Source of the DNA: Fluviicola chungangensis
GTDB taxonomy: Bacteria; Bacteroidota; Bacteroidia; Flavobacteriales_D; Crocinitomicaceae
Assembly (NCBI RefSeq): GCF_007558725.1
Contig: NZ_VLPL01000006.1
Coordinates: 124,001-188,000, forward strand
Direction of reading: 5' to 3'
DNA: 64,000 nucleotides
The notes beneath the pieces are model-generated. The model worked only from the letters and a program-made list of their open reading frames with translations, ran no database searches and was not told the origin of the DNA. Every line of letters starts with the position of its first letter. Position 1 is the first letter of the stretch. The position numbers and the translations under genes were made by a program. Shown in pieces: positions 1 through 64,000 of this stretch.

Positions 1-567
1 CAGGTTCTTTCTGATCGTTGTTTCATCTTCGCAATGTGTAGCTATCAGCATGGGTACATTTGCGAACAGGTGTTCCAACGTATTGGTATTATCAACCAGC
101 ATGTTTCCTGTAGAAGATCCCATAAATATCTTGACACCGCAAACATCCTGAATGTTTGTTTTCATCACCTCATCATAGTTATCGTTCGAAGCTCCCATGA
201 AAAAAGAGTAGTTCGCCGGAGAAACCTCTGCTGCACGCAGGTATTTTGCTTCAAGTAATTCTTGTGTCAGGGTATTCGGAACGGTATTCGGCATTTCCAT
301 GAAAGAAGTAATTCCTCCTGCAACTGCCGCCCTGGATTCAGACTGGATATTCGCTTTATGCGTTAGTCCCGGCTCCCGGAAATGTACTTGGTCATCAATA
401 CAACCCGGGAGTAAGTGCAATCCTTCACAATTGATCTCTTTCACTGATCCGTCAACCGAAATAGAGGGTGCAATTTTGGAAATCCGCTTTCCGTCAATTA
501 ACACATCTCCGATAAATTCCCGGCCCTCATTTACCAGTGTTGCACCTTTCAGTAAAATCTTTGTCAT
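1..567 (-). CDS. pyrC: Dihydroorotase, N-terminal part (gene runs off the left edge)
   Basis: Pyrimidine synthesis: interconverts carbamoyl-aspartate and dihydroorotate in the cytoplasm. The window holds the first 189 codons from an ATG at 567; the C-terminal part lies outside. The amidohydrolase signature is clear: residues around 60 read DDQVHFREPG and are followed by LTHK and, later, EMPNT and KIFMGSSTGNMLVD. The classical first metal motif is HxH, but here the first histidine is glutamine (QVH). From memory this is a flavobacterial variant, so I do not read it as decay. The start codon overlaps the stop of the upstream mannose synthase-like gene by one base (TAATG), so the two are probably translationally coupled. 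Confidence 0.9.
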   Translation of the reverse strand, partial: MTKILLKGATLVNEGREFIGDVLIDGKRISKIAPSISVDGSVKEINCEGLHLLPGCIDDQVHFREPGLTHKANIQSESRAAVAGGITSFMEMPNTVPNTLTQELLEAKYLRAAEVSPANYSFFMGASNDNYDEVMKTNIQDVCGVKIFMGSSTGNMLVDNTNTLEHLFANVPMLIATHCEDETTIRKNL

Positions 568-1280
568 TACACCTTTAAATTTCTCATTTTCCAAACTCCA
601 AAGAAAGCTTCTTTGAAAATACTTGAAGACATCTTTGATTCTCCGAATTGACGGTCAATAAACGTAATCGGAACTTCAATTATTTTAAATCCTTTTCTTT
701 TCGCCGCATACTTCATCTCAATCTGAAAAGCGTATCCTTTGAAATGAATATTGTCCAAATCAATAGCTCTAAGTACCTTATTGGAATAACACATAAATCC
801 GGCAGTCGTATCCGAGATCCCGATAAACAAGATCATCCGAACATAAACAGAAGCAAAATAGGACATCAATATGCGGCCCATCGGCCAATTTTGTACCTTT
901 CCTCCTTTTGTATACCGCGAACCGATACTTACATCGGCTCCGTTTTTTGTACACGCTTCCAGCAACCGGGGTAAATCCAGCGGATTGTGTGAAAAATCGC
1001 AATCCATTTCAAAAATGTATTCGTAGTCCTGTTTGAGGGACCATTTAAACCCATGGATATACGCTGTTCCGAGTCCCAATTTCCCCTGTCTTTCTTCCAG
1101 AAAAATGCGCTGGGGAAATTGTTGCATCAAATCACGAATAATGGCGGCCGTACCATCGGGAGAATTGTCATCCACAAACAGAATATCGATTGCAACAGGC
1201 AAGCTCATGACTGCCTGGGCCATACGCTCAACATTCTCTTTTTCATTATACGTCGGGATAATTACAACTGCTCGCGTCAC
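567..1280 (-). CDS. Polyprenol monophosphomannose synthase-like glycosyltransferase (GT2)
   Basis: A 237-residue GT2 enzyme that resembles dolichol/polyprenol-phosphate mannose synthase, which moves mannose from GDP-mannose to a lipid-phosphate carrier at the inner membrane. Near the N terminus it has VVIIPTYNEKENV and the nucleotide-binding VDDNSPDGT, then EMDCDFSHNP (the catalytic DxD region) and a GSRYTKGG segment. There is no C-terminal membrane domain, so it is the soluble Dpm1 type. The start is GTG. It is the first gene of a two-gene unit with dihydroorotase, a pairing I remember from other Flavobacteriales. The exact donor and acceptor cannot be told from sequence. Confidence 0.88.
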   Translation of the reverse strand: MTRAVVIIPTYNEKENVERMAQAVMSLPVAIDILFVDDNSPDGTAAIIRDLMQQFPQRIFLEERQGKLGLGTAYIHGFKWSLKQDYEYIFEMDCDFSHNPLDLPRLLEACTKNGADVSIGSRYTKGGKVQNWPMGRILMSYFASVYVRMILFIGISDTTAGFMCYSNKVLRAIDLDNIHFKGYAFQIEMKYAAKRKGFKIIEVPITFIDRQFGESKMSSSIFKEAFFGVWKMRNLKV

Positions 1281-1494
1281 GTGGGTTCAATTTCAGGTGA
1301 TAAAAATAGTCAAATTCCGCTTCCTTCAACGAATTTATAGAGTTTCTAACATATTTTAGAATTCCGGAAACCAAAATTTTTATGCCTGATTTAATCGGTT
1401 AAACTATTCCAGTCAGATGAATACATTCCATTGACACTTCAATTGATATTCATTACATTTAAAGGAATGTCCCACACTGACTCCCAATATTATT

Positions 1495-1502
1495 TATCTT
1501 TG
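1495..1502 (+). promoter_or_regulatory. -7 promoter box TATCTTTG
   Basis: A perfect match to the Bacteroidota TAnnTTTG box. It ends six bases before the ATG at 1509, so the transcript for the LVIVD protein would be nearly leaderless. No TTG box is seen 17-23 bases upstream. Confidence 0.5.
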
Positions 1503-1508
1503 ATACAG

Positions 1509-2900
1509 ATGAAATGGGGTTCCAAAATAACGTTTTTAGTATTTTCACTTTGCCTGAATCAGGGATTATTTGCTCAAACATTTCGGAACATCACCCTGCT
1601 AGATCAATGGCACCAGGACAGTTTGATCTCCAATTCTTCGAAAGTCCGCTATTCCGATTGCTTTGGTTTTGTGCAAAACGGAAACGAATATGCGGTCATA
1701 GGATCAACGGAAGGAACACATGTTTTCCTTGTCAATAACCAAAACAAACTTGTCCCGAAAGGTTTCATCAAGGGGCGTTATTCAAGTACTTTTGTACAGC
1801 ACCGGGAATATGCTGTTTTTCAACATTACCTGTATGCTGTTTGTGATGAAGGTGTAAGCAGTTTGCAAATTATCGACTTGCAATACCTTCCCGACTCCGT
1901 TCACCTGGCAAAGGAAGACTCGCTCCAATTCGGTCGCGTTCACAATATTTTTATTGATCCTGTCCAGGAAAAATTCTATTCCTGCATTCACCGAAGTACG
2001 GTCAATACCCAATTGATTGATGCGCCGATGAAAATTTTTTCACTCGCCGATCCACTGAACCTCCAAGAACTGTGGAGCGGACCAAATGATGTCAATGAAG
2101 TACACGATATCTATGTCAGAAACGGAACAGCGATCCTGAATTGCGGTTATGACGGGCTGAAAGTTTACAATTTCACCAATACAGCTTTTCCGACATACCT
2201 GGATTCCAAATCCATTTATACCGACCAGGGATACAATCACCAGGGCTGGCTAACTCCCGATGGAACGCGCTACCTGTTTGCAGATGAAACCAATGGCAAA
2301 CGTGTTAAAAATTGCGATTTCAACGGCTCTTTGATAAGCATTAAAAATTACTTCGGGACTAATTATGAAAACGGATCCGTTCCGCATAACATCAAAGCAA
2401 CCAATGAGTTCGCCTTTGTGGCTTATTACAACGAAGGCCTCCGTATTTTTGACTTGCGTTACACCGTTCCGCTGGAAATTGCCCATTACGATACCTATCC
2501 GGATGATAATCCATATAAAATGAATGGCAATTGGGGAATTTTTGCTGATCTTCCCTCGCAGCGGTTGCTTGTTTCTGACAGGCAATACGGATTGTTTTTA
2601 TTGAATTTTGACCGAAAAAAAATGCTCAAATCATTTCCTCTTACCAGCGAAATCGATTTATTCCCCAACCCGGTTTCCAGTTCGGAATCCATTTTTATGA
2701 CCATCCCGATCGAAACGGTAAAGGCCGAATGGAAAATTTATGATCTGAGCGGGAAGCAAGTTTCGAATGGAATTAGTGCACATTTCAATTATGTGGAAAT
2801 TCCTGTTCATTTTTCTGCAGGAACATATCAGATAAAAATCGATCTTTATAATGGCGCAGATGAATCGCAGGAGATTATCCGAAAAATAGTAGTTATTTAA
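1509..2900 (+). CDS. Secreted LVIVD-repeat (choice-of-anchor B-like) protein with T9SS sorting domain
   Basis: I chose the ATG at 1509 because it gives a clean signal peptide (MKWGSKITFLVFSLCLNQGLFAQ) straight after a -7 box; an upstream in-frame start at 1431 would bury it. The 463-residue product has a beta-propeller-like body with repeats such as EYAVIGSTEGTHVFLV and NEFAFVAYYNEGLRIFDLR, typical of LVIVD proteins. The last 80 residues form a type A T9SS C-terminal domain (IDLFPNPVSSSESIF, WKIYDLSGKQV, FSAGTYQIKI), so the protein should cross the outer membrane by T9SS and be released or attached. Function unknown beyond secretion. A lipoprotein gene follows after 13 bases. Confidence 0.82.
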   Translation: MKWGSKITFLVFSLCLNQGLFAQTFRNITLLDQWHQDSLISNSSKVRYSDCFGFVQNGNEYAVIGSTEGTHVFLVNNQNKLVPKGFIKGRYSSTFVQHREYAVFQHYLYAVCDEGVSSLQIIDLQYLPDSVHLAKEDSLQFGRVHNIFIDPVQEKFYSCIHRSTVNTQLIDAPMKIFSLADPLNLQELWSGPNDVNEVHDIYVRNGTAILNCGYDGLKVYNFTNTAFPTYLDSKSIYTDQGYNHQGWLTPDGTRYLFADETNGKRVKNCDFNGSLISIKNYFGTNYENGSVPHNIKATNEFAFVAYYNEGLRIFDLRYTVPLEIAHYDTYPDDNPYKMNGNWGIFADLPSQRLLVSDRQYGLFLLNFDRKKMLKSFPLTSEIDLFPNPVSSSESIFMTIPIETVKAEWKIYDLSGKQVSNGISAHFNYVEIPVHFSAGTYQIKIDLYNGADESQEIIRKIVVI

Positions 2901-2913
2901 ATAAACAGAACAT

Positions 2914-3534
2914 ATGAACTTAAAACACGTAATTATCCCCGCAGTATCTATCGCGCTTTTCATTTTCGGCGCTTGTGGAGGACCGGCAAAAAAAGATTAT
3001 TCGAAAGAAGTGGATGAAGGTACTTTTGACGGTAATAAGTATACCAGTCAGGCATTGGGTTGGACCATGGAATTCCCGGATAACTGGATCATCACCTCCA
3101 AATCGAGTTTGGAATCTTTGGACGAACGAAGCAAGGCTTCCGTTGACGATACGACTTCCGACATGTCCGGAATCAAACGTACACTTGCTTTTCAAAAGAA
3201 TTTTGAGAATAATTTCCAGTCGAGCTGGGAGGATTTTTCAGGAGATGAAGCTTCTTACAAACGCATTGTTGCCAATAATCACCAAATGATCTACAACAAT
3301 TACCTGGAACGCAGAATGTATACCGACACCGTAGCGGGCAAACTAACCATTAGCGGGGTTACATTTGATACCTTCGAAGTTTCTATCAATGATCGTGAAG
3401 CAAAAGTTTTCGCCACTCAGCTATTGATGAATGCATTGGTAAAGGGAAAATTCATGACCGTTACTATTTCTTACAACAACGAAGCCGACAAGAAGAAAAT
3501 GCTGGATTTGTTTAAGAAGTCGACGTTTAAATAA
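2914..3534 (+). CDS. Putative lipoprotein, function unknown
   Basis: A 206-residue protein with a lipoprotein signal peptide and lipobox ending IFGAC (Cys21), followed by GGPAKKDYSKEVDEG. The body begins with a PsbP-like stretch (GWTMEFPDNWIIT) and ends in a beta-rich segment (GKFMTVTISYNNEADKKKML). Such folds are common in small Bacteroidota lipoproteins of unknown role. It follows the LVIVD gene by 13 bases and is probably co-transcribed with it. I do not recognise a specific family. Confidence 0.75.
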   Translation: MNLKHVIIPAVSIALFIFGACGGPAKKDYSKEVDEGTFDGNKYTSQALGWTMEFPDNWIITSKSSLESLDERSKASVDDTTSDMSGIKRTLAFQKNFENNFQSSWEDFSGDEASYKRIVANNHQMIYNNYLERRMYTDTVAGKLTISGVTFDTFEVSINDREAKVFATQLLMNALVKGKFMTVTISYNNEADKKKMLDLFKKSTFK

Positions 3535-3592
3535 TTCAGAAAAGATATGTCCTGTACTGACGCGGCAGAAGTAGTGAGACATGGACACGCAT

Positions 3593-4063
3593 TCAATCCT
3601 CTGTTTCTGATATAGCCTCAAAAATCAAATCGTTTTCAAAACCTTTTGATTGAACATACCGAAGGATTTTCGCCTTCTTTTTCCAGGGATCTTTCTCAGC
3701 AGAAAGGTCCCTTTGTTTTTTAGTGATTTCGTGTTTCAGTATCTTGTAATATTCATCCGGATCAATAGTTTCAAAAGCCAGCCGAATAATCCTTTCCGGG
3801 ATTTGTTTCAGTTTCAACCCTTGGCGGATCTTAATTCTTCCCCAATGTTTGATACGCAGTTTCCCCGATACATAGGATTCGGCAAAACGGCCTTCATCCA
3901 GGAACTTATTCTCGATTAAATAAGCCAGTAACTGATCTGTTTGCTCTGAACTTAATCCCCAGGAAAATAATTTGTTTTTCACTTCGAAATGACTTCTGTC
4001 CTGGTAAGCACAATAAGATTCTATCTTGTGCTTCGCTTCCAGAAACGAAAAATTGCTCCCCAT
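3593..4063 (-). CDS. recX: Regulatory protein RecX
   Basis: A 156-residue all-helical protein with the three-repeat RecX layout: [19 protein letters not shown], then [20 protein letters not shown] with [18 protein letters not shown], and a third repeat ending [16 protein letters not shown]. RecX binds RecA filaments and limits recombinase activity. It begins two bases after the rng stop and is likely co-transcribed with rng; no recA is in the window. Length and motifs fit the family. Confidence 0.85.
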
Positions 4064-4065
4064 TT

Positions 4066-5613
4066 TTAGAGAGCAATTTCGTTATTATCTTTATCCAGGA
4101 AATTGTATTCCAGTAAGTGATATGCAGTTACCCCACGCACATCGACCCATTTTTTATATTTAAAGAACCACTTCCATTGTTTCGAAATGAATCCTTTTTT
4201 GAAGTAGGCTTCCAAATACGGATGAACCAAAAGCGAAACTTTTTTCTCCTTCTTATCTCCTAAAAGGAAATTTAAATTCATTTCAATTTCTTCCGCAAAG
4301 AGTATAGATGCTTGTACTTCCCCTGTTCCGTTACAAGTCGGACAGGTTTCAGAAGTATTGATATCTGTTTCCGGTCGCACACGCTGACGGGTAATTTCCA
4401 CAACACCAAATTTGGAAGGAGGAAGAATATTGTGTTTCGCTCTGTCTGAGCGCATAAACTCTTTCAGTTTCTCAAATAAGTCCTTGTTGTTTTCCTTATC
4501 GTGCATATCAATGAAATCGATACAAACGATTCCACCCATATCGCGCAATTGCAGCAAACGGGCAATTTCTTCCGCAGCTTCAATATTGGTAGCCAATGCA
4601 TTGGACTCTTGTCCGTCTGCACCTTTCCGGTTTCCGCTGTTTACATCGATTACGTGCATTGCTTCCGTATGTTCTATGATCAGGTAACCACCGGAAGGCA
4701 GCGGAACCTTTTTACCGAACATCGTTTTAATCTGCTTATTGACTCCGAAACGCTCAAAAATATTGAGTTTTCCGTCATATAATTTCAAGATTTTCTCACG
4801 ACCAGGAGCAATTCCGCTGATGTATTCCTTTAGCTCCGACATCAGCTTTTCATCGCTCACATGAATATTCGAGAAATCAGCATTCAATAAATCACGAAGA
4901 ATGGATGAAGTTTTGTCAATTTCACCTAAAACACGACGGGGCGGAGTTGCCTGCTTCAAATTGGCATGCATATTTTTCCACTTCTCCATCAGGTTTCGGA
5001 GATCCTGATCAATTGCTTCGACCTTTTTGTTTTCAGCAACAGTACGAATAATCACACCAAAATTCTTTGGTTTGATATCGTCCATTAAATGACGCAAACG
5101 ATCGCGCTCTTCCTGACTTTTAATTTTTTGGGAGATCGAAATTTTTTCCGAAAACGGCACTAAAACCAAATACCGGCCCGCAAGTGTCAATTCTGCACTT
5201 AAACGCGGTCCTTTGCTTGATATCGGTTCTTTTGCAACCTGGACCAAAATTGGTGATGTAGTGGATACAATTTCGGTAATTTTTCCATCTTTTGGAATGT
5301 CTTTTTCCGGCTTAAAGTAAAGCAGGTCAGCGACATTCTGCTTCCCTTGCAGAGTATCTTTGGTAAATTTATTCAACGATTGAAATTGCGGTCCCAGATC
5401 GAGGTAATGCAAGAATGCATCCTTCTCATATCCGACATCCACAAAAGCCGCATTCAAGCTGGGAACTACTTTTCTGACTTTTCCGAGGTATATATCACCT
5501 ACGGCAAAATCGGTACTTCCCTGCTCCTGATGCAGCTCAATCAATTTCCCATCGCGCAAGAGAGCAAGCCAAACACCACCATCACGGGTGTCAACAACTA
5601 GTTCTAAACTCAC
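4066..5613 (-). CDS. rng: Ribonuclease G/E family endoribonuclease
   Basis: A 515-residue RNase E/G catalytic protein for single-stranded RNA cleavage in rRNA and mRNA processing. It opens with [12 protein letters not shown] and an S1-type segment ([32 protein letters not shown]). Metal-binding aspartates sit in [12 protein letters not shown] and [11 protein letters not shown], and the zinc-link motif CPTCNGTG is near residue 430. The long C-terminal scaffold of enterobacterial RNase E is absent, so it is the RNase G length class. The start is GTG. It lies downstream of the AURKAIP1-type gene and its terminator, and directly upstream of recX. Confidence 0.92.
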
Positions 5614-5643
5614 GAACGTATAATTAGAAAGTAACTAAAACAG

Positions 5644-5674
5644 AAAAACTTAGTAAGCAAAATAACTTACTAAG
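5644..5674 (-). terminator. Rho-independent terminator after the small ribosomal gene
   Basis: Perfect 9-bp stem (CTTAGTAAG at 5649-5657 with CTTACTAAG at 5666-5674) and an 8-base loop. On the minus strand a T-rich run follows. It sits 28 bases after the stop of the small basic gene and before rng. Confidence 0.7.
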
Positions 5675-5701
5675 CTCTTCCAACTATCTTTAAGAAGATT
5701 C

Positions 5702-5794
5702 TTATTTCTTCTTTTTATGACGATTTTTTCTTAGTCTTTTCTTACGCTTGTGCGTCGCCATTTTATGTCTTTTTCTTTTCTTACCGCTTGGCAT
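5702..5794 (-). CDS. AURKAIP1/COX24-domain small basic ribosomal-type protein
   Basis: A 30-codon gene, too short for most gene callers. It encodes an extremely basic peptide that starts MPSGKKRKRHKMATHKRKK and ends RLRKNRHKKKK; more than half of its residues are Lys or Arg. This matches the small AURKAIP1/COX24-domain proteins of Bacteroidota, relatives of mitochondrial mS38 and mycobacterial bS22, which bind the small ribosomal subunit. Assignment is from memory of the family. It has its own strong promoter (5879-5908) and its own terminator (5644-5674), which supports a real, highly expressed gene. Confidence 0.85.
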   Translation of the reverse strand: MPSGKKRKRHKMATHKRKKRLRKNRHKKKK

Positions 5795-5847
5795 AGCAAT
5801 ATTATTTTATGGTTATTAATTCAATTATTTCAATTTCAACAGCTTTT

Positions 5848-5879
5848 AAAAAAAGCACTCCTGCGTCAAACAGGAGTGC
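5848..5879 (-). terminator. Rho-independent terminator after hup
   Basis: Perfect 9-bp stem (GCACTCCTG at 5855-5863 with CAGGAGTGC at 5871-5879), 7-base loop, and seven T on the minus strand after the stem. It lies 54 bases after the hup stop and touches the -7 box of the next gene. Confidence 0.75.
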
Positions 5880-5908
5880 AAAGATATTAAAATAAGTTTT
5901 GCTACAAA
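5879..5908 (-). promoter_or_regulatory. Promoter of the small ribosomal gene (TTTG-N18-TATCTTTG)
   Basis: On the minus strand a -33 TTTG (5905-5908) is followed after 18 bases by TATCTTTG (5879-5886), a textbook Bacteroidota promoter. The expected start point, near 5873, lies inside the hup terminator stem, so transcripts begun here would lack the full 5' arm and escape termination. The -33 box is within an imperfect palindrome (5902-5918). Confidence 0.7.
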
Positions 5909-5932
5909 CTAGTTGTAGTAAAAAAGATGGAA

Positions 5933-6223
5933 TTATTTCACAATTACCTTGTTCTTCACCTCCTCAACAAACGTTTTAGCCGGTTTGAATGAAGGAATAT
6001 TATGAGCCGGGATAATAATCGTTGTGTTTTTTGAAATATTGCGCCCTGTTTTCTCTGCTCTCTCTTTCACAATGAAGCTACCAAAACCTCTTAAATAAAC
6101 GTTCTGACCTTTCGTCAAAGAAGTTTTAATAGAAGTCATAAAAGCTTCAACAGCTTTCTGTGCTTCATTTCTTTCCAATCCTGTTTCCTCTGCAATCTCA
6201 GCAACGATATCTGCCTTTGTCAT
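5933..6223 (-). CDS. HU-family DNA-binding protein
   Basis: A 96-residue HU/IHF-type nucleoid protein: helical N-terminal half (TKADIVAEIAEETGLERNEAQKA in outline), the family signature GFGSFIVKERAEKTGRNI, and a beta-arm ending IPSFKPAKTFVEEVKNKV. It bends and compacts DNA as a dimer. It is 3 residues longer than E. coli HU but otherwise standard. Transcribed alone, with a -7 box 44 bases upstream and a strong terminator behind it. Confidence 0.93.
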   Translation of the reverse strand: MTKADIVAEIAEETGLERNEAQKAVEAFMTSIKTSLTKGQNVYLRGFGSFIVKERAEKTGRNISKNTTIIIPAHNIPSFKPAKTFVEEVKNKVIVK

Positions 6224-6266
6224 CTTATTATAAATTAAAGTTTTTCAACAATGTGATTTTCAGGTG

Positions 6267-6274
6267 CAAAAGTA
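6267..6274 (-). promoter_or_regulatory. -7 promoter box TACTTTTG for hup
   Basis: Minus-strand match to TAnnTTTG, 44 bases upstream of the hup ATG at 6223. No clear -33 TTG at the right distance, so support is moderate. Confidence 0.45.
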
Positions 6275-6331
6275 GTCAGCAAAAGCGTTTATTTTTGCTT
6301 TATTTTTAAAAATGTTCAATTTTTTCCCTAA

Positions 6332-7336
6332 ATGGCTGATTTTGTTCTACTAATAAGCGATTGGTACAGACTAAATGCGCGTGAGCTCCCATGGAGAAAC
6401 ACAAAAAACCCCTATTTCATCTGGTTATCGGAGGTCATTTTGCAACAAACGAGGGTCGATCAGGGAATGAATTACTACCTAAAATTCATCGAAAATTATC
6501 CCATTTTGAACCAACTTGCAAACGCAGATGAAGCATCCGTTCTAAAACTTTGGCAAGGATTGGGATATTATTCCCGAGCACGGAATTTACACCAAACAGC
6601 TCGCCAGGTCCGGGATGAATTTGGCGGAGAATTCCCTCAGACCTATGCTGAGATTATCCGCTTGAAAGGAATCGGCCCGTATACCGCCGCTGCCATTTCT
6701 TCTTTTGCATTCGATTTACCCCATGCAGTGGTAGATGGAAATGTATACCGTATTTTGAGCCGTTATTACGGTATTGACGAACCAATCGATACCGGAAAAG
6801 GCAAAAAGATATTCCAGGAATTGGCAGATTCACTAATTCCGACAAGTGATCCGGCCTTGTTCAATCAGGCGATCATGGAATTCGGAGCCATCCAGTGCAC
6901 ACCCAATAATCCTGATTGCGAATCCTGTGTCCTAAACCAAAGTTGTGGAAGTGCATTCAACCCTGAACTGATCAAAAAGCTTCCGGTAAAGAAAGGGAAA
7001 ACAAAAGTCCGCAAACGCTATTTCCATTATTTGCATATTGAAAAAGAGCTGGAGATCGCCCTGGACCAACGGACCGGTAAAGATGTGTGGGAAAAATTAT
7101 ACGAATTCCCACTCATTGAAAGTGACAATGATTCGGTTCCTTCCGAATTCAAAGACTCCGCAACGCTTTGCTATCAAACCAAGCACATCTTAAGTCATCA
7201 GCATATTTATGCTTATTTCTATAAAACCGAAAAATCGGAAATCGAAGGGCTGGACCTCACATTCGTTGATAAAAACCAACTTGCCGATTACCCGATTCAC
7301 CGTTTAATGGAGAAATACCTTGAGTCTGATTCCTAA
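6332..7336 (+). CDS. mutY: A/G-specific adenine glycosylase MutY
   Basis: Removes adenine mispaired with 8-oxoguanine. The 334-residue product has the catalytic Glu34 in SEVILQQTRV, the helix-hairpin-helix LKGIGPYTAAAISSFAF, the catalytic Asp135 in VVDGNVYRILSR, and the four iron-sulfur cysteines C189, C196, C199 and C205 in C-X6-C-X2-C-X5-C spacing. The C-terminal 120 residues form the NUDIX-like 8-oxoG recognition domain. It opens the mutY-ssb-gldE-gldD group that is conserved in Flavobacteria. Confidence 0.95.
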   Translation: MADFVLLISDWYRLNARELPWRNTKNPYFIWLSEVILQQTRVDQGMNYYLKFIENYPILNQLANADEASVLKLWQGLGYYSRARNLHQTARQVRDEFGGEFPQTYAEIIRLKGIGPYTAAAISSFAFDLPHAVVDGNVYRILSRYYGIDEPIDTGKGKKIFQELADSLIPTSDPALFNQAIMEFGAIQCTPNNPDCESCVLNQSCGSAFNPELIKKLPVKKGKTKVRKRYFHYLHIEKELEIALDQRTGKDVWEKLYEFPLIESDNDSVPSEFKDSATLCYQTKHILSHQHIYAYFYKTEKSEIEGLDLTFVDKNQLADYPIHRLMEKYLESDS

Positions 7337-7337
7337 G

Positions 7338-7412
7338 TAAAAAGTGAGAATGGGAAAATTGAAAAATGAAAACTACTCAACTTTTAAATTTTACATTTTC
7401 AATTCATTTAAG
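7338..7412. repeat. AT-rich intergenic repeat, copy A
   Basis: The mutY-ssb spacer contains AAAAGTGAGAATGG near its left end and ATTTTCAATTCA near its right end as an imperfect inverted repeat. The left end is nearly identical to the left end of the spacer at 55871-55952. Confidence 0.4.
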
Positions 7413-7446
7413 AATTCGTAATTTTATATTTATAAAGTTTGAAATT

Positions 7447-7896
7447 ATGTCTGGCAGTGTAAACAAGGTTATTTTGATCGGGAATCTGGGGAAAGATCCG
7501 GAAGTAAGACGCTTGGAAAACGGAACGGTGGTTGCAAGTTTCCCGATAGCAACATCTGAAACGTATGTAGACAGAACAACCGGAGAACGCAAGGACAATA
7601 CCGATTGGCACAATATTGTTGCCTGGAGGGGATTGGCTGAAGTCGTTGAAAAGTACGTGCGCAAGGGCATCAAAGTATATATAGAAGGAAAACTAAAAAC
7701 CCGTTCCTGGACCGATCAAAGCGGGACAACGCGTTACACAACAGAAGTGGTAGCGGATGAACTCACTATTCTCACTCCCAGGGGAGATCAGGAAAAACCG
7801 ATGGGAACCGCAACTCCTCCGTATCCTGCAGAAGAACCGCAAAATCCAAGTCCGATGAATTTGGATATCAGTCCCAACGATGATTTACCATTTTAA
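7447..7896 (+). CDS. ssb: Single-stranded DNA-binding protein
   Basis: A 149-residue SSB. I chose the ATG at 7447 because the protein then begins [21 protein letters not shown], the standard OB-fold start; an in-frame ATG at 7366 would add 27 unrelated residues. The OB fold runs to about residue 110 ([35 protein letters not shown]). A proline-rich linker follows, and the acidic tip is DDLPF, which recruits repair and replication proteins. It lies between mutY and gldE, two bases before gldE. Confidence 0.94.
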
Positions 7897-7898
7897 AC

Positions 7899-9221
7899 AT
7901 GGATAGCATACCCGGATTAAGTTCAGATAGTATTCATGCCGGATTCAATGTATCTGACCATATTATTTCACTGATCGTTATTTTCATTCTAATTGCCTGC
8001 TCAGCATTAATCTCCGCATCCGAAGTTGCTTTTTTTGCATTGGGGCCTACAGAAAAGAAAAACCTGGGAGAAGAGCAATCGAGAAGTTCTCAGGCAATTT
8101 TAAAACTGCTTTCAAAACCAAAAGATTTACTGGCTGCTATCCTGATCACAAACAATTTTGTAAATGTTTGTATCGTTATCCTTTCAACGGAAGTCATTGA
8201 CCAGTTTTTCCCGGATTCGAACAAGCCGAATACCATCCGGTTCTTAATCGAAGTTGTCGGGATTACTACTTTTTTGCTTTTGCTTGGTGAAGTTGCCCCT
8301 AAATTATACGCTTCCAGAAACCCATTGTCTACGGCTCGTTTCATGGCTAACCCGATTACAATCATCAATATCCTTCCTCCTTTCTCCTGGCTGCGCTGGC
8401 TTTTGGTTAACGGAACAAACATGATCAACCGCAGAGCAAAGAAACGAGGCATCAATTTATCTGCCGATGACCTGGAACACGCATTGGCCCTGACGAAGGA
8501 AGACACCGACAACGAAGACGAACACCGCATCCTGGAAGGAATCATCAAATTCGGGAACACAGAGGTGAAACAAATCATGAAATCCCGGCTGGATATTGTA
8601 ACCATTTCCAACGAAGCGAGTTTTCAAGAAGTATTGGATGTTGTTCTGGATGCCGGTTATTCGCGCATTCCGATTCATGAAACGACCTTTGACAATGTAA
8701 CCGGAATTTTATACATCAAGGATTTACTCCCTTTCATTAACACGGAGTCATTTGATTGGAAGTCACTCCTGAGGAAACCGTATTTCATACCCGAAAACAA
8801 AAAGATCGATGATTTGCTCAAGGAATTCCAGGATATGAAAATGCACATGGCCATCGTTGTAGATGAGTATGGCGGGGCAAACGGATTAGTAACATTGGAA
8901 GATGTACTGGAAGAAATTGTTGGAGATATTACCGATGAATTTGATGACGATGATCTGATTTATACCAAGATCGATGATTCAACTTACTTATTTGAGGGCA
9001 GAACCTCCCTGGTTGATTTCTACAAAGTTCTGGATATCGACGGGAGGGATTTCGAGCAAATAAAAGGAGAATCCGATACGATTGGCGGATTTATTATTGA
9101 ACAAGCCGGCAGGATTCTAAGAAATAACGAATACATTCGCTGCGGAAGCATTAAACTGGTCGTTGAAAGTTCCGACAAACGAAGAATAAAAATGATTAAA
9201 ACAATTCAGGAAAATGAATAA
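7899..9221 (+). CDS. gldE: Gliding-motility protein GldE (CNNM/CorC-like membrane protein)
   Basis: A 440-residue inner-membrane protein. The first 200 residues form a DUF21/CNNM membrane domain (IISLIVIFILIACSALISASEVAFF); then come a CBS pair (about 215-345, with VTGILYIKDLLPF and MAIVVDEYGGANGLVTLEDVLEEIVGD) and a C-terminal CorC/HlyC domain. In Flavobacterium johnsoniae GldE works with the lipoprotein GldD and is linked to gliding and type IX secretion. The same order ssb-gldE-gldD here, with an 8-base overlap into gldD, makes this more than a generic CorC-family call. Confidence 0.92.
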   Translation: MDSIPGLSSDSIHAGFNVSDHIISLIVIFILIACSALISASEVAFFALGPTEKKNLGEEQSRSSQAILKLLSKPKDLLAAILITNNFVNVCIVILSTEVIDQFFPDSNKPNTIRFLIEVVGITTFLLLLGEVAPKLYASRNPLSTARFMANPITIINILPPFSWLRWLLVNGTNMINRRAKKRGINLSADDLEHALALTKEDTDNEDEHRILEGIIKFGNTEVKQIMKSRLDIVTISNEASFQEVLDVVLDAGYSRIPIHETTFDNVTGILYIKDLLPFINTESFDWKSLLRKPYFIPENKKIDDLLKEFQDMKMHMAIVVDEYGGANGLVTLEDVLEEIVGDITDEFDDDDLIYTKIDDSTYLFEGRTSLVDFYKVLDIDGRDFEQIKGESDTIGGFIIEQAGRILRNNEYIRCGSIKLVVESSDKRRIKMIKTIQENE

Positions 9222-9798
9222 GATTATTGGTTTAGCTTGTTTACTTGTACTTCTGATAAGCAGTTGTGGTGATGATTTATTAATCCCAAAACCACCGACT
9301 TATCTAAGAACCGATTTCCCGAAACATGAATACGTAAAAATAAACGATGCCACTACTTATTCTTTCGAACTGTCAAAAGCCTATTTTGCCAAACCATTGA
9401 CTTATAAAGGAGAGCTGACCAATCACAAAGAAATCAACCTCGGGCCTTTAAATGGAATTCTATACCTGAATTATTACCCGGTACCAAACAGGGATACGCT
9501 GGTTAGATACATCAATTTATCCAACGATAAAGTGGACGAGCATCAAATCAAAGCAACTAAGATCAAAGATCAAAATTTTGTTTTCCCAGACAAAAAAGTC
9601 TATGGAACGCTCTTTGAATTTGAAGGGAATGTAGCTACGAATTTCCAGTTTTACCTTACTGATTCTGCTTCACATTTCATCCGGGGTGAAGTTTTGATGA
9701 ACTGCAGACCGAATTACGATTCGCTTCGCCCGTCATTGAATTACTTAAAAGTCGATTTGCTCCATTTGATCGAGACACTTGAATGGAAGAAAAAATAA
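9214..9798 (+). CDS. gldD: Gliding-motility lipoprotein GldD
   Basis: A 194-residue lipoprotein with lipobox LLISSC (Cys18). The body has the GldD pattern: PPTYLRTDFPKHEYVK, LNYYPVPNRDTLVRYINLS, and a C-terminal FEFEGNVATNFQFYLTDS followed by HFIRGEVLMNCRPNYDSL. GldD is required for gliding and T9SS function in F. johnsoniae. It overlaps gldE by 8 bases, so it is translationally coupled. Two proteins with T9SS sorting tails are encoded nearby, consistent with an active T9SS. Confidence 0.93.
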   Translation: MNKIIGLACLLVLLISSCGDDLLIPKPPTYLRTDFPKHEYVKINDATTYSFELSKAYFAKPLTYKGELTNHKEINLGPLNGILYLNYYPVPNRDTLVRYINLSNDKVDEHQIKATKIKDQNFVFPDKKVYGTLFEFEGNVATNFQFYLTDSASHFIRGEVLMNCRPNYDSLRPSLNYLKVDLLHLIETLEWKKK

Positions 9799-9801
9799 GT
9801 A

Positions 9802-9822
9802 GGTGCGTGATTAATCGCATCT
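9802..9822. repeat. Imperfect GATTAATC-core palindrome after gldD
   Basis: Starts 3 bases after the gldD stop. The core GATTAATCGC is shared with the perfect palindrome at 60089-60114, which also lies just after a gene end. No T tract follows. Confidence 0.35.
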
Positions 9823-9926
9823 CCAGTTTATTTCAAACCAAATTCGGAATTCATCATCGGGAATTTGTAATTGATTAGTATAGAATCTATAAGAATCATT
9901 ATTTTTATAGGAAACTATACTCTATT

Positions 9927-12275
9927 ATGAAAACAACTCTCCTATTATTTTCATTCCTGATCTCGTATTGGGGATTCTCACAGGAATATTCCAGGGCGAA
10001 AATCCTGACAGATTCTGATGGCCTTCAAGTCCTTGCCGAACTTGGAATAGGTATCGACCATGGTGTTGTAAAACGCGGTACTTTTTTTATTTCCGATTTC
10101 TCCAAAGATGAAATAAAGCGCGTGCGCGAAGCAGGTTTTGAAGTCGAAATCCTTATCCCGGACGTCAAAGCATATTACGTGAGCCAAAACATCAACCTGG
10201 ACAAGGATTCTCCTTCAACAGAAAAGAACACATCATGCTCACAAACATTTACACCGGCAGTTCCTTCCAATTTCAATTTGGGAACAATGGGTGGGTTTTA
10301 TACTTACCAGGAATTCATTGATGAAATTGATGCCATGGCAGCCCAGTATCCAAACCTGATTTCCGTAAAAGACACCATCAGTAACTTTTTAAGCATTGAG
10401 AACAGGCCCATTTACTGGATCCGACTAAGTGATAATCCAAATTCGGATGAAGCAGAACCGGAGGTTCTTTACACTGCTGTTCATCATGCCCGAGAACCAA
10501 ACTCGCTATCCGAAGTGATTTTCTACATGTGGTATTTACTTGAAAACTACGACACCAGTGACGAAATCAAATATTTAGTTGATAATACAGAAATGTATTT
10601 CGTTCCAATGCTCAATCCGGACGGATATATCTACAATGAAACAACGGATCCGAATGGTGGCGGCATGTGGCGAAAAAACCGCAGACACAATAGTGGCGGA
10701 AGTTATGGTGTGGATTTAAATCGCAATTACTCCTACGGCTGGGGAACAACCGGAACAACCACTACTCAAAGTAACGAAACATATTGCGGAACTGCTCCTT
10801 TTTCCGAACCGGAAACCCAGGCAATGAAATGGTTTTGCGAAAACAGGGATTTTCAATATGCCTTTAATGCACACACTTATGCAAATGATATTCTTCATCC
10901 GATCGGAACAACAACTGCAGAATTTGCAGTAGACCACAATTACTTCCAGGCATTTACACATCACATGGTCCAATACAATGGCTATGCGAATTTGAAGTCA
11001 TCCGCTCTTTATCCTGCATCCGGGGATTCTGACGACTACATGTACAAAGTCGATACGGTTGTGAAACCTAAAATTTTCGCAATGACACCGGAAGTCAGTA
11101 ATACCAGCGGAGGTTTTTGGCCGGCAGTCAATGAAATTACCGGTATTTGCCAGGATATGGTTTTCCCCAACCTCATCTTATCTCATTTAACGCACCGGTA
11201 TTTGGAGGTAAAAGACTTGGATCCCGGAATGATTGGCGCTACAACCGGCAACTTTAGCCACAGTGCTTATCGCCTGGGACTTGAAAACGGACCGGTAACT
11301 GTCAGCATCACACCAATCACCGGAATTCAATCTGTCGGTTCTCCCAGTATTCACAACCTGGCGATCATGGGTAGCGAAAACAGTGGGATTTCTTATGTCT
11401 TGAATCCTTCTATCCAATTTGGAGATGAAATCAAATATGTCTTGAACACCGAATACGTCGGTTGGACGAAACACGACACCATCGTAAAAACCTTTGGCAG
11501 CATTACTTCTCAGTTTATCGACGAAGCCAACAGTGCTGCAAACTGGACAGGAAGTTGGGCTACAACGAGTTCAACTTACGTTTCTCCCAGCACTTCATTT
11601 ACGGATTCTCCAAGTGGAAATTACTCAAACAATGTCACCCGAACGTACCAGTTTAACAATATCATTGACCTGACCCATGTAACAGCAGCAATGATCCGAT
11701 TCTATGCAAAATGGGACATTGAGGCTGATTATGATTATTGTCAGTTCCAGGTTTCCAATGACAATGGAGCTACCTGGACAGGTCAATGCGGAAATTACAC
11801 TGTTTCCGGTAACAGTGCAAACGGCTCAGTTCAGCCTAACAATCAACCCGTTTACGAAGGAACTGAGACAAACTGGGTATTGGAGGAAATCAATTTAAGT
11901 GATTATATTGGAGACAGTATCCGTGTTCGTTTTATCTTAAAATCGGATCCGGGAACTGTTGGAGACGGGTTTTACTTTGACGATTTCGAAGTTTTATATA
12001 ACATTGATTATACAGGTCTTGCGGAAAATGAGAAAGCCTTATTCCACATGGTACCAAATCCGGCGAGTTCTTACACAAATATCATTTTCGACCAGGCAGT
12101 TCAAAACGGAACTATTGAAATTGTAAACATGAACGGGGAAACGGTCTCTACTCAGACAGTAGAGAGTCCAAAGGTTGAAATTCGTACGGATAAATTGTCA
12201 GTTGGGGTTTATTATGTGCGTTATAAGGGATCTGCTGAGCAAAAGTCCCCGATTAAATTGGTTGTGATTCATTAA
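9927..12275 (+). CDS. Secreted M14 zinc carboxypeptidase with T9SS sorting domain
   Basis: A 782-residue secreted metallopeptidase. It has a signal peptide (residues 1-18, ending WGFSQ) and a propeptide-like stretch to about 120. The M14 catalytic domain has zinc ligands H187 and E190 (HHAREPNS) and H316 (FNAHTYAN), substrate-binding GVDLNRNY, and catalytic E389 (MTPEVSN). Residues 530-700 form a jelly-roll-like domain (MIRFYAKWDIEADYDYCQF, GDGFYFDDFEV) and the end is a T9SS type A tail (FHMVPNPASSYTNIIF, VEIRTDKLSVGVYYVRY). It should digest extracellular peptides. It stands alone, with a terminator at 12401. Confidence 0.93.
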   Translation: MKTTLLLFSFLISYWGFSQEYSRAKILTDSDGLQVLAELGIGIDHGVVKRGTFFISDFSKDEIKRVREAGFEVEILIPDVKAYYVSQNINLDKDSPSTEKNTSCSQTFTPAVPSNFNLGTMGGFYTYQEFIDEIDAMAAQYPNLISVKDTISNFLSIENRPIYWIRLSDNPNSDEAEPEVLYTAVHHAREPNSLSEVIFYMWYLLENYDTSDEIKYLVDNTEMYFVPMLNPDGYIYNETTDPNGGGMWRKNRRHNSGGSYGVDLNRNYSYGWGTTGTTTTQSNETYCGTAPFSEPETQAMKWFCENRDFQYAFNAHTYANDILHPIGTTTAEFAVDHNYFQAFTHHMVQYNGYANLKSSALYPASGDSDDYMYKVDTVVKPKIFAMTPEVSNTSGGFWPAVNEITGICQDMVFPNLILSHLTHRYLEVKDLDPGMIGATTGNFSHSAYRLGLENGPVTVSITPITGIQSVGSPSIHNLAIMGSENSGISYVLNPSIQFGDEIKYVLNTEYVGWTKHDTIVKTFGSITSQFIDEANSAANWTGSWATTSSTYVSPSTSFTDSPSGNYSNNVTRTYQFNNIIDLTHVTAAMIRFYAKWDIEADYDYCQFQVSNDNGATWTGQCGNYTVSGNSANGSVQPNNQPVYEGTETNWVLEEINLSDYIGDSIRVRFILKSDPGTVGDGFYFDDFEVLYNIDYTGLAENEKALFHMVPNPASSYTNIIFDQAVQNGTIEIVNMNGETVSTQTVESPKVEIRTDKLSVGVYYVRYKGSAEQKSPIKLVVIH

Positions 12276-12400
12276 TTTGTCATGTCGGGTTTCCCTGCTT
12301 TTCCGGGAAGTATCGAGACAGAGAAATTTGGCTTCCTGCCCTTTTCGATAAACCGGCATAACCGGCACTCGAAGTGAAAGGAAAATTAAAGACACAAAAA

Positions 12401-12429
12401 AGGCTTTCCATCCAGGAAAGCCTTTTTTT
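12401..12429 (+). terminator. Bidirectional rho-independent terminator
   Basis: Perfect 9-bp stem AGGCTTTCC/GGAAAGCCT with a 5-base loop, a run of seven T on the right and A-run on the left. It separates the convergent peptidase gene (plus) and the 64-residue gene (minus). Confidence 0.85.
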
Positions 12430-12451
12430 CACATGTTATGCGAAGAATGAT

Positions 12452-12646
12452 TTATTGATCAATCCATTTGTCATCTTTCATTTCACCAAGAATTACTACG
12501 TCTTTTGTACGTGAATAATCCTCAGCTGCAAGAAGCATTTGCTCTCTAGTATCTCTTCTAATTCGTATACCTTGTGATCCCGAATTTCTTACTTCAATGT
12601 AAAAACCATCTCGCAATCTTGCTGGTTTTGTTGGAGGTCTACCCAT
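12452..12646 (-). CDS. Small conserved-type hypothetical protein (64 aa)
   Basis: It starts MGRPPTKPARLRDGFYIEVR and continues GSQGIRIRRDTREQMLLAAEDY before VVILGEMKDDKW. The basic N-terminal GRPP start and the short beta-rich body recall small Bacteroidota proteins I have seen in many genomes, but I know no function. The ATG, the length and the terminator directly behind it support a real gene. Confidence 0.65.
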   Translation of the reverse strand: MGRPPTKPARLRDGFYIEVRNSGSQGIRIRRDTREQMLLAAEDYSRTKDVVILGEMKDDKWIDQ

Positions 12647-12711
12647 TTGTTTGTGTTTTTCTTCGTCTAATATAATAATACATTAAACGCTTCGATTAAA
12701 ATTATATTTTT

Positions 12712-13173
12712 TTAGGAATCCAGTAAATCTGATTCCACTTTTTGTTTGTATAGGACCCCTTGTCTTTTAAACCTGTTCGACTGGATAATTCCTACAATGG
12801 AAAAAGCCATGATCACGGGTGTAAAAAAGAAAAAACCTATACCTACTTCGTCAAAACTCAAGCTCGACGGAGAGCTCAGCATGACTAAATCCCAGAGTAA
12901 AAATAGTGCCGATAAAGACAAGCCAATGATTGACAAAACCCTATTTGTAACTCGTTTAATTTTGATTAATCCGAGTAAAAATGCCACAATAAAAAATAAA
13001 AAGAAAAACAGACTGATTAAGCCAGCCTCTTCTGTTTCGCCCGATCCTGAGCCATAGTAGCCGCTATACCAATTCATATATCTGGCTGAAGCAACTGAAT
13101 CAATGTAGTAGAGTACAATGATGCTGAATAGTACGCTAAGGACCAAACTTGAAATGTAAAAAGCTTTATTCAT
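12712..13173 (-). CDS. Hypothetical four-helix membrane protein
   Basis: A 153-residue protein with four predicted membrane helices (AFYISSLVLSVLFSIIVLYY; LISLFFFLFFIVAFLLGLI; VLSIIGLSLSALFLLWDLV; IGFFFFTPVIMAFSIVGII) and a short polar C-terminal tail. The loop after helix 1 is rich in Tyr, Gly and Ser. I chose the ATG at 13173 over a TTG two codons upstream. No family recognised; neighbours give no hint. Confidence 0.55.
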   Translation of the reverse strand: MNKAFYISSLVLSVLFSIIVLYYIDSVASARYMNWYSGYYGSGSGETEEAGLISLFFFLFFIVAFLLGLIKIKRVTNRVLSIIGLSLSALFLLWDLVMLSSPSSLSFDEVGIGFFFFTPVIMAFSIVGIIQSNRFKRQGVLYKQKVESDLLDS

Positions 13174-13253
13174 CCTCAAATTTGGCGCGAATATATAACT
13201 TTATTTCGAGATTCCTAAAAAAAGGAGCTGATTATCACTAAAATAGAACCGGA

Positions 13254-13883
13254 TTAGTGATCCTGAATCTCATAAAAAGTTCCGTTTTCGTTCATTTGCA
13301 TTGTTATGAGATCCCAACACAGGAACAAGACCATCAAACGATCGATATGTGACTTCTGTAAATTCGATAACCGGTAAATTTTGCTAAGGGTAATTCCGGG
13401 ATTATGAGAAATAATCGACAGCAATTGAGTTTCTTCTTCTCCTATTTTCTCAGGCTTTTTTTGATGAAAACGCTCGTGTTTCCAAACGTTCAAAAGTATT
13501 TTGTTCGCTAACAAGGTATGATCTTTTCTTCTGACATAAGCCTTCCACTTTCCTTCTTCATCCAATGCCATAACCGGCTTGTTGACCGCTTTTTCAATGG
13601 AAATTTCAAGCACCAATTTCATATCCTCCTGCCAAACACGCGATTGGAATTCCAGTTTCGGTTTGGAATACATATCCACTGCAGCTTCGATCATATGAAT
13701 TTCTTCCGTTGGATCAACTCCGGCAATTTTTCCGTTATCCTTTACCCCTATCAGAAGCCTTCCTCCTTCTGTATTTGCAAAAGCGACAAGTGTTCGGGCA
13801 ATCTTTTTGGAATCATCAATCCGAAATTTGAAATCCTGTTGTTGGTGTTCCCCTTCTTTGATCAACTGTTTTACCGACTGCAT
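13254..13883 (-). CDS. AlbA_2/Schlafen-type putative DNA-binding protein
   Basis: A 209-residue protein. Residues 1-130 match the AlbA_2 (Schlafen AlbA) domain: LIKEGEHQQQDFKF, then TLVAFANTEGGRLLIGVKDNG followed by KIAGVD and EEIHMIEAAVDMYSKP. The C-terminal 60 residues look like a winged helix (EETQLLSIISHNPGITLSKI, SHIDRLMVLFL). The layout suggests a transcription factor or nucleic-acid-binding protein; no ATPase motif follows the AlbA_2 domain. Transcribed alone, 49 bases from aroE in the same direction. Confidence 0.78.
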   Translation of the reverse strand: MQSVKQLIKEGEHQQQDFKFRIDDSKKIARTLVAFANTEGGRLLIGVKDNGKIAGVDPTEEIHMIEAAVDMYSKPKLEFQSRVWQEDMKLVLEISIEKAVNKPVMALDEEGKWKAYVRRKDHTLLANKILLNVWKHERFHQKKPEKIGEEETQLLSIISHNPGITLSKIYRLSNLQKSHIDRLMVLFLCWDLITMQMNENGTFYEIQDH

Positions 13884-13932
13884 GAACGTAAAAATAACAA
13901 GAAAAAAGCGATTCAGCTGATTGAGTGGTCTA

Positions 13933-14664
13933 CTAAGAATTCCAAATTTCCCAAGCCTTATTTGCCTGTTCTTTCAGCATGGAAAATCCATTCAAAATTG
14001 TTGCATTGTGCAAACGGGACTCTTTCAAAAACCTGGTTTCCTCCGGGTTATAAATCAGATCAACACACAAATGCTTTTCCGTTAAATATTCAAATGGAAA
14101 AGGTACGCAATCATTCACATTCGGGAAAGTTCCTACAGGCGTGCAGTTCACAATGATTTTGCAGGCACGCAGCATGTGCTCGTTAATGTCTGTGTAGGCA
14201 AATTCCTTTTCTTCTTTTGGATTGCGGGAAACCCAAAGAACATCCAGTCCAATCCTTTTTAAAACGTATGCAACGGCTTTTGAAGCCCCGCCTGTTCCAA
14301 GAATCAGTGCGCGCTCATGTTCATTGGTGAGGAATGGTTTGATCATTTGATGAAAACCAAATGCATCGGTATTGTATCCTGTTTTCTCTCCTTCTCCGGA
14401 TATCTGAACACAATTCACTGCACCAATCGCTTTTGCTTCTTCGCTCAACGAATCAAGGAATGGAATAATCTGCTCCTTATAAGGAATGGTTACCGACAAT
14501 CCTTTTAGGTCAGGTATGCTAAAAACAAGATTAACTTCCTCTATTTCAGACAGCTCGAAGTTTTCAAAGGTGTGATTCAAACCTTCTTTTTGAAATTTCT
14601 CTTCGAAATACTGCTTCGAAAAAGAATGTCCCAAACTTTTCCCTACCAATCCGAATTTAGACAT
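13933..14664 (-). CDS. aroE: Shikimate dehydrogenase
   Basis: Reduces 3-dehydroshikimate to shikimate with NADPH in aromatic amino-acid synthesis. The 243-residue protein has the substrate motif KSLGHSFSKQYF, catalytic Lys63 (VTIPYKEQ) and Asp100 (YNTDAFGF), and the NADP loop LGTGGASKAV at 122-131, followed by VSRNP. Slightly shorter than the 270-residue E. coli enzyme, as usual in Bacteroidota. It overlaps dedA by 8 bases and ends the rhodanese-dedA-aroE unit. Confidence 0.93.
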   Translation of the reverse strand: MSKFGLVGKSLGHSFSKQYFEEKFQKEGLNHTFENFELSEIEEVNLVFSIPDLKGLSVTIPYKEQIIPFLDSLSEEAKAIGAVNCVQISGEGEKTGYNTDAFGFHQMIKPFLTNEHERALILGTGGASKAVAYVLKRIGLDVLWVSRNPKEEKEFAYTDINEHMLRACKIIVNCTPVGTFPNVNDCVPFPFEYLTEKHLCVDLIYNPEETRFLKESRLHNATILNGFSMLKEQANKAWEIWNS

Positions 14665-15298
14665 CTTTCTTTCCCATTTTGGAACGAATGAAGCTGATAA
14701 TCATCGGAAGGACCGAGATAAATATAATTCCCAGGCACACTTTTTCAATGTTATCTTTGATCCACTCGATGCTTCCCAGGAAGTAACCCGCCAATGACAA
14801 TCCAAAGATCCAAAGGAATCCACCGATGACATCGAACAGGAAGAATTTACGGTAATTCATTTTTCCAATTCCAGCTGCAAAAGGAGTGAATGTCCGGACA
14901 AAAGGAACAAAACGGGCCATAATGATTGCCTTTACGCCGTTCTTCTCGAAAAAAGCCTCCGTTTTCTCCAGGTAAACAGGTTTTACCAATTGTCTTCCTT
15001 TGATCTTCCAGTTAAACACATTGAGTCCGATGTTTCTGCCGATCCAGTAATTGACGTTGTCTCCAAGAACAGCTGCTATGACCAGCAGTCCTAACAGTAA
15101 AGTAATATTTAATTCTCCCGAGGCAGCAAAAAGTCCAGCTGTAAATAATAAAGAGTCTCCGGGTAAAAACGGCATAATCACCAACCCGGTTTCCACAAAG
15201 ATCACGAGGAAAAGAATAATATAAATGTAGTTTTCGTAGGTTTTAACGAAGTCACCAAAATGCTCCAGATCAAATAACTGGTGGAAAAATTCTAACAT
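14657..15298 (-). CDS. DedA-family membrane protein
   Basis: A 213-residue VTT/DedA protein with about five membrane segments. Family hallmarks are FLPGDSLLFTAGLFAASG and ARFVPFVRTFTPFAAGIG, the latter with two arginines typical of the re-entrant loop. DedA proteins move or flip phospholipids and undecaprenyl-phosphate in bacteria; the exact substrate is not visible. It starts 8 bases after the rhodanese gene and overlaps aroE by 8 bases. Confidence 0.88.
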   Translation of the reverse strand: MLEFFHQLFDLEHFGDFVKTYENYIYIILFLVIFVETGLVIMPFLPGDSLLFTAGLFAASGELNITLLLGLLVIAAVLGDNVNYWIGRNIGLNVFNWKIKGRQLVKPVYLEKTEAFFEKNGVKAIIMARFVPFVRTFTPFAAGIGKMNYRKFFLFDVIGGFLWIFGLSLAGYFLGSIEWIKDNIEKVCLGIIFISVLPMIISFIRSKMGKKDV

Positions 15299-15306
15299 AG
15301 ATACAA

Positions 15307-15621
15307 TTAATACATTTCATAAGTCGGTTCGAACGTTTCGAACCAGCCTGTTATTCCTCCTTCAAGAATAGCAACATGCTGAAAACCATGTGCGCATTCC
15401 AATAAGTTTGCAACAGATTCTGCTCTTCTTCCCGTTTTGCATAAGATGATATAATACTTCGACTTATCCATTGTATCTGCTACTTCTGGAATTTTATGCA
15501 TCTGGATTGTTGTTCCTCCGATAGAGCAAATTTCAACTTCCCACGGTTCGCGGATATCAATCAGTTCTGCTTCATTATTTTGAAGCAGCTGTTTGCAAGC
15601 TTCGGAAGTAATGCGATTCAT
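15307..15621 (-). CDS. Rhodanese-like sulfurtransferase domain protein
   Basis: A 104-residue single rhodanese domain. It has IDIREPWEVE and the active-site loop CKTGRRAESV with Cys61, so it should carry a persulfide. No signal peptide. First gene of a likely operon with dedA and aroE. Substrate and partner unknown. Confidence 0.85.
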   Translation of the reverse strand: MNRITSEACKQLLQNNEAELIDIREPWEVEICSIGGTTIQMHKIPEVADTMDKSKYYIILCKTGRRAESVANLLECAHGFQHVAILEGGITGWFETFEPTYEMY

Positions 15622-15726
15622 TCTTTTTTTTTCGGCAAAGATAGACTTATTTATAAATTGAAAATATAGAATGTCGAATTGAAAAGATTAGTTATATCCT
15701 TCAATGTTATCTTTTCAATGATCGGT

Positions 15727-16194
15727 TTACTTGATTTTCACAGAGATTTCCATCTCAAAAAGGGCCACTATTTCGCCACTCAAATCTTTCGCAGTGACTT
15801 TTACCCAATGATTCTGTCTTTCATTCGTTTGAATTGCCCTTAGAACTTGCTCCCGTATTACAGCTCCTTCATTACAGCTAAAGATCACATCTGTCTCTGC
15901 ACGCTTTACAAACTCAGACTTCATTGCTTTAAATGCAAATGAAGGACGCACATTGAGCTCATCACAAAAATAAAAGGCATGCAATCCAGCCGTAACATCT
16001 GCTCCAACTGCCAAAACTCCAAAATACATGCTCTTGAGGTGATTTTTTGTACGCCTTCTCAGTTTGATTCTCACGATAACGTCGTTATCATTGATTTCGA
16101 CCAATCTCGGACGAACATATCCGATCATCGGGATTTTGAAAATGCCCATCAAACGAAGCATCATCCCATATTTTTTCAAATTCGGACTACTCAT
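15727..16194 (-). CDS. DUF4442 hotdog-fold protein
   Basis: A 155-residue protein with the DUF4442/PaaI-like thioesterase layout: YGMMLRLMGIFKIPMIGYV, then RRTKNHLKSMYFGVLAVGAD and FEMEISVKI at the end. Members are thought to be acyl-CoA thioesterase relatives, but activity is unproven for most. It overlaps the stop of the nitronate monooxygenase-like gene by 8 bases, so the pair is co-translated and may act on related acyl or nitro compounds. Confidence 0.75.
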   Translation of the reverse strand: MSSPNLKKYGMMLRLMGIFKIPMIGYVRPRLVEINDNDVIVRIKLRRRTKNHLKSMYFGVLAVGADVTAGLHAFYFCDELNVRPSFAFKAMKSEFVKRAETDVIFSCNEGAVIREQVLRAIQTNERQNHWVKVTAKDLSGEIVALFEMEISVKIK

Positions 16195-17137
16195 GACTGG
16201 TTAGTGTTTCGATGATTTCCTTTACCGGACGGATAGACTTTACATGTTCGATACTTGGTCCTGCACACCAAACAGTTTTATATGTTGCACTAAATGCTGC
16301 TTTCTCCAAAGATTTCATCCCTCTGTAAAAGGTCATGGCTTTTACCCATTTTTTTAAGCGTTTGTTCCGGTTTAAGAGACGCTCCAACCAGGATTGTTCT
16401 GTCCCGATTTCCTTTACATACGGTGTATTGATCACAGTGCAGGGAGTTCCTGACAATTTGGAGGTCATAACAATGTCTTTTGCTCCGTAATCCACACACG
16501 CTTGCTTATACTCTTGTGAAACACCTGCTTCATTCGAGGCTATAAAAACAGATCCGATAGAAAATCCGTCTGCGCCCGCAGCTATGAGTTTGTCCATTTC
16601 CGCTTTCGTTCCAACTCCTCCGGCAGAAATAACAGGAATGGAAATAGCTTCTTTAATGCTCTTGATCAGGGTCGGTGCATCGATTCTTCCGGCATGACCA
16701 CCAGCCTTATTATTTACTGCAATGACAGCATCCGCTCCCAATTCTGCGACTTTTTTTGCATACGCAACATCCGTTACATCACAAAAGACCTTGATGTTTT
16801 TGCCATGAGCTGCATCAATCACTTTTTTAGGAGAACCAAGAGAAGTAATCAAAAAATCCACTCCTTCCTCAATACAAATTTTTAATTGCTCCTCCATATA
16901 TATATTGGAAGCATTCACGATCAAATTAATTCCGATCGGACCTTTCGCTCTTGCTTTCATTCGCTTTAACCCCTCTCTCAAAAGCTCGGGAGAGCGGTAA
17001 TTCAGTGCCGGAATAGCCGCCGCAATTCCATTTTCAGTACCCGCAATGATCATTTCTTCATTCGAAACCAAAAACATGGGCGCCATGATAATTGGATGCT
17101 CAATATTCAATAAGTTGCTGAGAGCTAATTTTTCCAT
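16187..17137 (-). CDS. Nitronate monooxygenase-like FMN flavoprotein
   Basis: A 316-residue TIM-barrel flavoprotein of the 2-nitropropane dioxygenase/NMO family, which also includes FabK-type enoyl reductases. It has HPIIMAPMFLVSNEEMI, FLITSLGSPKKVI, the family motif NNKAGGHAGRID, and the phosphate-binding SAGGVGTKAEM and GADGFSIGSVF. The ATG at 17137 is preferred over a TTG two codons upstream. It leads a two-gene unit with the DUF4442 protein. Substrate not resolvable. Confidence 0.85.
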   Translation of the reverse strand: MEKLALSNLLNIEHPIIMAPMFLVSNEEMIIAGTENGIAAAIPALNYRSPELLREGLKRMKARAKGPIGINLIVNASNIYMEEQLKICIEEGVDFLITSLGSPKKVIDAAHGKNIKVFCDVTDVAYAKKVAELGADAVIAVNNKAGGHAGRIDAPTLIKSIKEAISIPVISAGGVGTKAEMDKLIAAGADGFSIGSVFIASNEAGVSQEYKQACVDYGAKDIVMTSKLSGTPCTVINTPYVKEIGTEQSWLERLLNRNKRLKKWVKAMTFYRGMKSLEKAAFSATYKTVWCAGPSIEHVKSIRPVKEIIETLTSHE

Positions 17138-17154
17138 TTTCAATTGATTACATC

Positions 17155-17162
17155 CAAATATA
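17155..17162 (-). promoter_or_regulatory. -7 promoter box TATATTTG
   Basis: Minus-strand TAnnTTTG match 18 bases before the ATG at 17137. No clear -33 box. Confidence 0.4.
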
Positions 17163-17199
17163 CAAATAATTATGCACGCATATATTAATTAAAGATTTA

Positions 17200-17303
17200 T
17201 AATTGAGAATTGAAAAAGGAAAGAAAGTATTGCTTTCAATATAGTAAGCATGAGTCCTCCTATTATCTATACGTTTCAATTTTACACTCTCAATTTTCAA
17301 TTA
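17200..17303. repeat. AT-rich intergenic repeat, copy C
   Basis: A spacer whose ends form an imperfect inverted repeat (AATTGAGAATTGAAAA on the left, CTCTCAATTTTCAATT on the right). It also contains GTCCTCCT, shared with the spacer at 55871-55952. Confidence 0.4.
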
Positions 17304-17305
17304 AC

Positions 17306-17361
17306 AAAAAAAGCCTTCCCGATTAATCTCAGAAAGGCTATCCATTATTAAAGGCTTTTTT
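17306..17361 (-). terminator. Terminator after the outer-membrane protein gene
   Basis: AAAAAAAGCCTT (17306-17317) pairs with AAAGGCTTTTTT (17350-17361), enclosing a further AGAAAGGCT element. On the minus strand the stem ends in a run of T. It begins one base after the stop codon. Confidence 0.65.
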
Positions 17362-17362
17362 A

Positions 17363-18052
17363 TTACATGCCAAATCCGAATTTCAACCCGGTAGCCGCAT
17401 TGAAGCGAATTCCCGTATCGCTGAATGAACTCCATCTGGTTTGGGTGTATCCCTGGTCGTCTACATAACTATCTAGGGATTGTCCCTGAATATGAAAGGT
17501 ACTTAAACCTACCCCAAAATACATGTCGATACTGAAATTCCCGTCTCCGGGCCAGAATTGGAATCCCATATTGAACCGGAAAATCATTTGGTCCAGGTGT
17601 GATTTTGCATCGTCCAGTATTCCATTAATATCTTCATTGATATAATTATACTTTCTATACTTAAAAACAGGGGACAAATACAGTCCCTTTAACTGGTTGT
17701 CTTCCGAAGTCGGGTAGAATTTGGGAGCAAGGGAGACATGAAAGCCGATAGCTGCCTCTGCATCCTCTCCTATTGACTGAAATTGCCAAACTCCCAGTCC
17801 ATCATTTCCTTGCCACAATCGTTGATTCCCGAAGTTGACACCAAATTGTGAAATGGTTGGTCCAACTTCCAATTCCAAGCTAAGAATACGTGCAACACGC
17901 TGTTCATAACTGAAATTAAACTCTCCTGCAAATAATTGAGTAGGGCAAAATTTAAGAACAAAACGCTTTTCTCCCGAATCTTCCATTGTTTCCTGGGAAT
18001 GAGCTCCGAGCGAAACCGCCGAAAGAAGAATGATTCCAAGTAGTTTTTTCAT
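17363..18052 (-). CDS. Putative outer-membrane beta-barrel protein
   Basis: A 229-residue protein with a signal peptide (MKKLLGIILLSAVSLGAHSQ) and alternating beta-strand pattern (FCPTQLFAGEFNFSYEQRV, LSLELEVGPTISQFG, GFHVSLAPKFYP, FRFNMGFQFWPGDGNF), ending in a short strand with C-terminal Met. This resembles DUF3575-type small barrels, but I cannot name a family. A perfect palindrome lies directly upstream of the ATG. Single-gene unit. Confidence 0.65.
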   Translation of the reverse strand: MKKLLGIILLSAVSLGAHSQETMEDSGEKRFVLKFCPTQLFAGEFNFSYEQRVARILSLELEVGPTISQFGVNFGNQRLWQGNDGLGVWQFQSIGEDAEAAIGFHVSLAPKFYPTSEDNQLKGLYLSPVFKYRKYNYINEDINGILDDAKSHLDQMIFRFNMGFQFWPGDGNFSIDMYFGVGLSTFHIQGQSLDSYVDDQGYTQTRWSSFSDTGIRFNAATGLKFGFGM

Positions 18053-18056
18053 ACTT

Positions 18057-18079
18057 TTAATTTGGTCTAACCAAATTAA
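18057..18079 (-). promoter_or_regulatory. Perfect palindrome upstream of the outer-membrane protein gene
   Basis: A 10-bp arm TTAATTTGGT, a 3-base centre and its exact reverse complement, ending 4 bases before the ATG at 18052. It includes a near -7 box (TTAATTTG), so it could be an operator over the promoter or an mRNA leader hairpin. Confidence 0.5.
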
Positions 18080-18153
18080 CCATTTTTTCGGATGAAACTA
18101 AAAGTTTACGTCTCAATTCGAACAAGGAAGGGATAAAATACCGAAATTTGACC

Positions 18154-19068
18154 ATGGCAAATTCATCAGACTGGATCAGTGCGCTTCGATTAAGAACACT
18201 TCCATTATCCATATCAGGAATACTTGTTGGTTCTTTCTTTGCTGTTTTTCAAGGTTATGGAAACCCCCTTATTTTTTCTTTGGCTTTATCGACTACTCTT
18301 TTGTTTCAAATCTTATCCAACCTGGCAAATGATCTGGGAGACTCCTTGAAAGGTGCTGATAATGCAGAACGAGTTGGACCCATGCGAGCGGTTCAGTCCG
18401 GATCAATTTCTAAAAACGCGATGAAAAATGCCGTTATCCTGACTTCCCTGTTATCATTTATAAGTGCCGGATTGCTTATTTATTTCGGCACCAGGAACCT
18501 ATCTGCAACAAGTATTTATATCTATATCGGGTTGGCAATTGCTTCTGTTTTTGCAGCCATTACGTATACGATCGGAAAAAAAGCATATGGTTACAATGGC
18601 CTGGGAGATCTGTTTGTCTTTATTTTTTTTGGCCTGGTAAGTGTAATCGGTGTTTACCCTTTGTTTTCCGATACGTTATCCTGGTTATTAATTTTTCCGG
18701 CGATCACAATTGGTTTTCTAAGTACTTCGGTCTTAAACCTGAACAATATGCGCGATCGTGAGAATGATGAAAAAGTCGGAAAACGCACGCTGGTTGTGAA
18801 ACTGGGAGCTGCCAATGCTAAGAAATACCATTTCTTTTTAATCACCAGTGCCTTTATAAGCTGGATTGTCTTCTTGATCCTGACCAAAAACTGGCTTGGA
18901 TTTATTTCCCTTCTTCCCGGAATCTTATTTGTCAAGCACCTGATTTTTGTTTCGAAAAATACGGTTCCCAAGGAATTGGACTCTCAATTAAAGCTTGTTG
19001 CTCTCGGAACTTTTTTTATCAGTGTTCTTTACGTAATCAGTGTTTCGATCAATCAATGGATTCTCTAA
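18154..19068 (+). CDS. menA: 1,4-dihydroxy-2-naphthoate polyprenyltransferase MenA
   Basis: Attaches the polyprenyl chain in menaquinone synthesis at the inner membrane. The 304-residue UbiA-family protein has about nine membrane segments, the prenyl-diphosphate motif NLANDLGDSLKGAD followed by GPMRAVQSG, and the second motif NLNNMRDRENDEKVGKRTL. The ATG at 18154 is preferred over a TTG two codons upstream. It overlaps menC by 13 bases; both serve menaquinone, the usual respiratory quinone of Bacteroidota. Confidence 0.92.
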   Translation: MANSSDWISALRLRTLPLSISGILVGSFFAVFQGYGNPLIFSLALSTTLLFQILSNLANDLGDSLKGADNAERVGPMRAVQSGSISKNAMKNAVILTSLLSFISAGLLIYFGTRNLSATSIYIYIGLAIASVFAAITYTIGKKAYGYNGLGDLFVFIFFGLVSVIGVYPLFSDTLSWLLIFPAITIGFLSTSVLNLNNMRDRENDEKVGKRTLVVKLGAANAKKYHFFLITSAFISWIVFLILTKNWLGFISLLPGILFVKHLIFVSKNTVPKELDSQLKLVALGTFFISVLYVISVSINQWIL

Positions 19069-20090
19069 AACAAGCCAATGCTTCCTATGAAGCTTTTACC
19101 TTGGATTTTAAAAGGCCAAGCGGAACGAGTCGCGGGGTCTTAACCCAAAAGAAAGGCTGGAAACTGCTGTTGACTGATCCTGACGGAACAACCGGATTGG
19201 GAGAATGTTCGGTCATTCCGGGTTTGTCACCGGATTATGTTTCGGACGAACAATACGAACAAAAACTGGCGGAAGTTTGTCAAAACCCATTCCTGTTTAC
19301 TCAGAATCCCGCCCTTCTGCGCGATTATCCTTCTATCCTGTTCGGATTGGAAAGCGCCTGGTTTGATTTGTTAAACGGAGGAAGGCAAATCTATTTTGAT
19401 TCAGCCAAACGTCCGTCGGGATTTAATATTCCGATCAATGGATTGATCTGGATGGGTGATCCGGGCTACATGCAGGATCAGATCGAAGAGAAGCTGGACG
19501 CCGGATTTACCTGCATAAAACTGAAAGTCGGAGCCATTGATTTCAAACAGGAATTGAAATTACTGGAGGGAATCCGCTCCCGGTATGATGCTTCGAAAAT
19601 GATACTTCGGGTGGATGCAAATGGCGCTTTTACGATGGAAGATGTATTTTGGAAACTCGAAGAATTAGCTCAATTAAACCTTCACAGCATCGAACAACCG
19701 ATTAAAGCCGGCTCCTGGAACTACATGAAGGTACTTTGTAAGAAAACACCTTTACCCATCGCCCTGGATGAAGAATTGATCGGGATCAATGAAACTAACC
19801 GAAAGATCACCCTCCTGGAAACAATCAATCCTCAATACATCATTCTAAAGCCGAGTTTGCATGGCGGATTCAGCGGAACGAAAGAATGGATAGAGCTGGC
19901 AGATAAGCGAAAAATTCCCTGGTGGATCACTTCCGCCCTGGAAAGCAATATCGGTTTAAATGCGATCGCACAGTTCACAGCAAATTATAATCCTACATTA
20001 CCTCAGGGATTGGGAACCGGCGGGTTGTATGAGACGAATTTTGATGCGCCTTTACGCATTGAACAAGGGAATCTCATTTACACCCGCTAA
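19056..20090 (+). CDS. menC: o-Succinylbenzoate synthase MenC (enolase superfamily)
   Basis: Dehydrates SHCHC to o-succinylbenzoate in menaquinone synthesis. The 344-residue protein has the enolase-superfamily catalytic set: K155 and K157 (CIKLKVG), metal ligands D187 (RVDANGAF), E213 (HSIEQP) and D238 (ALDEEL), and the opposite lysine K265 (ILKPSLHGG). The overlap with menA makes MenC a better call than a dipeptide epimerase of the same fold. A terminator follows. Confidence 0.88.
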   Translation: MDSLKQANASYEAFTLDFKRPSGTSRGVLTQKKGWKLLLTDPDGTTGLGECSVIPGLSPDYVSDEQYEQKLAEVCQNPFLFTQNPALLRDYPSILFGLESAWFDLLNGGRQIYFDSAKRPSGFNIPINGLIWMGDPGYMQDQIEEKLDAGFTCIKLKVGAIDFKQELKLLEGIRSRYDASKMILRVDANGAFTMEDVFWKLEELAQLNLHSIEQPIKAGSWNYMKVLCKKTPLPIALDEELIGINETNRKITLLETINPQYIILKPSLHGGFSGTKEWIELADKRKIPWWITSALESNIGLNAIAQFTANYNPTLPQGLGTGGLYETNFDAPLRIEQGNLIYTR

Positions 20091-20120
20091 TTTTCCCTTT
20101 TAAAATATTGCCCCTAAATC

Positions 20121-20155
20121 AAAAAGGGCCTTTGCAATGCAAAAACCCTTCTTTT
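20121..20155 (+). terminator. Terminator between menC and dnaK
   Basis: AAGGG pairs with CCCTT around an inner TTTGCA/TGCAAA helix; T-rich on the right and A-run on the left, so it may serve both convergent genes. Confidence 0.55.
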
Positions 20156-20241
20156 GTTAATTTATATTTCTGATCCTGTTAACCTAACAATTATTCGTTA
20201 CGATTTGGTCGGCACTAACGCTTCTCCGACCGATAACTTCG

Positions 20242-22152
20242 TTACTTCTTATCATTCACTTCTTCGAAATCAACATCTGTAACCTCATCATCTCCGGAAT
20301 TTCCACCAGCGTTTCCTCCCTGAGCTCCCTGGTCTGCTGCACCACCGGCATTTGCCGCGTTATACATTTCCTGAGAAGCTGCCTGGAAAGCTGTATTTAA
20401 ACGCTCCATTGCTGCATCAAGGTTTGCCATATTCTTGGCTTCAAACTCCGTTTTCAATGCTGCTAATGCATCTTCGATCGGTTGTTTTTTATCTGCCGGA
20501 ATTTTATCTCCGTACTCTTTCAACTGACGCTCAGTTTGGAAGATCAGTGAATCTGCTTTATTTAACGTTTCTGCTTCCTGCATACGTTTTTTATCTGCTT
20601 CTGCATTTGCTTCTGCTTCTGCTTTCATGCGCTTGATCTCTTCTTCAGACAAACCGGAAGATGCTTCAATCTTAATGGATTGCTCTTTTCCTGTTCCTTT
20701 GTCTTTTGCAGAAATGTGCATGATTCCGTTCGCATCCACATCGAAGGTTACTTCAATTTGTGGTTCTCCACGACGAGCAGGCGGAATATCCGTCAATGAG
20801 AAGCGACCCAAAGTTTTGTTGTCACTTGCCATCGGACGTTCACCTTGCAATACATGAATATCTACTGCCGGTTGATTATCTGCTGCAGTTGAGAAGGTCT
20901 CAGACTTTTTAGTCGGAATAGTTGTATTTGCTTCGATCAATTTCGTGAATACACCACCCATTGTTTCGATTCCTAAAGACAATGGAATAACGTCCAAAAG
21001 TAAGACATCTTTTACTTCACCTGTCAATACACCTCCTTGAATGGCCGCACCAACTGCTACTACTTCATCCGGGTTTACTCCTTTTGACGGAGCTTTTCCG
21101 AAGAAACGTTGCACTGCATCCTGGATAACCGGAATACGAGTTGATCCACCTACCAAAATCACTTCATCGATATCACTTGTAGACAATCCAGCATTTTTAA
21201 GTGCCGAACGACAAGGAGCGATTGTTCTTTCAACGATTGAAGCGATCAATTGCTCGAATTTTGAACGTTGTAAAGTTCTTACCAAGTGTTTCGGAATCCC
21301 GTTAACCGGCATAATGTATGGCAAGTTGATCTCTGTTGAAGTCGTTGAAGACAATTCGATCTTTGCTTTCTCAGCAGCTTCTTTCAAACGTTGCAAAGCC
21401 ATTGGGTCCTGACGTAAATCCAAACCTTCTTCTGCCTTGAATTCATCTGCCAACCAGGTAATGATTGCCTCATCCACGTCGTCACCACCCAAGTGTGTAT
21501 CTCCGTCTGTTGCCAATACTTCAAACACTCCGTCTCCTAATTCCAATACAGAAACGTCATGTGTACCACCACCGAAGTCAAACACAACGATTTTTTGATC
21601 AACTCCTTTCTTATCCAAACCGTAAGCCAATGCCGCCGCCGTAGGTTCATTGATAATCCGTTTGATTGTCAAACCTGCGATCTCACCTGCTTCTTTTGTT
21701 GCCTGGCGCTGTGCGTCATTAAAGTACGCCGGAACAGTTACTACTGCTTCAGAAACTTCATGTCCTAAGTAATCTTCGGCAGTTTTCTTCATTTTTTGAA
21801 GAATCATTGCCGAAATTTCCTGCGGAGTGTACATACGACCATCAATATCCACACGAGGAGTATTATTATCGCCTTTTACAACTTTATAAGGTACACGCTC
21901 AGCTTCTTTTTTCACATCATCAAAAGACGATCCCATGAAACGCTTAATCGAGTAAATGGTTTTTGTTGGATTGGTAATCGCCTGACGTTTTGCAGGATCA
22001 CCAACTTTTAGCTCACCACCGTCTACGAATGCTACAACAGATGGTGTTGTACGTTTACCTTCAGAATTTGCGATTACAACCGGCTCATTTCCTTCCATTA
22101 CGGACACACACGAGTTTGTTGTTCCTAAATCGATTCCAATTATTTTTCCCAT
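20242..22152 (-). CDS. dnaK: Chaperone DnaK (Hsp70)
   Basis: ATP-driven chaperone of 636 residues. It has [20 protein letters not shown], the phosphate motifs [16 protein letters not shown] and [13 protein letters not shown], the linker [12 protein letters not shown], the substrate-binding domain ([15 protein letters not shown] in outline), a helical lid and a Gly-rich tail ending VTDVDFEEV. The FxGGGTHD variant (rather than GGGTFD) is common in Bacteroidota as I recall. grpE-dnaJ lie elsewhere (60.1-61.8 kb). Its upstream region shares TGACAGGAAA with that of grpE. Confidence 0.97.
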
Positions 22153-22225
22153 TTTATTGTTTTTTGTTTTTAATCAAAATTTCCCTCATTAAGTCAAAGG
22201 TTGTGCCATTGGAAAACATCCTTCA

Positions 22226-22318
22226 TTTCCTGTCAGAATTGTCAGTTTTTGAGTTAAATGATGAAAAACAACTGACGAAACGGGTAAAATACATTAATCG
22301 GGCCATGTCATTTTGTCA
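22226..22318 (-). promoter_or_regulatory. TGTCA-repeat region upstream of dnaK
   Basis: Plus-strand TGTCAG repeats at 22231-22236 and 22240-22245, CTGACG at 22271-22276, and a TGTCATTTTGTCA pair at 22306-22318. TTTCCTGTCA (22226-22235), the reverse complement of TGACAGGAAA, also occurs upstream of grpE. Possible heat-shock regulator site; inferred. The 22153-22343 spacer shows no gene. Confidence 0.35.
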
Positions 22319-22343
22319 CATAATTCTATTCTTTAAACGGAAC

Positions 22344-22850
22344 TTATATCTTTCTGGTTCTTCGCATCCAAATTTTCACACAAGTAACTATTCCACCGAT
22401 AAACCCAATTATATAAGAGCTTACATGCGCCCAACCGACCGCCAGAAATGCATTGTGTTTGTGTGGAGAAATACTTTCCGCAAATTCTCCGACCAAATAA
22501 ATAACGCCGGCTTTTGCAAGAATAAAACCAATTAATCCCGCTGCTAATGAGGTGATCATCATTATTAAAAGTAACCTGATTACATTTCGTCTAATAATCG
22601 AAAAAGGAACTTCTTTGTGCTTTCCAAGTCGATTGAAAAACACCATCAATAATCCTAAAATCAAACCAACCCACCAGGTAGCCAAAACTCCCCAAACAAG
22701 TGCCAGATAAACCGGATCCTCACTTCCAATGATTTTCGGATGAGCAATTGTAAAATATTCTACGCAGATATTTGCCGTAACCAAATCATGAACAATTCCG
22801 AAAGCAATTGCTCCAAACAAACAGAGTAAGATTGTTTTAAAATGAGTCAT
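22344..22850 (-). CDS. Hypothetical membrane protein (four helices)
   Basis: A 168-residue integral membrane protein with four predicted helices and conserved-looking polar patches (HDLVTANICVEYFTIAHP between helices 1 and 2, HKHNAFLAVGWAHVSSYIIG in helix 4). This pattern recalls an uncharacterised Bacteroidota family, but I cannot give a function. It overlaps the stop of the upstream amino-acid permease by one base and is probably co-transcribed with it. Confidence 0.65.
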   Translation of the reverse strand: MTHFKTILLCLFGAIAFGIVHDLVTANICVEYFTIAHPKIIGSEDPVYLALVWGVLATWWVGLILGLLMVFFNRLGKHKEVPFSIIRRNVIRLLLIMMITSLAAGLIGFILAKAGVIYLVGEFAESISPHKHNAFLAVGWAHVSSYIIGFIGGIVTCVKIWMRRTRKI

Positions 22851-24319
22851 CAGCCAACTTCCTGTTTTTTCTCAAACACCAGGTAATAAATTGGAACCCC
22901 GGTCAATATCAACACAATGCTTCCGAATGTATCCCAAAACGTAAATACAGTCAAAGAAACACAGATTACTGCTGCAAAAACCAAATACATGAAAGGAATA
23001 ACCGGATAACCAAATGCTTTATACGGACGATTGGCATCCGGCATTTTTCTTCTCAATCTGAATAACCCCAGGATTGTTACAATGTAAAACACCATGGATC
23101 CGAAAGTTGCGAACTTGATCAAAATCCCGTAAGAACCTGAAAAACACAAAATAATAGACCACAGAGCCTGGATCCACATGGCCCAGGCCGGAACGCCGAA
23201 ACGGTTTAAGTTGCTCGCTTTTTTAAAGAACAGTCCATCTTTTGACATCGCATAGAACAAGCGGGAACCCGCCATAATCAACCCGTTGTTGCATCCGAAA
23301 GTGGAGATCATGATCAGGATTGCCATCAGCATATTCGCTACATTTCCAAACAACATATATGCAGCGGATGTACCTACTCTATCTGAGCTCGCAAACTGGA
23401 TACCAGTTGACTGAACAGCCTCTCTCGTATACACAAAATCTCCTTCGAATGGTGTTCCATGAAGCGGCAGCAAACCCAAATAAGCAACGTTTGCGAGAAT
23501 ATAAAGAATTGTAACGATAAACGTTCCCAGGAACAAAGCGCGTGGCAGATTTCGTTCGGGATTACGAATATCCCCGGCAATGAAGGTTACATTATTCCAG
23601 GCATCCGAAGAGAACAAGGAATTGATAATAGTCGTCGAAAGTACGATCATTAAACCGACTGCTGTTAAATCGGTTGTTATCCAGCCCCCTGCTTCTTTTT
23701 TTGTGGAAGTGGCCTCCCACATATCGTGGAAATTTTCATCAAAAAAACCGGAATAAAATCCCACGATAATTCCTGCTATTATCAAAACGGCCAATGCAAC
23801 CAGCTTCGAACTGGTAAAAATTGCCTGGATGATCTTCCCATAATTGATCCCGCGCACATTAATAATTGTCAGGATAAGAATTGTCCCTACTCCGACAAAA
23901 TTGGCCCCGTTGATCTTGACTGTACCGTATTCGAACAATGTTTTGTCAACCAAGACTGGAAAAAAAACACCCGCAAACTTACCGAACGCAACAGCCACCG
24001 CAGCAATTACTCCCGTTTGTATCACGGAAAAAGTAGTCCATCCATACAAGAATGAGGGTAATTTTCCCCACGCTTCACGAATGTAAACAAATTGACCGCC
24101 CGCTTTGGGGAACATCGCCGCCAATTCCCCGTAGCTCAAGGCTCCAAACAAGGTGATGATCCCTGTCAATAACCAGGTAAAAAGCAACCATCCGGAACTT
24201 CCCAGGTCGCGCGCCATTTCCGATGAAACAATAAAGATTCCGGAACCGATCATGCTTCCTGCAACCAGGAAAGTAGCATCCAATAATCCGAGTGATTTTT
24301 TAGTCGTGTTTTCTTCCAT
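22850..24319 (-). CDS. APC-family amino-acid permease
   Basis: A 489-residue inner-membrane transporter with about 12 helices. The N-terminal half has the APC hallmark AGSMIGSGIF in helix 1; a polar loop near residue 200 (MWEATSTKKEAGG) precedes helix 6. It resembles the LAT/SteT-like amino-acid exchangers. Substrate cannot be read. It is the second of two APC permeases transcribed in the same direction, 68 bases apart. Confidence 0.85.
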   Translation of the reverse strand: MEENTTKKSLGLLDATFLVAGSMIGSGIFIVSSEMARDLGSSGWLLFTWLLTGIITLFGALSYGELAAMFPKAGGQFVYIREAWGKLPSFLYGWTTFSVIQTGVIAAVAVAFGKFAGVFFPVLVDKTLFEYGTVKINGANFVGVGTILILTIINVRGINYGKIIQAIFTSSKLVALAVLIIAGIIVGFYSGFFDENFHDMWEATSTKKEAGGWITTDLTAVGLMIVLSTTIINSLFSSDAWNNVTFIAGDIRNPERNLPRALFLGTFIVTILYILANVAYLGLLPLHGTPFEGDFVYTREAVQSTGIQFASSDRVGTSAAYMLFGNVANMLMAILIMISTFGCNNGLIMAGSRLFYAMSKDGLFFKKASNLNRFGVPAWAMWIQALWSIILCFSGSYGILIKFATFGSMVFYIVTILGLFRLRRKMPDANRPYKAFGYPVIPFMYLVFAAVICVSLTVFTFWDTFGSIVLILTGVPIYYLVFEKKQEVG

Positions 24320-24387
24320 TTGCAGTAATAAAAAAGTCTCGTCCCCTAATGGCAGACGAGACCCTGAATATATAAATACGTTACTAA

Positions 24388-25995
24388 TTATTCCCGGCTA
24401 TCCAATTGATCTTCCCGTTCCTGTTGTTCATCGATTTTACTGTTTCTTCTTCCATACGTAAAATAAATCAGGAAACCCATGACCATCCAGATACCAGCAA
24501 CGGTTAATGTTGTCAGATCCAAAGCAATAATCATGAACATACACACTCCCATTCCTAAAATCGGAACCAATGGTACCAACGGTGTTTTGAACGGACGTTC
24601 CAAATGCGGGAATTTCTTACGCATTACAATGATCCCGGCGCATACAATGACGAATGCAAACAAGGTTCCGAATGAGGTCAAATCGCCCGCAACACTTCCC
24701 GGTACAAAAGCAGCAAATGCTCCGACCAGGACAAATAAGATCATATTTGATTTATAAGGTGTTTTGAATTTTGGATGCAAGTCGGAAAAAACTTTAGGGA
24801 TCAATCCATCTTTTGACATCGAATAGAATACACGGGACTGTCCCATTAACATAACCAAAATTACGGAAGAGAATCCAGCAAGGATTGCAATTGTAATGCT
24901 GGTAGCCAGCCAACCGTATCCCGGCATATATGTATTCACCGCGTATGCAACCGATGCTTCTTTACCTGCTTTTTCGTACTCTTCCCATGGAGCCACGCCT
25001 GTCAAAACATGCGCAAACAAAATATACAAAATCGTACAGATAATTAATGATCCGAGAATACCGATGGGCATATCCCGTTTCGGATTTTTTGCTTCCTGTG
25101 CAGCTGTAGAAACAGCATCAAATCCAATAAAGGCAAAGAATACAATGGCAGCTCCGCCAACAACTCCTCCCCAACCGTGCTCGAAAATTCCTTCGTGATT
25201 TTCAACTCCTTCAGGAATTAAATACGGCGTGTGATTGGATGGATTGATAAATTGCCAACCGATGAAGATGAAAACGAGTACGATCGCAACTTTGAGGAAC
25301 ACCATGATCCCATTAATAAATGCCGATTCCTGTGTTCCCTTGATCAATAATAAAGTCACCAATAATAAAATCCCCAGTGCCGGTGCATTCAAATAACCGG
25401 ATGTAGTCTGAACAATGCTCTTCACTTCCGGGGCCAATTTAGCCAATTCACTATCTGAAAGAATGACCACACCGTGTTTCGCAGTCATTGCCAATTCCTT
25501 CGATAACATCGTAATATTCTCAACTCCAATAACTTTATTGACGTGTTCGAACGGCGAATGGCACCATTCATAAGGTATGGCCCCACCGAGTAAATTATTG
25601 AGGTATTCACTCCAGGCTATCGAAACCGTTGCAGCTCCTAATGCATATTCCATCAAAAGTGCCCATCCGATAATCCAGGCTACGATTTCTCCCAGTGTTG
25701 CGTAAGAATAAGTATATGCACTTCCTGCAATCGGAATGGTTGAAGCAAATTCAGCATAACACAAACCAGCAAAAGCACAGCCAATCGCTGCCAAAGCAAA
25801 GGACAAGGTCACACCGGAACCTGCTGCTTCACCAGCTGCTGCTGCTGTTCTTACAAATAATCCGGCACCGATAATCGCACCGATTCCAAGCGCAATTAAG
25901 GACCAAACCCCCAGTGTTTTCTTCAAGCCACCTTCATTCGCTGCAGCTTCTTTTAACAATAATGAAATTGATTTCTTTTTGAAAATATTAGACAT
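24388..25995 (-). CDS. APC-family (CAT-like) amino-acid permease
   Basis: A 535-residue permease of the cationic amino-acid transporter branch (YfnA-like) with 12-14 helices. It has GIGAIIGAGLFV in helix 1, GFDAVSTAAQEAKNPKRDMP after helix 6 (typical of CAT proteins) and SRVFYSMSKDGLIPK. An extra soluble loop (about 145-205) lies between helices 3 and 4. It does not look like a recent duplicate of the neighbouring permease. Substrate unknown. Confidence 0.87.
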   Translation of the reverse strand: MSNIFKKKSISLLLKEAAANEGGLKKTLGVWSLIALGIGAIIGAGLFVRTAAAAGEAAGSGVTLSFALAAIGCAFAGLCYAEFASTIPIAGSAYTYSYATLGEIVAWIIGWALLMEYALGAATVSIAWSEYLNNLLGGAIPYEWCHSPFEHVNKVIGVENITMLSKELAMTAKHGVVILSDSELAKLAPEVKSIVQTTSGYLNAPALGILLLVTLLLIKGTQESAFINGIMVFLKVAIVLVFIFIGWQFINPSNHTPYLIPEGVENHEGIFEHGWGGVVGGAAIVFFAFIGFDAVSTAAQEAKNPKRDMPIGILGSLIICTILYILFAHVLTGVAPWEEYEKAGKEASVAYAVNTYMPGYGWLATSITIAILAGFSSVILVMLMGQSRVFYSMSKDGLIPKVFSDLHPKFKTPYKSNMILFVLVGAFAAFVPGSVAGDLTSFGTLFAFVIVCAGIIVMRKKFPHLERPFKTPLVPLVPILGMGVCMFMIIALDLTTLTVAGIWMVMGFLIYFTYGRRNSKIDEQQEREDQLDSRE

Positions 25996-26127
25996 ATCTT
26001 ATACTAGTTAATTCTTCAGCTCAATACAATATCAGCTATATTTTAGTTTTCAAGTGGCTAAAGATAGAAAAAATGTGAATGAATGCTAAAATCTAAATAT
26101 TTGTTCTGAATTTAACTTACCTTATTC

Positions 26128-26154
26128 TTGATACTAAACTTTCAATTACATTTG
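26128..26154 (+). promoter_or_regulatory. Promoter TTG-N16-TACATTTG for the UbiB/ABC operon
   Basis: TTG at 26128-26130 and a TACATTTG -7 box at 26147-26154, 19 bases before the ATG at 26174. Fits the Bacteroidota promoter pattern, with spacing at the short end. Confidence 0.55.
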
Positions 26155-26173
26155 ATCTAAATAACATTCCTGT

Positions 26174-27862
26174 ATGTGGATTTTTCGCTTTAGTGCTAAT
26201 CTTAAGAATTTTTTCAGATTATTGTCAATTATTCGGATTATCGCCGGACATTACATTGCGAACTGGCTGACAACAGGTCCCCTGCGCGTCATCTTTGATC
26301 CGAGAGGGAAAAATCGAAAAACGCGTTCCGAACGACTGCGCCTCATCATCGAAGATCTTGGGCCAACCTTTATCAAGTTCGGTCAAATCATTGCTGACAG
26401 ACCGGATATCGCTTCGGAAGGGTTACGAATGGAATTGAAAAAGCTGCAATCTTCCGCAAGGCCCATGCCGGATGACATTGCCATGCAAATCATCGAAAAT
26501 GAGATTGGAGCTTCCATCGAAACGGTTTTCAGTGAATTCAATGAAGATCACATTGCTTCGGCTTCAATTGCACAGGTTTACCAGGCAAGGTTACATACCG
26601 GAGAAAGAGTCGTACTGAAGGTTCAGCGGCCCAACATCCGGAACAAGATCCGTTTGGACATCAAGCTTCTTCAAATCTTTGCTCAAAAAATCCAGAACCA
26701 ATACCCGGAAATCAGCAATTTCAACCTGATCAAGTTCATTGAAGATTTCGGCGACATCATGTTAAAAGAACTGGATTTCATGAATGAACTTTCAAACATG
26801 ATGCGTTTTACCCACATGTTTAAGGAAGATGACCGGGTTTATGTTCCAAAAATCTATAGCAAGTATTCCACATCCAAGCTGTTGATCATGGAATATGTCG
26901 AAGGTGAGGCCCCGGATAACTTAGCGAATCTTGTTTCAAAGGGATTTGATCCGAAAATCATCGCAGAAAACGGGATCAATGTAATTCTCACCATGATCCT
27001 GAAACATGGGTTCTTCCATGCTGATCCGCACTCAGGAAATATGTTTATCCGAGGAAATAATCAACTGGTCCTTATCGACTTCGGAATGTGTGCGAGCTTA
27101 AAACCAAAACAAATTGACGGTTTAATTGATTTCCTGATCGGTTTTGCAGATAACAATCCGCATAAAATTGCCAAAGCACTATTGAAGCTGACCGAAGTGG
27201 AAAATTTCCGAGACATGGAAAGCCTGGAGTTTGAGATCAATGAATTGACACTGAAATATACTTACTATTCTTATGACGAAGTAGATATTTCAGGATTGTT
27301 TACGGATACGTTCAAGTTGCTCATGAAATACGGAATTACCATTCCGAGCAGCTTGTACATGTTGTTGAAAACATTGGTAACCATTCAGAAAGTAGCGGAA
27401 TCACTCCATGTGAAACTGGATTTGATCGCTATGGTAAAACCGTATGCAAAAGATAAGATCAAGGAACGTTTCGGATGGAAAAACATCAAATCTAAAATCA
27501 TTAATTCAGCCGAAGATTACCTTTACCTGGTAGAAACACTTCCGAAAGACATCAAAGCAATCATTACTAGCTTCAAACACGAAGGACTTCGCCATAATAT
27601 TAAGTTGGGTGAAGAAGGCAATACCATTGGGAACACGGAAATCAGAAGACACATTTACCGTTTTGGTGCGATCGTTTTACTGGGTGTGTTACTGATCTGT
27701 GCGACACTTCTGAAAGTTTACAATGTGAAAACAGTAATCTACAATTCCAAGGGAGAACCGTTCATGGGCAAGATCTTTGGAAATTTTCCGGACGTCTTTT
27801 TTGTCACAACAGTCATTATATCTGTTTTCGTAGTATTGCGTTTAATGTTTCGAGCCAAATAA
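26174..27862 (+). CDS. ABC1/UbiB/AarF-family protein kinase-like protein
   Basis: A 562-residue atypical kinase of the UbiB/COQ8 family. It has the family-specific KxGQ motif (FIKFGQIIADRPDI), the Ala-rich nucleotide loop replacing a P-loop (ASASIAQVYQARL), the catalytic HADPHSGNMF and the metal-binding LIDFGMC. Two C-terminal membrane helices anchor it. UbiB proteins support isoprenoid-quinone synthesis by an ATP-dependent but poorly understood step; here it may serve menaquinone. It heads a three-gene run with an ABC ATPase (3 bases) and a large membrane protein, an unusual partnership. Confidence 0.9.
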   Translation: MWIFRFSANLKNFFRLLSIIRIIAGHYIANWLTTGPLRVIFDPRGKNRKTRSERLRLIIEDLGPTFIKFGQIIADRPDIASEGLRMELKKLQSSARPMPDDIAMQIIENEIGASIETVFSEFNEDHIASASIAQVYQARLHTGERVVLKVQRPNIRNKIRLDIKLLQIFAQKIQNQYPEISNFNLIKFIEDFGDIMLKELDFMNELSNMMRFTHMFKEDDRVYVPKIYSKYSTSKLLIMEYVEGEAPDNLANLVSKGFDPKIIAENGINVILTMILKHGFFHADPHSGNMFIRGNNQLVLIDFGMCASLKPKQIDGLIDFLIGFADNNPHKIAKALLKLTEVENFRDMESLEFEINELTLKYTYYSYDEVDISGLFTDTFKLLMKYGITIPSSLYMLLKTLVTIQKVAESLHVKLDLIAMVKPYAKDKIKERFGWKNIKSKIINSAEDYLYLVETLPKDIKAIITSFKHEGLRHNIKLGEEGNTIGNTEIRRHIYRFGAIVLLGVLLICATLLKVYNVKTVIYNSKGEPFMGKIFGNFPDVFFVTTVIISVFVVLRLMFRAK

Positions 27863-27865
27863 ATT

Positions 27866-29035
27866 ATGCATCCATTTCAATCTAAAATTAACCAAACCAA
27901 AATTCATTTCAACAACTCGGATGTTGACCTGGGTTTTCGCAACCTGGTAGATTGTGTCCTGGACACAGCAGATCAGGCATTTTACAAAAAAACGATCAAC
28001 TTGGTTTCCTGGAAGGAACAGAACCCGGATGATCGTGAACACTTTACCCGGAAATCTTTGGATTTACTCCAGGAATTAGCATTATTGAAACCAGTTGGGC
28101 AGGACGAAAACAAACCTCTTGCGACAATTACTGATTTAAGCAAAAAATACAGGAGAAGTTCCTTTGAGATCGGACCGGTAAGCCTCCTGATTAATCCGGG
28201 AGAAATCTGGGGATTGGTCGGAGAAAACGGAAACGGAAAGACCTCATTACTTCGCGTTATTGCGAAAGATCTCAGCCCGGATAAGGGCACGATCACTTTC
28301 TCGGATGACCTGGAGCAGCTGAAACTTTACAATCAACGTTCACATCTGGCATATATTCCGCAACGAACTCCGAAATGGCATGGTTCACTCAAAAGCAACC
28401 TGAAATTTACTGCAAGCCAGTATGGTATTTTCGGTGAAGAAAATGAATTATTGGTCCTGATGTACATCATCCGTTTTGGTTTATGGTCTTTTCGAAACTA
28501 TAAATGGAGTGAATTATCTTCCGGCTACAAAATGCGTTTTGAGCTGGCACGAACGTTCCTCCGGAAACCCAAATTACTTTTACTGGATGAACCACTGGCG
28601 AACCTGGATGTGCTTGCCCAACAATTGATCCTGGAAGATTTAAAACTCATGGCAGCCAGTTTATCCAATCCATTGGGAATCATCCTGAGCTCACAACAAC
28701 TCTTTGAAGTAGAAAAAGTCGCTGACAAAGTCATTTTCCTGAAAAAAGGAAGCCCCATTTACATCGATCAGACCATTGAAGAAAAAAAATCGAATGGGGT
28801 TGAAAAAACGGTCCTGGAAATGGATGTTCAGCTTTCCAAAGAAGAACTTTCGGTGATCATTCAACCTTTTCCGGTGGAACAGATCCAATTCAACGGCGGT
28901 ATTTTCATCGTTCATATTTCCCGCAGGTCATGTATGAACGAAATCCTTCAGAAACTGATTGATTCCAAGGTTCAGATCACCTACATCAGGGACATTTCCA
29001 AATCATCCAGACGCTTTTTTATTCAAACTACCTGA
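27866..29035 (+). CDS. ABC transporter ATP-binding protein with N-terminal extension
   Basis: A 389-residue ABC ATPase. The first 85 residues are an unrecognised extension; the ABC core has Walker A GENGNGKTS, the Q-loop in IPQRTPKW, signature LSSGYKMRFE and Walker B LLLLDEPLANLD, then ILSSQQLFEVEKV in place of the usual H-loop His. The C-terminal 95 residues form an extra domain like those of ABC-2 exporters. The next gene, two bases on, is the likely membrane partner. Confidence 0.85.
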   Translation: MHPFQSKINQTKIHFNNSDVDLGFRNLVDCVLDTADQAFYKKTINLVSWKEQNPDDREHFTRKSLDLLQELALLKPVGQDENKPLATITDLSKKYRRSSFEIGPVSLLINPGEIWGLVGENGNGKTSLLRVIAKDLSPDKGTITFSDDLEQLKLYNQRSHLAYIPQRTPKWHGSLKSNLKFTASQYGIFGEENELLVLMYIIRFGLWSFRNYKWSELSSGYKMRFELARTFLRKPKLLLLDEPLANLDVLAQQLILEDLKLMAASLSNPLGIILSSQQLFEVEKVADKVIFLKKGSPIYIDQTIEEKKSNGVEKTVLEMDVQLSKEELSVIIQPFPVEQIQFNGGIFIVHISRRSCMNEILQKLIDSKVQITYIRDISKSSRRFFIQTT

Positions 29036-29037
29036 CT

Positions 29038-30882
29038 ATGCATTTTCTTAAAAAACTTGATATTTTTTTACTCGAAAAGTTTCCCTTACTATGGCATACC
29101 AAATTGCCTTACGCCGCCTGCTTTTCTATTATAATCAGTGCACTTTTTTATGTGTGGGGATACATTTTTACAACGGAATTCCTCATCAACCGCTTTCCTG
29201 AAAGCAGCTATTTCGAGCGCTCAAATGCTTTACTTTGTTTCCTGATTATCAACGCGATTTTTATAATCGTCTGGGCATTGGCTTTTTACCGCAAAAGTGC
29301 CGTAAAAAACCTTTATCCTCTGCAGCGTTTTTATTTCACACGTCTTCTTTGCTCCTTCCTGTTCATTTTCTGGAGTCTAACCTGGTCATTTACTACTTTT
29401 AATTGGGGGGTTAAATCCAAAATCCGGAACCTTGCCCCGCTTACTGAGTTGGAAGAACACATCCGGACAATCAACTTTGCAGACGCGTTTTTATTCAACA
29501 ATTCGTTCACTTACGACACGTATATCCAAACCTTCCATCCGGATGTGAGTAAAATCCGTTTTGATTACAATGATTCTGTCTGGAAGGACGTGCCCACTAT
29601 TTTGTGCAGAGATACCGTTCAATTCAATTCGACCGAATCAAAGTATGTCAAGAAAATGCATCCACTCGAAATCAAAGAAACAACCTATCATCCTTCCGAA
29701 CACCCATGGAACAATGATACGGTTGAAAACAAACTTGTTCAATTCCTGCTTACACAATCAAGGGTAACCAAAATCGATTGCTACGGAACTAATGAAACGC
29801 TTTATTTGATCGGTGCTAAGAAATTAAACCAATTATGCCCCAATGGTTTGAACGATCTGCGTAATTTCTGCAAGGAAAAAATATCTCCAAGCTATTTCGA
29901 ATACGAAAAATACGATAACATCTTCCTGGAATATGCGGCCAGAAGATTTCATTTCAGAGGCTGGTACTACCGCGATGATAACTTTTCTATTAAAATCAAC
30001 AAAGACTTTAATGACTTTTTATCCCAAAGCAGTCAAGCGGATGTGCTCCAACTGTTGAACAAATATGAGCGATTATTAAACAGGCATCAAATCGGTTACT
30101 CGCTCAACACATCTGAAATTTTGGATTATGTCTGGAAGAGAAAACATAACATGAACTTTTCCCCCATTGTCGGACAGTCTTCCAATAATCCCAAACAGGT
30201 AGAACTGGATCGGGCAAGATTTGGTAACCTGGAAAATTATGAAGCCTACAAATCACAAACGGATGATGTTTACGAACAACCGTGGTATTTTGTTGAAACC
30301 GGACAATTGGAACAGCTATACTCGAACAGTCTTAGAGCGCACGATCCTGCCATCAATTGGATGGCATTCATCGTAAGTATTTTCTTTGCATTAGGTTGCG
30401 CTTTGGTGTTTTTCCTATTTGCAATCGGCAACCCGATCAACCTGATCATTGTAGCTTCTGCAGGAGGGGTATTTGTAATTCTCAACATCCTGTTCTTCGT
30501 CGTATTCCTGGAATATCACGGTTCGGATTATGGCACCTACAAAAACACAGAATTCAGATTATTCTCTCAATTAATGGTCTTTTCAGCAATTTTATACGCG
30601 TTATTCTATATCTTTTACCAAGGAAAAAACGTTTCAAAACGATTGCTTTTGATCACATTCAACCTGTGTTTTGCACTATCCGTTCTGTTTCCCGCATTTC
30701 TCTTCCTGTTCCTGGAATCCGTTTTAAAAACGGAATATCTGGACAGTTGTTCTGATTCGCACACTATACACAGTCTTTTTTACTATTGGGTCCAGGACCC
30801 GATTGTCATTTGGGTCTCAGCTTTCAGTGCCATTCTTCTGTTTACGCATTTCATCAAACCAGTTTTGGCAAAACCGGAATAA
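29038..30882 (+). CDS. Large unknown membrane protein, putative ABC permease partner
   Basis: A 614-residue protein. About three helices lie in the first 125 residues (AACFSIIISALFYVWGYIF; ALLCFLIINAIFIIVWALA), followed by about 310 soluble residues (130-440), then about five helices (WMAFIVSIFFALGCALVFFL onward). I recognise no family, and the layout is not that of common ABC-2 permeases. It begins two bases after the ATPase stop, which argues strongly that the two work together. Possible role: export or membrane signalling tied to the UbiB-like kinase upstream; inference only. Confidence 0.6.
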   Translation: MHFLKKLDIFLLEKFPLLWHTKLPYAACFSIIISALFYVWGYIFTTEFLINRFPESSYFERSNALLCFLIINAIFIIVWALAFYRKSAVKNLYPLQRFYFTRLLCSFLFIFWSLTWSFTTFNWGVKSKIRNLAPLTELEEHIRTINFADAFLFNNSFTYDTYIQTFHPDVSKIRFDYNDSVWKDVPTILCRDTVQFNSTESKYVKKMHPLEIKETTYHPSEHPWNNDTVENKLVQFLLTQSRVTKIDCYGTNETLYLIGAKKLNQLCPNGLNDLRNFCKEKISPSYFEYEKYDNIFLEYAARRFHFRGWYYRDDNFSIKINKDFNDFLSQSSQADVLQLLNKYERLLNRHQIGYSLNTSEILDYVWKRKHNMNFSPIVGQSSNNPKQVELDRARFGNLENYEAYKSQTDDVYEQPWYFVETGQLEQLYSNSLRAHDPAINWMAFIVSIFFALGCALVFFLFAIGNPINLIIVASAGGVFVILNILFFVVFLEYHGSDYGTYKNTEFRLFSQLMVFSAILYALFYIFYQGKNVSKRLLLITFNLCFALSVLFPAFLFLFLESVLKTEYLDSCSDSHTIHSLFYYWVQDPIVIWVSAFSAILLFTHFIKPVLAKPE

Positions 30883-30919
30883 GCACGAGAAATACTTCAA
30901 ATTTGTATGTGGAATATCC

Positions 30920-30948
30920 TTGTAAATTAACTATTTCAGCTACATTTG
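30920..30948 (+). promoter_or_regulatory. Promoter TTG-N18-TACATTTG for alaS
   Basis: TTG at 30920-30922 and TACATTTG at 30941-30948, correct Bacteroidota spacing, about 37 bases of leader before the alaS ATG at 30993. Confidence 0.65.
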
Positions 30949-30992
30949 TGGCTCTCAAAATGAGAGTTTAAAGCATTCACAAGTTAACAGTA

Positions 30993-33611
30993 ATGACAGT
31001 ACACGAAATTCGCAAGCAGTTTTTTGATTTTTTTGCGTCGAAAGGACATCAAATCGTTCCTTCAGCACCAATGGTTGTAAAAAATGACCCGACCTTGATG
31101 TTTACAAACGCCGGAATGAACCAATTCAAAGATTTTTTTCTTGGAAATGCGGTTCCAAAAAACCGCCGTGTCGCCAATTCTCAAAAATGCTTACGCGTTT
31201 CAGGGAAACACAATGACCTGGAAGAAGTGGGTGTCGATACTTATCACCACACCATGTTCGAAATGCTTGGGAACTGGTCGTTCGGAGATTATTTCAAAGA
31301 AGATGCTATTGCATGGGCCTGGGAATTACTGACAGAAGTGTACAAAATCCCGAAAGACCGTTTGTATGTTACGGTTTTCGAAGGAGATGAAAAAGACGGA
31401 GTTCCAAGAGACCAGGAATCCTACGATATCTGGAAAAAATACATTGCGGAAGACCGCATCATTTTAGCGTCCAAGAAAGATAATTTCTGGGAAATGGGTG
31501 ATACAGGACCGTGCGGGCCGTGTACGGAGATCCATGTAGACAACCGCCCGGAGGCCGAACGCGCAAAAAGTGATGGAAAACAATATGTAAATGAAGATCA
31601 CCCGCAAGTGATCGAGATCTGGAACAATGTGTTCATGCAATTCAACCGAAAAGCGGACGGAAGTTTGGAATCCTTACCTGCAACGCACGTGGATACCGGA
31701 ATGGGATTGGAACGTTTGGCCATGACCCTGCAGAACAAAACATCCAATTACGATATTGACTTGTTCCAGACTCTGATCCGCCACATGGAAAAGGTCTCCG
31801 GAAAGAAATACGGAACAGATGAAACTACAGACATTGCATTGCGTGTAATTGCAGACCACGTACGTGCAATCGCATTCTCTATTGCAGACGGACAATTGCC
31901 TTCCAATACAGGAGCCGGTTATGTTATACGGCGCATTTTGAGACGCGCTGTTCGTTACGGGTACCAAACGCTCGGACTGAAAGAACCTTTCCTTTCCGGT
32001 TTGTCAGTCGTGCTTTCGGAAGTGATGGGAGATCCGTTCACTGAACTGATCAAACAAAGCGAATTGGTTGAAAAAGTAATCCGGGAAGAGGAATTGTCTT
32101 TTTTCAGAACATTGGAACAAGGAATTAAACGCATAGAAGGTCTTATTGATTCGGCGAAGGTTTCTGGTTCCAAAGTACTGGACGGGTCGGCAGTTTTCGA
32201 ATTGTATGACACCTATGGATTCCCGTTCGATTTAACGAGCCTGATTGCTCGAGAAAACAATCTCTCCGTGGATGAGGACGGTTTTAATGCGGAACTGACG
32301 AAACAGAAAGACCGCTCACGAGCTGCAACCGCTATCGAAACAGATGACTGGGTGCAATTAACCGATGATTCGGTAGAAGAATTTGTGGGTTACGACTACC
32401 TGGAAACGGCGGTTGAAATTGTAAAATACCGGAAGGTTTCACAAAAACAAAAGACATTTTACCAATTGGTGTTCTCCAAAACTCCTTTTTACCCGGAGGG
32501 TGGTGGACAAGTCGGAGATACCGGAAGAATTTATAATGACTCGGAATCAGTAGTGATCTTTGACACGAAAAAGGAAAACAACCTGATCGTTCATTTGTCA
32601 GAAACACTACCATCCAATCCGAACAGGCCTTTTACAGCGGAAGTAAATGAACAGAAACGCAAATTATCTGCCTACAATCACTCTGCTACTCACCTCTTGC
32701 ATCATGCATTGAGAACGGTTTTGGGAACGCATGTGGAACAAAAAGGATCTTTGGTTAATCCGAATTATTTACGTTTTGACTTTTCCCACTTCTCAAAAGT
32801 AACGGATGAGGAATTGGCAAAAATTGAATCCCTGGTAAGCGAAGCCATTCGCGCAAGTATTGATTTGGATGAAAGACGCAATGTTCCGATTGAAGTAGCG
32901 ACCGAAATGGGCGCAATGGCTTTGTTCGGTGAAAAATACGGCGATACGGTCCGCGTGATCAAATTCGGTGATTCTGTAGAATTATGCGGAGGAACACATG
33001 TAAAAAATACCGGACAGATCGGTTTATTCAAGATCCAATCCGAATCTGCAGTTGCAGCCGGGATCCGTCGCATTGAAGCCATTACCAACGTGGCAGTTGA
33101 AACCTATTACGCAGACCAGGAATCGAAATTGAAATCTGTCAATGAATTGCTGAAAAATCCGAAAGATGTTTCAAAAGCAGTGGAAGACCTGATTTCCAAA
33201 AATAACCAGTTGCAAAAACAAGTGGAGAACTTTAAGCGAGAGCAGGCAAAATTGGTTAAAGCAGACCTCAAGACGAAAATCGTTCCCAAAGGAGATTTCT
33301 CCTTCCTGGAATCCATTATTGAGTTGGACGCAGCTTCGGTAAAAGACATCCTTTTTCAGTTAAAGGGAGAAGTACCGAACTTATTTGCAGTAATCGGATC
33401 AAAAGAAGATGACAAATGTGCTATCAGCATTTTAGTGGATGAAAGCCTGGTTTCATCAAAAGGATGGAATGCAGGGAACCTGGTCAAATCAGTAGCTTCC
33501 TTCATTCAGGGCGGTGGCGGCGGACAAGCATTCTTTGCTACAGCCGGAGGAAAAAACGCAGCAGGATTGGAACCCGCAATGGGCCAATTGAAAGAAACCT
33601 TATTTTCCTGA
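30993..33611 (+). CDS. alaS: Alanyl-tRNA synthetase
   Basis: Charges tRNA-Ala and edits mischarged Ser/Gly. The 872-residue protein has the class II aminoacylation core at the N terminus (FASKGHQIVPSAPMV, NDPTLMFTNAGMNQFKD), the editing domain zinc motifs HSATH (about H563/H567) and CGGTH (C665/H669), and the C-terminal C-Ala domain ending in a Gly-rich GGGGGQAFFATAGG. Full length. Its last 12 bases overlap the 3' end of the convergent flippase gene. Confidence 0.97.
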   Translation: MTVHEIRKQFFDFFASKGHQIVPSAPMVVKNDPTLMFTNAGMNQFKDFFLGNAVPKNRRVANSQKCLRVSGKHNDLEEVGVDTYHHTMFEMLGNWSFGDYFKEDAIAWAWELLTEVYKIPKDRLYVTVFEGDEKDGVPRDQESYDIWKKYIAEDRIILASKKDNFWEMGDTGPCGPCTEIHVDNRPEAERAKSDGKQYVNEDHPQVIEIWNNVFMQFNRKADGSLESLPATHVDTGMGLERLAMTLQNKTSNYDIDLFQTLIRHMEKVSGKKYGTDETTDIALRVIADHVRAIAFSIADGQLPSNTGAGYVIRRILRRAVRYGYQTLGLKEPFLSGLSVVLSEVMGDPFTELIKQSELVEKVIREEELSFFRTLEQGIKRIEGLIDSAKVSGSKVLDGSAVFELYDTYGFPFDLTSLIARENNLSVDEDGFNAELTKQKDRSRAATAIETDDWVQLTDDSVEEFVGYDYLETAVEIVKYRKVSQKQKTFYQLVFSKTPFYPEGGGQVGDTGRIYNDSESVVIFDTKKENNLIVHLSETLPSNPNRPFTAEVNEQKRKLSAYNHSATHLLHHALRTVLGTHVEQKGSLVNPNYLRFDFSHFSKVTDEELAKIESLVSEAIRASIDLDERRNVPIEVATEMGAMALFGEKYGDTVRVIKFGDSVELCGGTHVKNTGQIGLFKIQSESAVAAGIRRIEAITNVAVETYYADQESKLKSVNELLKNPKDVSKAVEDLISKNNQLQKQVENFKREQAKLVKADLKTKIVPKGDFSFLESIIELDAASVKDILFQLKGEVPNLFAVIGSKEDDKCAISILVDESLVSSKGWNAGNLVKSVASFIQGGGGGQAFFATAGGKNAAGLEPAMGQLKETLFS

Positions 33612-35093
33612 TCTTTTAAAGATCACGCCAAGTAACTTGTTGGTGTAATTGACAATTTCAGTATCTAATTTCAGGTAATAAACCGGGAATATAAATAATG
33701 CCAAAACAAGGATGGATTCACAGAAAAACAGGATCCATCCTTCTTGTATATAGTTTTGGATAAACGTTCCGGAAGTCAGTGTAAGCAATCCGGCAAAAAT
33801 AACTGTAACCTGGTTCCATGTAAACGGGTGCATTTTCAGAATATTCCACACAAAAATAAGTCTTCCAAGATTAACCAGTGCCAATGCTATTGAGGTTGAG
33901 ATCGCAGCACCATTCATTCCCCAAACCGGGATGAAAAGCAAATTCAAAAAATATACGATCAGGATCAGCGAAACAGTGAAATATACATCGTATTTGTACT
34001 TCTTGGAGGAAGTAAATATGGACGAGTTTATCCCGCAGTACATATCAAAAATGCGGCCCATCATAATGAAAAAGAACACCCAAATTCCCAGGGAAAACTC
34101 AGGTTTCAGGAAAGAAAACAGAAAGTCGATATTCAGCCAGGTGAATAAAAACAGTCCTAAACCGATTGTCAGGGAAACCGAGCTTATTTTTATATACAAA
34201 GATTTAATTTCCCCGAACTGCCGGTTTTTCCAATGTTCTGAAACCAATGGAGCACTAATCCGGATAATGGATTTATATGGTACCTGAAGTGCACTCGCTA
34301 AGAACAAAACCGTTGAATAGATTCCGGTTGACTCCAAACCGTCCATTTGGGCCAGCATGACGACATCCAGAGACGCAACAATTACCAGCCCCAGGGTATT
34401 GATATAGAAATAAGACGATGACTTAACGAGGATGCGCCGGAACCGTTTGGAAATCTGTATGCTGGAAAGTTTGATATTGAACTCTCCTATCCGTACCATG
34501 TAAATCAGCAGCATTAAAACCGGGATGAAATAAATCAAACTGTGAAGAATAACAAATGTGCTGAAACTGACCCATTTCATCCAATAAATTCCCAATATCA
34601 TGGTTAAAGCCAGCCGTAAAACAATCTCATTGGCGAATACCGAGATAATATTCTTGTACAACCCCCTCAGGTAGACTTCAAAAACCAGGAAAAAGACAGT
34701 CGATATACCAATCGGGATAAACCAGACATAATAATCCACAAAGTCCGGAGATTTTTCCAGGTACAACTGCTCTATTTCATCTCTGAAAAAGAAGGTAGCA
34801 AGGGTACAGAGCACTATTCCGACAAGAACAAATAGAATCATCAAAGGCAGAAAACCGTGATGTTTCCTGGATTCGTTCCGAAAAACCGGAAAAAACCTCC
34901 AAGTCGTATAAATGGTCCCCATATTCGCAAACTGGGCAAACAAAACTCCTACCGAATAGATTAAATTAACCAAGCCGATCTGCGCTGTCGATAAAATAAT
35001 AATGAATAAAAATCCCTTATTGAGATATCCAAGAACAATCCCGATATAGGAGATGATCATGGTCCTCAGAGCATCCTTTTGTACTAATCCCAT
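33600..35093 (-). CDS. Polysaccharide flippase (Wzx/MATE-like)
   Basis: A 497-residue membrane protein with about 14 helices, of the oligosaccharide flippase superfamily. It starts MGLVQKDALRTMIISYIGI, using the ATG at 35093 (a TTG lies 3 codons upstream), and has a later conserved stretch GIWVFFFIMMGRIFDMYCG. Probably flips an undecaprenyl-linked glycan for the adjacent surface-glycan locus, though it is divergently transcribed from it. Its 3' end overlaps alaS by 12 bases. Confidence 0.85.
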   Translation of the reverse strand: MGLVQKDALRTMIISYIGIVLGYLNKGFLFIIILSTAQIGLVNLIYSVGVLFAQFANMGTIYTTWRFFPVFRNESRKHHGFLPLMILFVLVGIVLCTLATFFFRDEIEQLYLEKSPDFVDYYVWFIPIGISTVFFLVFEVYLRGLYKNIISVFANEIVLRLALTMILGIYWMKWVSFSTFVILHSLIYFIPVLMLLIYMVRIGEFNIKLSSIQISKRFRRILVKSSSYFYINTLGLVIVASLDVVMLAQMDGLESTGIYSTVLFLASALQVPYKSIIRISAPLVSEHWKNRQFGEIKSLYIKISSVSLTIGLGLFLFTWLNIDFLFSFLKPEFSLGIWVFFFIMMGRIFDMYCGINSSIFTSSKKYKYDVYFTVSLILIVYFLNLLFIPVWGMNGAAISTSIALALVNLGRLIFVWNILKMHPFTWNQVTVIFAGLLTLTSGTFIQNYIQEGWILFFCESILVLALFIFPVYYLKLDTEIVNYTNKLLGVIFKRSGK

Positions 35094-35160
35094 TACAGGC
35101 AAAGATACTCTTTCATTCAGAAAAAAGTTATTACTAAATTCGCAAACATTTAGAATCGGA

Positions 35161-36459
35161 ATGAAAAAAGTACTGGTAATAACATATCATTGGCCGCCTT
35201 CAGGAGGAATCGGGGTCTTAAGATGTTTGAAACTGGTTAAATATCTTCGCGAGTTTGGTTGGGAACCGGTGGTATTTACCGCTGAAAACCCCAAATATCA
35301 ATTCCTGGACGAATCCAATAGCAACGACATTCCAGCCGGGATAGAGATCCACAAAGTTCCAATCTTTGAACCTATCAATCTGTTCAAAAGATTAACCGGG
35401 AGATCCATTCAAAAACCGCTTCAAAATGTCACAAACAATTCTGCCAAAAAGAAAACGTTCCTGGATACACTTTCAATCTGGGTGCGTGGGAACTTCTTTA
35501 TTCCCGATGCACGTGCTGCATGGATCAAGCCATCGGTGAAATACCTCGAAAAATACCTCGAACACAATCAGATTGATGCCATTTTTACCGATGGACCTCC
35601 GCATACCAATACGGTAATTGGAATGCGTCTGTCCCAAAAATTTCAAATTCCCTGGCTCGCAGATTTCCAGGATCCCTGGACACAAGTTGATTATTACTCC
35701 CAAATGCATATTGGAAAACGAGCAGACCGCATCCACCGGAAATTGGAACAGGAAGTTTTTCAAAGTGCTGCAAAAATTACAATTGCCAGTCCGACTTGGA
35801 AAAAGGAACTGGAATCCATTGGTGCTAAGAACGTCGATGTGTTCTATTACGGGTATGATGAAGCAGATTTTCGCGATTATCATCCCCGCACGGATTCCGA
35901 TAAATTCATTATTTTTCACGGTGGATTGTTAGGGAACGACAGGAATCCGCAGGCACTTTTTACAGCGCTCAAAGAACTAGTAGACTCCTCATCTGATTTT
36001 CGCAAAAAACTGGAAATCAGGCTGGCTGGAGAAGTAGACATCACTGTAATCAATTCCATCAATGAAAATCAACTATCGGATTATGTCCGTATTTTAGGAA
36101 TGCTCCCGCGAAAAGAAATCATCAAACAGTATGAAAGCTGTTCCCTCCTGCTTTTACCAATCAATATTGCAGCAAATGCGGCAGGTAGAATCCCGGGGAA
36201 ACTATTTGAGTTGTTAAGAGCACAAAAACCGATCCTTGTTCTTGGTCCTGACGATTCGGATGTGAAGCAAATAGTGGAAAAAACGAACGCCGGGAAACAA
36301 TACAAATACAACGATAAAGAGGGTATTAAAAATTATGTGAGCACATTATTCGATTCCCCGGAATCAGGATCACAAATCAGGCCCTCAAAAATAGAACAGT
36401 TTAGTAATTATCAATTAACGGAGCAAATTGCTCAGCTTTTAAATGAAATCTCCCAATAA
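35161..36459 (+). CDS. Glycosyltransferase family 4-like protein
   Basis: A 432-residue GT-B protein, starting at the ATG at 35161 with MKKVLVITYHWPPSGGIGVL, the typical N-terminal donor-sugar glycine loop. The C-terminal half has FHGGLLGNDRNPQ, ILGMLPRKEIIKQYESC and the GT4-type nucleotide-binding region GRIPGKLFELLRAQKPIL. It should add one sugar in surface-glycan assembly. It overlaps the next gene by 17 bases. An in-frame extension to 35053 is not needed. Confidence 0.85.
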   Translation: MKKVLVITYHWPPSGGIGVLRCLKLVKYLREFGWEPVVFTAENPKYQFLDESNSNDIPAGIEIHKVPIFEPINLFKRLTGRSIQKPLQNVTNNSAKKKTFLDTLSIWVRGNFFIPDARAAWIKPSVKYLEKYLEHNQIDAIFTDGPPHTNTVIGMRLSQKFQIPWLADFQDPWTQVDYYSQMHIGKRADRIHRKLEQEVFQSAAKITIASPTWKKELESIGAKNVDVFYYGYDEADFRDYHPRTDSDKFIIFHGGLLGNDRNPQALFTALKELVDSSSDFRKKLEIRLAGEVDITVINSINENQLSDYVRILGMLPRKEIIKQYESCSLLLLPINIAANAAGRIPGKLFELLRAQKPILVLGPDDSDVKQIVEKTNAGKQYKYNDKEGIKNYVSTLFDSPESGSQIRPSKIEQFSNYQLTEQIAQLLNEISQ

Positions 36460-37834
36460 AAAAGCATATTGTTTCCTGGTTAGTAGTGAAGGTAGGGATT
36501 TTCACATTCTAATAGGTTTTATCTATTATTTAGAGCGATTTCTGAACTACGATGTCGAATTTCAGTTTGTGTGGGATGCACATAAAATAAAAACTTCCCC
36601 ACCCGATCTGGTCATTCTTCCCAATGCACGTGGGAATGACCTTTATTTTGAGATCGCACAATATTGTAAAGAAAATGACATCCTGGTCTATGCAAACGAA
36701 TCCGAAGGAAATTTTAACCCGGATACCGACTACAATTATTGGGGGTACAACACAACCAAAACACCTATTTGTCCTGTTTTATACTGCTGGAACTACCGCA
36801 TACGTAATTACCTGATTGAATCTGTGGGTATTGATGAATCATTGATCAAAGTTGCAGGGGCACCTGGCATCGACAAATACCATTATACTTCTAAACTTGA
36901 CCGGGGTCTTTTCCTGAAGAAACACCATAAATCGAAATACAAAAAAGTGGTCGGGTATGCCGGTTGGGCATTCGGAAAACTCGAAAACAAAGAAATCGAT
37001 CATGTATTGACATACCTCGAAATGGAGGAAACGTCGGGAAAAAAATGGATTGCGGAGAAACGGGATTGGGCCGAGGAAGCACTGAGATCCTGCATTGAAA
37101 AATTTCCGGATGTTCTGTTTATTCTGAAAAAACATCCCAGGGAAAATTTTGAATCCGATTATCGGGACTCACGCAATGAAATGAATCGCCTGACTCATTA
37201 TGACAATGTTCTCTATTTGTGTAACGAAGAAAGCATCGAATCTCTGATTCAGGTATCTGATATCTGGATGGCCTTTGAAAGTACTTCCATTATGGAAGCC
37301 TGGCTGATGAGAACTCCTACCGTCATTATCAATCCGATCCCGAACTTCAGTAAAGTAAAACTCTACGAAGGTTCTCTTCAGGTTCACGACATTCCTCACT
37401 TGCTTACTGTTATGACGGATGCACTTGAAAAGAATGTATTTGATCAGATGAATCAGCCTGAAATTCTTGTTCAGCGCCAAAAAACGCTCGAAAATGCATT
37501 TGGATTTACAGATGGGTATAATCACCTGCGCTGTATCTATTATTTCCTTCCATACCTGGAAAAGAATAAAAGAACGACTAAAAAAATTCCTCTAAACAAG
37601 CGGTTTTTCAGGCAATACTTGCTTATGCACATGGGAAAGTTCTTTTACAACAAATCCATTTTCGCGCGCTTACCCAAGTTCAAAAAAACCATTTGGATTT
37701 TCGAAAACCGCTGTCTTGATGGGGTCAAGGCTCAAAAATTGACTACTTTTAAAGATTTAGATGAATTTTACAAGAAAAACGGTTTGAATGAAAAATTACC
37801 TGATGTGGAGTTTTTAAAAAGCATTAGCAGGTAG
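36443..37834 (+). CDS. Surface-carbohydrate biosynthesis protein (GT-B/glycerophosphotransferase-like)
   Basis: A 463-residue protein with a pattern known from Bacteroidota O-antigen/S-layer glycan loci: DLVILPNARGNDLYFEIAQY, VYANESEGNFNPDTDYNYW, VAGAPGIDKYHY, VLFILKKHPRE and IQVSDIWMAFESTSIMEAWL, the last resembling the CDP-glycerol glycerophosphotransferase/GT-B nucleotide site. From memory this is the group annotated as surface carbohydrate biosynthesis protein. No membrane segment. It lies between a GT4 and the Pse operon, so a role as the pseudaminic-acid-linked transferase is plausible but unproven. Confidence 0.7.
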   Translation: MKSPNKKAYCFLVSSEGRDFHILIGFIYYLERFLNYDVEFQFVWDAHKIKTSPPDLVILPNARGNDLYFEIAQYCKENDILVYANESEGNFNPDTDYNYWGYNTTKTPICPVLYCWNYRIRNYLIESVGIDESLIKVAGAPGIDKYHYTSKLDRGLFLKKHHKSKYKKVVGYAGWAFGKLENKEIDHVLTYLEMEETSGKKWIAEKRDWAEEALRSCIEKFPDVLFILKKHPRENFESDYRDSRNEMNRLTHYDNVLYLCNEESIESLIQVSDIWMAFESTSIMEAWLMRTPTVIINPIPNFSKVKLYEGSLQVHDIPHLLTVMTDALEKNVFDQMNQPEILVQRQKTLENAFGFTDGYNHLRCIYYFLPYLEKNKRTTKKIPLNKRFFRQYLLMHMGKFFYNKSIFARLPKFKKTIWIFENRCLDGVKAQKLTTFKDLDEFYKKNGLNEKLPDVEFLKSISR

Positions 37835-37871
37835 GCGCTCATTTAAATCCAATCTTCTTAAGTACTTTTTT

Positions 37872-37879
37872 TATATTTG
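37872..37879 (+). promoter_or_regulatory. -7 promoter box TATATTTG for the pseudaminic-acid operon
   Basis: Perfect TAnnTTTG match 14 bases before the TTG start of pseB. No TTG -33 box at the right distance. Leader would be very short. Confidence 0.5.
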
Positions 37880-37892
37880 TGACAACAACTTT

Positions 37893-38909
37893 TTGGCTTT
37901 GAACGATAAATCTATTCTTATAACCGGCGGAACGGGATCGCTTGGTAAAGCATTAACAAAACATATCCTTTCCACTCATCCGGATATCAAGCGGCTGGTT
38001 ATTTTTTCAAGAGACGAACAAAAACAGTTCGAAATGGAACAAGAGTTTCCTAACGCCAAATATCCTCAAATTCGTTACTTTATCGGTGATGTTCGTGATT
38101 TGGAGCGCCTGGAAAGAGCTTTTTCCAATATTGATTATGTCATCCACGCAGCTGCAATGAAACACGTTCATATTGCAGAGTACAACCCGGATGAATGTGT
38201 AAAGACTAATGTCGGAGGTGCAGACAACGTGATTAAAGCTGCATTGAAAACAAATGTAGAACATGTGGTCGCGCTTTCAACCGATAAAGCGTGTGCACCT
38301 ATCAATTTATATGGGGCAACAAAATTGACATCGGATAAACTATTTGTTGCAGCCAATAATGTGAAAGGAAAACGGAATGTTAAATTCTCAGTTGTCCGTT
38401 ACGGGAATGTTATGGGATCCAACGGATCAGTGATTCCATTCTTCCTGAAGAAAAAAAGAAACGAGGGTGTTTTACCGATTACCGTTGAAAGTATGACACG
38501 CTTCAACATTTCCCTTCAAGGTGGAGTTGATATGGTAATGCACGCGTTGGAAACGGCCTGGGGAGGAGAAATTTTCGTTCCTAAAATCCCTTCTTACCGC
38601 ATTTTGGATGTTGCAGAAGCAATCGGACCGGAATGTGAGAAACCGGTGATCGGAATTCGCCCGGGAGAAAAAATCCACGAAGAAATGATTACTTCATCTG
38701 ATTCTTTTTTTACGTATGACTTAGGAAAATACTACACAATCCTGCCTCAAAACCCGAATTGGAAACTCGATCAGTTTGTTGCGTATTTCAGTGCCGTTAA
38801 AGTGGAAGAAGGTTTTTCCTACTCTTCGGATAAAAACTCTGATTGGGAAACAGTTGAAAGTTTGAGAGCCCTGATCAAAGAACATGTTGATCCTACTTTC
38901 GAACCATGA
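37893..38909 (+). CDS. pseB: UDP-GlcNAc 4,6-dehydratase (inverting) PseB
   Basis: First step of pseudaminic-acid synthesis: dehydrates UDP-GlcNAc with C5 inversion. The 338-residue SDR has the NADP loop SILITGGTGSLGKAL and the PseB-type active site STDKACAPINLYGATK, then VVRYGNVMGSNGSVIPFF and IGIRPGEKIHEEM. There is no ATG at the natural start: the frame opens with TTG at 37893 or TTG at 37899. The order pseB-pseC matches Campylobacter and Flavobacterium clusters. It overlaps pseC by the ATGA. Confidence 0.93.
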   Translation: MALNDKSILITGGTGSLGKALTKHILSTHPDIKRLVIFSRDEQKQFEMEQEFPNAKYPQIRYFIGDVRDLERLERAFSNIDYVIHAAAMKHVHIAEYNPDECVKTNVGGADNVIKAALKTNVEHVVALSTDKACAPINLYGATKLTSDKLFVAANNVKGKRNVKFSVVRYGNVMGSNGSVIPFFLKKKRNEGVLPITVESMTRFNISLQGGVDMVMHALETAWGGEIFVPKIPSYRILDVAEAIGPECEKPVIGIRPGEKIHEEMITSSDSFFTYDLGKYYTILPQNPNWKLDQFVAYFSAVKVEEGFSYSSDKNSDWETVESLRALIKEHVDPTFEP

Positions 38910-40108
38910 ACAACAAGATCATTCCGTACGGAAGACAAGAAATAACGCCCGAAGATATTCAAGCAGTTATTGACACCCTTCAATCCGATTTTTTAACACA
39001 AGGCCCGAAAATCGCCGAATTTGAAAACGCATTTGCTGCATATACCGGTTCCGGATACGCTGTTGCGGTAAGTAACGGTACAGCTGCGCTCCATTTGGCT
39101 GTAATGGCATTAGGCATCCGGGAAGATGAATATGTGATCTGCACACCCATCACATTTGCTGCTTCAATCAACTGTGTCAAATACTGTGGCGGACAGGTAT
39201 TGTTTGCTGACATTGATCCGGAAACGTATTTAATGGACATTCAGTCCGTAGAAAAAATTATCCGGGACAATCCTGATAAAAAAATAAAAGGAATTATTCC
39301 CGTAGATTTTGCGGGTCGTGTCGCACAACTGGACGAATTCAAAAAGTTAGCCTCAAAATATGGCTTATGGATCATTGAAGATGCATGCCATTCTCCCGGA
39401 GGATTTTTTGTCGACGGACAGAACGAAAAACAGTTTGCCGGAAATGGAAAATTTGCCGATTTAAGTATTTTTTCTTTCCACCCGGTGAAACACATTGCAA
39501 CCGGTGAAGGCGGAATGATTACGACCAATGATCCGGATTTGTACAACCGGTTATTAACCTTGCGTTCGCATGGAATAACACGCAATACGGAGCTTTTCGA
39601 AAACAGTGTAGAATTTGCAGTTGGAAACAGTCCCGCAACCGGTGAATATCCGCTTTGGTATATGGAAATGCAGGAACTGGGATATAATTACCGTTTAACG
39701 GATTTTCAGGCAGCATTGGGTATTTCCCAGCTAAAACGTGCTGACCAAAATCTAAAAAAAAGAAAATCCATTGCGAAATCCTATACAAACGCTTTCACGG
39801 GTACCCCGGGAATCATTCATTCTTCAGGATTTATCGAAGGGCATGCTTATCACCTCTTCGTACTGGAAGTGGAGGACCGAAAAGGATTGTATGATTTTCT
39901 GAGATCCCACGGTATTTTTGCACAAATTCATTACATCCCTGTACATTTAATGCCTTACTATCGCAAACAGGGCTGGAAAGAAGGGGATTTCCCAATGGCG
40001 GAACGCTATTATTCAAGATGTATCAGCATTCCGATGTTTCCATCCATGAACGAGGAAGCAATTAATTACGTTATAAGTACAACAAAATTATTTTATGAAA
40101 GATCATAA
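38906..40108 (+). CDS. pseC: UDP-4-amino-4,6-dideoxy-N-acetyl-beta-L-altrosamine transaminase PseC
   Basis: PLP aminotransferase, second step of the Pse pathway. The 400-residue protein begins NNKIIPYGRQEITPEDIQAV, has SNGTAALHLAVMALGI, ACHSPGG for the cofactor ring Asp/His, and the PLP lysine K195 in SFHPVKHIATGEGGMI. Its match is with DegT/PseC-type sugar aminotransferases. It overlaps the next methyltransferase gene by 14 bases. Confidence 0.92.
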   Translation: MNNKIIPYGRQEITPEDIQAVIDTLQSDFLTQGPKIAEFENAFAAYTGSGYAVAVSNGTAALHLAVMALGIREDEYVICTPITFAASINCVKYCGGQVLFADIDPETYLMDIQSVEKIIRDNPDKKIKGIIPVDFAGRVAQLDEFKKLASKYGLWIIEDACHSPGGFFVDGQNEKQFAGNGKFADLSIFSFHPVKHIATGEGGMITTNDPDLYNRLLTLRSHGITRNTELFENSVEFAVGNSPATGEYPLWYMEMQELGYNYRLTDFQAALGISQLKRADQNLKKRKSIAKSYTNAFTGTPGIIHSSGFIEGHAYHLFVLEVEDRKGLYDFLRSHGIFAQIHYIPVHLMPYYRKQGWKEGDFPMAERYYSRCISIPMFPSMNEEAINYVISTTKLFYERS

Positions 40109-40841
40109 CAAACATAAATATAAAGGCATAGTCAGAGGTTTTTTCCATCAATTGCTGACCATCGATTTCGTTCGGTATTGCATTGCAAGAATCCGTTTTT
40201 TTTACTTCGTAAGAATCTGCCGAAAACTGAAAACGTTTGATCTGTCTACTCAAAAAGCGATCGCATCCAATACGGTATTTCACAATCTAAAAGGTATAAA
40301 AGATCTTGCTGTGGTCAGGTCATTGGCACTCATTAAACCGGTAACAGCTATCGACAAGGTTGGAATTCATTCCAAAGTACTTACGATCGGCCCGAGAACT
40401 GAAGGGGAACTTTTAAGTCTGGTTGGTTATGGTTTTCTTAAAAAGAATGTCCGCGGGCTTGATCTGATCAGTTATTCCTCCTGGATTGACCTGGGAGACA
40501 TGCATGCAATGTCCTATCCGGATAACTCTTTCGATGTGGTAATCATGGGCTGGGTCATTTCATATAGTGAAGATCCGGTAAAAGCCGCTCAGGAAGTGAT
40601 CAGAGTGGCAAAAAACGGTGCCGTGATAGCTGTTGGTGTCGAATATGGAGGACTACCTGGAAAAGAAGAAACCAAGCATTTGGATTATATCCCGGGAGCC
40701 GGAAGATTGACAACTGAGGCATCCCAATTGACCGATTTTTTTGGAGAAGCAGTTGATCATGTTTATTTTAGCCACAGTATCGATGAAGACAGGAAAGATC
40801 TGAAAGGATCTGTAATTGCCGTTTTCTCTATCAAAAAATAG
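40095..40841 (+). CDS. SAM-dependent methyltransferase-like protein
   Basis: A 248-residue protein. Residues 1-70 are basic and hydrophobic and may sit on the membrane. The C-terminal half looks like a class I methyltransferase (Methyltransf_11): VLTIGPRTEGELLSL in the SAM-loop position, SFDVVIMGWVISYSEDPVKA, and RVAKNGAVIAVGV. The glycine loop is unusual (GPRTEG rather than GxGxG). Within the Pse operon it may methylate the sugar or a lipid carrier. The next gene starts directly after its stop. Confidence 0.65.
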   Translation: MKDHNKHKYKGIVRGFFHQLLTIDFVRYCIARIRFFYFVRICRKLKTFDLSTQKAIASNTVFHNLKGIKDLAVVRSLALIKPVTAIDKVGIHSKVLTIGPRTEGELLSLVGYGFLKKNVRGLDLISYSSWIDLGDMHAMSYPDNSFDVVIMGWVISYSEDPVKAAQEVIRVAKNGAVIAVGVEYGGLPGKEETKHLDYIPGAGRLTTEASQLTDFFGEAVDHVYFSHSIDEDRKDLKGSVIAVFSIKK

Positions 40842-41870
40842 ATGCCGGTTATGAAGAATGCCATCAAATTTATTACTTTCCCCTTTTTGTTTTCATTCGG
40901 ATTTATGGTGTTTTTGTTCACCAAAAACACCATAAATCTGGGATATGCAGCATTTCGGTACTTGTTTGTTTTGACCAATGGGCGCATCAACAACCGTCTT
41001 TCCTATATCATAGGAATATTCAAAAAGGGAAAAGCAACACCCGCAAATGGTATTTTGGGGAATTTGTCAAAAGCAGAAATTGAACAAATCTCTGCAAAAA
41101 TTGTTGCTGATGGATTTTACGAATTTGATGTCAAACTGGATAACGAACTCATCGAATCAATTACGCGATTTGCCTCTGAAACAGGAACTCGTTACGTAGA
41201 TGTAGACAAAAAAAACATTTGTTATTCTACCGAAAAAGTCATTTTTGACCGGTCCAACCCCATTTCACCACGTTATCAGTTTGATGCTTCGGATATTATG
41301 CAAAATCAGGCCGTTCAATCCCTTGTTTTTGACCCGACTTTGAAATCTGTTGCTACTGCTTACTTAAATTGCAACCCGATCCTGGATGCTTTGGCTATGT
41401 GGTGGAGCGTACCGTTTGGTAATAAAGGTGCATCACAGGCAGCACAGATGTTTCACTTTGATATGGATCGCTTTAAATTCATTAAATTCTTTTTCTATAT
41501 CACGGACGTACATTCCCACAATGGTCCACACTGCTACATTCAAAATTCACACAAGGGATTACCAAAAGCAATCCGGAAAGATGGACGTATGACAGACGAA
41601 GAATTGTCAAAAATCTATTCGAAAGACCGCTTCAAAGAATTTACTGGAAAGAAAGGAACAATCCTGGCGGTTGATACCCGCGGATTACACAAAGGAAAAC
41701 CGCTCAAGGAGGACGTCCGTCTGCTTTTTCAAATTCAATTCTCCAATTCACTTTTCGGGGCTCCATTCGAAAAAATAAACCTATCCGGAATTTCCGAACT
41801 TTCCAAAAAGGTTATCCGTGAAAACAAACGAACTTACCAACTGTTTTCCGAAGCTCATCCAAGCAAATAA
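40842..41870 (+). CDS. Phytanoyl-CoA dioxygenase (PhyH)-like Fe(II)/2-oxoglutarate oxygenase
   Basis: A 342-residue protein. An N-terminal hydrophobic stretch (FITFPFLFSFGFMVFLF) is followed by the PhyH-type core with the iron triad H205 and D207 (MFHFDMDRFKF) and H283 (TRGLHKGKP), plus a downstream Arg for 2-oxoglutarate. Such enzymes hydroxylate or desaturate sugars and lipids. It is very unusual in a Pse operon. A perfect 17-bp inverted repeat lies in its coding region at 40900-40938. A second in-frame ATG is at 40851. Confidence 0.75.
   Translation: MPVMKNAIKFITFPFLFSFGFMVFLFTKNTINLGYAAFRYLFVLTNGRINNRLSYIIGIFKKGKATPANGILGNLSKAEIEQISAKIVADGFYEFDVKLDNELIESITRFASETGTRYVDVDKKNICYSTEKVIFDRSNPISPRYQFDASDIMQNQAVQSLVFDPTLKSVATAYLNCNPILDALAMWWSVPFGNKGASQAAQMFHFDMDRFKFIKFFFYITDVHSHNGPHCYIQNSHKGLPKAIRKDGRMTDEELSKIYSKDRFKEFTGKKGTILAVDTRGLHKGKPLKEDVRLLFQIQFSNSLFGAPFEKINLSGISELSKKVIRENKRTYQLFSEAHPSK
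40900..40938. repeat. Perfect 17-bp inverted repeat inside the PhyH-like gene
   Basis: Left arm 40900-40916 and right arm 40922-40938 are exact reverse complements with a 5-base loop; G-U pairs could extend it in RNA. It starts 58 bases into the CDS and encodes parts of the hydrophobic segment. No T tract follows, so it is not a standard terminator. Confidence 0.85.
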
Positions 41871-41929
41871 CCGCTGAAAATATATTTTCGGGATGCCTCG
41901 TATTTAGTCGGTGAAAAGGGAGTTTTTAC

Positions 41930-41937
41930 TATCTTCG
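41930..41937 (+). promoter_or_regulatory. Near -7 box TATCTTCG before the Pse methylase gene
   Basis: One mismatch to TAnnTTTG, 28 bases before the ATG at 41966 in the longest spacer of the operon so far; may be an internal promoter. No TTG upstream. Confidence 0.3.
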
Positions 41938-41965
41938 CAAGAAGAATTTAAATCAACAGTTGTAT

Positions 41966-42592
41966 ATGTCTGCTATATATAAAACCGAACAGGAGGATTT
42001 CTGGGCCGGTGATTTTGGGACTGAGTATATTGATCGAAACAAAAGCGAACAGTACCTGGCATCCAACATTCATTTTTTCTCTAAGGCTTTAAAACAAGCT
42101 GCGCCTATTGATTCCCTGATCGAATTCGGAGCTAATGTGGGGATGAATCTGAAAGCTATCCGATCACTGTATCCGAATCTAAATATCCATGCAATAGAGA
42201 TCAATGAAAATGCTGCAGGCATATTGAAAGGTGTAATCGGAGAAAATAAGGTTTACAATTGTTCAATCCTGGATTTTGAACCGAAAGAAAAATATAGTGT
42301 TTCCCTTATCAAAGGAGTGCTGATCCACATCAATCCGGAGATGCTGGAGCTGGTGTACCGGAAACTATACGACAGTTCAAATAAGTATATTTTAGTCGCA
42401 GAATATTACAATCCAACTCCGGTTGCGATTAACTACCGGGGACATTCAGATCGCTTGTTTAAACGTGATTTTGCAGGAGAAATGATGCAAAAATTCCCAG
42501 ACCTGAAACTCATTGACTATGGATTCGTTTATAAAAACGATCCGTCTTTTCCTCAGGATGACGTGACCTGGTTTTTAATGGAAAAAAAATAA
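41966..42592 (+). CDS. Pseudaminic acid biosynthesis-associated methylase
   Basis: A 208-residue class I methyltransferase. Its start EDFWAGDFGTEYIDRN and SAM loop LIEFGANVGMNLKAI, followed by IHAIEINENAA and ILDF, match the family annotated as pseudaminic acid biosynthesis-associated methylase. It should methylate a hydroxyl or amino group on the nonulosonic acid or its precursor. The ATG at 41966 is preferred to a TTG two codons upstream. A 239-base spacer follows. Confidence 0.85.
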   Translation: MSAIYKTEQEDFWAGDFGTEYIDRNKSEQYLASNIHFFSKALKQAAPIDSLIEFGANVGMNLKAIRSLYPNLNIHAIEINENAAGILKGVIGENKVYNCSILDFEPKEKYSVSLIKGVLIHINPEMLELVYRKLYDSSNKYILVAEYYNPTPVAINYRGHSDRLFKRDFAGEMMQKFPDLKLIDYGFVYKNDPSFPQDDVTWFLMEKK

Positions 42593-42831
42593 CCATGCAG
42601 GGGACGAGTGGTTTATTGATTCATCCATTGCGACCCGGAACTGGAATCGTTCGTGGAGAGAAAAATCAGGTTAGATGACTGCTCTTTCTGAAAATCCACA
42701 TATCAATGGCTGTATTTTGATTCCTACGAGAACGGTTCAGTTGGAACCGATCATATTTTTTAAAATGAACTTCCCTGTAAATACGCCTACAAATCGTTCA
42801 GGGACGGATAAAAAAATTAAACCTCTTTAGC
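42593..42831. other. 239-base operon spacer without a clear gene
   Basis: No ORF longer than 60 codons. A 27-codon ORF (42595-42678) and a 51-codon ORF (42675-42830) overlap by ATGA and the second stops one base before pseF, but their translations look like nothing known. Other frames show protein-like runs broken by stops, so it may be an eroded gene. Confidence 0.4.
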
Positions 42832-43515
42832 ATGATCGCAATCATTCCGGCAAGAGGCGGGAGTAAACGGATACCCCGCAAAAATATCAAAGACTTTTTG
42901 GGTAAACCGGTCATCGCTTACGCTATTGAAACAGCGTTAAAAAGCCGGCTTTTTGAAGAAGTTATGGTTTCTACCGATGATGAGGAAATTGCTGCTGTTG
43001 CAAAAAAATATGGCGCAACCGTTCCTTTTCTGAGAAGCTCGGAAAACAGCAATGATTTTGCGGGTACTTTTGAAGTCATTGAAGAAGTCATTGGGAAATA
43101 TTCAAAACTCGGACGCACCTTCGATGAAATTTGCTGTATTTATCCCTGTACTCCCTTGCTTCAAACAGAATACCTGGTATCAGCATACAAACAACTAATT
43201 GAAAACGGCTATTATTCGGTGTATCCCGTAGTTGCGTATTCTACTCCTATTCAAAGAGCTTTAACCATTTTCAACGAAAAACTGACATACATTCACCCGG
43301 AGCATCGTTTTACACGTTCACAGGATTTAGAAAAGGCGTATTTCGATCCCGGACAGTTTTATTGGATGAAAGTAGCTCCTGTGCTTCAGCAAAAAGGTGT
43401 TTTCACGGATAATACGGGATGTATTGTTATCGACGAATTGTTTGTACAGGATATTGACAATGAAACTGATTGGAAACTGGCAGAATTAAAATACAAACTC
43501 CTTAAAGCTGAATAG
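42832..43515 (+). CDS. pseF: CMP-pseudaminic acid synthetase PseF
   Basis: Activates pseudaminic acid with CTP. The 227-residue cytidylyltransferase starts MIAIIPARGGSKRIPRKNIK, the family nucleotide site, followed by VMVSTDDEEIAAVAKKYGA and IYPCTPLLQTEYLV. It is in the PseF/NeuA branch, and the flanking pseB, pseC and pseI make PseF the best name. The next gene begins one base after its stop. Confidence 0.93.
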   Translation: MIAIIPARGGSKRIPRKNIKDFLGKPVIAYAIETALKSRLFEEVMVSTDDEEIAAVAKKYGATVPFLRSSENSNDFAGTFEVIEEVIGKYSKLGRTFDEICCIYPCTPLLQTEYLVSAYKQLIENGYYSVYPVVAYSTPIQRALTIFNEKLTYIHPEHRFTRSQDLEKAYFDPGQFYWMKVAPVLQQKGVFTDNTGCIVIDELFVQDIDNETDWKLAELKYKLLKAE

Positions 43516-43516
43516 C

Positions 43517-44410
43517 ATGGATTCACCGGAAACAACTTCCTTCCTGAAGAATAAATATGGTTACCTCGAAATAGCGGAAAAACCAAGCCCGGAAGAATTG
43601 GCAAACTATTACGCTGAAATCTATTTTCAGACAAGCCAGGGTGCTTACGAAGCTGTGTATTCAGAACAGGAATTGACTTTCTTTGATAATTCCAATCACA
43701 TCAAATCAGAAGTTATCACCCGTTTTTTTAAAGGAAACGTATCCGGCAGAAAATTGTTGGATGTAGGGTGTGGAGAAGGTTTTACGATGGACTATTTTTT
43801 CCGGAACGGTTGGTCTGTAACCGGCATCGATTATTCCATCGATGGCGTTCAGCGCCAAAATCCGGACATGGAATCGTTTGTATTACAAGGAGACATTTAC
43901 CAGCGAATCGGGGAACTGATCCAAAAGAAAGAACAATACGATGTAATCTGTATCCTGAATGTACTGGAACACGTAATCGATCCGATCCTGATCCTAAAAC
44001 AACTCCGGGAATTGGTTTCTCCGGGAGGACTGCTAATCATTCTGGTTCCGAATGATTTTTCCGTATTACAGGAAAAACTCCTTTCCGATAAAAAAATATC
44101 CCGACAATTCTGGGTAAAAATACCGGATCACTTAAACTATTTTTCGAAGGAATCATTGGTGGCACTTTGTGAAGACCACGGATTCAGTCTCCATAAATGC
44201 TTGTCTGATTTTCCCATAGATTATTTCCTTGCCAACCCGGACAGTAATTACATAGAAGACGGGACTAAGGGAAAAAACTGTCACAGGGCCCGTATGTGGC
44301 TGGACAATCTTCATTGTTCGGTTTCGATCCCAAAAACGATTGACTTGTATGAGGCATTTGCCAATTTGGGATCAGGAAGACAATTAACGGCCTATTTCAC
44401 CAAATCATGA
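43517..44410 (+). CDS. Class I SAM-dependent methyltransferase
   Basis: A 297-residue protein with an N-terminal region of about 70 residues, then LLDVGCGEGFTMDYFF (SAM loop), VTGIDYSIDGV, ICILNVLEHVIDPILILKQL and LVSPGGLLIILVPND. This is the Methyltransf_23 type found in many glycan loci. It may methylate the finished sugar, a glycan end or a lipid. It overlaps the next gene by 4 bases. Confidence 0.85.
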   Translation: MDSPETTSFLKNKYGYLEIAEKPSPEELANYYAEIYFQTSQGAYEAVYSEQELTFFDNSNHIKSEVITRFFKGNVSGRKLLDVGCGEGFTMDYFFRNGWSVTGIDYSIDGVQRQNPDMESFVLQGDIYQRIGELIQKKEQYDVICILNVLEHVIDPILILKQLRELVSPGGLLIILVPNDFSVLQEKLLSDKKISRQFWVKIPDHLNYFSKESLVALCEDHGFSLHKCLSDFPIDYFLANPDSNYIEDGTKGKNCHRARMWLDNLHCSVSIPKTIDLYEAFANLGSGRQLTAYFTKS

Positions 44411-44979
44411 GTTACGCAAAATACCTGAACAAAACGGTTTATACACTCGGTAATTACGCAGTAACACCTCTGCGTGAATCCGATATTTTTTTGATCAAAG
44501 AATGGAGGAATGCACAAATGGATGTGCTAAGGCAAAATAAGCCGATAAGCGATGCGGAACAGGAAAATTATTACCAAACGGTTGTAAAGCCTGGCTTCGA
44601 AAAAGAAAATCCGGCGATCATGCTTTTTAGTCTTCTGCGAGATGATAAATGTATCGGATACGGAGGTCTTACAAATATTCATTGGCAGGACAAACGAATC
44701 GAACTTTCTTTTTTGGTTGCCCCTGAAAGAGCCAAAGACCCGATCATTTATGAGGAAGATTTCACTCATTTCATTGAGCTGATGAAACTGATTACTTTCC
44801 GTGTCCTTGGTTTCAACCGGATGTTTACGGAAACTTACGACATCAGGGATCATCACATCAGCATTTTGGAGTCTTGCGGTTTTGTTCCTGAAGGCAGAAT
44901 GAGAGCTCACGTGTGTATTAATGGTATCTTTGTAGATTCTTTAATACATGGAATATTAAAAAAGGATTATGGATTTTAA
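44407..44979 (+). CDS. pseH: GNAT N-acetyltransferase, probable PseH
   Basis: A 190-residue GNAT protein with the acyl-CoA pattern of PseH: NYAVTPLRESDIFLIKEWRN at the start, CIGYGGLTNIHWQDKRIELSF in the core, and ILESCGFVPEGRMRAHV near the end. PseH acetylates the 4-amino group of the L-altrosamine intermediate; such an enzyme is needed in this pathway and no other candidate is present. It overlaps both neighbours. Substrate inferred from the operon. Confidence 0.75.
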   Translation: MSYAKYLNKTVYTLGNYAVTPLRESDIFLIKEWRNAQMDVLRQNKPISDAEQENYYQTVVKPGFEKENPAIMLFSLLRDDKCIGYGGLTNIHWQDKRIELSFLVAPERAKDPIIYEEDFTHFIELMKLITFRVLGFNRMFTETYDIRDHHISILESCGFVPEGRMRAHVCINGIFVDSLIHGILKKDYGF

Positions 44980-46870
44980 AGGAAAACGGATTTTTATCAG
45001 TGGTGGTGCCGGTGTGATCGGAACAGAAATGGTACAACTGCTCCAGCAGCAGGGTGCACATATCATGGTGGGGGATTTAAAACCGATTCCGGCCGATTTT
45101 CCGTCAACTGTTATCTATCGCCAGGGAGATTTGAATTACATCACCCAAGTGGAGGTGGACCATTTTAACCCGGAATATTTCATTCACCTGGCAGCAACCT
45201 TCGAACGTTCTACAGAGACTTACGAACACTGGGAAGAAAATTTTCACCACAATATCCTGCTGAGTCATCATTTAATGACACTGATGAGAAATGTACCCGG
45301 GTTGAAAAGAGTAGTCAATGCTTCCAGTTATCTGATTTATGACAAAGCACATTATCAATTCAAAGAAGCACAGAATCAACCTGTAAAACTCACAGAATCA
45401 CATAGCATCAATCCCCGAAACCTGACCGGTCTTGCGAAGCTTGCTCATGAGATCGAATTGGATTTCCTGGCCTTGTTCAAATCCGATCAATTTACCAGTA
45501 TTTCGGCGCGGATTTACCGTGGATACGGTAAAAATTCCAGGGATATTATTTCCCGATGGGTCAGAGACCTCTTGAACAATGAAAAAATAACAGTATACAA
45601 TCCGGAAGGTTTTTTCGATTACATCTATGCCCAGGATACCGCAAAAGGATTGCTGAAACTGGCACTTTGTAACCAAACCGGAATTGTGAACCTGGGTACA
45701 GGGAGATCGAGACAGGTTGGAGATGTTGTTCGAATCCTGCATGCGCATTTTCCACAAATGAACACCGAGTACATTCGAAAAACGGATGAATTAATTGAAG
45801 CTTCAGAAGCAGACACTACCTTATTGAAAAAATATATCGCATGGGCTCCCGAAAGAGACCTGGAAAATACCATTCCGGAGATTATTGCGTTTGAACAACA
45901 AAGACAAATTGCAAAAGATATTACTTATGGAAATATCCTGGTTTCCAGTGCCTCACGAAAAATTGGTTTAATTCAGTCCGTTAAAAAGGCTGCGAATAAA
46001 ATCCATTCGGGTATTAAGGTAATTGCGGCCGATGCATCTGACACTTGTTTGGCAAAGCATTTCACAGATGATTTTTGGAAAATTCCATTGATTAGCGAAA
46101 TCGATATTCACGCATTCATCAAAGAATGTCAAAACCGTTCCATTCAGTTGATTATTCCTTCGCGCGACGGGGAATTGGCATTTTTTGCAGAAAACAAAAG
46201 CCTCTTTGAACAAGCCGGAATTCACGTAATGGTTTCAAACAAGGAGTCCATTAGAAAATGTGTCGACAAACTGGCATTCTACCGGGAAAATGAAAACGTT
46301 CAGTCACGCATTATTCCAACTGCGGAACACATGGATTCGTGGAACAATACCCGTTTCGTCGTAAAAGAACGTTTTGGAGCTGGTTCGGACTCGATTGGTA
46401 TCAATCTGGGCAAAGAAGAAGCATCTGTTCATGCCGATCAATTGAAATTCCCAATATTCCAGCCGTTTATTGATGGCCTGGAATTAAGTATTGATGCATA
46501 CATCGATAAAACAGGAAAGGTAAAAGGAATTATTATGCGTAAGCGCGAGCTGGTGGTGAACGGTGAATCCCAGGTAACTTCTACCATTCACAACCCTGTA
46601 ATGGAGAAAGAATTTCGTGCTATTATTGATTCTTTAAAGCTTTCCGGACACATTATCCTCCAAGCAATTATCGATTCCAAAGGAGAAATTCATGTCATTG
46701 AATGTAACCCTAGATTTGGTGGTGCTTCCACCCTTTCGGTCAAAGCCGGACTAGACAGTTTCTATTGGGCCTACCTGGAAAGTTGTTCCGTTTCGCTGGA
46801 AGCGTATCCTTTTATTCCGACAACAAAAACAATTACGCAGGTTCGATATCCTGCTGACCTATATTTATGA
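44969..46870 (+). CDS. SDR (NAD-epimerase-like) and ATP-grasp fusion protein
   Basis: A 633-residue two-domain protein. Residues 1-310 are an extended SDR: IFISGGAGVIGTEMVQLL at the N terminus, ending in LGTGRSRQVGDVVRI. The SDR catalytic tyrosine is replaced by threonine (T153 and K157 in LTGLAK), so ordinary epimerase/dehydratase chemistry is doubtful. Residues 320-633 are a CarB-like ATP-grasp domain (ILVSSASRKIGLIQ, IPSRDGELAFF, FVVKERFGAGSDSIG, VIECNPRFGGASTLSVKAG). Such ligases join a carboxylate to an amine, so it may conjugate an amino acid to the sugar. It overlaps pseH by 11 bases and the HAD gene by 4. Confidence 0.8.
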   Translation: MDFKGKRIFISGGAGVIGTEMVQLLQQQGAHIMVGDLKPIPADFPSTVIYRQGDLNYITQVEVDHFNPEYFIHLAATFERSTETYEHWEENFHHNILLSHHLMTLMRNVPGLKRVVNASSYLIYDKAHYQFKEAQNQPVKLTESHSINPRNLTGLAKLAHEIELDFLALFKSDQFTSISARIYRGYGKNSRDIISRWVRDLLNNEKITVYNPEGFFDYIYAQDTAKGLLKLALCNQTGIVNLGTGRSRQVGDVVRILHAHFPQMNTEYIRKTDELIEASEADTTLLKKYIAWAPERDLENTIPEIIAFEQQRQIAKDITYGNILVSSASRKIGLIQSVKKAANKIHSGIKVIAADASDTCLAKHFTDDFWKIPLISEIDIHAFIKECQNRSIQLIIPSRDGELAFFAENKSLFEQAGIHVMVSNKESIRKCVDKLAFYRENENVQSRIIPTAEHMDSWNNTRFVVKERFGAGSDSIGINLGKEEASVHADQLKFPIFQPFIDGLELSIDAYIDKTGKVKGIIMRKRELVVNGESQVTSTIHNPVMEKEFRAIIDSLKLSGHIILQAIIDSKGEIHVIECNPRFGGASTLSVKAGLDSFYWAYLESCSVSLEAYPFIPTTKTITQVRYPADLYL

Positions 46871-47541
46871 TCATAGTAACGGACTTAGACGACACGCTTT
46901 ATCCTGAAATCGAATTCGTTTACAGCGGGTTTCGGGAAGTCAGTGCTTATTTGAGTAAAACGTTCGGAATAGACGCGGAAGAGTCTTTTCAGATCATGCT
47001 GCGTGAATTAAAATCGAACGGAAGAGGAAAAGTTTTTGATTCGGTATTGGAAAAACACCACATCAATACCACCTCAAACCGGAAAAAATGCCTTTCTGTT
47101 TACCGTTCACACAAACCTGAATTAACCCTCTACCCAGAAGCTGAACGCTTTCTGAAACGTTTCTCCGGTCACACAAAATACCTTGTAACGGATGGAAATG
47201 TCCGGGTTCAGCGCAATAAGATCGAAGCATTGGGGTTACGGAGCCATTTCATTAAAACAATTCCTACCTACCAATATGGTATCGCATATTCCAAGCCATC
47301 CACTTTTTGTTTTGAGAAAATTCTAAGCTGGGAAGGTCAAAAATCTCCCGATGAATTGGTTTACATTGGCGACAATCCTAAAAAAGACTTTGTATCACTC
47401 AATAAAATGGGAGCAAAAACAATCCGTGTATTAACCGGAGAATTTGGTTCTATGAAAGCAAGTCCCGGGTTCGATGCACAATATACCGTGAATAATTTAG
47501 ATGAAATTACCGAAGAATTTATAACACGAATTGCATTATGA
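46867..47541 (+). CDS. HAD-family hydrolase
   Basis: A 224-residue phosphatase-type protein. Motif I is VTDLDDTLYPEIEF, with nucleophile and acid Asp residues; then LVTDGNVRVQRNKIEALGL, the lysine region AYSKPSTFCF, and motif IV YIGDNPKKDFVSLNKMGAK. It overlaps both the ATP-grasp fusion and pseI by 4 bases, so it is a core operon member. It may remove phosphate from a sugar or a conjugated product; PseG chemistry (UDP removal) is not expected of a HAD enzyme. Confidence 0.85.
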   Translation: MIIVTDLDDTLYPEIEFVYSGFREVSAYLSKTFGIDAEESFQIMLRELKSNGRGKVFDSVLEKHHINTTSNRKKCLSVYRSHKPELTLYPEAERFLKRFSGHTKYLVTDGNVRVQRNKIEALGLRSHFIKTIPTYQYGIAYSKPSTFCFEKILSWEGQKSPDELVYIGDNPKKDFVSLNKMGAKTIRVLTGEFGSMKASPGFDAQYTVNNLDEITEEFITRIAL

Positions 47542-48575
47542 AGATTGGAAATTTTGAAATCGGTCCTGGAAAACCTTCCTTTATCATTGCCGAATTATCT
47601 GCAAATCATAACGGGAGTTTAGAAACGGCCATTGAAACAATACGGGCTGCGAAGCGCGCAGGTGCGGACGCAATCAAATTTCAAACGTATACAGCGGACA
47701 CCATTACCCTCAACAGCAGAAAAGAAGATTTTCTGATCCATGGTACCATTTGGGAAGGAAAATACCTGCACGACCTGTACCAGGAAGCATATACTCCGTG
47801 GGAATGGCACAAACAACTGTTTGACGTTGCGAAAGAAGAAGGCTTGATTTGCTTTTCATCACCTTTTGATCATTCAGCGGTTGATTTCCTGGAAGACCTG
47901 GATGTTCCCGCCTATAAAATTGCTTCTTTTGAAATTACCGATATCCCTTTGATCGAGTACACTGCTTCGAAAGGAAAGCCCATTATCATCTCAACAGGAA
48001 TAGCCACATACGAAGACATTCAGCTGGCAATAGAAGCTTGTAAAAGGGCTGGAAATGACCAGATCATCCTGTTAAAATGTACATCTAGCTATCCTGCACC
48101 GATCGAAGAGGCAAATATGATCATGATTCCATATCTGGCAAAAGAATTTGGGGTTATTTCCGGCCTATCCGATCACACCATGGGATCCACGGTCCCGATC
48201 GTATCTGTTAGCCTGGGAGCAAAAGTCATCGAAAAGCATTTTATCATAGATCGTTCTATCGGAGGACCAGATGCTACTTTTTCCATGAACGAAGCCGAAT
48301 TTTCTGAAATGGTGAAAGCTGTTCGTGATGCTGAAAAAGCATTGGGAACAGTGACTTTTGAATTGAGTGCGAAACAATTGGTGAGCAGAGCCCATAGCCG
48401 TTCTTTGTATATTTCAAAAGACCTTAGAAAGGGGGAAACAGTTACTTCCGAACATATCCGCTCTGTACGTCCGGGATTCAGCCTCCACCCAAAATACTAT
48501 TCCGAAATTATCGGGAAACGGGCATTAAAAGATTTCACCCTGGGTGACCGCATAAAAAAAGAGGATTTTGAATAA
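47538..48575 (+). CDS. pseI: Pseudaminic acid synthase PseI
   Basis: Condenses the trideoxy-altrose derivative with phosphoenolpyruvate to pseudaminic acid. The 345-residue protein has an N-terminal TIM barrel (FIIAELSANHNGSLETAI, ADAIKFQTYTADT, CFSSPFDHSAVDFL, CTSSYPAPIEEANM, GLSDHTMGS, VIEKHFIIDR) and a C-terminal SAF domain (AHSRSLYISKDLRKGE, EIIGKRALKDF). PseI is favoured over NeuB by the pseB-pseC-pseF context. The terminator stem overlaps its stop codon. Confidence 0.93.
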   Translation: MKIGNFEIGPGKPSFIIAELSANHNGSLETAIETIRAAKRAGADAIKFQTYTADTITLNSRKEDFLIHGTIWEGKYLHDLYQEAYTPWEWHKQLFDVAKEEGLICFSSPFDHSAVDFLEDLDVPAYKIASFEITDIPLIEYTASKGKPIIISTGIATYEDIQLAIEACKRAGNDQIILLKCTSSYPAPIEEANMIMIPYLAKEFGVISGLSDHTMGSTVPIVSVSLGAKVIEKHFIIDRSIGGPDATFSMNEAEFSEMVKAVRDAEKALGTVTFELSAKQLVSRAHSRSLYISKDLRKGETVTSEHIRSVRPGFSLHPKYYSEIIGKRALKDFTLGDRIKKEDFE

Positions 48576-48587
48576 TCCTCTTTTTTT
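48561..48587 (+). terminator. Terminator of the pseudaminic-acid operon (bidirectional)
   Basis: GAGGATT/AATCCTC stem, 6-base loop and T-run; the stem covers the last codons and stop of pseI. An A-run at 48554-48560 also makes it act for the minus-strand YfhO-like gene. Confidence 0.85.
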
Positions 48588-48608
48588 ATGCTCTACGTAA
48601 ACGACTGA

Positions 48609-51600
48609 TTACTCTGCCGCTACCTGTGTGCGTTTTTTCTTCTTCCATCCCATATAGCATGCAAATCCAAACAAGGCAAGCAATATAACCGATCCGATTC
48701 TTGCCACCAGATTTACAGTAGCATATTTCGGTAATTCATAAATAAATTCGATCTTGCTATGTCCGTCCTTCAATTGAATTCCACGCAGAAGGTAATTTGT
48801 CTTCAAAACAGGAACTTCTTTTCCGTTAACATATGCTTTCCACCCGATCGGATAATAAATTTCAGAGAAAACCGCCAATTGAGGGCCTTTTACGTTTGCA
48901 TCGTATGTTAATTTATTAGGAGCTGAACTTGTCAGTTTAATCTCCCCTTCTCCCGAGAATTTTCTGGTGCTTAATTTACTTGCAAATTCCGGAAGCATCA
49001 ATGCTTCGTTAGCAGGATCAAATGAATCTTCTACTTTCAGATAAACCAAGGGAGTAAATGATCTTGAGGTATCTGCCTGAAGCGTAACCAAGGGAACCAA
49101 GTTGGTATTCCCGTTAATATCCATTACAAACATCGCTTCCTGACCCTTGGTCAGTCCGCTTGCCAATTGCACTTTCATGGTATCTCTCCCGGGAACCAAA
49201 TATTGAAGGGTTTCACCTCCGTAAACAGTTGCCTCTTTCATCGGCGTACGATTAACCAAAAAGACTCCCGAGCCGCGATTTTCCGCTTTGAATTTATTGC
49301 CAAGAGCCCGGATCTCATCATTTGGAGTCGCTTCTTCACGAACTTGTTTCACCAACCAGGCATTTCCAAGCGCAGCAGGATTTAAAATCGCAGTATCTAA
49401 GCCTGATGGCGATGATTGTAAGAAATACTTCACGTTCAACATATCCAATACTTTGTTATTGGTCTGTGAAATCTGAAATTCCATCAGATTATTGATATTT
49501 CTCAATTTAGCACCGTGATAACCGCCAAGTGATTTATGGAAATAAGATGCCCTACTACTTGAAAAAGCCCCTGAAAAGTCGAGTACCCGGTAGTTTGTTG
49601 CCATACTTAAAGCATGAAAACGGTATGAGTTAATCACATTTATTTTTGCAGCCCCCTCGTATCCTAATTCATCGGCCTTTTGTTTTCCTTTTGCTTCACC
49701 TCTTTTTACTACGGCGGCCAGTGATGGATTCTGAGCTATTTCAGCAGCCATAATCTCTTCATCTCCTTTCGTTGTAGTAATCGGGTAAGCAGTCAAACCC
49801 GCTTCCTCCCAATACTTATATCCATTTCCGGAAGCATCGTCAACCGCTCCCAAATAATTGTAAGCAACAGGAACCAGATCAGCAAATGTCAATATGACCA
49901 AACCTGCAACTAAAATGATATTTGCATTTTTTTCATTCTTGGAATACAGGAAAATAAGAAATAGTCCGGCTCCAAGGAAAGCAAACAAAATTGAACGCGT
50001 CATGCTTGAACTGAAAATCTGCTTTCTGGCCATTTTAACTGCATTATACGATTCCATCTGGGAATCTACCTGCATGTTTACAAATTGTTGCACTTGTTGT
50101 GGATTTGTTATATCCAGCTGATATTCCTGTGCCGCAACCTGTGGGTCCATTTGCATTACCTGTTTGGTATATGCCTCATTCAGTCCCGCATATTGTTTCG
50201 CTTCCATCGGGTTGGTGTAGCCATCACCTAATCCGGCTACTTTCACAATAATCAAAAATGCTATGAACGATCCCAAAACAATCATGACTTTTTGTTTCTG
50301 AGCAATAACCGATTCTCGCTGCTTGATGAGCTCATTCAAAAACAAAACTCCCATTACCGGAATCGTCAGTTCAACCAACACCAAGATAATAGTAACCGCT
50401 CTGAATTTGTTATATGCAGGAACATGGTCAATGAAGAAGTTGGTTAATCCCATGAAATTTTTTCCCCATGACAGCATAATTGCCAGTACTGTTACCGCAA
50501 AAAGCGCCCACTTCATTTTGTCCTTCAGGAAAAACAAACCTAAAAATGCCAACATACAAACAATGACTCCAATGTAAACAGGGCCCGAAGTAATGGGCTG
50601 CGTCCCCCAATATGAATATCCTTTCAGCGCATTGTTTATTTCTGCCTGAGACAAATCACTGTTCTGGATTTGTTCAGAAAATGGTGAATTGCCCAATTGT
50701 TCCGATGCACCTCCCTTTACGTATGGTGAAACAAATGTGAACGTTTCATCTATTCCATAAGACCATTGAGTAATATAGTCCCGATCCAATCCAGTGGATT
50801 GATTTTTTGCAGGTAATCCATCAGGGGAAACGGTGACATCATTTCCTCCGCGGATAGAGTATTTAGCATAATCGTTTGTAAGGATAATATTCCCGCTGTT
50901 GATTACAAAGGCCAGGATAAAAACTCCGATAATCCCGGCAGCTGTGACTCCGAAGTTTTTCAAATCTTTCTTCCGGATTGCTTCCACCAAAAAGTAAATA
51001 CCCAGGAACAATAAAATAAACAAGAAATAATACGTAACCTGTACGTGGTTCATTGCCAATTCAAAGGTCATGAAGATCCCCGAAAGAATCACTCCCCACA
51101 TCCGGTTGGTCCGGAATGCATAAATAAATGCCCCCAACAAAGCAGGCAAAAATGCAGCTGCACCAGATTTGGTAACGTGTCCTGCCTGAATAACAATCAA
51201 CTCATAACTTGAAAAACTGAAAGCTATCGCACCCAAAAGCCCAACCCACGGGTTTATTTTCAGAAGCCTGGCAAACAATAAAAAACAGAGAAAATGTAAA
51301 AATATAGTTCCTACGGGATTTGGTAAAATTTTAAAATATTGACCTAAAATAGTTTTAAACCAGTTTCCCGGATATATAAGCGAAATTTGCTCTGCAGGCA
51401 TTCCTCCAAAAGCAGAGCTCGTCCACAAAGGTTCTTTACCGCTTTCCTCACGAAACAGATCTGTCTCGTTACTCATTCCTTTCCACTCCTTAATATCGTG
51501 TTGCTTCACACCATACCCTTCAAATTGTGGCTTAAAGAACATCGCTATAACAATAAACATTCCTCCGATTATTGCCAGGTACATCCAATTTTTCTGAAAA

Positions 51601-51617
51601 AAGCCTTTTATATCCAT
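48609..51617 (-). CDS. YfhO-family large membrane protein
   Basis: A 1002-residue inner-membrane protein of GT-C-like shape. Helices run from the N terminus (MYLAIIGGMFIVIAMFF) through a long multi-helix region to about residue 600; a large extracytoplasmic region (about 600-960) precedes one C-terminal helix (VARIGSVILLALFGFACYMG) and a KKKKR tail. Early motifs are DIKEWKGMSNETDLFREESG and FGGMPAEQISLIYPG. YfhO proteins in Firmicutes are linked to lipoteichoic-acid glycosylation, so a lipid-linked sugar transfer role is likely. The neighbouring glycan locus fits. Confidence 0.85.
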   Translation of the reverse strand: MDIKGFFQKNWMYLAIIGGMFIVIAMFFKPQFEGYGVKQHDIKEWKGMSNETDLFREESGKEPLWTSSAFGGMPAEQISLIYPGNWFKTILGQYFKILPNPVGTIFLHFLCFLLFARLLKINPWVGLLGAIAFSFSSYELIVIQAGHVTKSGAAAFLPALLGAFIYAFRTNRMWGVILSGIFMTFELAMNHVQVTYYFLFILLFLGIYFLVEAIRKKDLKNFGVTAAGIIGVFILAFVINSGNIILTNDYAKYSIRGGNDVTVSPDGLPAKNQSTGLDRDYITQWSYGIDETFTFVSPYVKGGASEQLGNSPFSEQIQNSDLSQAEINNALKGYSYWGTQPITSGPVYIGVIVCMLAFLGLFFLKDKMKWALFAVTVLAIMLSWGKNFMGLTNFFIDHVPAYNKFRAVTIILVLVELTIPVMGVLFLNELIKQRESVIAQKQKVMIVLGSFIAFLIIVKVAGLGDGYTNPMEAKQYAGLNEAYTKQVMQMDPQVAAQEYQLDITNPQQVQQFVNMQVDSQMESYNAVKMARKQIFSSSMTRSILFAFLGAGLFLIFLYSKNEKNANIILVAGLVILTFADLVPVAYNYLGAVDDASGNGYKYWEEAGLTAYPITTTKGDEEIMAAEIAQNPSLAAVVKRGEAKGKQKADELGYEGAAKINVINSYRFHALSMATNYRVLDFSGAFSSSRASYFHKSLGGYHGAKLRNINNLMEFQISQTNNKVLDMLNVKYFLQSSPSGLDTAILNPAALGNAWLVKQVREEATPNDEIRALGNKFKAENRGSGVFLVNRTPMKEATVYGGETLQYLVPGRDTMKVQLASGLTKGQEAMFVMDINGNTNLVPLVTLQADTSRSFTPLVYLKVEDSFDPANEALMLPEFASKLSTRKFSGEGEIKLTSSAPNKLTYDANVKGPQLAVFSEIYYPIGWKAYVNGKEVPVLKTNYLLRGIQLKDGHSKIEFIYELPKYATVNLVARIGSVILLALFGFACYMGWKKKKRTQVAAE

Positions 51618-51635
51618 AAGTTAAAATTGTCCGAC

Positions 51636-51643
51636 CAAAAATA
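51636..51643 (-). promoter_or_regulatory. -7 promoter box TATTTTTG for the YfhO-like gene
   Basis: TAnnTTTG match on the minus strand, 18 bases before the ATG at 51617. No TTG found at -33. Confidence 0.4.
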
Positions 51644-51758
51644 AGAACTTTAATCTTCCGAAGGGTGTTTTGACAGAAATTATCCTGATTTCTGATTTCT
51701 TCAGTAAACTTTGAACGAAAGTGAATTTGGAATGTATGACTAATTGTTCTAATATCAA

Positions 51759-52730
51759 ATGATGAAAACAGTTTCTTTGTTGTTGGTTTTAACAACCCTA
51801 GCTTTTGTAACACGCGCTTCGGATCAACTTAAGTCCGTACCGAAATTTTACATTTATAAAACCACTAAAAATACAGCCATCAAAAACGGGGAAGCCAAAC
51901 TCACCATTCATTTCGACAGTCCGAATTTCAGTGATATTCCACTAGGTTACCAGACAATCATCTATTACTCTGTCAACAATGTTGAAGATACACTGACCCT
52001 CAACACATCTTTTACTGCAACTCTCCGGTTAGCGGCAAAAAAGACTGTTTTCAAGTTTTGGCCGGGACCGGGTTATGATGAAGTGATCACAGATACGATC
52101 CAGATAGAGAACCAAACAGAAAATGAAGCACAAGTCAATTTCTATTCTGAAAACAGGATGATTGAAGTGGACAAGCCGGTCATTTACCTGCAAAATCCTG
52201 TAAAAATGGATTTTTCTCTAAAAGTAATACCCACAAACGGTTTCACATTTACTTATCCGGTGTACGAAGACGAATGGAAAGGAACTGTTTACCCAACTGG
52301 GGAAATTGAACTAAAGGGCCAAAAATATCCATACCTCTTTTGGGACTCAAAGCAAGCATTCACCTTAAAAAAACACACCAACGGATACCGGGTTTCCAAA
52401 GAAGAAATTATCCCGTTTTTGGAAAACCAGCTTTCCAATGCCCGCTTAACTTCCGCAGAAAAAACGGATTTCATCACCTATTGGGGACCGCGAATGATGC
52501 AATACGAATCCGTGTTTGTCCAGTTCTATCTCCAGGAAGACTGCAACCAATTCGCTTCAATCCACTGTGATCCGGAACCGACAGTGGTAAATCGGCTATA
52601 TATTGCATTCTCAAAATGGAACGACAAATTGGAACCTTACATTCACTCCATTGAACTGCCTGCCTTTAAACGCGATGGATTCAATCTATTGGAATGGGGT
52701 GGTTTTGAACTTAAATCAATTGCCTTATGA
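51759..52730 (+). CDS. Secreted protein of unknown function, paralogue 1 of 3
   Basis: A 323-residue protein with a signal peptide (MKTVSLLLVLTTLAFVTRA). The N-terminal 130 residues are poorly conserved; then comes a shared module: VDKPVIYLQ (K139), FTYPVYEDEWKGTVYPTGEI, KYPYLFWDS (about Y190), FLENQL and TDFITYWGPRM (about D237-M246), ending LLEWGGFEL. The module is repeated in the next two genes. I know no function; the repeated WGP and PYLFW motifs suggest an enzymatic or binding site. It overlaps gene 2 by ATGA, so all three are likely one transcript. Confidence 0.75.
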   Translation: MMKTVSLLLVLTTLAFVTRASDQLKSVPKFYIYKTTKNTAIKNGEAKLTIHFDSPNFSDIPLGYQTIIYYSVNNVEDTLTLNTSFTATLRLAAKKTVFKFWPGPGYDEVITDTIQIENQTENEAQVNFYSENRMIEVDKPVIYLQNPVKMDFSLKVIPTNGFTFTYPVYEDEWKGTVYPTGEIELKGQKYPYLFWDSKQAFTLKKHTNGYRVSKEEIIPFLENQLSNARLTSAEKTDFITYWGPRMMQYESVFVQFYLQEDCNQFASIHCDPEPTVVNRLYIAFSKWNDKLEPYIHSIELPAFKRDGFNLLEWGGFELKSIAL

Positions 52731-53704
52731 ATCGAACATTGAGTATCCTTTTTTTAGCGACGTCTTTTCTTGGTTTTTCCAAAGGAAGAGAATTACTTCC
52801 TTCGGTCTGGATTATCAAAGACAGCATTTCTGAAAAAATTCACCCGGATAGTGTTCAATTGGTTTTTAATGTGGACGACCTCTATAATCAGCTGATGCTG
52901 AACCAGCATGCTGCAATCGTGCAGGTGAAAATTGATGGAAAATCAAAGAAATATACCATTACCGATAAGCACCCGATCTTCAGATTTCCACTAGCGAAAG
53001 GGAAACACAGATTGGCTTTTTATATCAACGCCAACTTTAATGAAATATATCTTGAGCGGGAATTTATGGGAAAACACCATTACGAAATCGGATTAAATTT
53101 CCAGGGTTCTTCCAATTCCGGAAAACAAATCCTGGTGGAAAAACCGGTGATTTACCTCTATAGTGAAAAGGAAGAAGCCTTTCATCTGAAAGTGAAAACG
53201 AGTGCAGCATTACAATTTACTTATCCGGCATACAGCAATGAATGGGTGGGAACGAGTTCTCCAAACGGAACTATCCAGCTAAACGGCACCAAGTACCCAT
53301 ATCTTTTTTGGGATGCGCAACTTCCTGTCAATCAGGTGAACCTGGACTGGAACTTTGCTGATCAACTGGAAGGAAGTCACGTAATGGCTTACCTGGAAAA
53401 CCAATTGGACAAAATCGGTTTCAATGAAAAAGAGAAAGCTGATTTTATCACCTATTGGGGTCCGCGCATGCAGAAAATGAAACACCTGCAGGTTCTTTGG
53501 ATGCAAAATAAAAGTATTGATCCGATTGCCTCCCTGGAAATCTCGCCCAACTTCAAACAAAACCGCATTTACCTTGTTTTCCGGGAAACGAGCCAGTGGA
53601 ACGAACAAACTCCGGAAATCAGAATCTCTTCTCCGGAACCAATGGACCGCTCCGGAAATTACCTGGTAGAATGGGGGGGAATGGAAATTGAACCAAATTT
53701 ATAA
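52727..53704 (+). CDS. Secreted protein of unknown function, paralogue 2 of 3
   Basis: A 325-residue protein with a short signal peptide (NRTLSILFLATSFLGFSKG). The shared module is intact: EKPVIYLYSEKEE, FTYPAYSNEWVGTSSPNGTI, KYPYLFWDAQL, AYLENQLDKIGFNEKEKADF followed by ITYWGPRM, and LVEWGGMEIEPNL at the end. Gene 1 and gene 3 flank it with no more than a few bases between. No membrane helix after the signal peptide. No function known to me. Confidence 0.75.
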   Translation: MNRTLSILFLATSFLGFSKGRELLPSVWIIKDSISEKIHPDSVQLVFNVDDLYNQLMLNQHAAIVQVKIDGKSKKYTITDKHPIFRFPLAKGKHRLAFYINANFNEIYLEREFMGKHHYEIGLNFQGSSNSGKQILVEKPVIYLYSEKEEAFHLKVKTSAALQFTYPAYSNEWVGTSSPNGTIQLNGTKYPYLFWDAQLPVNQVNLDWNFADQLEGSHVMAYLENQLDKIGFNEKEKADFITYWGPRMQKMKHLQVLWMQNKSIDPIASLEISPNFKQNRIYLVFRETSQWNEQTPEIRISSPEPMDRSGNYLVEWGGMEIEPNL

Positions 53705-53705
53705 A

Positions 53706-54653
53706 ATGATGCGTCTTATCTTGTTTTTTCTGTTGATCAGCAGCAATTTGCTCGCAAACAAATTGGAATGGATTCCCGATTATTTCGTGAGATACGAAAC
53801 CGATAAACATCCGCCCCAAACTGGTTCCCGGATTAAGATCATTTGTGAGTTCGATTCGGACTATGACTTATTCCGCGAATTGCGCTTCGGGATGAATGGC
53901 AGTAACGAACGTATCAAAATGAACGACAAAAACGAAGCGGAAGTGATCCGTAAACCACAAAAAGCCGTTTTTCAATTCTATTATGACAGCCATTTCCAGG
54001 AAATCGAAACGGATTCCATAGAACTAAAAACAGGTCAACTGACGATCATTTCGCTTCATTTCAAAGCAAAAAATGATCCGCGACCGGTCAAAAAACCGGT
54101 GATTTACCTCTATCCTGATTCAGACACGGACGTATCGGTTGATTTAAACGCAAAAGGAAATCTGACATTCACTTATCCCGATTATTCCAGAGGTTGGAAA
54201 GGGACAGCGCACCCCGATGGTTCTATTGATATCAACGGAGCACTTTACCCCTATTTGTTCTGGGAATCGGAACAGGTATTCAATACCTTCGATGCAAAGA
54301 CCGGTGGTTTTCTCCTGGAAAAAGAGCAAGTCGTTCAATCCTTGGAAAAGTACCTGACAGATCTGGGTTTCAATGACAAAGAAAAAACAGATTTCATTAC
54401 TTTCTGGGCACCTGAGCTTCGGAAATACGAACAGGTACTGATCCAATTTGTACTGAATGATTCCTGCAATGCATTCGCTGCACTGGAAATCACGCCGAAA
54501 CCGCTGCATTTAAACCGGGTCTATATCGTTTGGTCACAAACAGATCAAACAAAGCCTCAGCTCGTGAAACCACAAATATTGCAGAAGCTGAACCGCGATG
54601 GTTTTGATGTACTGGAATGGGGCGGAATCGAATTAACGCCGCAACATCCCTAA
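53706..54653 (+). CDS. Secreted protein of unknown function, paralogue 3 of 3
   Basis: A 315-residue protein. I use the ATG at 53706 (MMRLILFFLLISSNLLAN), one base after the stop of gene 2; an in-frame TTG at 53688 would add six residues. The shared module reads KKPVIYLYPDSDTD, FTYPDYSRGWKGTAHPDGSI, LYPYLFWESEQ, DFITFWAPELRK (WAPE in place of WGPR) and LEWGGIEL. It is the most diverged copy at the WGP site. Function unknown. Confidence 0.75.
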   Translation: MMRLILFFLLISSNLLANKLEWIPDYFVRYETDKHPPQTGSRIKIICEFDSDYDLFRELRFGMNGSNERIKMNDKNEAEVIRKPQKAVFQFYYDSHFQEIETDSIELKTGQLTIISLHFKAKNDPRPVKKPVIYLYPDSDTDVSVDLNAKGNLTFTYPDYSRGWKGTAHPDGSIDINGALYPYLFWESEQVFNTFDAKTGGFLLEKEQVVQSLEKYLTDLGFNDKEKTDFITFWAPELRKYEQVLIQFVLNDSCNAFAALEITPKPLHLNRVYIVWSQTDQTKPQLVKPQILQKLNRDGFDVLEWGGIELTPQHP

Positions 54654-54669
54654 TCCAAAGCAAACTCGG

Positions 54670-55839
54670 CTACTTTTTCGGATTGGCGAACATTTTCACG
54701 TCATCTCCGGTGATTTTGGCTCCGCACAGAATCACCAGGCGTTCTACGATATTTCTTAATTCCCGGATATTTCCGGTCCAATCTGTTTGTTGTAATTCAA
54801 TCAAAGCCTCATCCGTAAATTCTTTCTTTGGAATTCCATGTTCGTTGCAAACCAGGGCAATGAAATGTTCCGCAAGCATCGGAATATCTTCGCGGCGCTC
54901 ATTCAAAGAAGGAACGTGAATTAAAATAACGGCCAAACGATGGTACAAATCTTCCCGGAAACGTCCTTCAGCGATTTCCTTGCGCAAATCCTTATTGGTT
55001 GCCGCAACCACCCGGGCGTCAATCTTAATGTCTCTTTCGCTTCCGACCCGTTGGATTACATTTTCCTGCAAAGCCCTTAATACTTTTGCCTGGGCAGAAG
55101 CACTCATATCTCCGATTTCATCCAGGAACAATGTACCTCCTGATGCCAATTCAAATTTTCCTTTTTTATCTTTTACTGCAGAGGTAAATGCCCCTTTTTC
55201 ATGACCAAATAATTCACTTTCTATCAACTCACTTGGAATGGCTGCACAGTTTACTTCCACAAAAGGCATTTTCCTGCGATTGGAAAGATCATGCAACGAG
55301 CGGGCTACCAATTCCTTTCCGGAACCGTTTGCTCCCGTAATCAATACACGTGCATCTGAAGGAGCAACTTTCTCGATCATTTCTTTGATCTTGTTAATTC
55401 CCTCCGTTTCACCAATAATTGACGATCCTTTGAATTTGCGGACAGTCGTTTTCAGCTGTTTGGTTTCTTCGACCAGCACAACCCGGTCCTTTGCATTTCG
55501 GATGGTAACCAGGATCCGGTTTAAATCAAGTGGCTTTTCAATGAAATCAAATGCCCCTTTTTTAATTGCATCGACCGCTGTTTCTATGTTCCCATGACCG
55601 GAAATCATAATCACAGGTGAATCTATCTTTTGAGCAATTAATGCATCCAGGACTTCCATTCCATCCATTTGCGGCATTTTGATATCACAGAAGATAATAT
55701 CGTAAAGCGTGTTTTTTGCTTTTTCAAGTCCTTCTGCCCCATTTTCTGCTTCATCTACCTGGAAGTCTTCAAACTCCAGAATTTCACGCAGGGCCCTGCG
55801 AATAGCACGTTCATCGTCAATGATCAGTATTTTTGCCAT
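54670..55839 (-). CDS. NtrC-type response regulator without DNA-binding domain
   Basis: A 389-residue protein: receiver domain (residues 1-120, phospho-acceptor D52 in CDIKMPQMDG), then an AAA+ sigma-54 interaction domain with Walker A GANGSGKE, Walker B LFLDEIGDM and arginine region LNERREDIP. The sigma-54 contact loop reads GAFTSA rather than GAFTGA, and the protein ends a few residues after the AAA+ lid (NIRELRNIVERLVILCG), with no Fis-type helix-turn-helix. Similar short regulators occur across Flavobacteriales, as I recall. Its histidine kinase is not in the window. Confidence 0.88.
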   Translation of the reverse strand: MAKILIIDDERAIRRALREILEFEDFQVDEAENGAEGLEKAKNTLYDIIFCDIKMPQMDGMEVLDALIAQKIDSPVIMISGHGNIETAVDAIKKGAFDFIEKPLDLNRILVTIRNAKDRVVLVEETKQLKTTVRKFKGSSIIGETEGINKIKEMIEKVAPSDARVLITGANGSGKELVARSLHDLSNRRKMPFVEVNCAAIPSELIESELFGHEKGAFTSAVKDKKGKFELASGGTLFLDEIGDMSASAQAKVLRALQENVIQRVGSERDIKIDARVVAATNKDLRKEIAEGRFREDLYHRLAVILIHVPSLNERREDIPMLAEHFIALVCNEHGIPKKEFTDEALIELQQTDWTGNIRELRNIVERLVILCGAKITGDDVKMFANPKK

Positions 55840-55870
55840 GTGTTTTTATTGGTGAACGAAAATAACCATT

Positions 55871-55952
55871 TAATTGAAAAGTGAGAATGGAAAATCGAGA
55901 TCAAACAGATAAAGAGAAGTCCTCCTTTTCAATTCTCAATTTTAAATTTTAA
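55871..55952. repeat. AT-rich intergenic repeat, copy B
   Basis: Spacer between the response regulator and ppx/gppA. Its ends carry AATTGAAAAGTGAGAATGG and TTTTCAATTCTCAATTTT, an imperfect inverted repeat; GTCCTCCT in the middle is shared with copy C. Confidence 0.4.
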
Positions 55953-56842
55953 AAGAATCTGCGCAGCACCCCTTCTTTCAAGGAACACGGTGATATCACA
56001 ATCTCTCTGATCCCAAACTTTTCAATAATCCATTTTGTTTTCAAAGCCGCAATCGGAGCCATTTTTCTGCGGATCGGGATGATAAACGGATGATTTTCCC
56101 GTTGCTCGAATGTGGATTCAATGATCCAATTTAATGTTGTTACGATCTCTTTCCTGGAAAGTCGGATATTATCCAAGCTTGTAGGAAATTCTTTCTCATG
56201 AACCATTTCATAAAATGTTTCGAAGCTTCCGGAAGAACCAACGAGCACTTCGCATGAATCGAATGCATTCAGTTCCTGTGCATTTTCCTCAAACCAATTG
56301 ATCAGTTCAACTTGATCCTCCTCTGACAAAGGATCTTTCAGAGAGAATAATTGGATTGCTCTTGAAACACCAATATTTGCGCTGATAAACTCCAATTCTT
56401 TTCCTTCTTCGATCCGAATAAACTCCGTACTTCCTCCCCCGATATCCATGATCAGAGAGGTTTGATCGAATTGGTAAGACCAGCTTACTCCCTGGTAGAT
56501 CAATTTCGCTTCTTCCAGTCCGTCTACGATCTCAATGTCAATATCAAAGCGTTTTTTGATCTCCCGGATAAACTCATTCCTGTTACCTGCATCACGGACC
56601 GCCGAAGTGCCGATTCCTGCGATGGCATCAACTTGTAAATCCTCACAAATCCCTGTAAACTTTTCGAATGCGCGGAATGCGCGCTCCATGGCTTCGTCGG
56701 AAATGAATCCTTCGTTGATTCCTCCCATTCCCAGAGCAACTCCTTCCTTTGAGTTATGGACAATATCAAATCCTGCAGGGTTCAAATCCGCAACCAAAAG
56801 ATTAAATGTATTTGTTCCCAGATCAATGACCGCTACACGCAT
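55949..56842 (-). CDS. Ppx/GppA-family phosphatase
   Basis: A 297-residue protein of the exopolyphosphatase/guanosine pentaphosphatase family, with two ASKHA phosphate motifs: VAVIDLGTNTFNLLVADL at the N terminus and LIMDIGGGSTEFIRI around 130. Members split polyphosphate or convert pppGpp to ppGpp. It is the short form without a C-terminal HD domain. The ABC permease gene lies directly upstream, one base away. Confidence 0.87.
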   Translation of the reverse strand: MRVAVIDLGTNTFNLLVADLNPAGFDIVHNSKEGVALGMGGINEGFISDEAMERAFRAFEKFTGICEDLQVDAIAGIGTSAVRDAGNRNEFIREIKKRFDIDIEIVDGLEEAKLIYQGVSWSYQFDQTSLIMDIGGGSTEFIRIEEGKELEFISANIGVSRAIQLFSLKDPLSEEDQVELINWFEENAQELNAFDSCEVLVGSSGSFETFYEMVHEKEFPTSLDNIRLSRKEIVTTLNWIIESTFEQRENHPFIIPIRRKMAPIAALKTKWIIEKFGIREIVISPCSLKEGVLRRFF

Positions 56843-56843
56843 T

Positions 56844-58133
56844 TTACTTGATTTTCAACCAAAGAATAATATTTTTAAACCGTAGCGTATGCCCGAATTG
56901 AAGCAAGCCGTTTTTGAACAATCGTGCTGCAATTGCAATTACACCAATCGAACTTGCCAGGAGTAAAAATAAGGAAACAAACAATTGGTATGCATTTCCT
57001 TCCGCAAATCCAAGAGATAATTTGACCATTGCCACAACCGGCGCGGTAAATGGAAAGTACATTAAAAATGTAGCCCACGGACTATCGGGATTTTCCAGGA
57101 CGAAATATCCGGCATACAACGCAAAACACAAAAGAAGTATCAAAGGAATCAGGAATTGCTGTCCATCCGATTCTGAGCCCGAAACAGCTCCCAAAGCGGC
57201 AAAGAAAGCACCGTAAAACAAATAGCCGCAAGCAAAGAATAAGGAGAAATAAAAGATCATCACCCCGAACTGGACGCGCTCAAAAACCAATTCTACAAAC
57301 TGATTGTAATCACTTACCTGTCCAGCTGCCTGGTTGGAAGCATCGTATATATCGACAAAAATGGTTTCACGCATGAAGTACAATCCCAATCCGATAATCA
57401 AACACCATAAGAATGCCTGCAAAAAGGCACTGATCCCGATACCTAAAATTTTTCCAAGCATTAAAGATCGTGGTTTTACTGTTGCCAGCAGGATTTCCAC
57501 TACCCGGTTGGTCTTTTCCCTGGAAACCGAGCGCAAAATAGTCATCCCGAAAAGGAATATAAATACAAAAATGACTGCTCCGAAGAACAATCCCACCCAT
57601 CCGGCCAGGTCACTTTTCACATCCTCCGGATCGTATACATTTCGAAATGCAAAATTCAGCGGTTGTTTGATCTTTCGAAAATCAGCAACAGACAATTCCG
57701 TGAATTGTTTGGCAAGAACCTCTTCCAATCTTCTTTCAACCTGGTAGCGAATATTCACTGACATGGTAAACGAGGGCTTTTCACGGTAAAACAAAAAGCT
57801 GGTTTTGTTGGAGAGAATTTTTTCATTGATTTCAACCATTGCGTCAAAATCTGCAAACCGTTTTTCTTTCGCAAACTGTTCCAACTCAATGTAATTCGTA
57901 GCAAATGAATACGTGATGTTCGGATCCTCATTCGCCATGATTTTTTGTTCCATTACATTTGCCGGATCAACGATCAACACCTGCCATTTTTGCTGATCTT
58001 TTCCTCCGAATTGAAAAATCAGGTAAGTGAGTGTAAGGACTACCAGAGGGCCTAAAATAGCCATCAGGATAAAAGAACGGCTTCCCAATCGTTCTCTGAG
58101 TTCGCGCATGGCAATTATCCAACTATTTCTCAT
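56844..58133 (-). CDS. ABC-2 type transporter permease (NatB-like)
   Basis: A 429-residue membrane protein: one N-terminal helix (LGSRSFILMAILGPLVVLTL), a large extracytoplasmic loop of about 130 residues, then about five helices (IFVFIFLFGMTILRSVSREK onward). This is the NatB/ABC-2 exporter layout, matching the ATPase gene that overlaps it by 11 bases. Substrate unknown; Na+ export is only one known role of the family. Confidence 0.85.
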   Translation of the reverse strand: MRNSWIIAMRELRERLGSRSFILMAILGPLVVLTLTYLIFQFGGKDQQKWQVLIVDPANVMEQKIMANEDPNITYSFATNYIELEQFAKEKRFADFDAMVEINEKILSNKTSFLFYREKPSFTMSVNIRYQVERRLEEVLAKQFTELSVADFRKIKQPLNFAFRNVYDPEDVKSDLAGWVGLFFGAVIFVFIFLFGMTILRSVSREKTNRVVEILLATVKPRSLMLGKILGIGISAFLQAFLWCLIIGLGLYFMRETIFVDIYDASNQAAGQVSDYNQFVELVFERVQFGVMIFYFSLFFACGYLFYGAFFAALGAVSGSESDGQQFLIPLILLLCFALYAGYFVLENPDSPWATFLMYFPFTAPVVAMVKLSLGFAEGNAYQLFVSLFLLLASSIGVIAIAARLFKNGLLQFGHTLRFKNIILWLKIK

Positions 58134-59046
58134 TGCTTTCTGTTTTTACAGTTGAAATAAACACATCATTCATACTCGGCAAAACTTCCCAAGCCGCCTC
58201 AATTTTCACCTGCCCGATCAGGGTTTTCAGCAAATCTTCAAACGAATTATCTCCTCTCATTTTAACGCGTGCAATAAAGCGGTCATCGCCCAGGATTTCT
58301 TTATCGATTAGTTCAAACCCAATCCAAAGTGCATTGACGAAAGCAATCATATTCCCCCGGAATTTAACCGCATATTCTCCTGTTTTTTGCTGATCCTGAA
58401 TTTCGCTTACCCGGCCTTCCAACACTTTTCTCGATTGGTGGATCAACACCACCCGATCGCAAATTTCCTCTACGCTGCGCATGTTATGAGTAGAGATCAG
58501 GATGGTTTTTCCTTTCAATTTCATTTCCTGCATTTCGGCCTTGATCAACTCCACATTTACCGGGTCAAATCCTGAAAAAGGTTCATCCAGAATAAGCAAA
58601 TCCGGTTCGTGCAGGATGGCATAAATGAATTGTATTTTTTGCGCCATTCCCTTGGATAATTCTTGGATGCGTTTCTTTCTCCAATCCGCACAATTGAATT
58701 TCTTCAGCCAATAATCCAATGAAGTATTTATCTCGCTTTTACTCATTCCGCGCAAAGCGCCCAGGAAATGGGCATGAGCTTCCACAGTCATTTGTTTGTA
58801 CAACCCTCTTTCTTCCGGCAAATAACCGATATGGGCCAAGTGCTTTTGTTGGAGCAAATCGCCATTGAAACGGATTGTTCCGGAGTCGGGCTCAATTATC
58901 TTATTGATGATCCGAATTAGTGTTGTTTTACCTGCTCCATTGGGACCAAGTAAACCGAAGATCTCACCTTTCCGAAGACTGAATGAAACCTGGTCTATCG
59001 CTGCTTTCCGCTGATAACGCTTTGTAAGCTCTTGAATTTCTAACAT
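58123..59046 (-). CDS. ABC transporter ATP-binding protein (NatA-like)
   Basis: A 307-residue ABC ATPase with Walker A GLLGPNGAGKTTLI, the Q-loop region IGYLPEERGLYKQMTV, signature LSKGMAQKIQF, Walker B LLILDEPFSGFDPV and H-loop ILISTHNM. The C-terminal 80 residues are an extra domain (VKFRGNMIAFVNAL), usual for ABC-2 exporters. It pairs with the permease downstream; the pair plus the CPBP protease gene upstream form a minus-strand group. Confidence 0.9.
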   Translation of the reverse strand: MLEIQELTKRYQRKAAIDQVSFSLRKGEIFGLLGPNGAGKTTLIRIINKIIEPDSGTIRFNGDLLQQKHLAHIGYLPEERGLYKQMTVEAHAHFLGALRGMSKSEINTSLDYWLKKFNCADWRKKRIQELSKGMAQKIQFIYAILHEPDLLILDEPFSGFDPVNVELIKAEMQEMKLKGKTILISTHNMRSVEEICDRVVLIHQSRKVLEGRVSEIQDQQKTGEYAVKFRGNMIAFVNALWIGFELIDKEILGDDRFIARVKMRGDNSFEDLLKTLIGQVKIEAAWEVLPSMNDVFISTVKTESNEK

Positions 59047-59063
59047 TTAATCAAAAAAATGAT

Positions 59064-59975
59064 TTATTTCCCTTGTAAAAGTACCTTATTCCAGTTTTTC
59101 CATCGGTAGACCAACCAAAAAACAAGAATCATTAACGGATAAAACAAGAACATGGTTACATACATGTCCCAGCCCAATACCGGTTCGGAGACGTCAATAA
59201 ACAATGCCTCCGTTTGAATGACCTGCCAATCGTTCGTTACAATGATAATTCCGAAGAGGTTGTTTGCCAGGTGAAAACCCCAGGAAAGTTCCAACCCGTT
59301 ATCCATTACGGCAATGAAGGAAGTAAAAATTCCGGATGCAACATAATAGCCCATTGCGAAAGGTCCGAGTTTATCGATTTCGGGATTCATTAAATGCAGT
59401 GCTCCGAAAAGTATCCCGTTAACCGCAATCAGATAGATTCCTTTTTGAGTTATTTTCCCAACTAGCTGAAGCAGGAACCCACGAAACAACACTTCCTCGA
59501 ATCCTGTTTGGAGCGGAACAAGAATTAAAGCTAACAGTACCAAATAAAAAAAGTGTTCACTTTGAAAGTTCCAACGGAACTGATGATTGAAATCCATGAA
59601 CGTGATGAAAAAAGAAACCATTATCAACATGGCCCATAATCCGAATGCAAAGAAAAAACGGGTAAAATCAAAACGGGGACGTGCGGTTAAAAAGGTCCGG
59701 AAAGGACGTTTAAAAATGAGTTTTGAGCAAAATGCGATTGTTAAGATCCCAAAAACAAAGGGAATCATATTTAAAGCGAAAAATTCGTTTTTGGTAAACA
59801 GATTCCCGGGACCTGAAAAGGAAGTCAGGGTCCGACCAGCGGGTGACTTGGCTGAAATCAAGATTCCCATCAAAGATCCTCCAATAAAATAAACTCCGAT
59901 AACAATTGCTACAAGCCCTAGCAAATAATGCCTGATACCAATTGTGGGTTCAAGCGGACTAGTAAATCTTCTCAT
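59064..59975 (-). CDS. CPBP-family intramembrane metalloprotease
   Basis: A 303-residue membrane protein with about eight helices and the three CPBP (CAAX protease-like) motifs in order: FEEVLFRG (EExxxR), FGALHLMN (FxxxH) and SWGFHLANNLFG (HxxxN). Members are membrane proteases or have lost activity; some protect against self-made bacteriocins. All three motifs are intact here. It lies 17 bases upstream of the NatA-like gene. Confidence 0.88.
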   Translation of the reverse strand: MRRFTSPLEPTIGIRHYLLGLVAIVIGVYFIGGSLMGILISAKSPAGRTLTSFSGPGNLFTKNEFFALNMIPFVFGILTIAFCSKLIFKRPFRTFLTARPRFDFTRFFFAFGLWAMLIMVSFFITFMDFNHQFRWNFQSEHFFYLVLLALILVPLQTGFEEVLFRGFLLQLVGKITQKGIYLIAVNGILFGALHLMNPEIDKLGPFAMGYYVASGIFTSFIAVMDNGLELSWGFHLANNLFGIIIVTNDWQVIQTEALFIDVSEPVLGWDMYVTMFLFYPLMILVFWLVYRWKNWNKVLLQGK

Positions 59976-60088
59976 ACGATAAAGCTAGTGAAAAGAATAT
60001 TTATTCGAGTGATTCAGGAAGATTGTCGCTAAATTCTTTTTGCCGCTTAAGATTTCACTATTGAAAATAAGGGGCTTGCATGAAACAG

Positions 60089-60114
60089 CAGTGGCGCGAT
60101 TAATCGCGCCACTG
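60089..60114. repeat. Perfect 26-bp palindrome after dnaJ
   Basis: Each 13-base half (CAGTGGCGCGATT) is the reverse complement of the other. It lies 22 bases beyond the dnaJ stop and shares the GATTAATCGC core with the site after gldD. No T tract follows on either strand. The rest of the 59976-60135 spacer shows nothing else. Confidence 0.8.
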
Positions 60115-60135
60115 TCTCAATTATTTTATTTCCGT

Positions 60136-61248
60136 TTACTGGAACATATCTTTCATCCGTTGAAAGAATCCTTTTTCATTTTGTCCCGGATTCGGCTTAA
60201 AGTTTTCACTGGTCTGTAATTTTTCCAGGATTTCTCTTTCCTCTTTGCTTACTTTTTTAGGTGTCCATACATTGATATGAACAAACAAATCTCCGTGTCC
60301 GTAACCCTGAAGCACCGGTAAGCCTTTTCCTTTCAAACGAAGCATTTTTCCGCTTTGCGTTCCTGGTTCAACCTTTATCTTTGCTTTTCCATTCACCGTC
60401 GGAACTTCAATTGTTTCTCCCAAAACAGCATCCACAAAATTGATGAATGCTTCATAGTGTAAATGTTCACCATCTCTGCGCAATTCTTCGTGTGCCTGCT
60501 CTTCGATTACCACAATCAAATCTCCAGGGATCCCATTAAAAGGGCCTGCATTTCCTTTACCGGAAACACTCAATTGCATTCCTTCTTCAACACCTGCAGG
60601 AATTTCGATTTCGATTACTTCTTCTTTTCGCTTTAATCCCTGATTGTCTGCATCTGCCGGTTTTTGATCGATCATTTTTCCGGCTCCCTGACAGGTATTA
60701 CAGGTCGATTGTGTTTGCATGGCTCCCAAAAATGTCTGGGCAACACGTGTAATCCGTCCGGTTCCGTTACAGGTAGCACAAGTTTTGTATGTTACACCAT
60801 CAGCATTTACCAGTTTGTTTACCTTGATTTTCTTCGTAACACCTTCGGCTATTTCCTCCAGGGTCAATTTCATTTTAACACGCAGGTTGGTTCCGCGCAC
60901 TACACGCTGACCTCCTCCTCTTGCGCCACCAAAACTGCCACCCCCGAAAGCTCCACCGAAAATATCTCCAAATTGAGAGAAGATATCATCCATATTCATT
61001 CCACCGCCGAATCCACCGTTTCCGCCAAGGCCTGCATGACCATACTGATCGTAACGTGCTTTTTTATTTGGGTCGGAAAGTACCTCATACGCTTCCGCAG
61101 CTTCCTTGAATTTATTCTCAGCTTCCGAATCTCCGGGATTTTTATCCGGGTGGTATTTTAATGCCATTTTGCGGTAGGCTTTCTTAATTTCAGCTTCAGA
61201 TGCGCCTTTTGAAATACCAAGGACTTCGTAATAATCTCTTTTATCCAT
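60136..61248 (-). CDS. dnaJ: Chaperone DnaJ (Hsp40) with half zinc finger
   Basis: DnaK co-chaperone of 370 residues. The J domain has HPD at 33-35 ([10 protein letters not shown]), followed by a Gly/Phe-rich region ([16 protein letters not shown]). Only two of the usual four CxxCxGxG motifs are present: CATCNGTG (C157, C160) and CNTCQGAG (C183, C186); motifs 1 and 4 are absent. This half zinc-finger form is what I recall from Flavobacteriia. It follows grpE by 28 bases. Confidence 0.95.
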
Positions 61249-61276
61249 AGTTAATCACTTCTCGTGAATCCATTTT

Positions 61277-61846
61277 TTACTGTCCGACAACCACTTTTGC
61301 AAAACGGATTACTTTATCATTCAAGTAATATCCTTTTTCTACATCCTCGATGATCTTTCCTTTCAGATCCTCAGATGGTGCCGGAACATTTGCAATTGCT
61401 TCATGCAAATCCGAATCGAAGGGCTGGTGTTTTGCCTCCATTTGTTTCAGGCCCTTTGCTTCCAGCAAATGTCTCAATTTGTGGTGGATCAGTTTAAAAC
61501 CGTCCTTTACAGCCGCAATGTCTTCTGAATTTTCATTGTTTGCAATAGCGCGTTCAAAATCGTCCATAACAGACAACATGTCTTTCAACACTCCTGCACT
61601 TGCAGTCGAGATTAATTCGATTTTCTCTTTATTGGTACGTTTGCGGTAATTGTCAAATTCCGAATACAAACGCAAATATTTGTCATTTAACGCCGCAATT
61701 TGTTCTTCAGACGAAGGCGCCCCTGCATTTACTGACGAATTGTCAGCGTTTTCAACCTGCTCGTTCGCCGTTTCATCCTGATTTTCCTGATTCTTTGCAT
61801 CAGTATCCTGGTTAAACTCTTCGTTTTGAACTGCTTCTTCTGCCAT
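61277..61846 (-). CDS. grpE: Nucleotide-exchange factor GrpE
   Basis: Nucleotide exchange for DnaK. The 189-residue protein has an acidic, disordered N terminus (MAEEAVQNEEFNQDTDAKNQ), a long helical dimerisation region (LNDKYLRLYSEFDNYRKRTN, SVMDDFERAI) and the C-terminal beta domain ending with VEKGYYLNDKVIRFAKVVVG, the GrpE signature. The ATG at 61846 is preferred over a TTG three codons upstream. First gene of the grpE-dnaJ unit. Confidence 0.95.
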   Translation of the reverse strand: MAEEAVQNEEFNQDTDAKNQENQDETANEQVENADNSSVNAGAPSSEEQIAALNDKYLRLYSEFDNYRKRTNKEKIELISTASAGVLKDMLSVMDDFERAIANNENSEDIAAVKDGFKLIHHKLRHLLEAKGLKQMEAKHQPFDSDLHEAIANVPAPSEDLKGKIIEDVEKGYYLNDKVIRFAKVVVGQ

Positions 61847-61855
61847 TATTGTCAA

Positions 61856-62159
61856 TTTTTTGATTCAGATCAGGCAACTACCTTGCCATAGCGCAGAAAA
61901 CAGACAAGGTGACAGGAAAACTGACATGTTAATTACGAATGCTGTCCCGATGGTTCTCGGGATACGAATTAACCAAATAACTCTAGGGACGCGAAGCACC
62001 GGTAATAATGTAGAAAACTCACCAAGCTACATAAACATTAAAAAAAGGATGTGACCTACTGTATGCTATGGGGTGAAATGAACCACATAGACCCATAGAA
62101 CACATAGTGAATATTCAGTTTGAAGCTTGGATTGTTTTCTAAATCAGAAACTACATAGG
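61856..62159. other. 304-base spacer upstream of grpE
   Basis: No gene seen. It holds TGACAGGAAAACTGACA (61910-61926; TGACAGGAAA is shared with the dnaK upstream region), a 6-bp hairpin TCCCGA/TCGGGA (61945-61962) within a longer imperfect palindrome (61929-61972), and three spaced CATAG repeats (62083-62108). No TAnnTTTG box for grpE was found. Confidence 0.5.
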
Positions 62160-62933
62160 TCAAAAAAGGTTCTTGAAAATAACACTTGCTGAAATGTAAT
62201 GGACCGATTTCTCCCCGGCGGGAACATGTAAGAGATCATTCATATATCCAAGATTATAGCTGATCTTATTGTTTTTGGTGTGGTAAGAAATAACAGCAGA
62301 CAAACGTGTTTCTCCATACTGGAAATGCTTCCACTCCTGGCTGGCTTCCTCGAAATCTGTTGAAAACAAAAATTCAAAACCCGCAATTACACTCAATCTT
62401 TTTGCTGGAACCAGGTCAAATTCGCTTTGAAATTTTAAACGCGACCTGAAAGCCGAAGAAACTTTCCAATCCCTGAATTCGGGATCATAAAACTTGCGGT
62501 ATTCCTGTCTGAATGCAATGGAAGGTATTCCTTTTTTCTTCCAGCTTTTCATAATACGTGAATAAAGGCGGAATTCTTGTTTGAATCGGTCTTCAGCAGC
62601 CAAATACGGGTAGTTTTTTTCAAATTCATTTTGATGACGGTAACTTACAGCCAAAGAAACACTCCAAGCTGGTTTGAATTTGAATTTCACTTCTTCATTT
62701 AGCACGAAAATTCCCAGGCGATCAAAAACATTGATATCATCAACAGTACTTTGACCTGCAAAGCCAAAATAGGTCATCGAAGAAAACCTCCCGGCCGAAT
62801 CCAGTTTTTGGTCCAGGCCAATGGCAAACCACAAATTCATTTTTGAATTACTTCCCAAACCGGGAGGAGTTAACTGACCGATGGAATAGGAATTATTCAA
62901 AAGAAAAATGAAAAGAAACATTTTTAATTTCAT
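62160..62933 (-). CDS. DUF2490-type outer-membrane beta-barrel protein
   Basis: A 257-residue protein. The ATG at 62933 gives a signal peptide (MKLKMFLFIFLLNNSYSIGQ); an earlier in-frame start at 63017 would overlap the upstream gene. The body shows alternating strands (MNLWFAIGLDQKLD, WSVSLAVSYRHQNEF, EFRLYSRIMKSWKKKGIPSI, SVIAGFEFLFS, ISYNLGYMNDL) with a final aromatic strand ending KNLF, the outer-membrane barrel signal. This matches DUF2490 proteins. Function unknown. Confidence 0.78.
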   Translation of the reverse strand: MKLKMFLFIFLLNNSYSIGQLTPPGLGSNSKMNLWFAIGLDQKLDSAGRFSSMTYFGFAGQSTVDDINVFDRLGIFVLNEEVKFKFKPAWSVSLAVSYRHQNEFEKNYPYLAAEDRFKQEFRLYSRIMKSWKKKGIPSIAFRQEYRKFYDPEFRDWKVSSAFRSRLKFQSEFDLVPAKRLSVIAGFEFLFSTDFEEASQEWKHFQYGETRLSAVISYHTKNNKISYNLGYMNDLLHVPAGEKSVHYISASVIFKNLF

Positions 62934-62994
62934 TGCTTTTATTCGTTTGGGGCAAGAATTTGAATTATTGATCATTCTCTTGATTCGAAAGAGT

Positions 62995-64000
62995 CTACAC
63001 AAAATCAATCTTATCAATCAACTTATTGTTTTGGAAATAATATGCTTCAAAAGATTTCTTTCGGTTAACTGCATATACTGCCTCAATCATAATCTTATCT
63101 GCTTTTGGCGATCGGTTTTTTACATTCTTTTGCTGTTGAACAGATAATTCAGCGAAAGGGATAGTTTGCTCAAATTCAAACCCCTCATCGTATGTAAATT
63201 CAAGTTCGTAATTTGCCTGTTGCAGTTTTAGTTTTTGATTATAGACCATTAAGTCGGAGTCAGTTATCATCGTCTTTTCAGAGAATAAATTCTGTCCGGA
63301 TTGTACCAGCATCATGACTCCGGAAAAAACCATTGCCGAATATCCGATTTTCCGGAAGGAGAGTTCGCTCAATTTTGGTAAAATCCATTTCATTAACAAG
63401 GTCGAAAAAACGGCTGAAGCGGTAACTACCAAACCAATCAAGATGACTTCATTACCTATCAACCCGAACAAACAATACAGGATAATTTTGAATAAATGCA
63501 ATACAATTTCATTTGCAGCCCGTGTTGCAACAATCTCTTCTTTTGTCAAACCGTAACGCAGGTAAAATCGATTGAATAAAAGTCCTACCGCACCGGTTAA
63601 CCCGGACAAAAATCCGGCAGACAATCCTATCAACACCAATTTAATAACAGATGGTCTTCGGTCAGAATCAAGCATTTTCTGCTTCCTAAAAAGAAAAGTC
63701 AGGTTACTTACCAAAAAAGCTCCCATTACAATTTCCAGGTATATCGGGTTTATGTATTTCAAGAGTAATGCTCCCAACCAAACAGCCGGTAAAGCTGCAG
63801 GAACAAAATATTGAACTACATCCCAGCAAATATTCTTTCGAAATACAATGAGTCTTGAGGCAGAGCTGGAGAAAGTGCCGATAGATAATGCTGCTGGAAC
63901 CTGACTCACGGAAAGAAATTGACCTAAAACAGGAATGAGCATAAGCCCTGCGCCTCCTCCACAAATAGCACTGATCGAAAATGCCAAAAGACAAACTATA
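62995..64000 (-). CDS. TauE/SafE-family permease with C-terminal extension (5' end outside the window)
   Basis: The frame is open to the right edge, so the start lies beyond it; an internal TTG at 63987 is probably not the start. It has about eight helices, the family's CGGGAGLMLIPVL loop at the N terminus and AGFLSGLTGAVGLLF in the second half. A charged extension of about 95 residues (FSEKTMITDSDLMVYNQKLK onward to KIDFV) follows the last helix and is not part of the usual permease. TauE/SafE proteins export sulfonates or sulfite; substrate unknown. Confidence 0.85.
   Translation of the reverse strand, partial: IVCLLAFSISAICGGGAGLMLIPVLGQFLSVSQVPAALSIGTFSSSASRLIVFRKNICWDVVQYFVPAALPAVWLGALLLKYINPIYLEIVMGAFLVSNLTFLFRKQKMLDSDRRPSVIKLVLIGLSAGFLSGLTGAVGLLFNRFYLRYGLTKEEIVATRAANEIVLHLFKIILYCLFGLIGNEVILIGLVVTASAVFSTLLMKWILPKLSELSFRKIGYSAMVFSGVMMLVQSGQNLFSEKTMITDSDLMVYNQKLKLQQANYELEFTYDEGFEFEQTIPFAELSVQQQKNVKNRSPKADKIMIEAVYAVNRKKSFEAYYFQNNKLIDKIDFV

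Follow-up and report, generated by a model that had tools for sequence, protein, structure and literature searches.

Several described families share features with the proteins analyzed here. Por_Secre_tail (PF18962) is likewise a C-terminal domain of exported Bacteroidota proteins but differs from the module described below in length, phyla and sequence. One Ruminococcus albus 7 plasmid protein that ends in this module is named as a BspA-type leucine-rich repeat surface protein; the name, however, follows the repeats of that protein, and the proteins of our locus lack such repeats. CarboxypepD_reg-like domains resemble the N-terminal part of the Bacteroidota members of the family and say nothing on the C-terminal module. 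DUF7878 (PF25297) gave a weak match inside the module of a single member (L033; 21 bits, E 3.5e-4), but this score is under the Pfam cut-off of 25 bits, and in the sets of 41 and 101 members a single one each gives a match. We therefore rejected membership in this family and regard the match as probably due to chance. Finally, the structural model of copy 3 of our locus was matched by Foldseek to the predicted structure of A0A3G4ZNZ8 of Terrestrivirus sp., a giant-virus protein, at E 3.8e-13, with 20% identity across 274 columns and a query TM-score of 0.48, but the rmsd over the whole match is 10.8 and the protein is uncharacterized.

The window, that is, the entire stretch of 64,000 nucleotides of Fluviicola chungangensis DNA that was analyzed, contains three tandem genes encoding proteins with the same architecture, flanked by two genes of the opposite polarity:

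48609..51617, minus strand: 1002-aa membrane protein, a neighbor outside the array, divergent to it
51759..52730, plus strand: copy 1, 323 aa; signal peptide (a hydrophobic N-terminus judged from the sequence), predicted transthyretin-like N-terminal domain, C-terminal module
51822..52160, plus strand: N-terminal domain of copy 1, putatively transthyretin-like, as judged from copy 3 and from relatives, with an approximate boundary
52161..52724, plus strand: module of copy 1 (residues 135-322), with K139, D196, E234, R279, R305 and E312 near-invariant
52727..53704, plus strand: copy 2, 325 aa; signal peptide, N-terminal domain, C-terminal module
53135..53698, plus strand: module of copy 2
53706..54653, plus strand: copy 3, 315 aa; signal peptide, N-terminal domain, C-terminal module
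54084..54650, plus strand: module of copy 3
54670..55839, minus strand: response regulator that we take, from its sequence, to be of the sigma-54 type; a neighbor outside the array, tail to tail with it

The stop codon of copy 1 and the start codon of copy 2 share the ATGA at 52727-52730, and a single base separates the stop of copy 2 (53704) from the start of copy 3, which confirms, from the ORF coordinates, the tandem arrangement described in the first-pass annotation. Given this overlap and gap, transcription of the three genes as a single unit is probable; a promoter scan returned 7 sites versus 6.8 expected, and a terminator scan 1 site versus 3.1 expected. Copy 3 also has an alternative TTG start at 53688, which would yield a 321-aa protein. 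A homolog of the response regulator adjoins the array in relatives as well and is a recurring landmark of the locus.

The architecture proposed at first, a signal peptide, a variable N-terminal part and a shared module, holds, except that the module comprises about 185 rather than about 170 residues. The motifs FTYPxYxxxW, YPYLFW, DFITxW and EWGGxE are indeed present in all three copies, but the KPVIYLY described as shared reads KPVIYLQ in copy 1. All three copies also keep K139, E/D196, R279, E312, W173, W242 and W313 (here and below, numbering follows copy 1). In a set of 213 distinct modules, Y143, W173, E/D196 and R279 are found in 213/213 each, W242 in 212, K139 in 210/212, E234 in 210/213, R305 and E312 in 206/207 and W313 in 207/207, with the proviso that about half of the loci were found via the motifs KP[VI]IYLYP and GF..EWGG, which favors K139, Y143, E312 and W313. 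The pattern is the same with or without the motif-derived loci: among the 102 modules found by profile alone, Y143, W173, E/D196 and R279 occur in all 102, K139 in 99/101, E234 in 99, W242 in 101, R305 in 95/96, and E312 and W313 in 96/96. Among six divergent members from the Pseudobdellovibrionaceae sample, E234 is missing in three and R305 in one; for all but one of the six, the profile match breaks off ahead of the end and leaves 40-54 residues. An EW pair is still visible by eye in these leftover residues.

Copy 3 reads WAPEL where WGPR had been pointed out, a change that had been interpreted as possibly a lost or altered site. The reading as a lost site fails because the G and R at this site are not conserved in the family: across 81 modules, the G position is occupied mostly by L (32), G (22) or A (14), and the R position mostly by R (25), K (13), Q (12), L (11), I (8) or E (5), with W retained in 81 and P in 75.

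The initial view that the module belongs to no known family withstood all comparisons. Searches of Pfam, NCBIfam, PHROGs and PADLOC produced matches in only one or a few family members each, none of which covers the module, and the window proteins yielded, up to E 10, only single weak matches, the best being to Minor_capsid_1 (E 0.019) and the MiiA motif (E 0.046). When sequence profiles were compared with solved structures, the best hit of a 41-row profile was a chain named glycoside hydrolase at E 0.53, an 81-row profile found nothing, and a profile of lone-copy proteins found nothing up to E 0.01. The structure predictions proposed earlier were run with AlphaFold2 for full copy 3 (mean pLDDT 89.9) and for the module alone, for which the model is confident (pLDDT 93.3, pTM 0.89). 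In a Foldseek search of the module-only model against the PDB, the best match had an E-value of 0.32, so that none reached the threshold of 1e-3, and the query TM-score was at most 0.20 in the best 50 of 253 matches. The module is a domain family new with respect to the libraries compared (Pfam, NCBIfam, PHROGs, PADLOC and PDB), a claim limited to the domain family itself. Full-text searches with the motifs and keyword searches of the literature retrieved nothing on the family, as judged by titles and the beginnings of abstracts, which is weak evidence of its absence from print.

The N-terminal part is different in this respect. In Foldseek comparisons, the copy 3 model aligns with carboxypeptidase transthyretin-like domains over 80-86 columns with an rmsd of 2.7-3.5 and a probability of 1.00, at E-values from 1.7e-3 to 5.8e-2, all above 1e-3; for the carboxypeptidase D domain (PDB 5aq0), the TM-score is 0.73-0.76 over the target. 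Such domains are absent among the matches listed for the module-only model. The profiles PF13715 (CarbopepD_reg_2) and PF13620 match 11 and 9 of the 101 family members, respectively, at E 0.01 or better, and two relatives (L068 and L101) score 27.8 and 32.1 bits versus the cut-off of 32.2 of the transthyretin-like profile; for the three window proteins, Pfam gave no match to a CarboxypepD_reg-type profile up to E 10. The structural model thus predicts a transthyretin-like fold for the N-terminal part. The CarbopepD_reg matches, as well as those to SusC/RagA (5/101) and BamP (2/101), presumably fall on the N-terminal domain rather than on the module.

The three proteins are homologous along most of their length (phmmer scores of 193 bits for copies 1 and 3, 130 for 1 and 2, and 144 for 2 and 3), with module identities of 39, 41 and 39% over 185-188 residues versus 17, 22 and 19% over 101-109 residues for the N-terminal domains. 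In the phylogenetic tree, each copy groups with its counterparts in the relatives G001, G003 and G008 with 100% bootstrap support, so that the copies are not interchangeable but are, by the measure of their sequences, separate conserved lineages. The selected function postulated in the first-pass annotation is supported by dN/dS values of 0.05-0.18. These could be estimated for 7 of 18 comparisons and are rough, with dS at 1.6-3.0.

The module is nearly always a C-terminal domain, mostly of proteins with a predicted export signal or anchor. Among the 118 proteins in which the profile match reaches the end of the module, 116 have a tail of 12 residues or less after it. By a heuristic criterion, the N-terminus is hydrophobic in 110/117 module proteins versus 250/604 other ORFs of the same loci (93/117 versus 193/604 under a stricter threshold); two proteins of 211 aa (L107 and L136) contain little beyond an anchor and the module. 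No match to the type IX tail (Por_Secre_tail or related) was detected in the three window proteins or among the matches of 101 members, although the Por_Secre_tail model matches this genome at least 150 times. Thus, the surface location suggested at first is no more likely than the periplasm, given that the three proteins combine a signal peptide with the lack of a type IX sorting tail.

Similar C-terminal modules occur in Clostridia, as the searches confirm, and possibly in fungi. The profile and genome searches proposed earlier revealed no characterized family but relatives in several phyla. Across bacterial and archaeal genomes, 552/588 pattern-matching stretches encode a relative, among the matches listed; the best 80 relatives come mostly from Bacteroidota and Clostridia, and also from Patescibacteria-type genomes, one Pseudobdellovibrionaceae and others. 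The distribution is patchy, with the family present in 6-15% of the sampled genomes: 17/296 from the phylum of F. chungangensis, 14/148 from the class of a Clostridia genome, and 22/145 and 8/97 from the phyla of a Doudnabacteria and a Pseudobdellovibrionaceae genome, respectively, each sample including its center genome. Even within the genus, 2 of 14 genomes lack the module. Arrays hold 2 to 8 copies, and in three samples a single match was found in 44/53 positive genomes (15/17, 9/14 and 20/22). Two scans of viral contigs detected no relative of the module. One unannotated phage record carries it, as does, going by its Foldseek match, the giant-virus protein mentioned above and, among plasmids, one record from Ruminococcus albus.

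Known families match only a few of 57 lone-copy proteins: SH3_3 in three and LRR_4 in two; SLH, Big_14 and Cu_amine_oxidN1 in one to three each; and two families of unknown function, DUF3221 in three and DUF3298 in one. Across 82 loci, the neighbors that recur outside Bacteroidota are an ABC ATPase, present in 12 loci when those of Bacteroidota are counted in, a gene that we take to be aldolase-like in 5 Clostridia loci, and a gene resembling transporters in 4, one of which is from Flavobacterium. These neighbors offer no obvious partner, and a conserved partner gene outside Bacteroidota was rejected for this set of loci.

We propose that the module is an extracytoplasmic ligand-binding head that, in this locus, is predicted to be carried on a copy-specific transthyretin-like stalk, and we assign this explanation as a whole a probability of roughly 0.45. 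Under this proposal, the three proteins would be exported by their signal peptides, with the transthyretin-like domain serving as a stalk or docking part. The near-invariant charged and aromatic residues most likely would cluster into a single ligand-binding site shared by all carriers, in which case the head would recognize the same ligand throughout, perhaps a sugar or peptide of the cell envelope. Where the head is held would depend on the variable N-terminal parts, namely, the transthyretin-like domain here and, in other bacteria, a lipid anchor, a membrane helix, SH3 domains or leucine-rich repeats. More tentatively, the module could be, in general, a new extracytoplasmic domain whose fold is unsolved and whose single invariant site, active or binding, recognizes a ligand that the envelopes or surroundings of Bacteroidota, Clostridia, Patescibacteria and Bdellovibrionota share, with multiplication into operons of up to eight specialized copies in this lineage.

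The same invariant residues would also fit an enzyme, the main rival, which we favor less and consider doubtful. The module would then act, for example, on envelope glycans or peptides, with Lys, Glu and Arg as catalytic and substrate-holding residues. Six charged residues that are nearly invariant across several phyla are more than, in our judgment, most binding domains keep, and some of the proteins consist of little else than the module. However, no significant likeness to any enzyme is detectable by sequence or fold, none of the positions with a conservation of at least 93% is a His, Ser or Cys, and most of the companion domains that have a name serve in binding or anchoring, the sole enzyme-related match being PdaC (1/57, E 1e-4).

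The invariant residues may instead form a buried structural network, and a structural or assembly domain, in which they hold the fold while the array proteins build a filament or complex, is an unlikely alternative. The C-terminal position of the module, the tandem arrays of distinct, conserved copies, and the presence of Pro, Gly and Trp, residues that often have structural roles, among the invariant positions fit such a function. The charged invariants, however, are located in the predicted structure on four different strands, one helix and one loop, which would be unusual for a pure scaffold. Moreover, given the arrays of variable size and the predominance of single-match genomes, hetero-assembly cannot be general, and the fixed three-subunit complex suggested in the first-pass annotation is not supported. 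A sorting or anchoring tail resembling the type IX C-terminal signals is highly improbable and was rejected despite the C-terminal position of the module in a Bacteroidota genome rich in such tails, considering the lack of tail matches in the triplet and the 101 members, the length of about 185 residues, compared with 75 positions in the model of the type IX tail, and the presence of the module in Clostridia and Patescibacteria-type genomes, which are not known to possess type IX secretion.

A domain that is represented in about four phyla, with small genomes among its carriers, and has about 10 near-invariant residues but no detected relative among solved folds would be a sizeable gap in the domain catalog. 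The fold model and the short list of residues open the function of the module to direct tests, and a label would become available for many lipoproteins and anchored proteins that are so far unnamed in gut and rumen Clostridia.

The three window genes are ORFs that follow one another directly, and their coordinates bear out the first-pass annotation, in which they are joined by an ATGA overlap and a 1-base gap:

51759-52730, plus strand: copy 1 gene
52727-53704, plus strand: copy 2 gene, its start overlapping the copy 1 stop by ATGA
53706-54653, plus strand: copy 3 gene, one base past the copy 2 stop

As read from the sequence, each protein consists of an N-terminal hydrophobic, signal-peptide-like stretch, a domain of ~110 residues and, at the end, the shared module; this is the layout described at first, except that the module spans ~185 rather than about 170 residues. 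Homology among the copies covers most of their length, with 39-41% identity in the module versus 17-22% in the N-terminal domain. A profile search of the 4.27 Mb genome found no additional module copies. None of the three proteins matched a type IX tail (the C-terminal sorting tail of type IX secretion cargo), compared with at least 150 such matches in the same genome; periplasm and surface are both possible destinations.

The module defines a multi-phylum family of C-terminal domains, for which the libraries searched contain no model. Pattern searches of bacterial and archaeal genomes gave at least 588 matches; among those listed, 552 encode a relative, and the best 80 of these come mostly from Bacteroidota and Clostridia, along with Doudnabacteria, Falkowbacteria, Parcubacteria, Saccharibacteria, a Pelosinus and a Pseudobdellovibrionaceae. 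In even samples, each count including the centre genome, the module was present in 17/296 genomes of the same phylum, 14/148 from the class of a Clostridia genome, 22/145 from the phylum of the Doudnabacteria genome and 8/97 from that of the Pseudobdellovibrionaceae genome. It also occurs in a Ruminococcus albus plasmid protein, in an unannotated phage record from human faeces and, by predicted structure, in a protein of the virus Terrestrivirus. In five Clostridia loci, a gene that, from its sequence, we take to be aldolase-like recurs near the module at varying distances, possibly a chance neighbourhood of a common gene:

L085:7514-8473, plus strand: aldolase-like gene
L097:10809-11672, plus strand: aldolase-like gene
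L106:1316-2293, plus strand: aldolase-like gene
L112:9126-9989, plus strand: aldolase-like gene
L117:4635-5579, plus strand: aldolase-like gene

The family proteins mostly carry an export signal or anchor. By simple heuristics, used here in place of a signal-peptide predictor, a hydrophobic stretch lies within the first 70 residues of 110/117 module proteins versus 250/604 other ORFs of the same loci (93/117 versus 193/604 at a stricter threshold), and a lipobox-like motif is present in 16/117 versus 43/604. The module is followed by at most 12 residues in 116 of the 118 proteins whose match reaches its end; exceptions from outside this set are a protein with two tandem modules and divergent members in which the match stops 18-54 residues early. 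The parts ahead of the module vary, and the module by itself behind a short anchor is seen as well. The companions in 57 lone-copy proteins are SH3_3 (three), DUF3221 (three), LRR_4 (two) and, once each, S-layer homology, Ig-like, copper amine oxidase N-domain, zinc ribbon, PdaC and dockerin (below cut-off). PF13715 was matched by 11 of 101 rows (full proteins for Bacteroidota, modules alone for others). Three proteins illustrate the range:

L028:4528-6102, plus strand: two-module protein (residues 133-313 and 331-519)
L037:5474-6895, minus strand: beta-barrel-like part plus module
L090:2776-5523, plus strand: Ruminococcus protein with leucine-rich repeats before the module

In the second, from a genome of the same family (G015), ~280 residues that by eye resemble an outer-membrane beta-barrel precede the module; a Pfam search of this protein gave no match. 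Ahead of its module, the third shows a weak SH3 match and a possible dockerin (21 bits, cut-off 22.9; E 3.9e-4), so cellulosomes may contain the module as well. Four proteins of the Doudnabacteria-centred sample (L150, L151, L152 and L154; 530-600 aa) have a membrane helix and, ahead of the module, long N-terminal parts that look alike in some of the four; L152, the one scanned, matched no Pfam family above its cut-off.

The module has a confidently predicted fold with no counterpart found in the PDB. AlphaFold2 gave a mean pLDDT of 93.3 and pTM of 0.89 for the copy 1 module, and 89.9 and 0.74 for full copy 3. In the model, eight strands are followed by two helices (module residues 84-97 and 102-116) and four strands with two short helices. 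Foldseek found no PDB match at E ≤1e-3 for either model. Matches of full copy 3 with probability ≥0.99 include carboxypeptidase transthyretin-like domains; these are absent from the best 50 of 253 rows for the module alone, where the best E is 0.32 and the query TM-score is at most 0.20. Sequence profiles detected no relative among solved structures. Viral predicted structures yielded nine matches at E 1e-3 or better, the strongest from Terrestrivirus (3.8e-13) and the rest with a query TM-score of at most 0.25.

Among 213 distinct near-complete modules, 207 reaching the end, Y143, W173, E/D196 and R279 (copy 1 numbering) are kept in all 213, P140 in 212/212, W242 in 212/213, K139 in 210/212, E234 in 210/213, W313 in 207/207, and R305 and E312 in 206/207 each. 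Because 111 of these rows came from loci found via motif patterns or tblastn, we recounted the 102 profile-found modules, with the same picture (K139 99/101; E/D196 and R279 102/102; R305 95/96; E312 96/96), also for the 65 from outside the genus. The exceptions are mostly divergent members from the Pseudobdellovibrionaceae sample, besides L051 (K139) and L096 (E312 to D). All these residues are present in the window copies; of the WGPR motif pointed out at first, only W and P are conserved. Six loci of the Pseudobdellovibrionaceae-centred sample (L157-L162) form a divergent branch in which the N-terminal part is rich in Tyr, Gly and Pro and an EW pair stands close to the end; three of the six have lost E234.

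The conserved charged and aromatic residues persist while much else changes and therefore probably form one site. Binding of a common ligand appears somewhat likelier than catalysis, since most companions with a name are domains for anchoring or binding; we tentatively assign a probability of about 0.45 to ligand binding as the function of the module. Catalysis at such a site would be less likely, with a structural or assembly role slightly behind it.

The array itself recurs in relatives. Matches were found in 12 of 14 genomes of the genus, counting that of the window: ten genomes have three, one has four and one has seven, the third match in G009 being a mere 29-residue remnant. G006 and G011, both ~2.9 Mb, have none. 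A genome from another family of the order carries eight copies, and the remaining Bacteroidota arrays seen, two to five; the labels of relatives that have similar arrays are Crocinitomicaceae, Crocinitomix, Flavobacteriales, plain Bacteroidetes and, once, Chitinophaga pinensis. Three kinds of neighbouring gene recur:

54670-55839, tail to tail with the array: response-regulator gene
L023:4772-5209, minus strand: small lipoprotein-like gene
L024:5176-5634, minus strand: small lipoprotein-like gene
L025:4452-4883, plus strand: small lipoprotein-like gene
L026:5002-5472, plus strand: small lipoprotein-like gene
L171:1470-1913, minus strand: small lipoprotein-like gene
L064:6531-7061, plus strand: secreted-looking protein of ~160 aa
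L065:8416-8898, plus strand: secreted-looking protein of ~160 aa
L067:6591-7082, plus strand: secreted-looking protein of ~160 aa
L069:6591-7076, plus strand: secreted-looking protein of ~160 aa

A homologue of the regulator lies tail to tail with the array in G001, G003, G005, G008, G010 and G012 and, by coordinates, a regulator is so arranged in G002, G007, G009 and G013; the array of G004 lacks this arrangement. At seven loci from other Bacteroidota (L060, L061, L062, L064, L065, L067 and L069), the array is followed within ~1.2 kb downstream by a regulator from the same cluster; because the cluster also takes in regulators from three further loci, orthology is likely rather than certain. 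G006 and G011 keep the regulator gene, with the array missing at that spot, which suggests an ancient locus that some small genomes have lost. In several relatives the small lipoprotein-like gene adjoins the array, and the array-less G006 carries it too; beside the window array there is not enough space for such a gene. The conserved secreted-looking protein immediately follows the array at its four loci.

In a tree of 50 modules, window copies 1, 2 and 3 cluster with copies 1, 2 and 3, respectively, of G001, G003 and G008 (bootstrap 100% each); deeper branches are less certain, and this one-to-one scheme does not extend to G004, G005, G010 and G012. Comparison of the window genome with G001, G003 and G008 gave dN/dS of 0.05-0.18 in 7 of 18 comparisons, rough values given a dS of 1.6-3.0 in these; dS was saturated in the other 11. 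Between orthologues, the N-terminal domain (50-81% identity) and the module (59-78%) are conserved to about the same degree, yet this is not so between paralogues. Thus, the window array is a conserved set of three distinct copies, each of which, judging from the tree grouping, dN/dS and orthologue identity, probably has its own conserved role.
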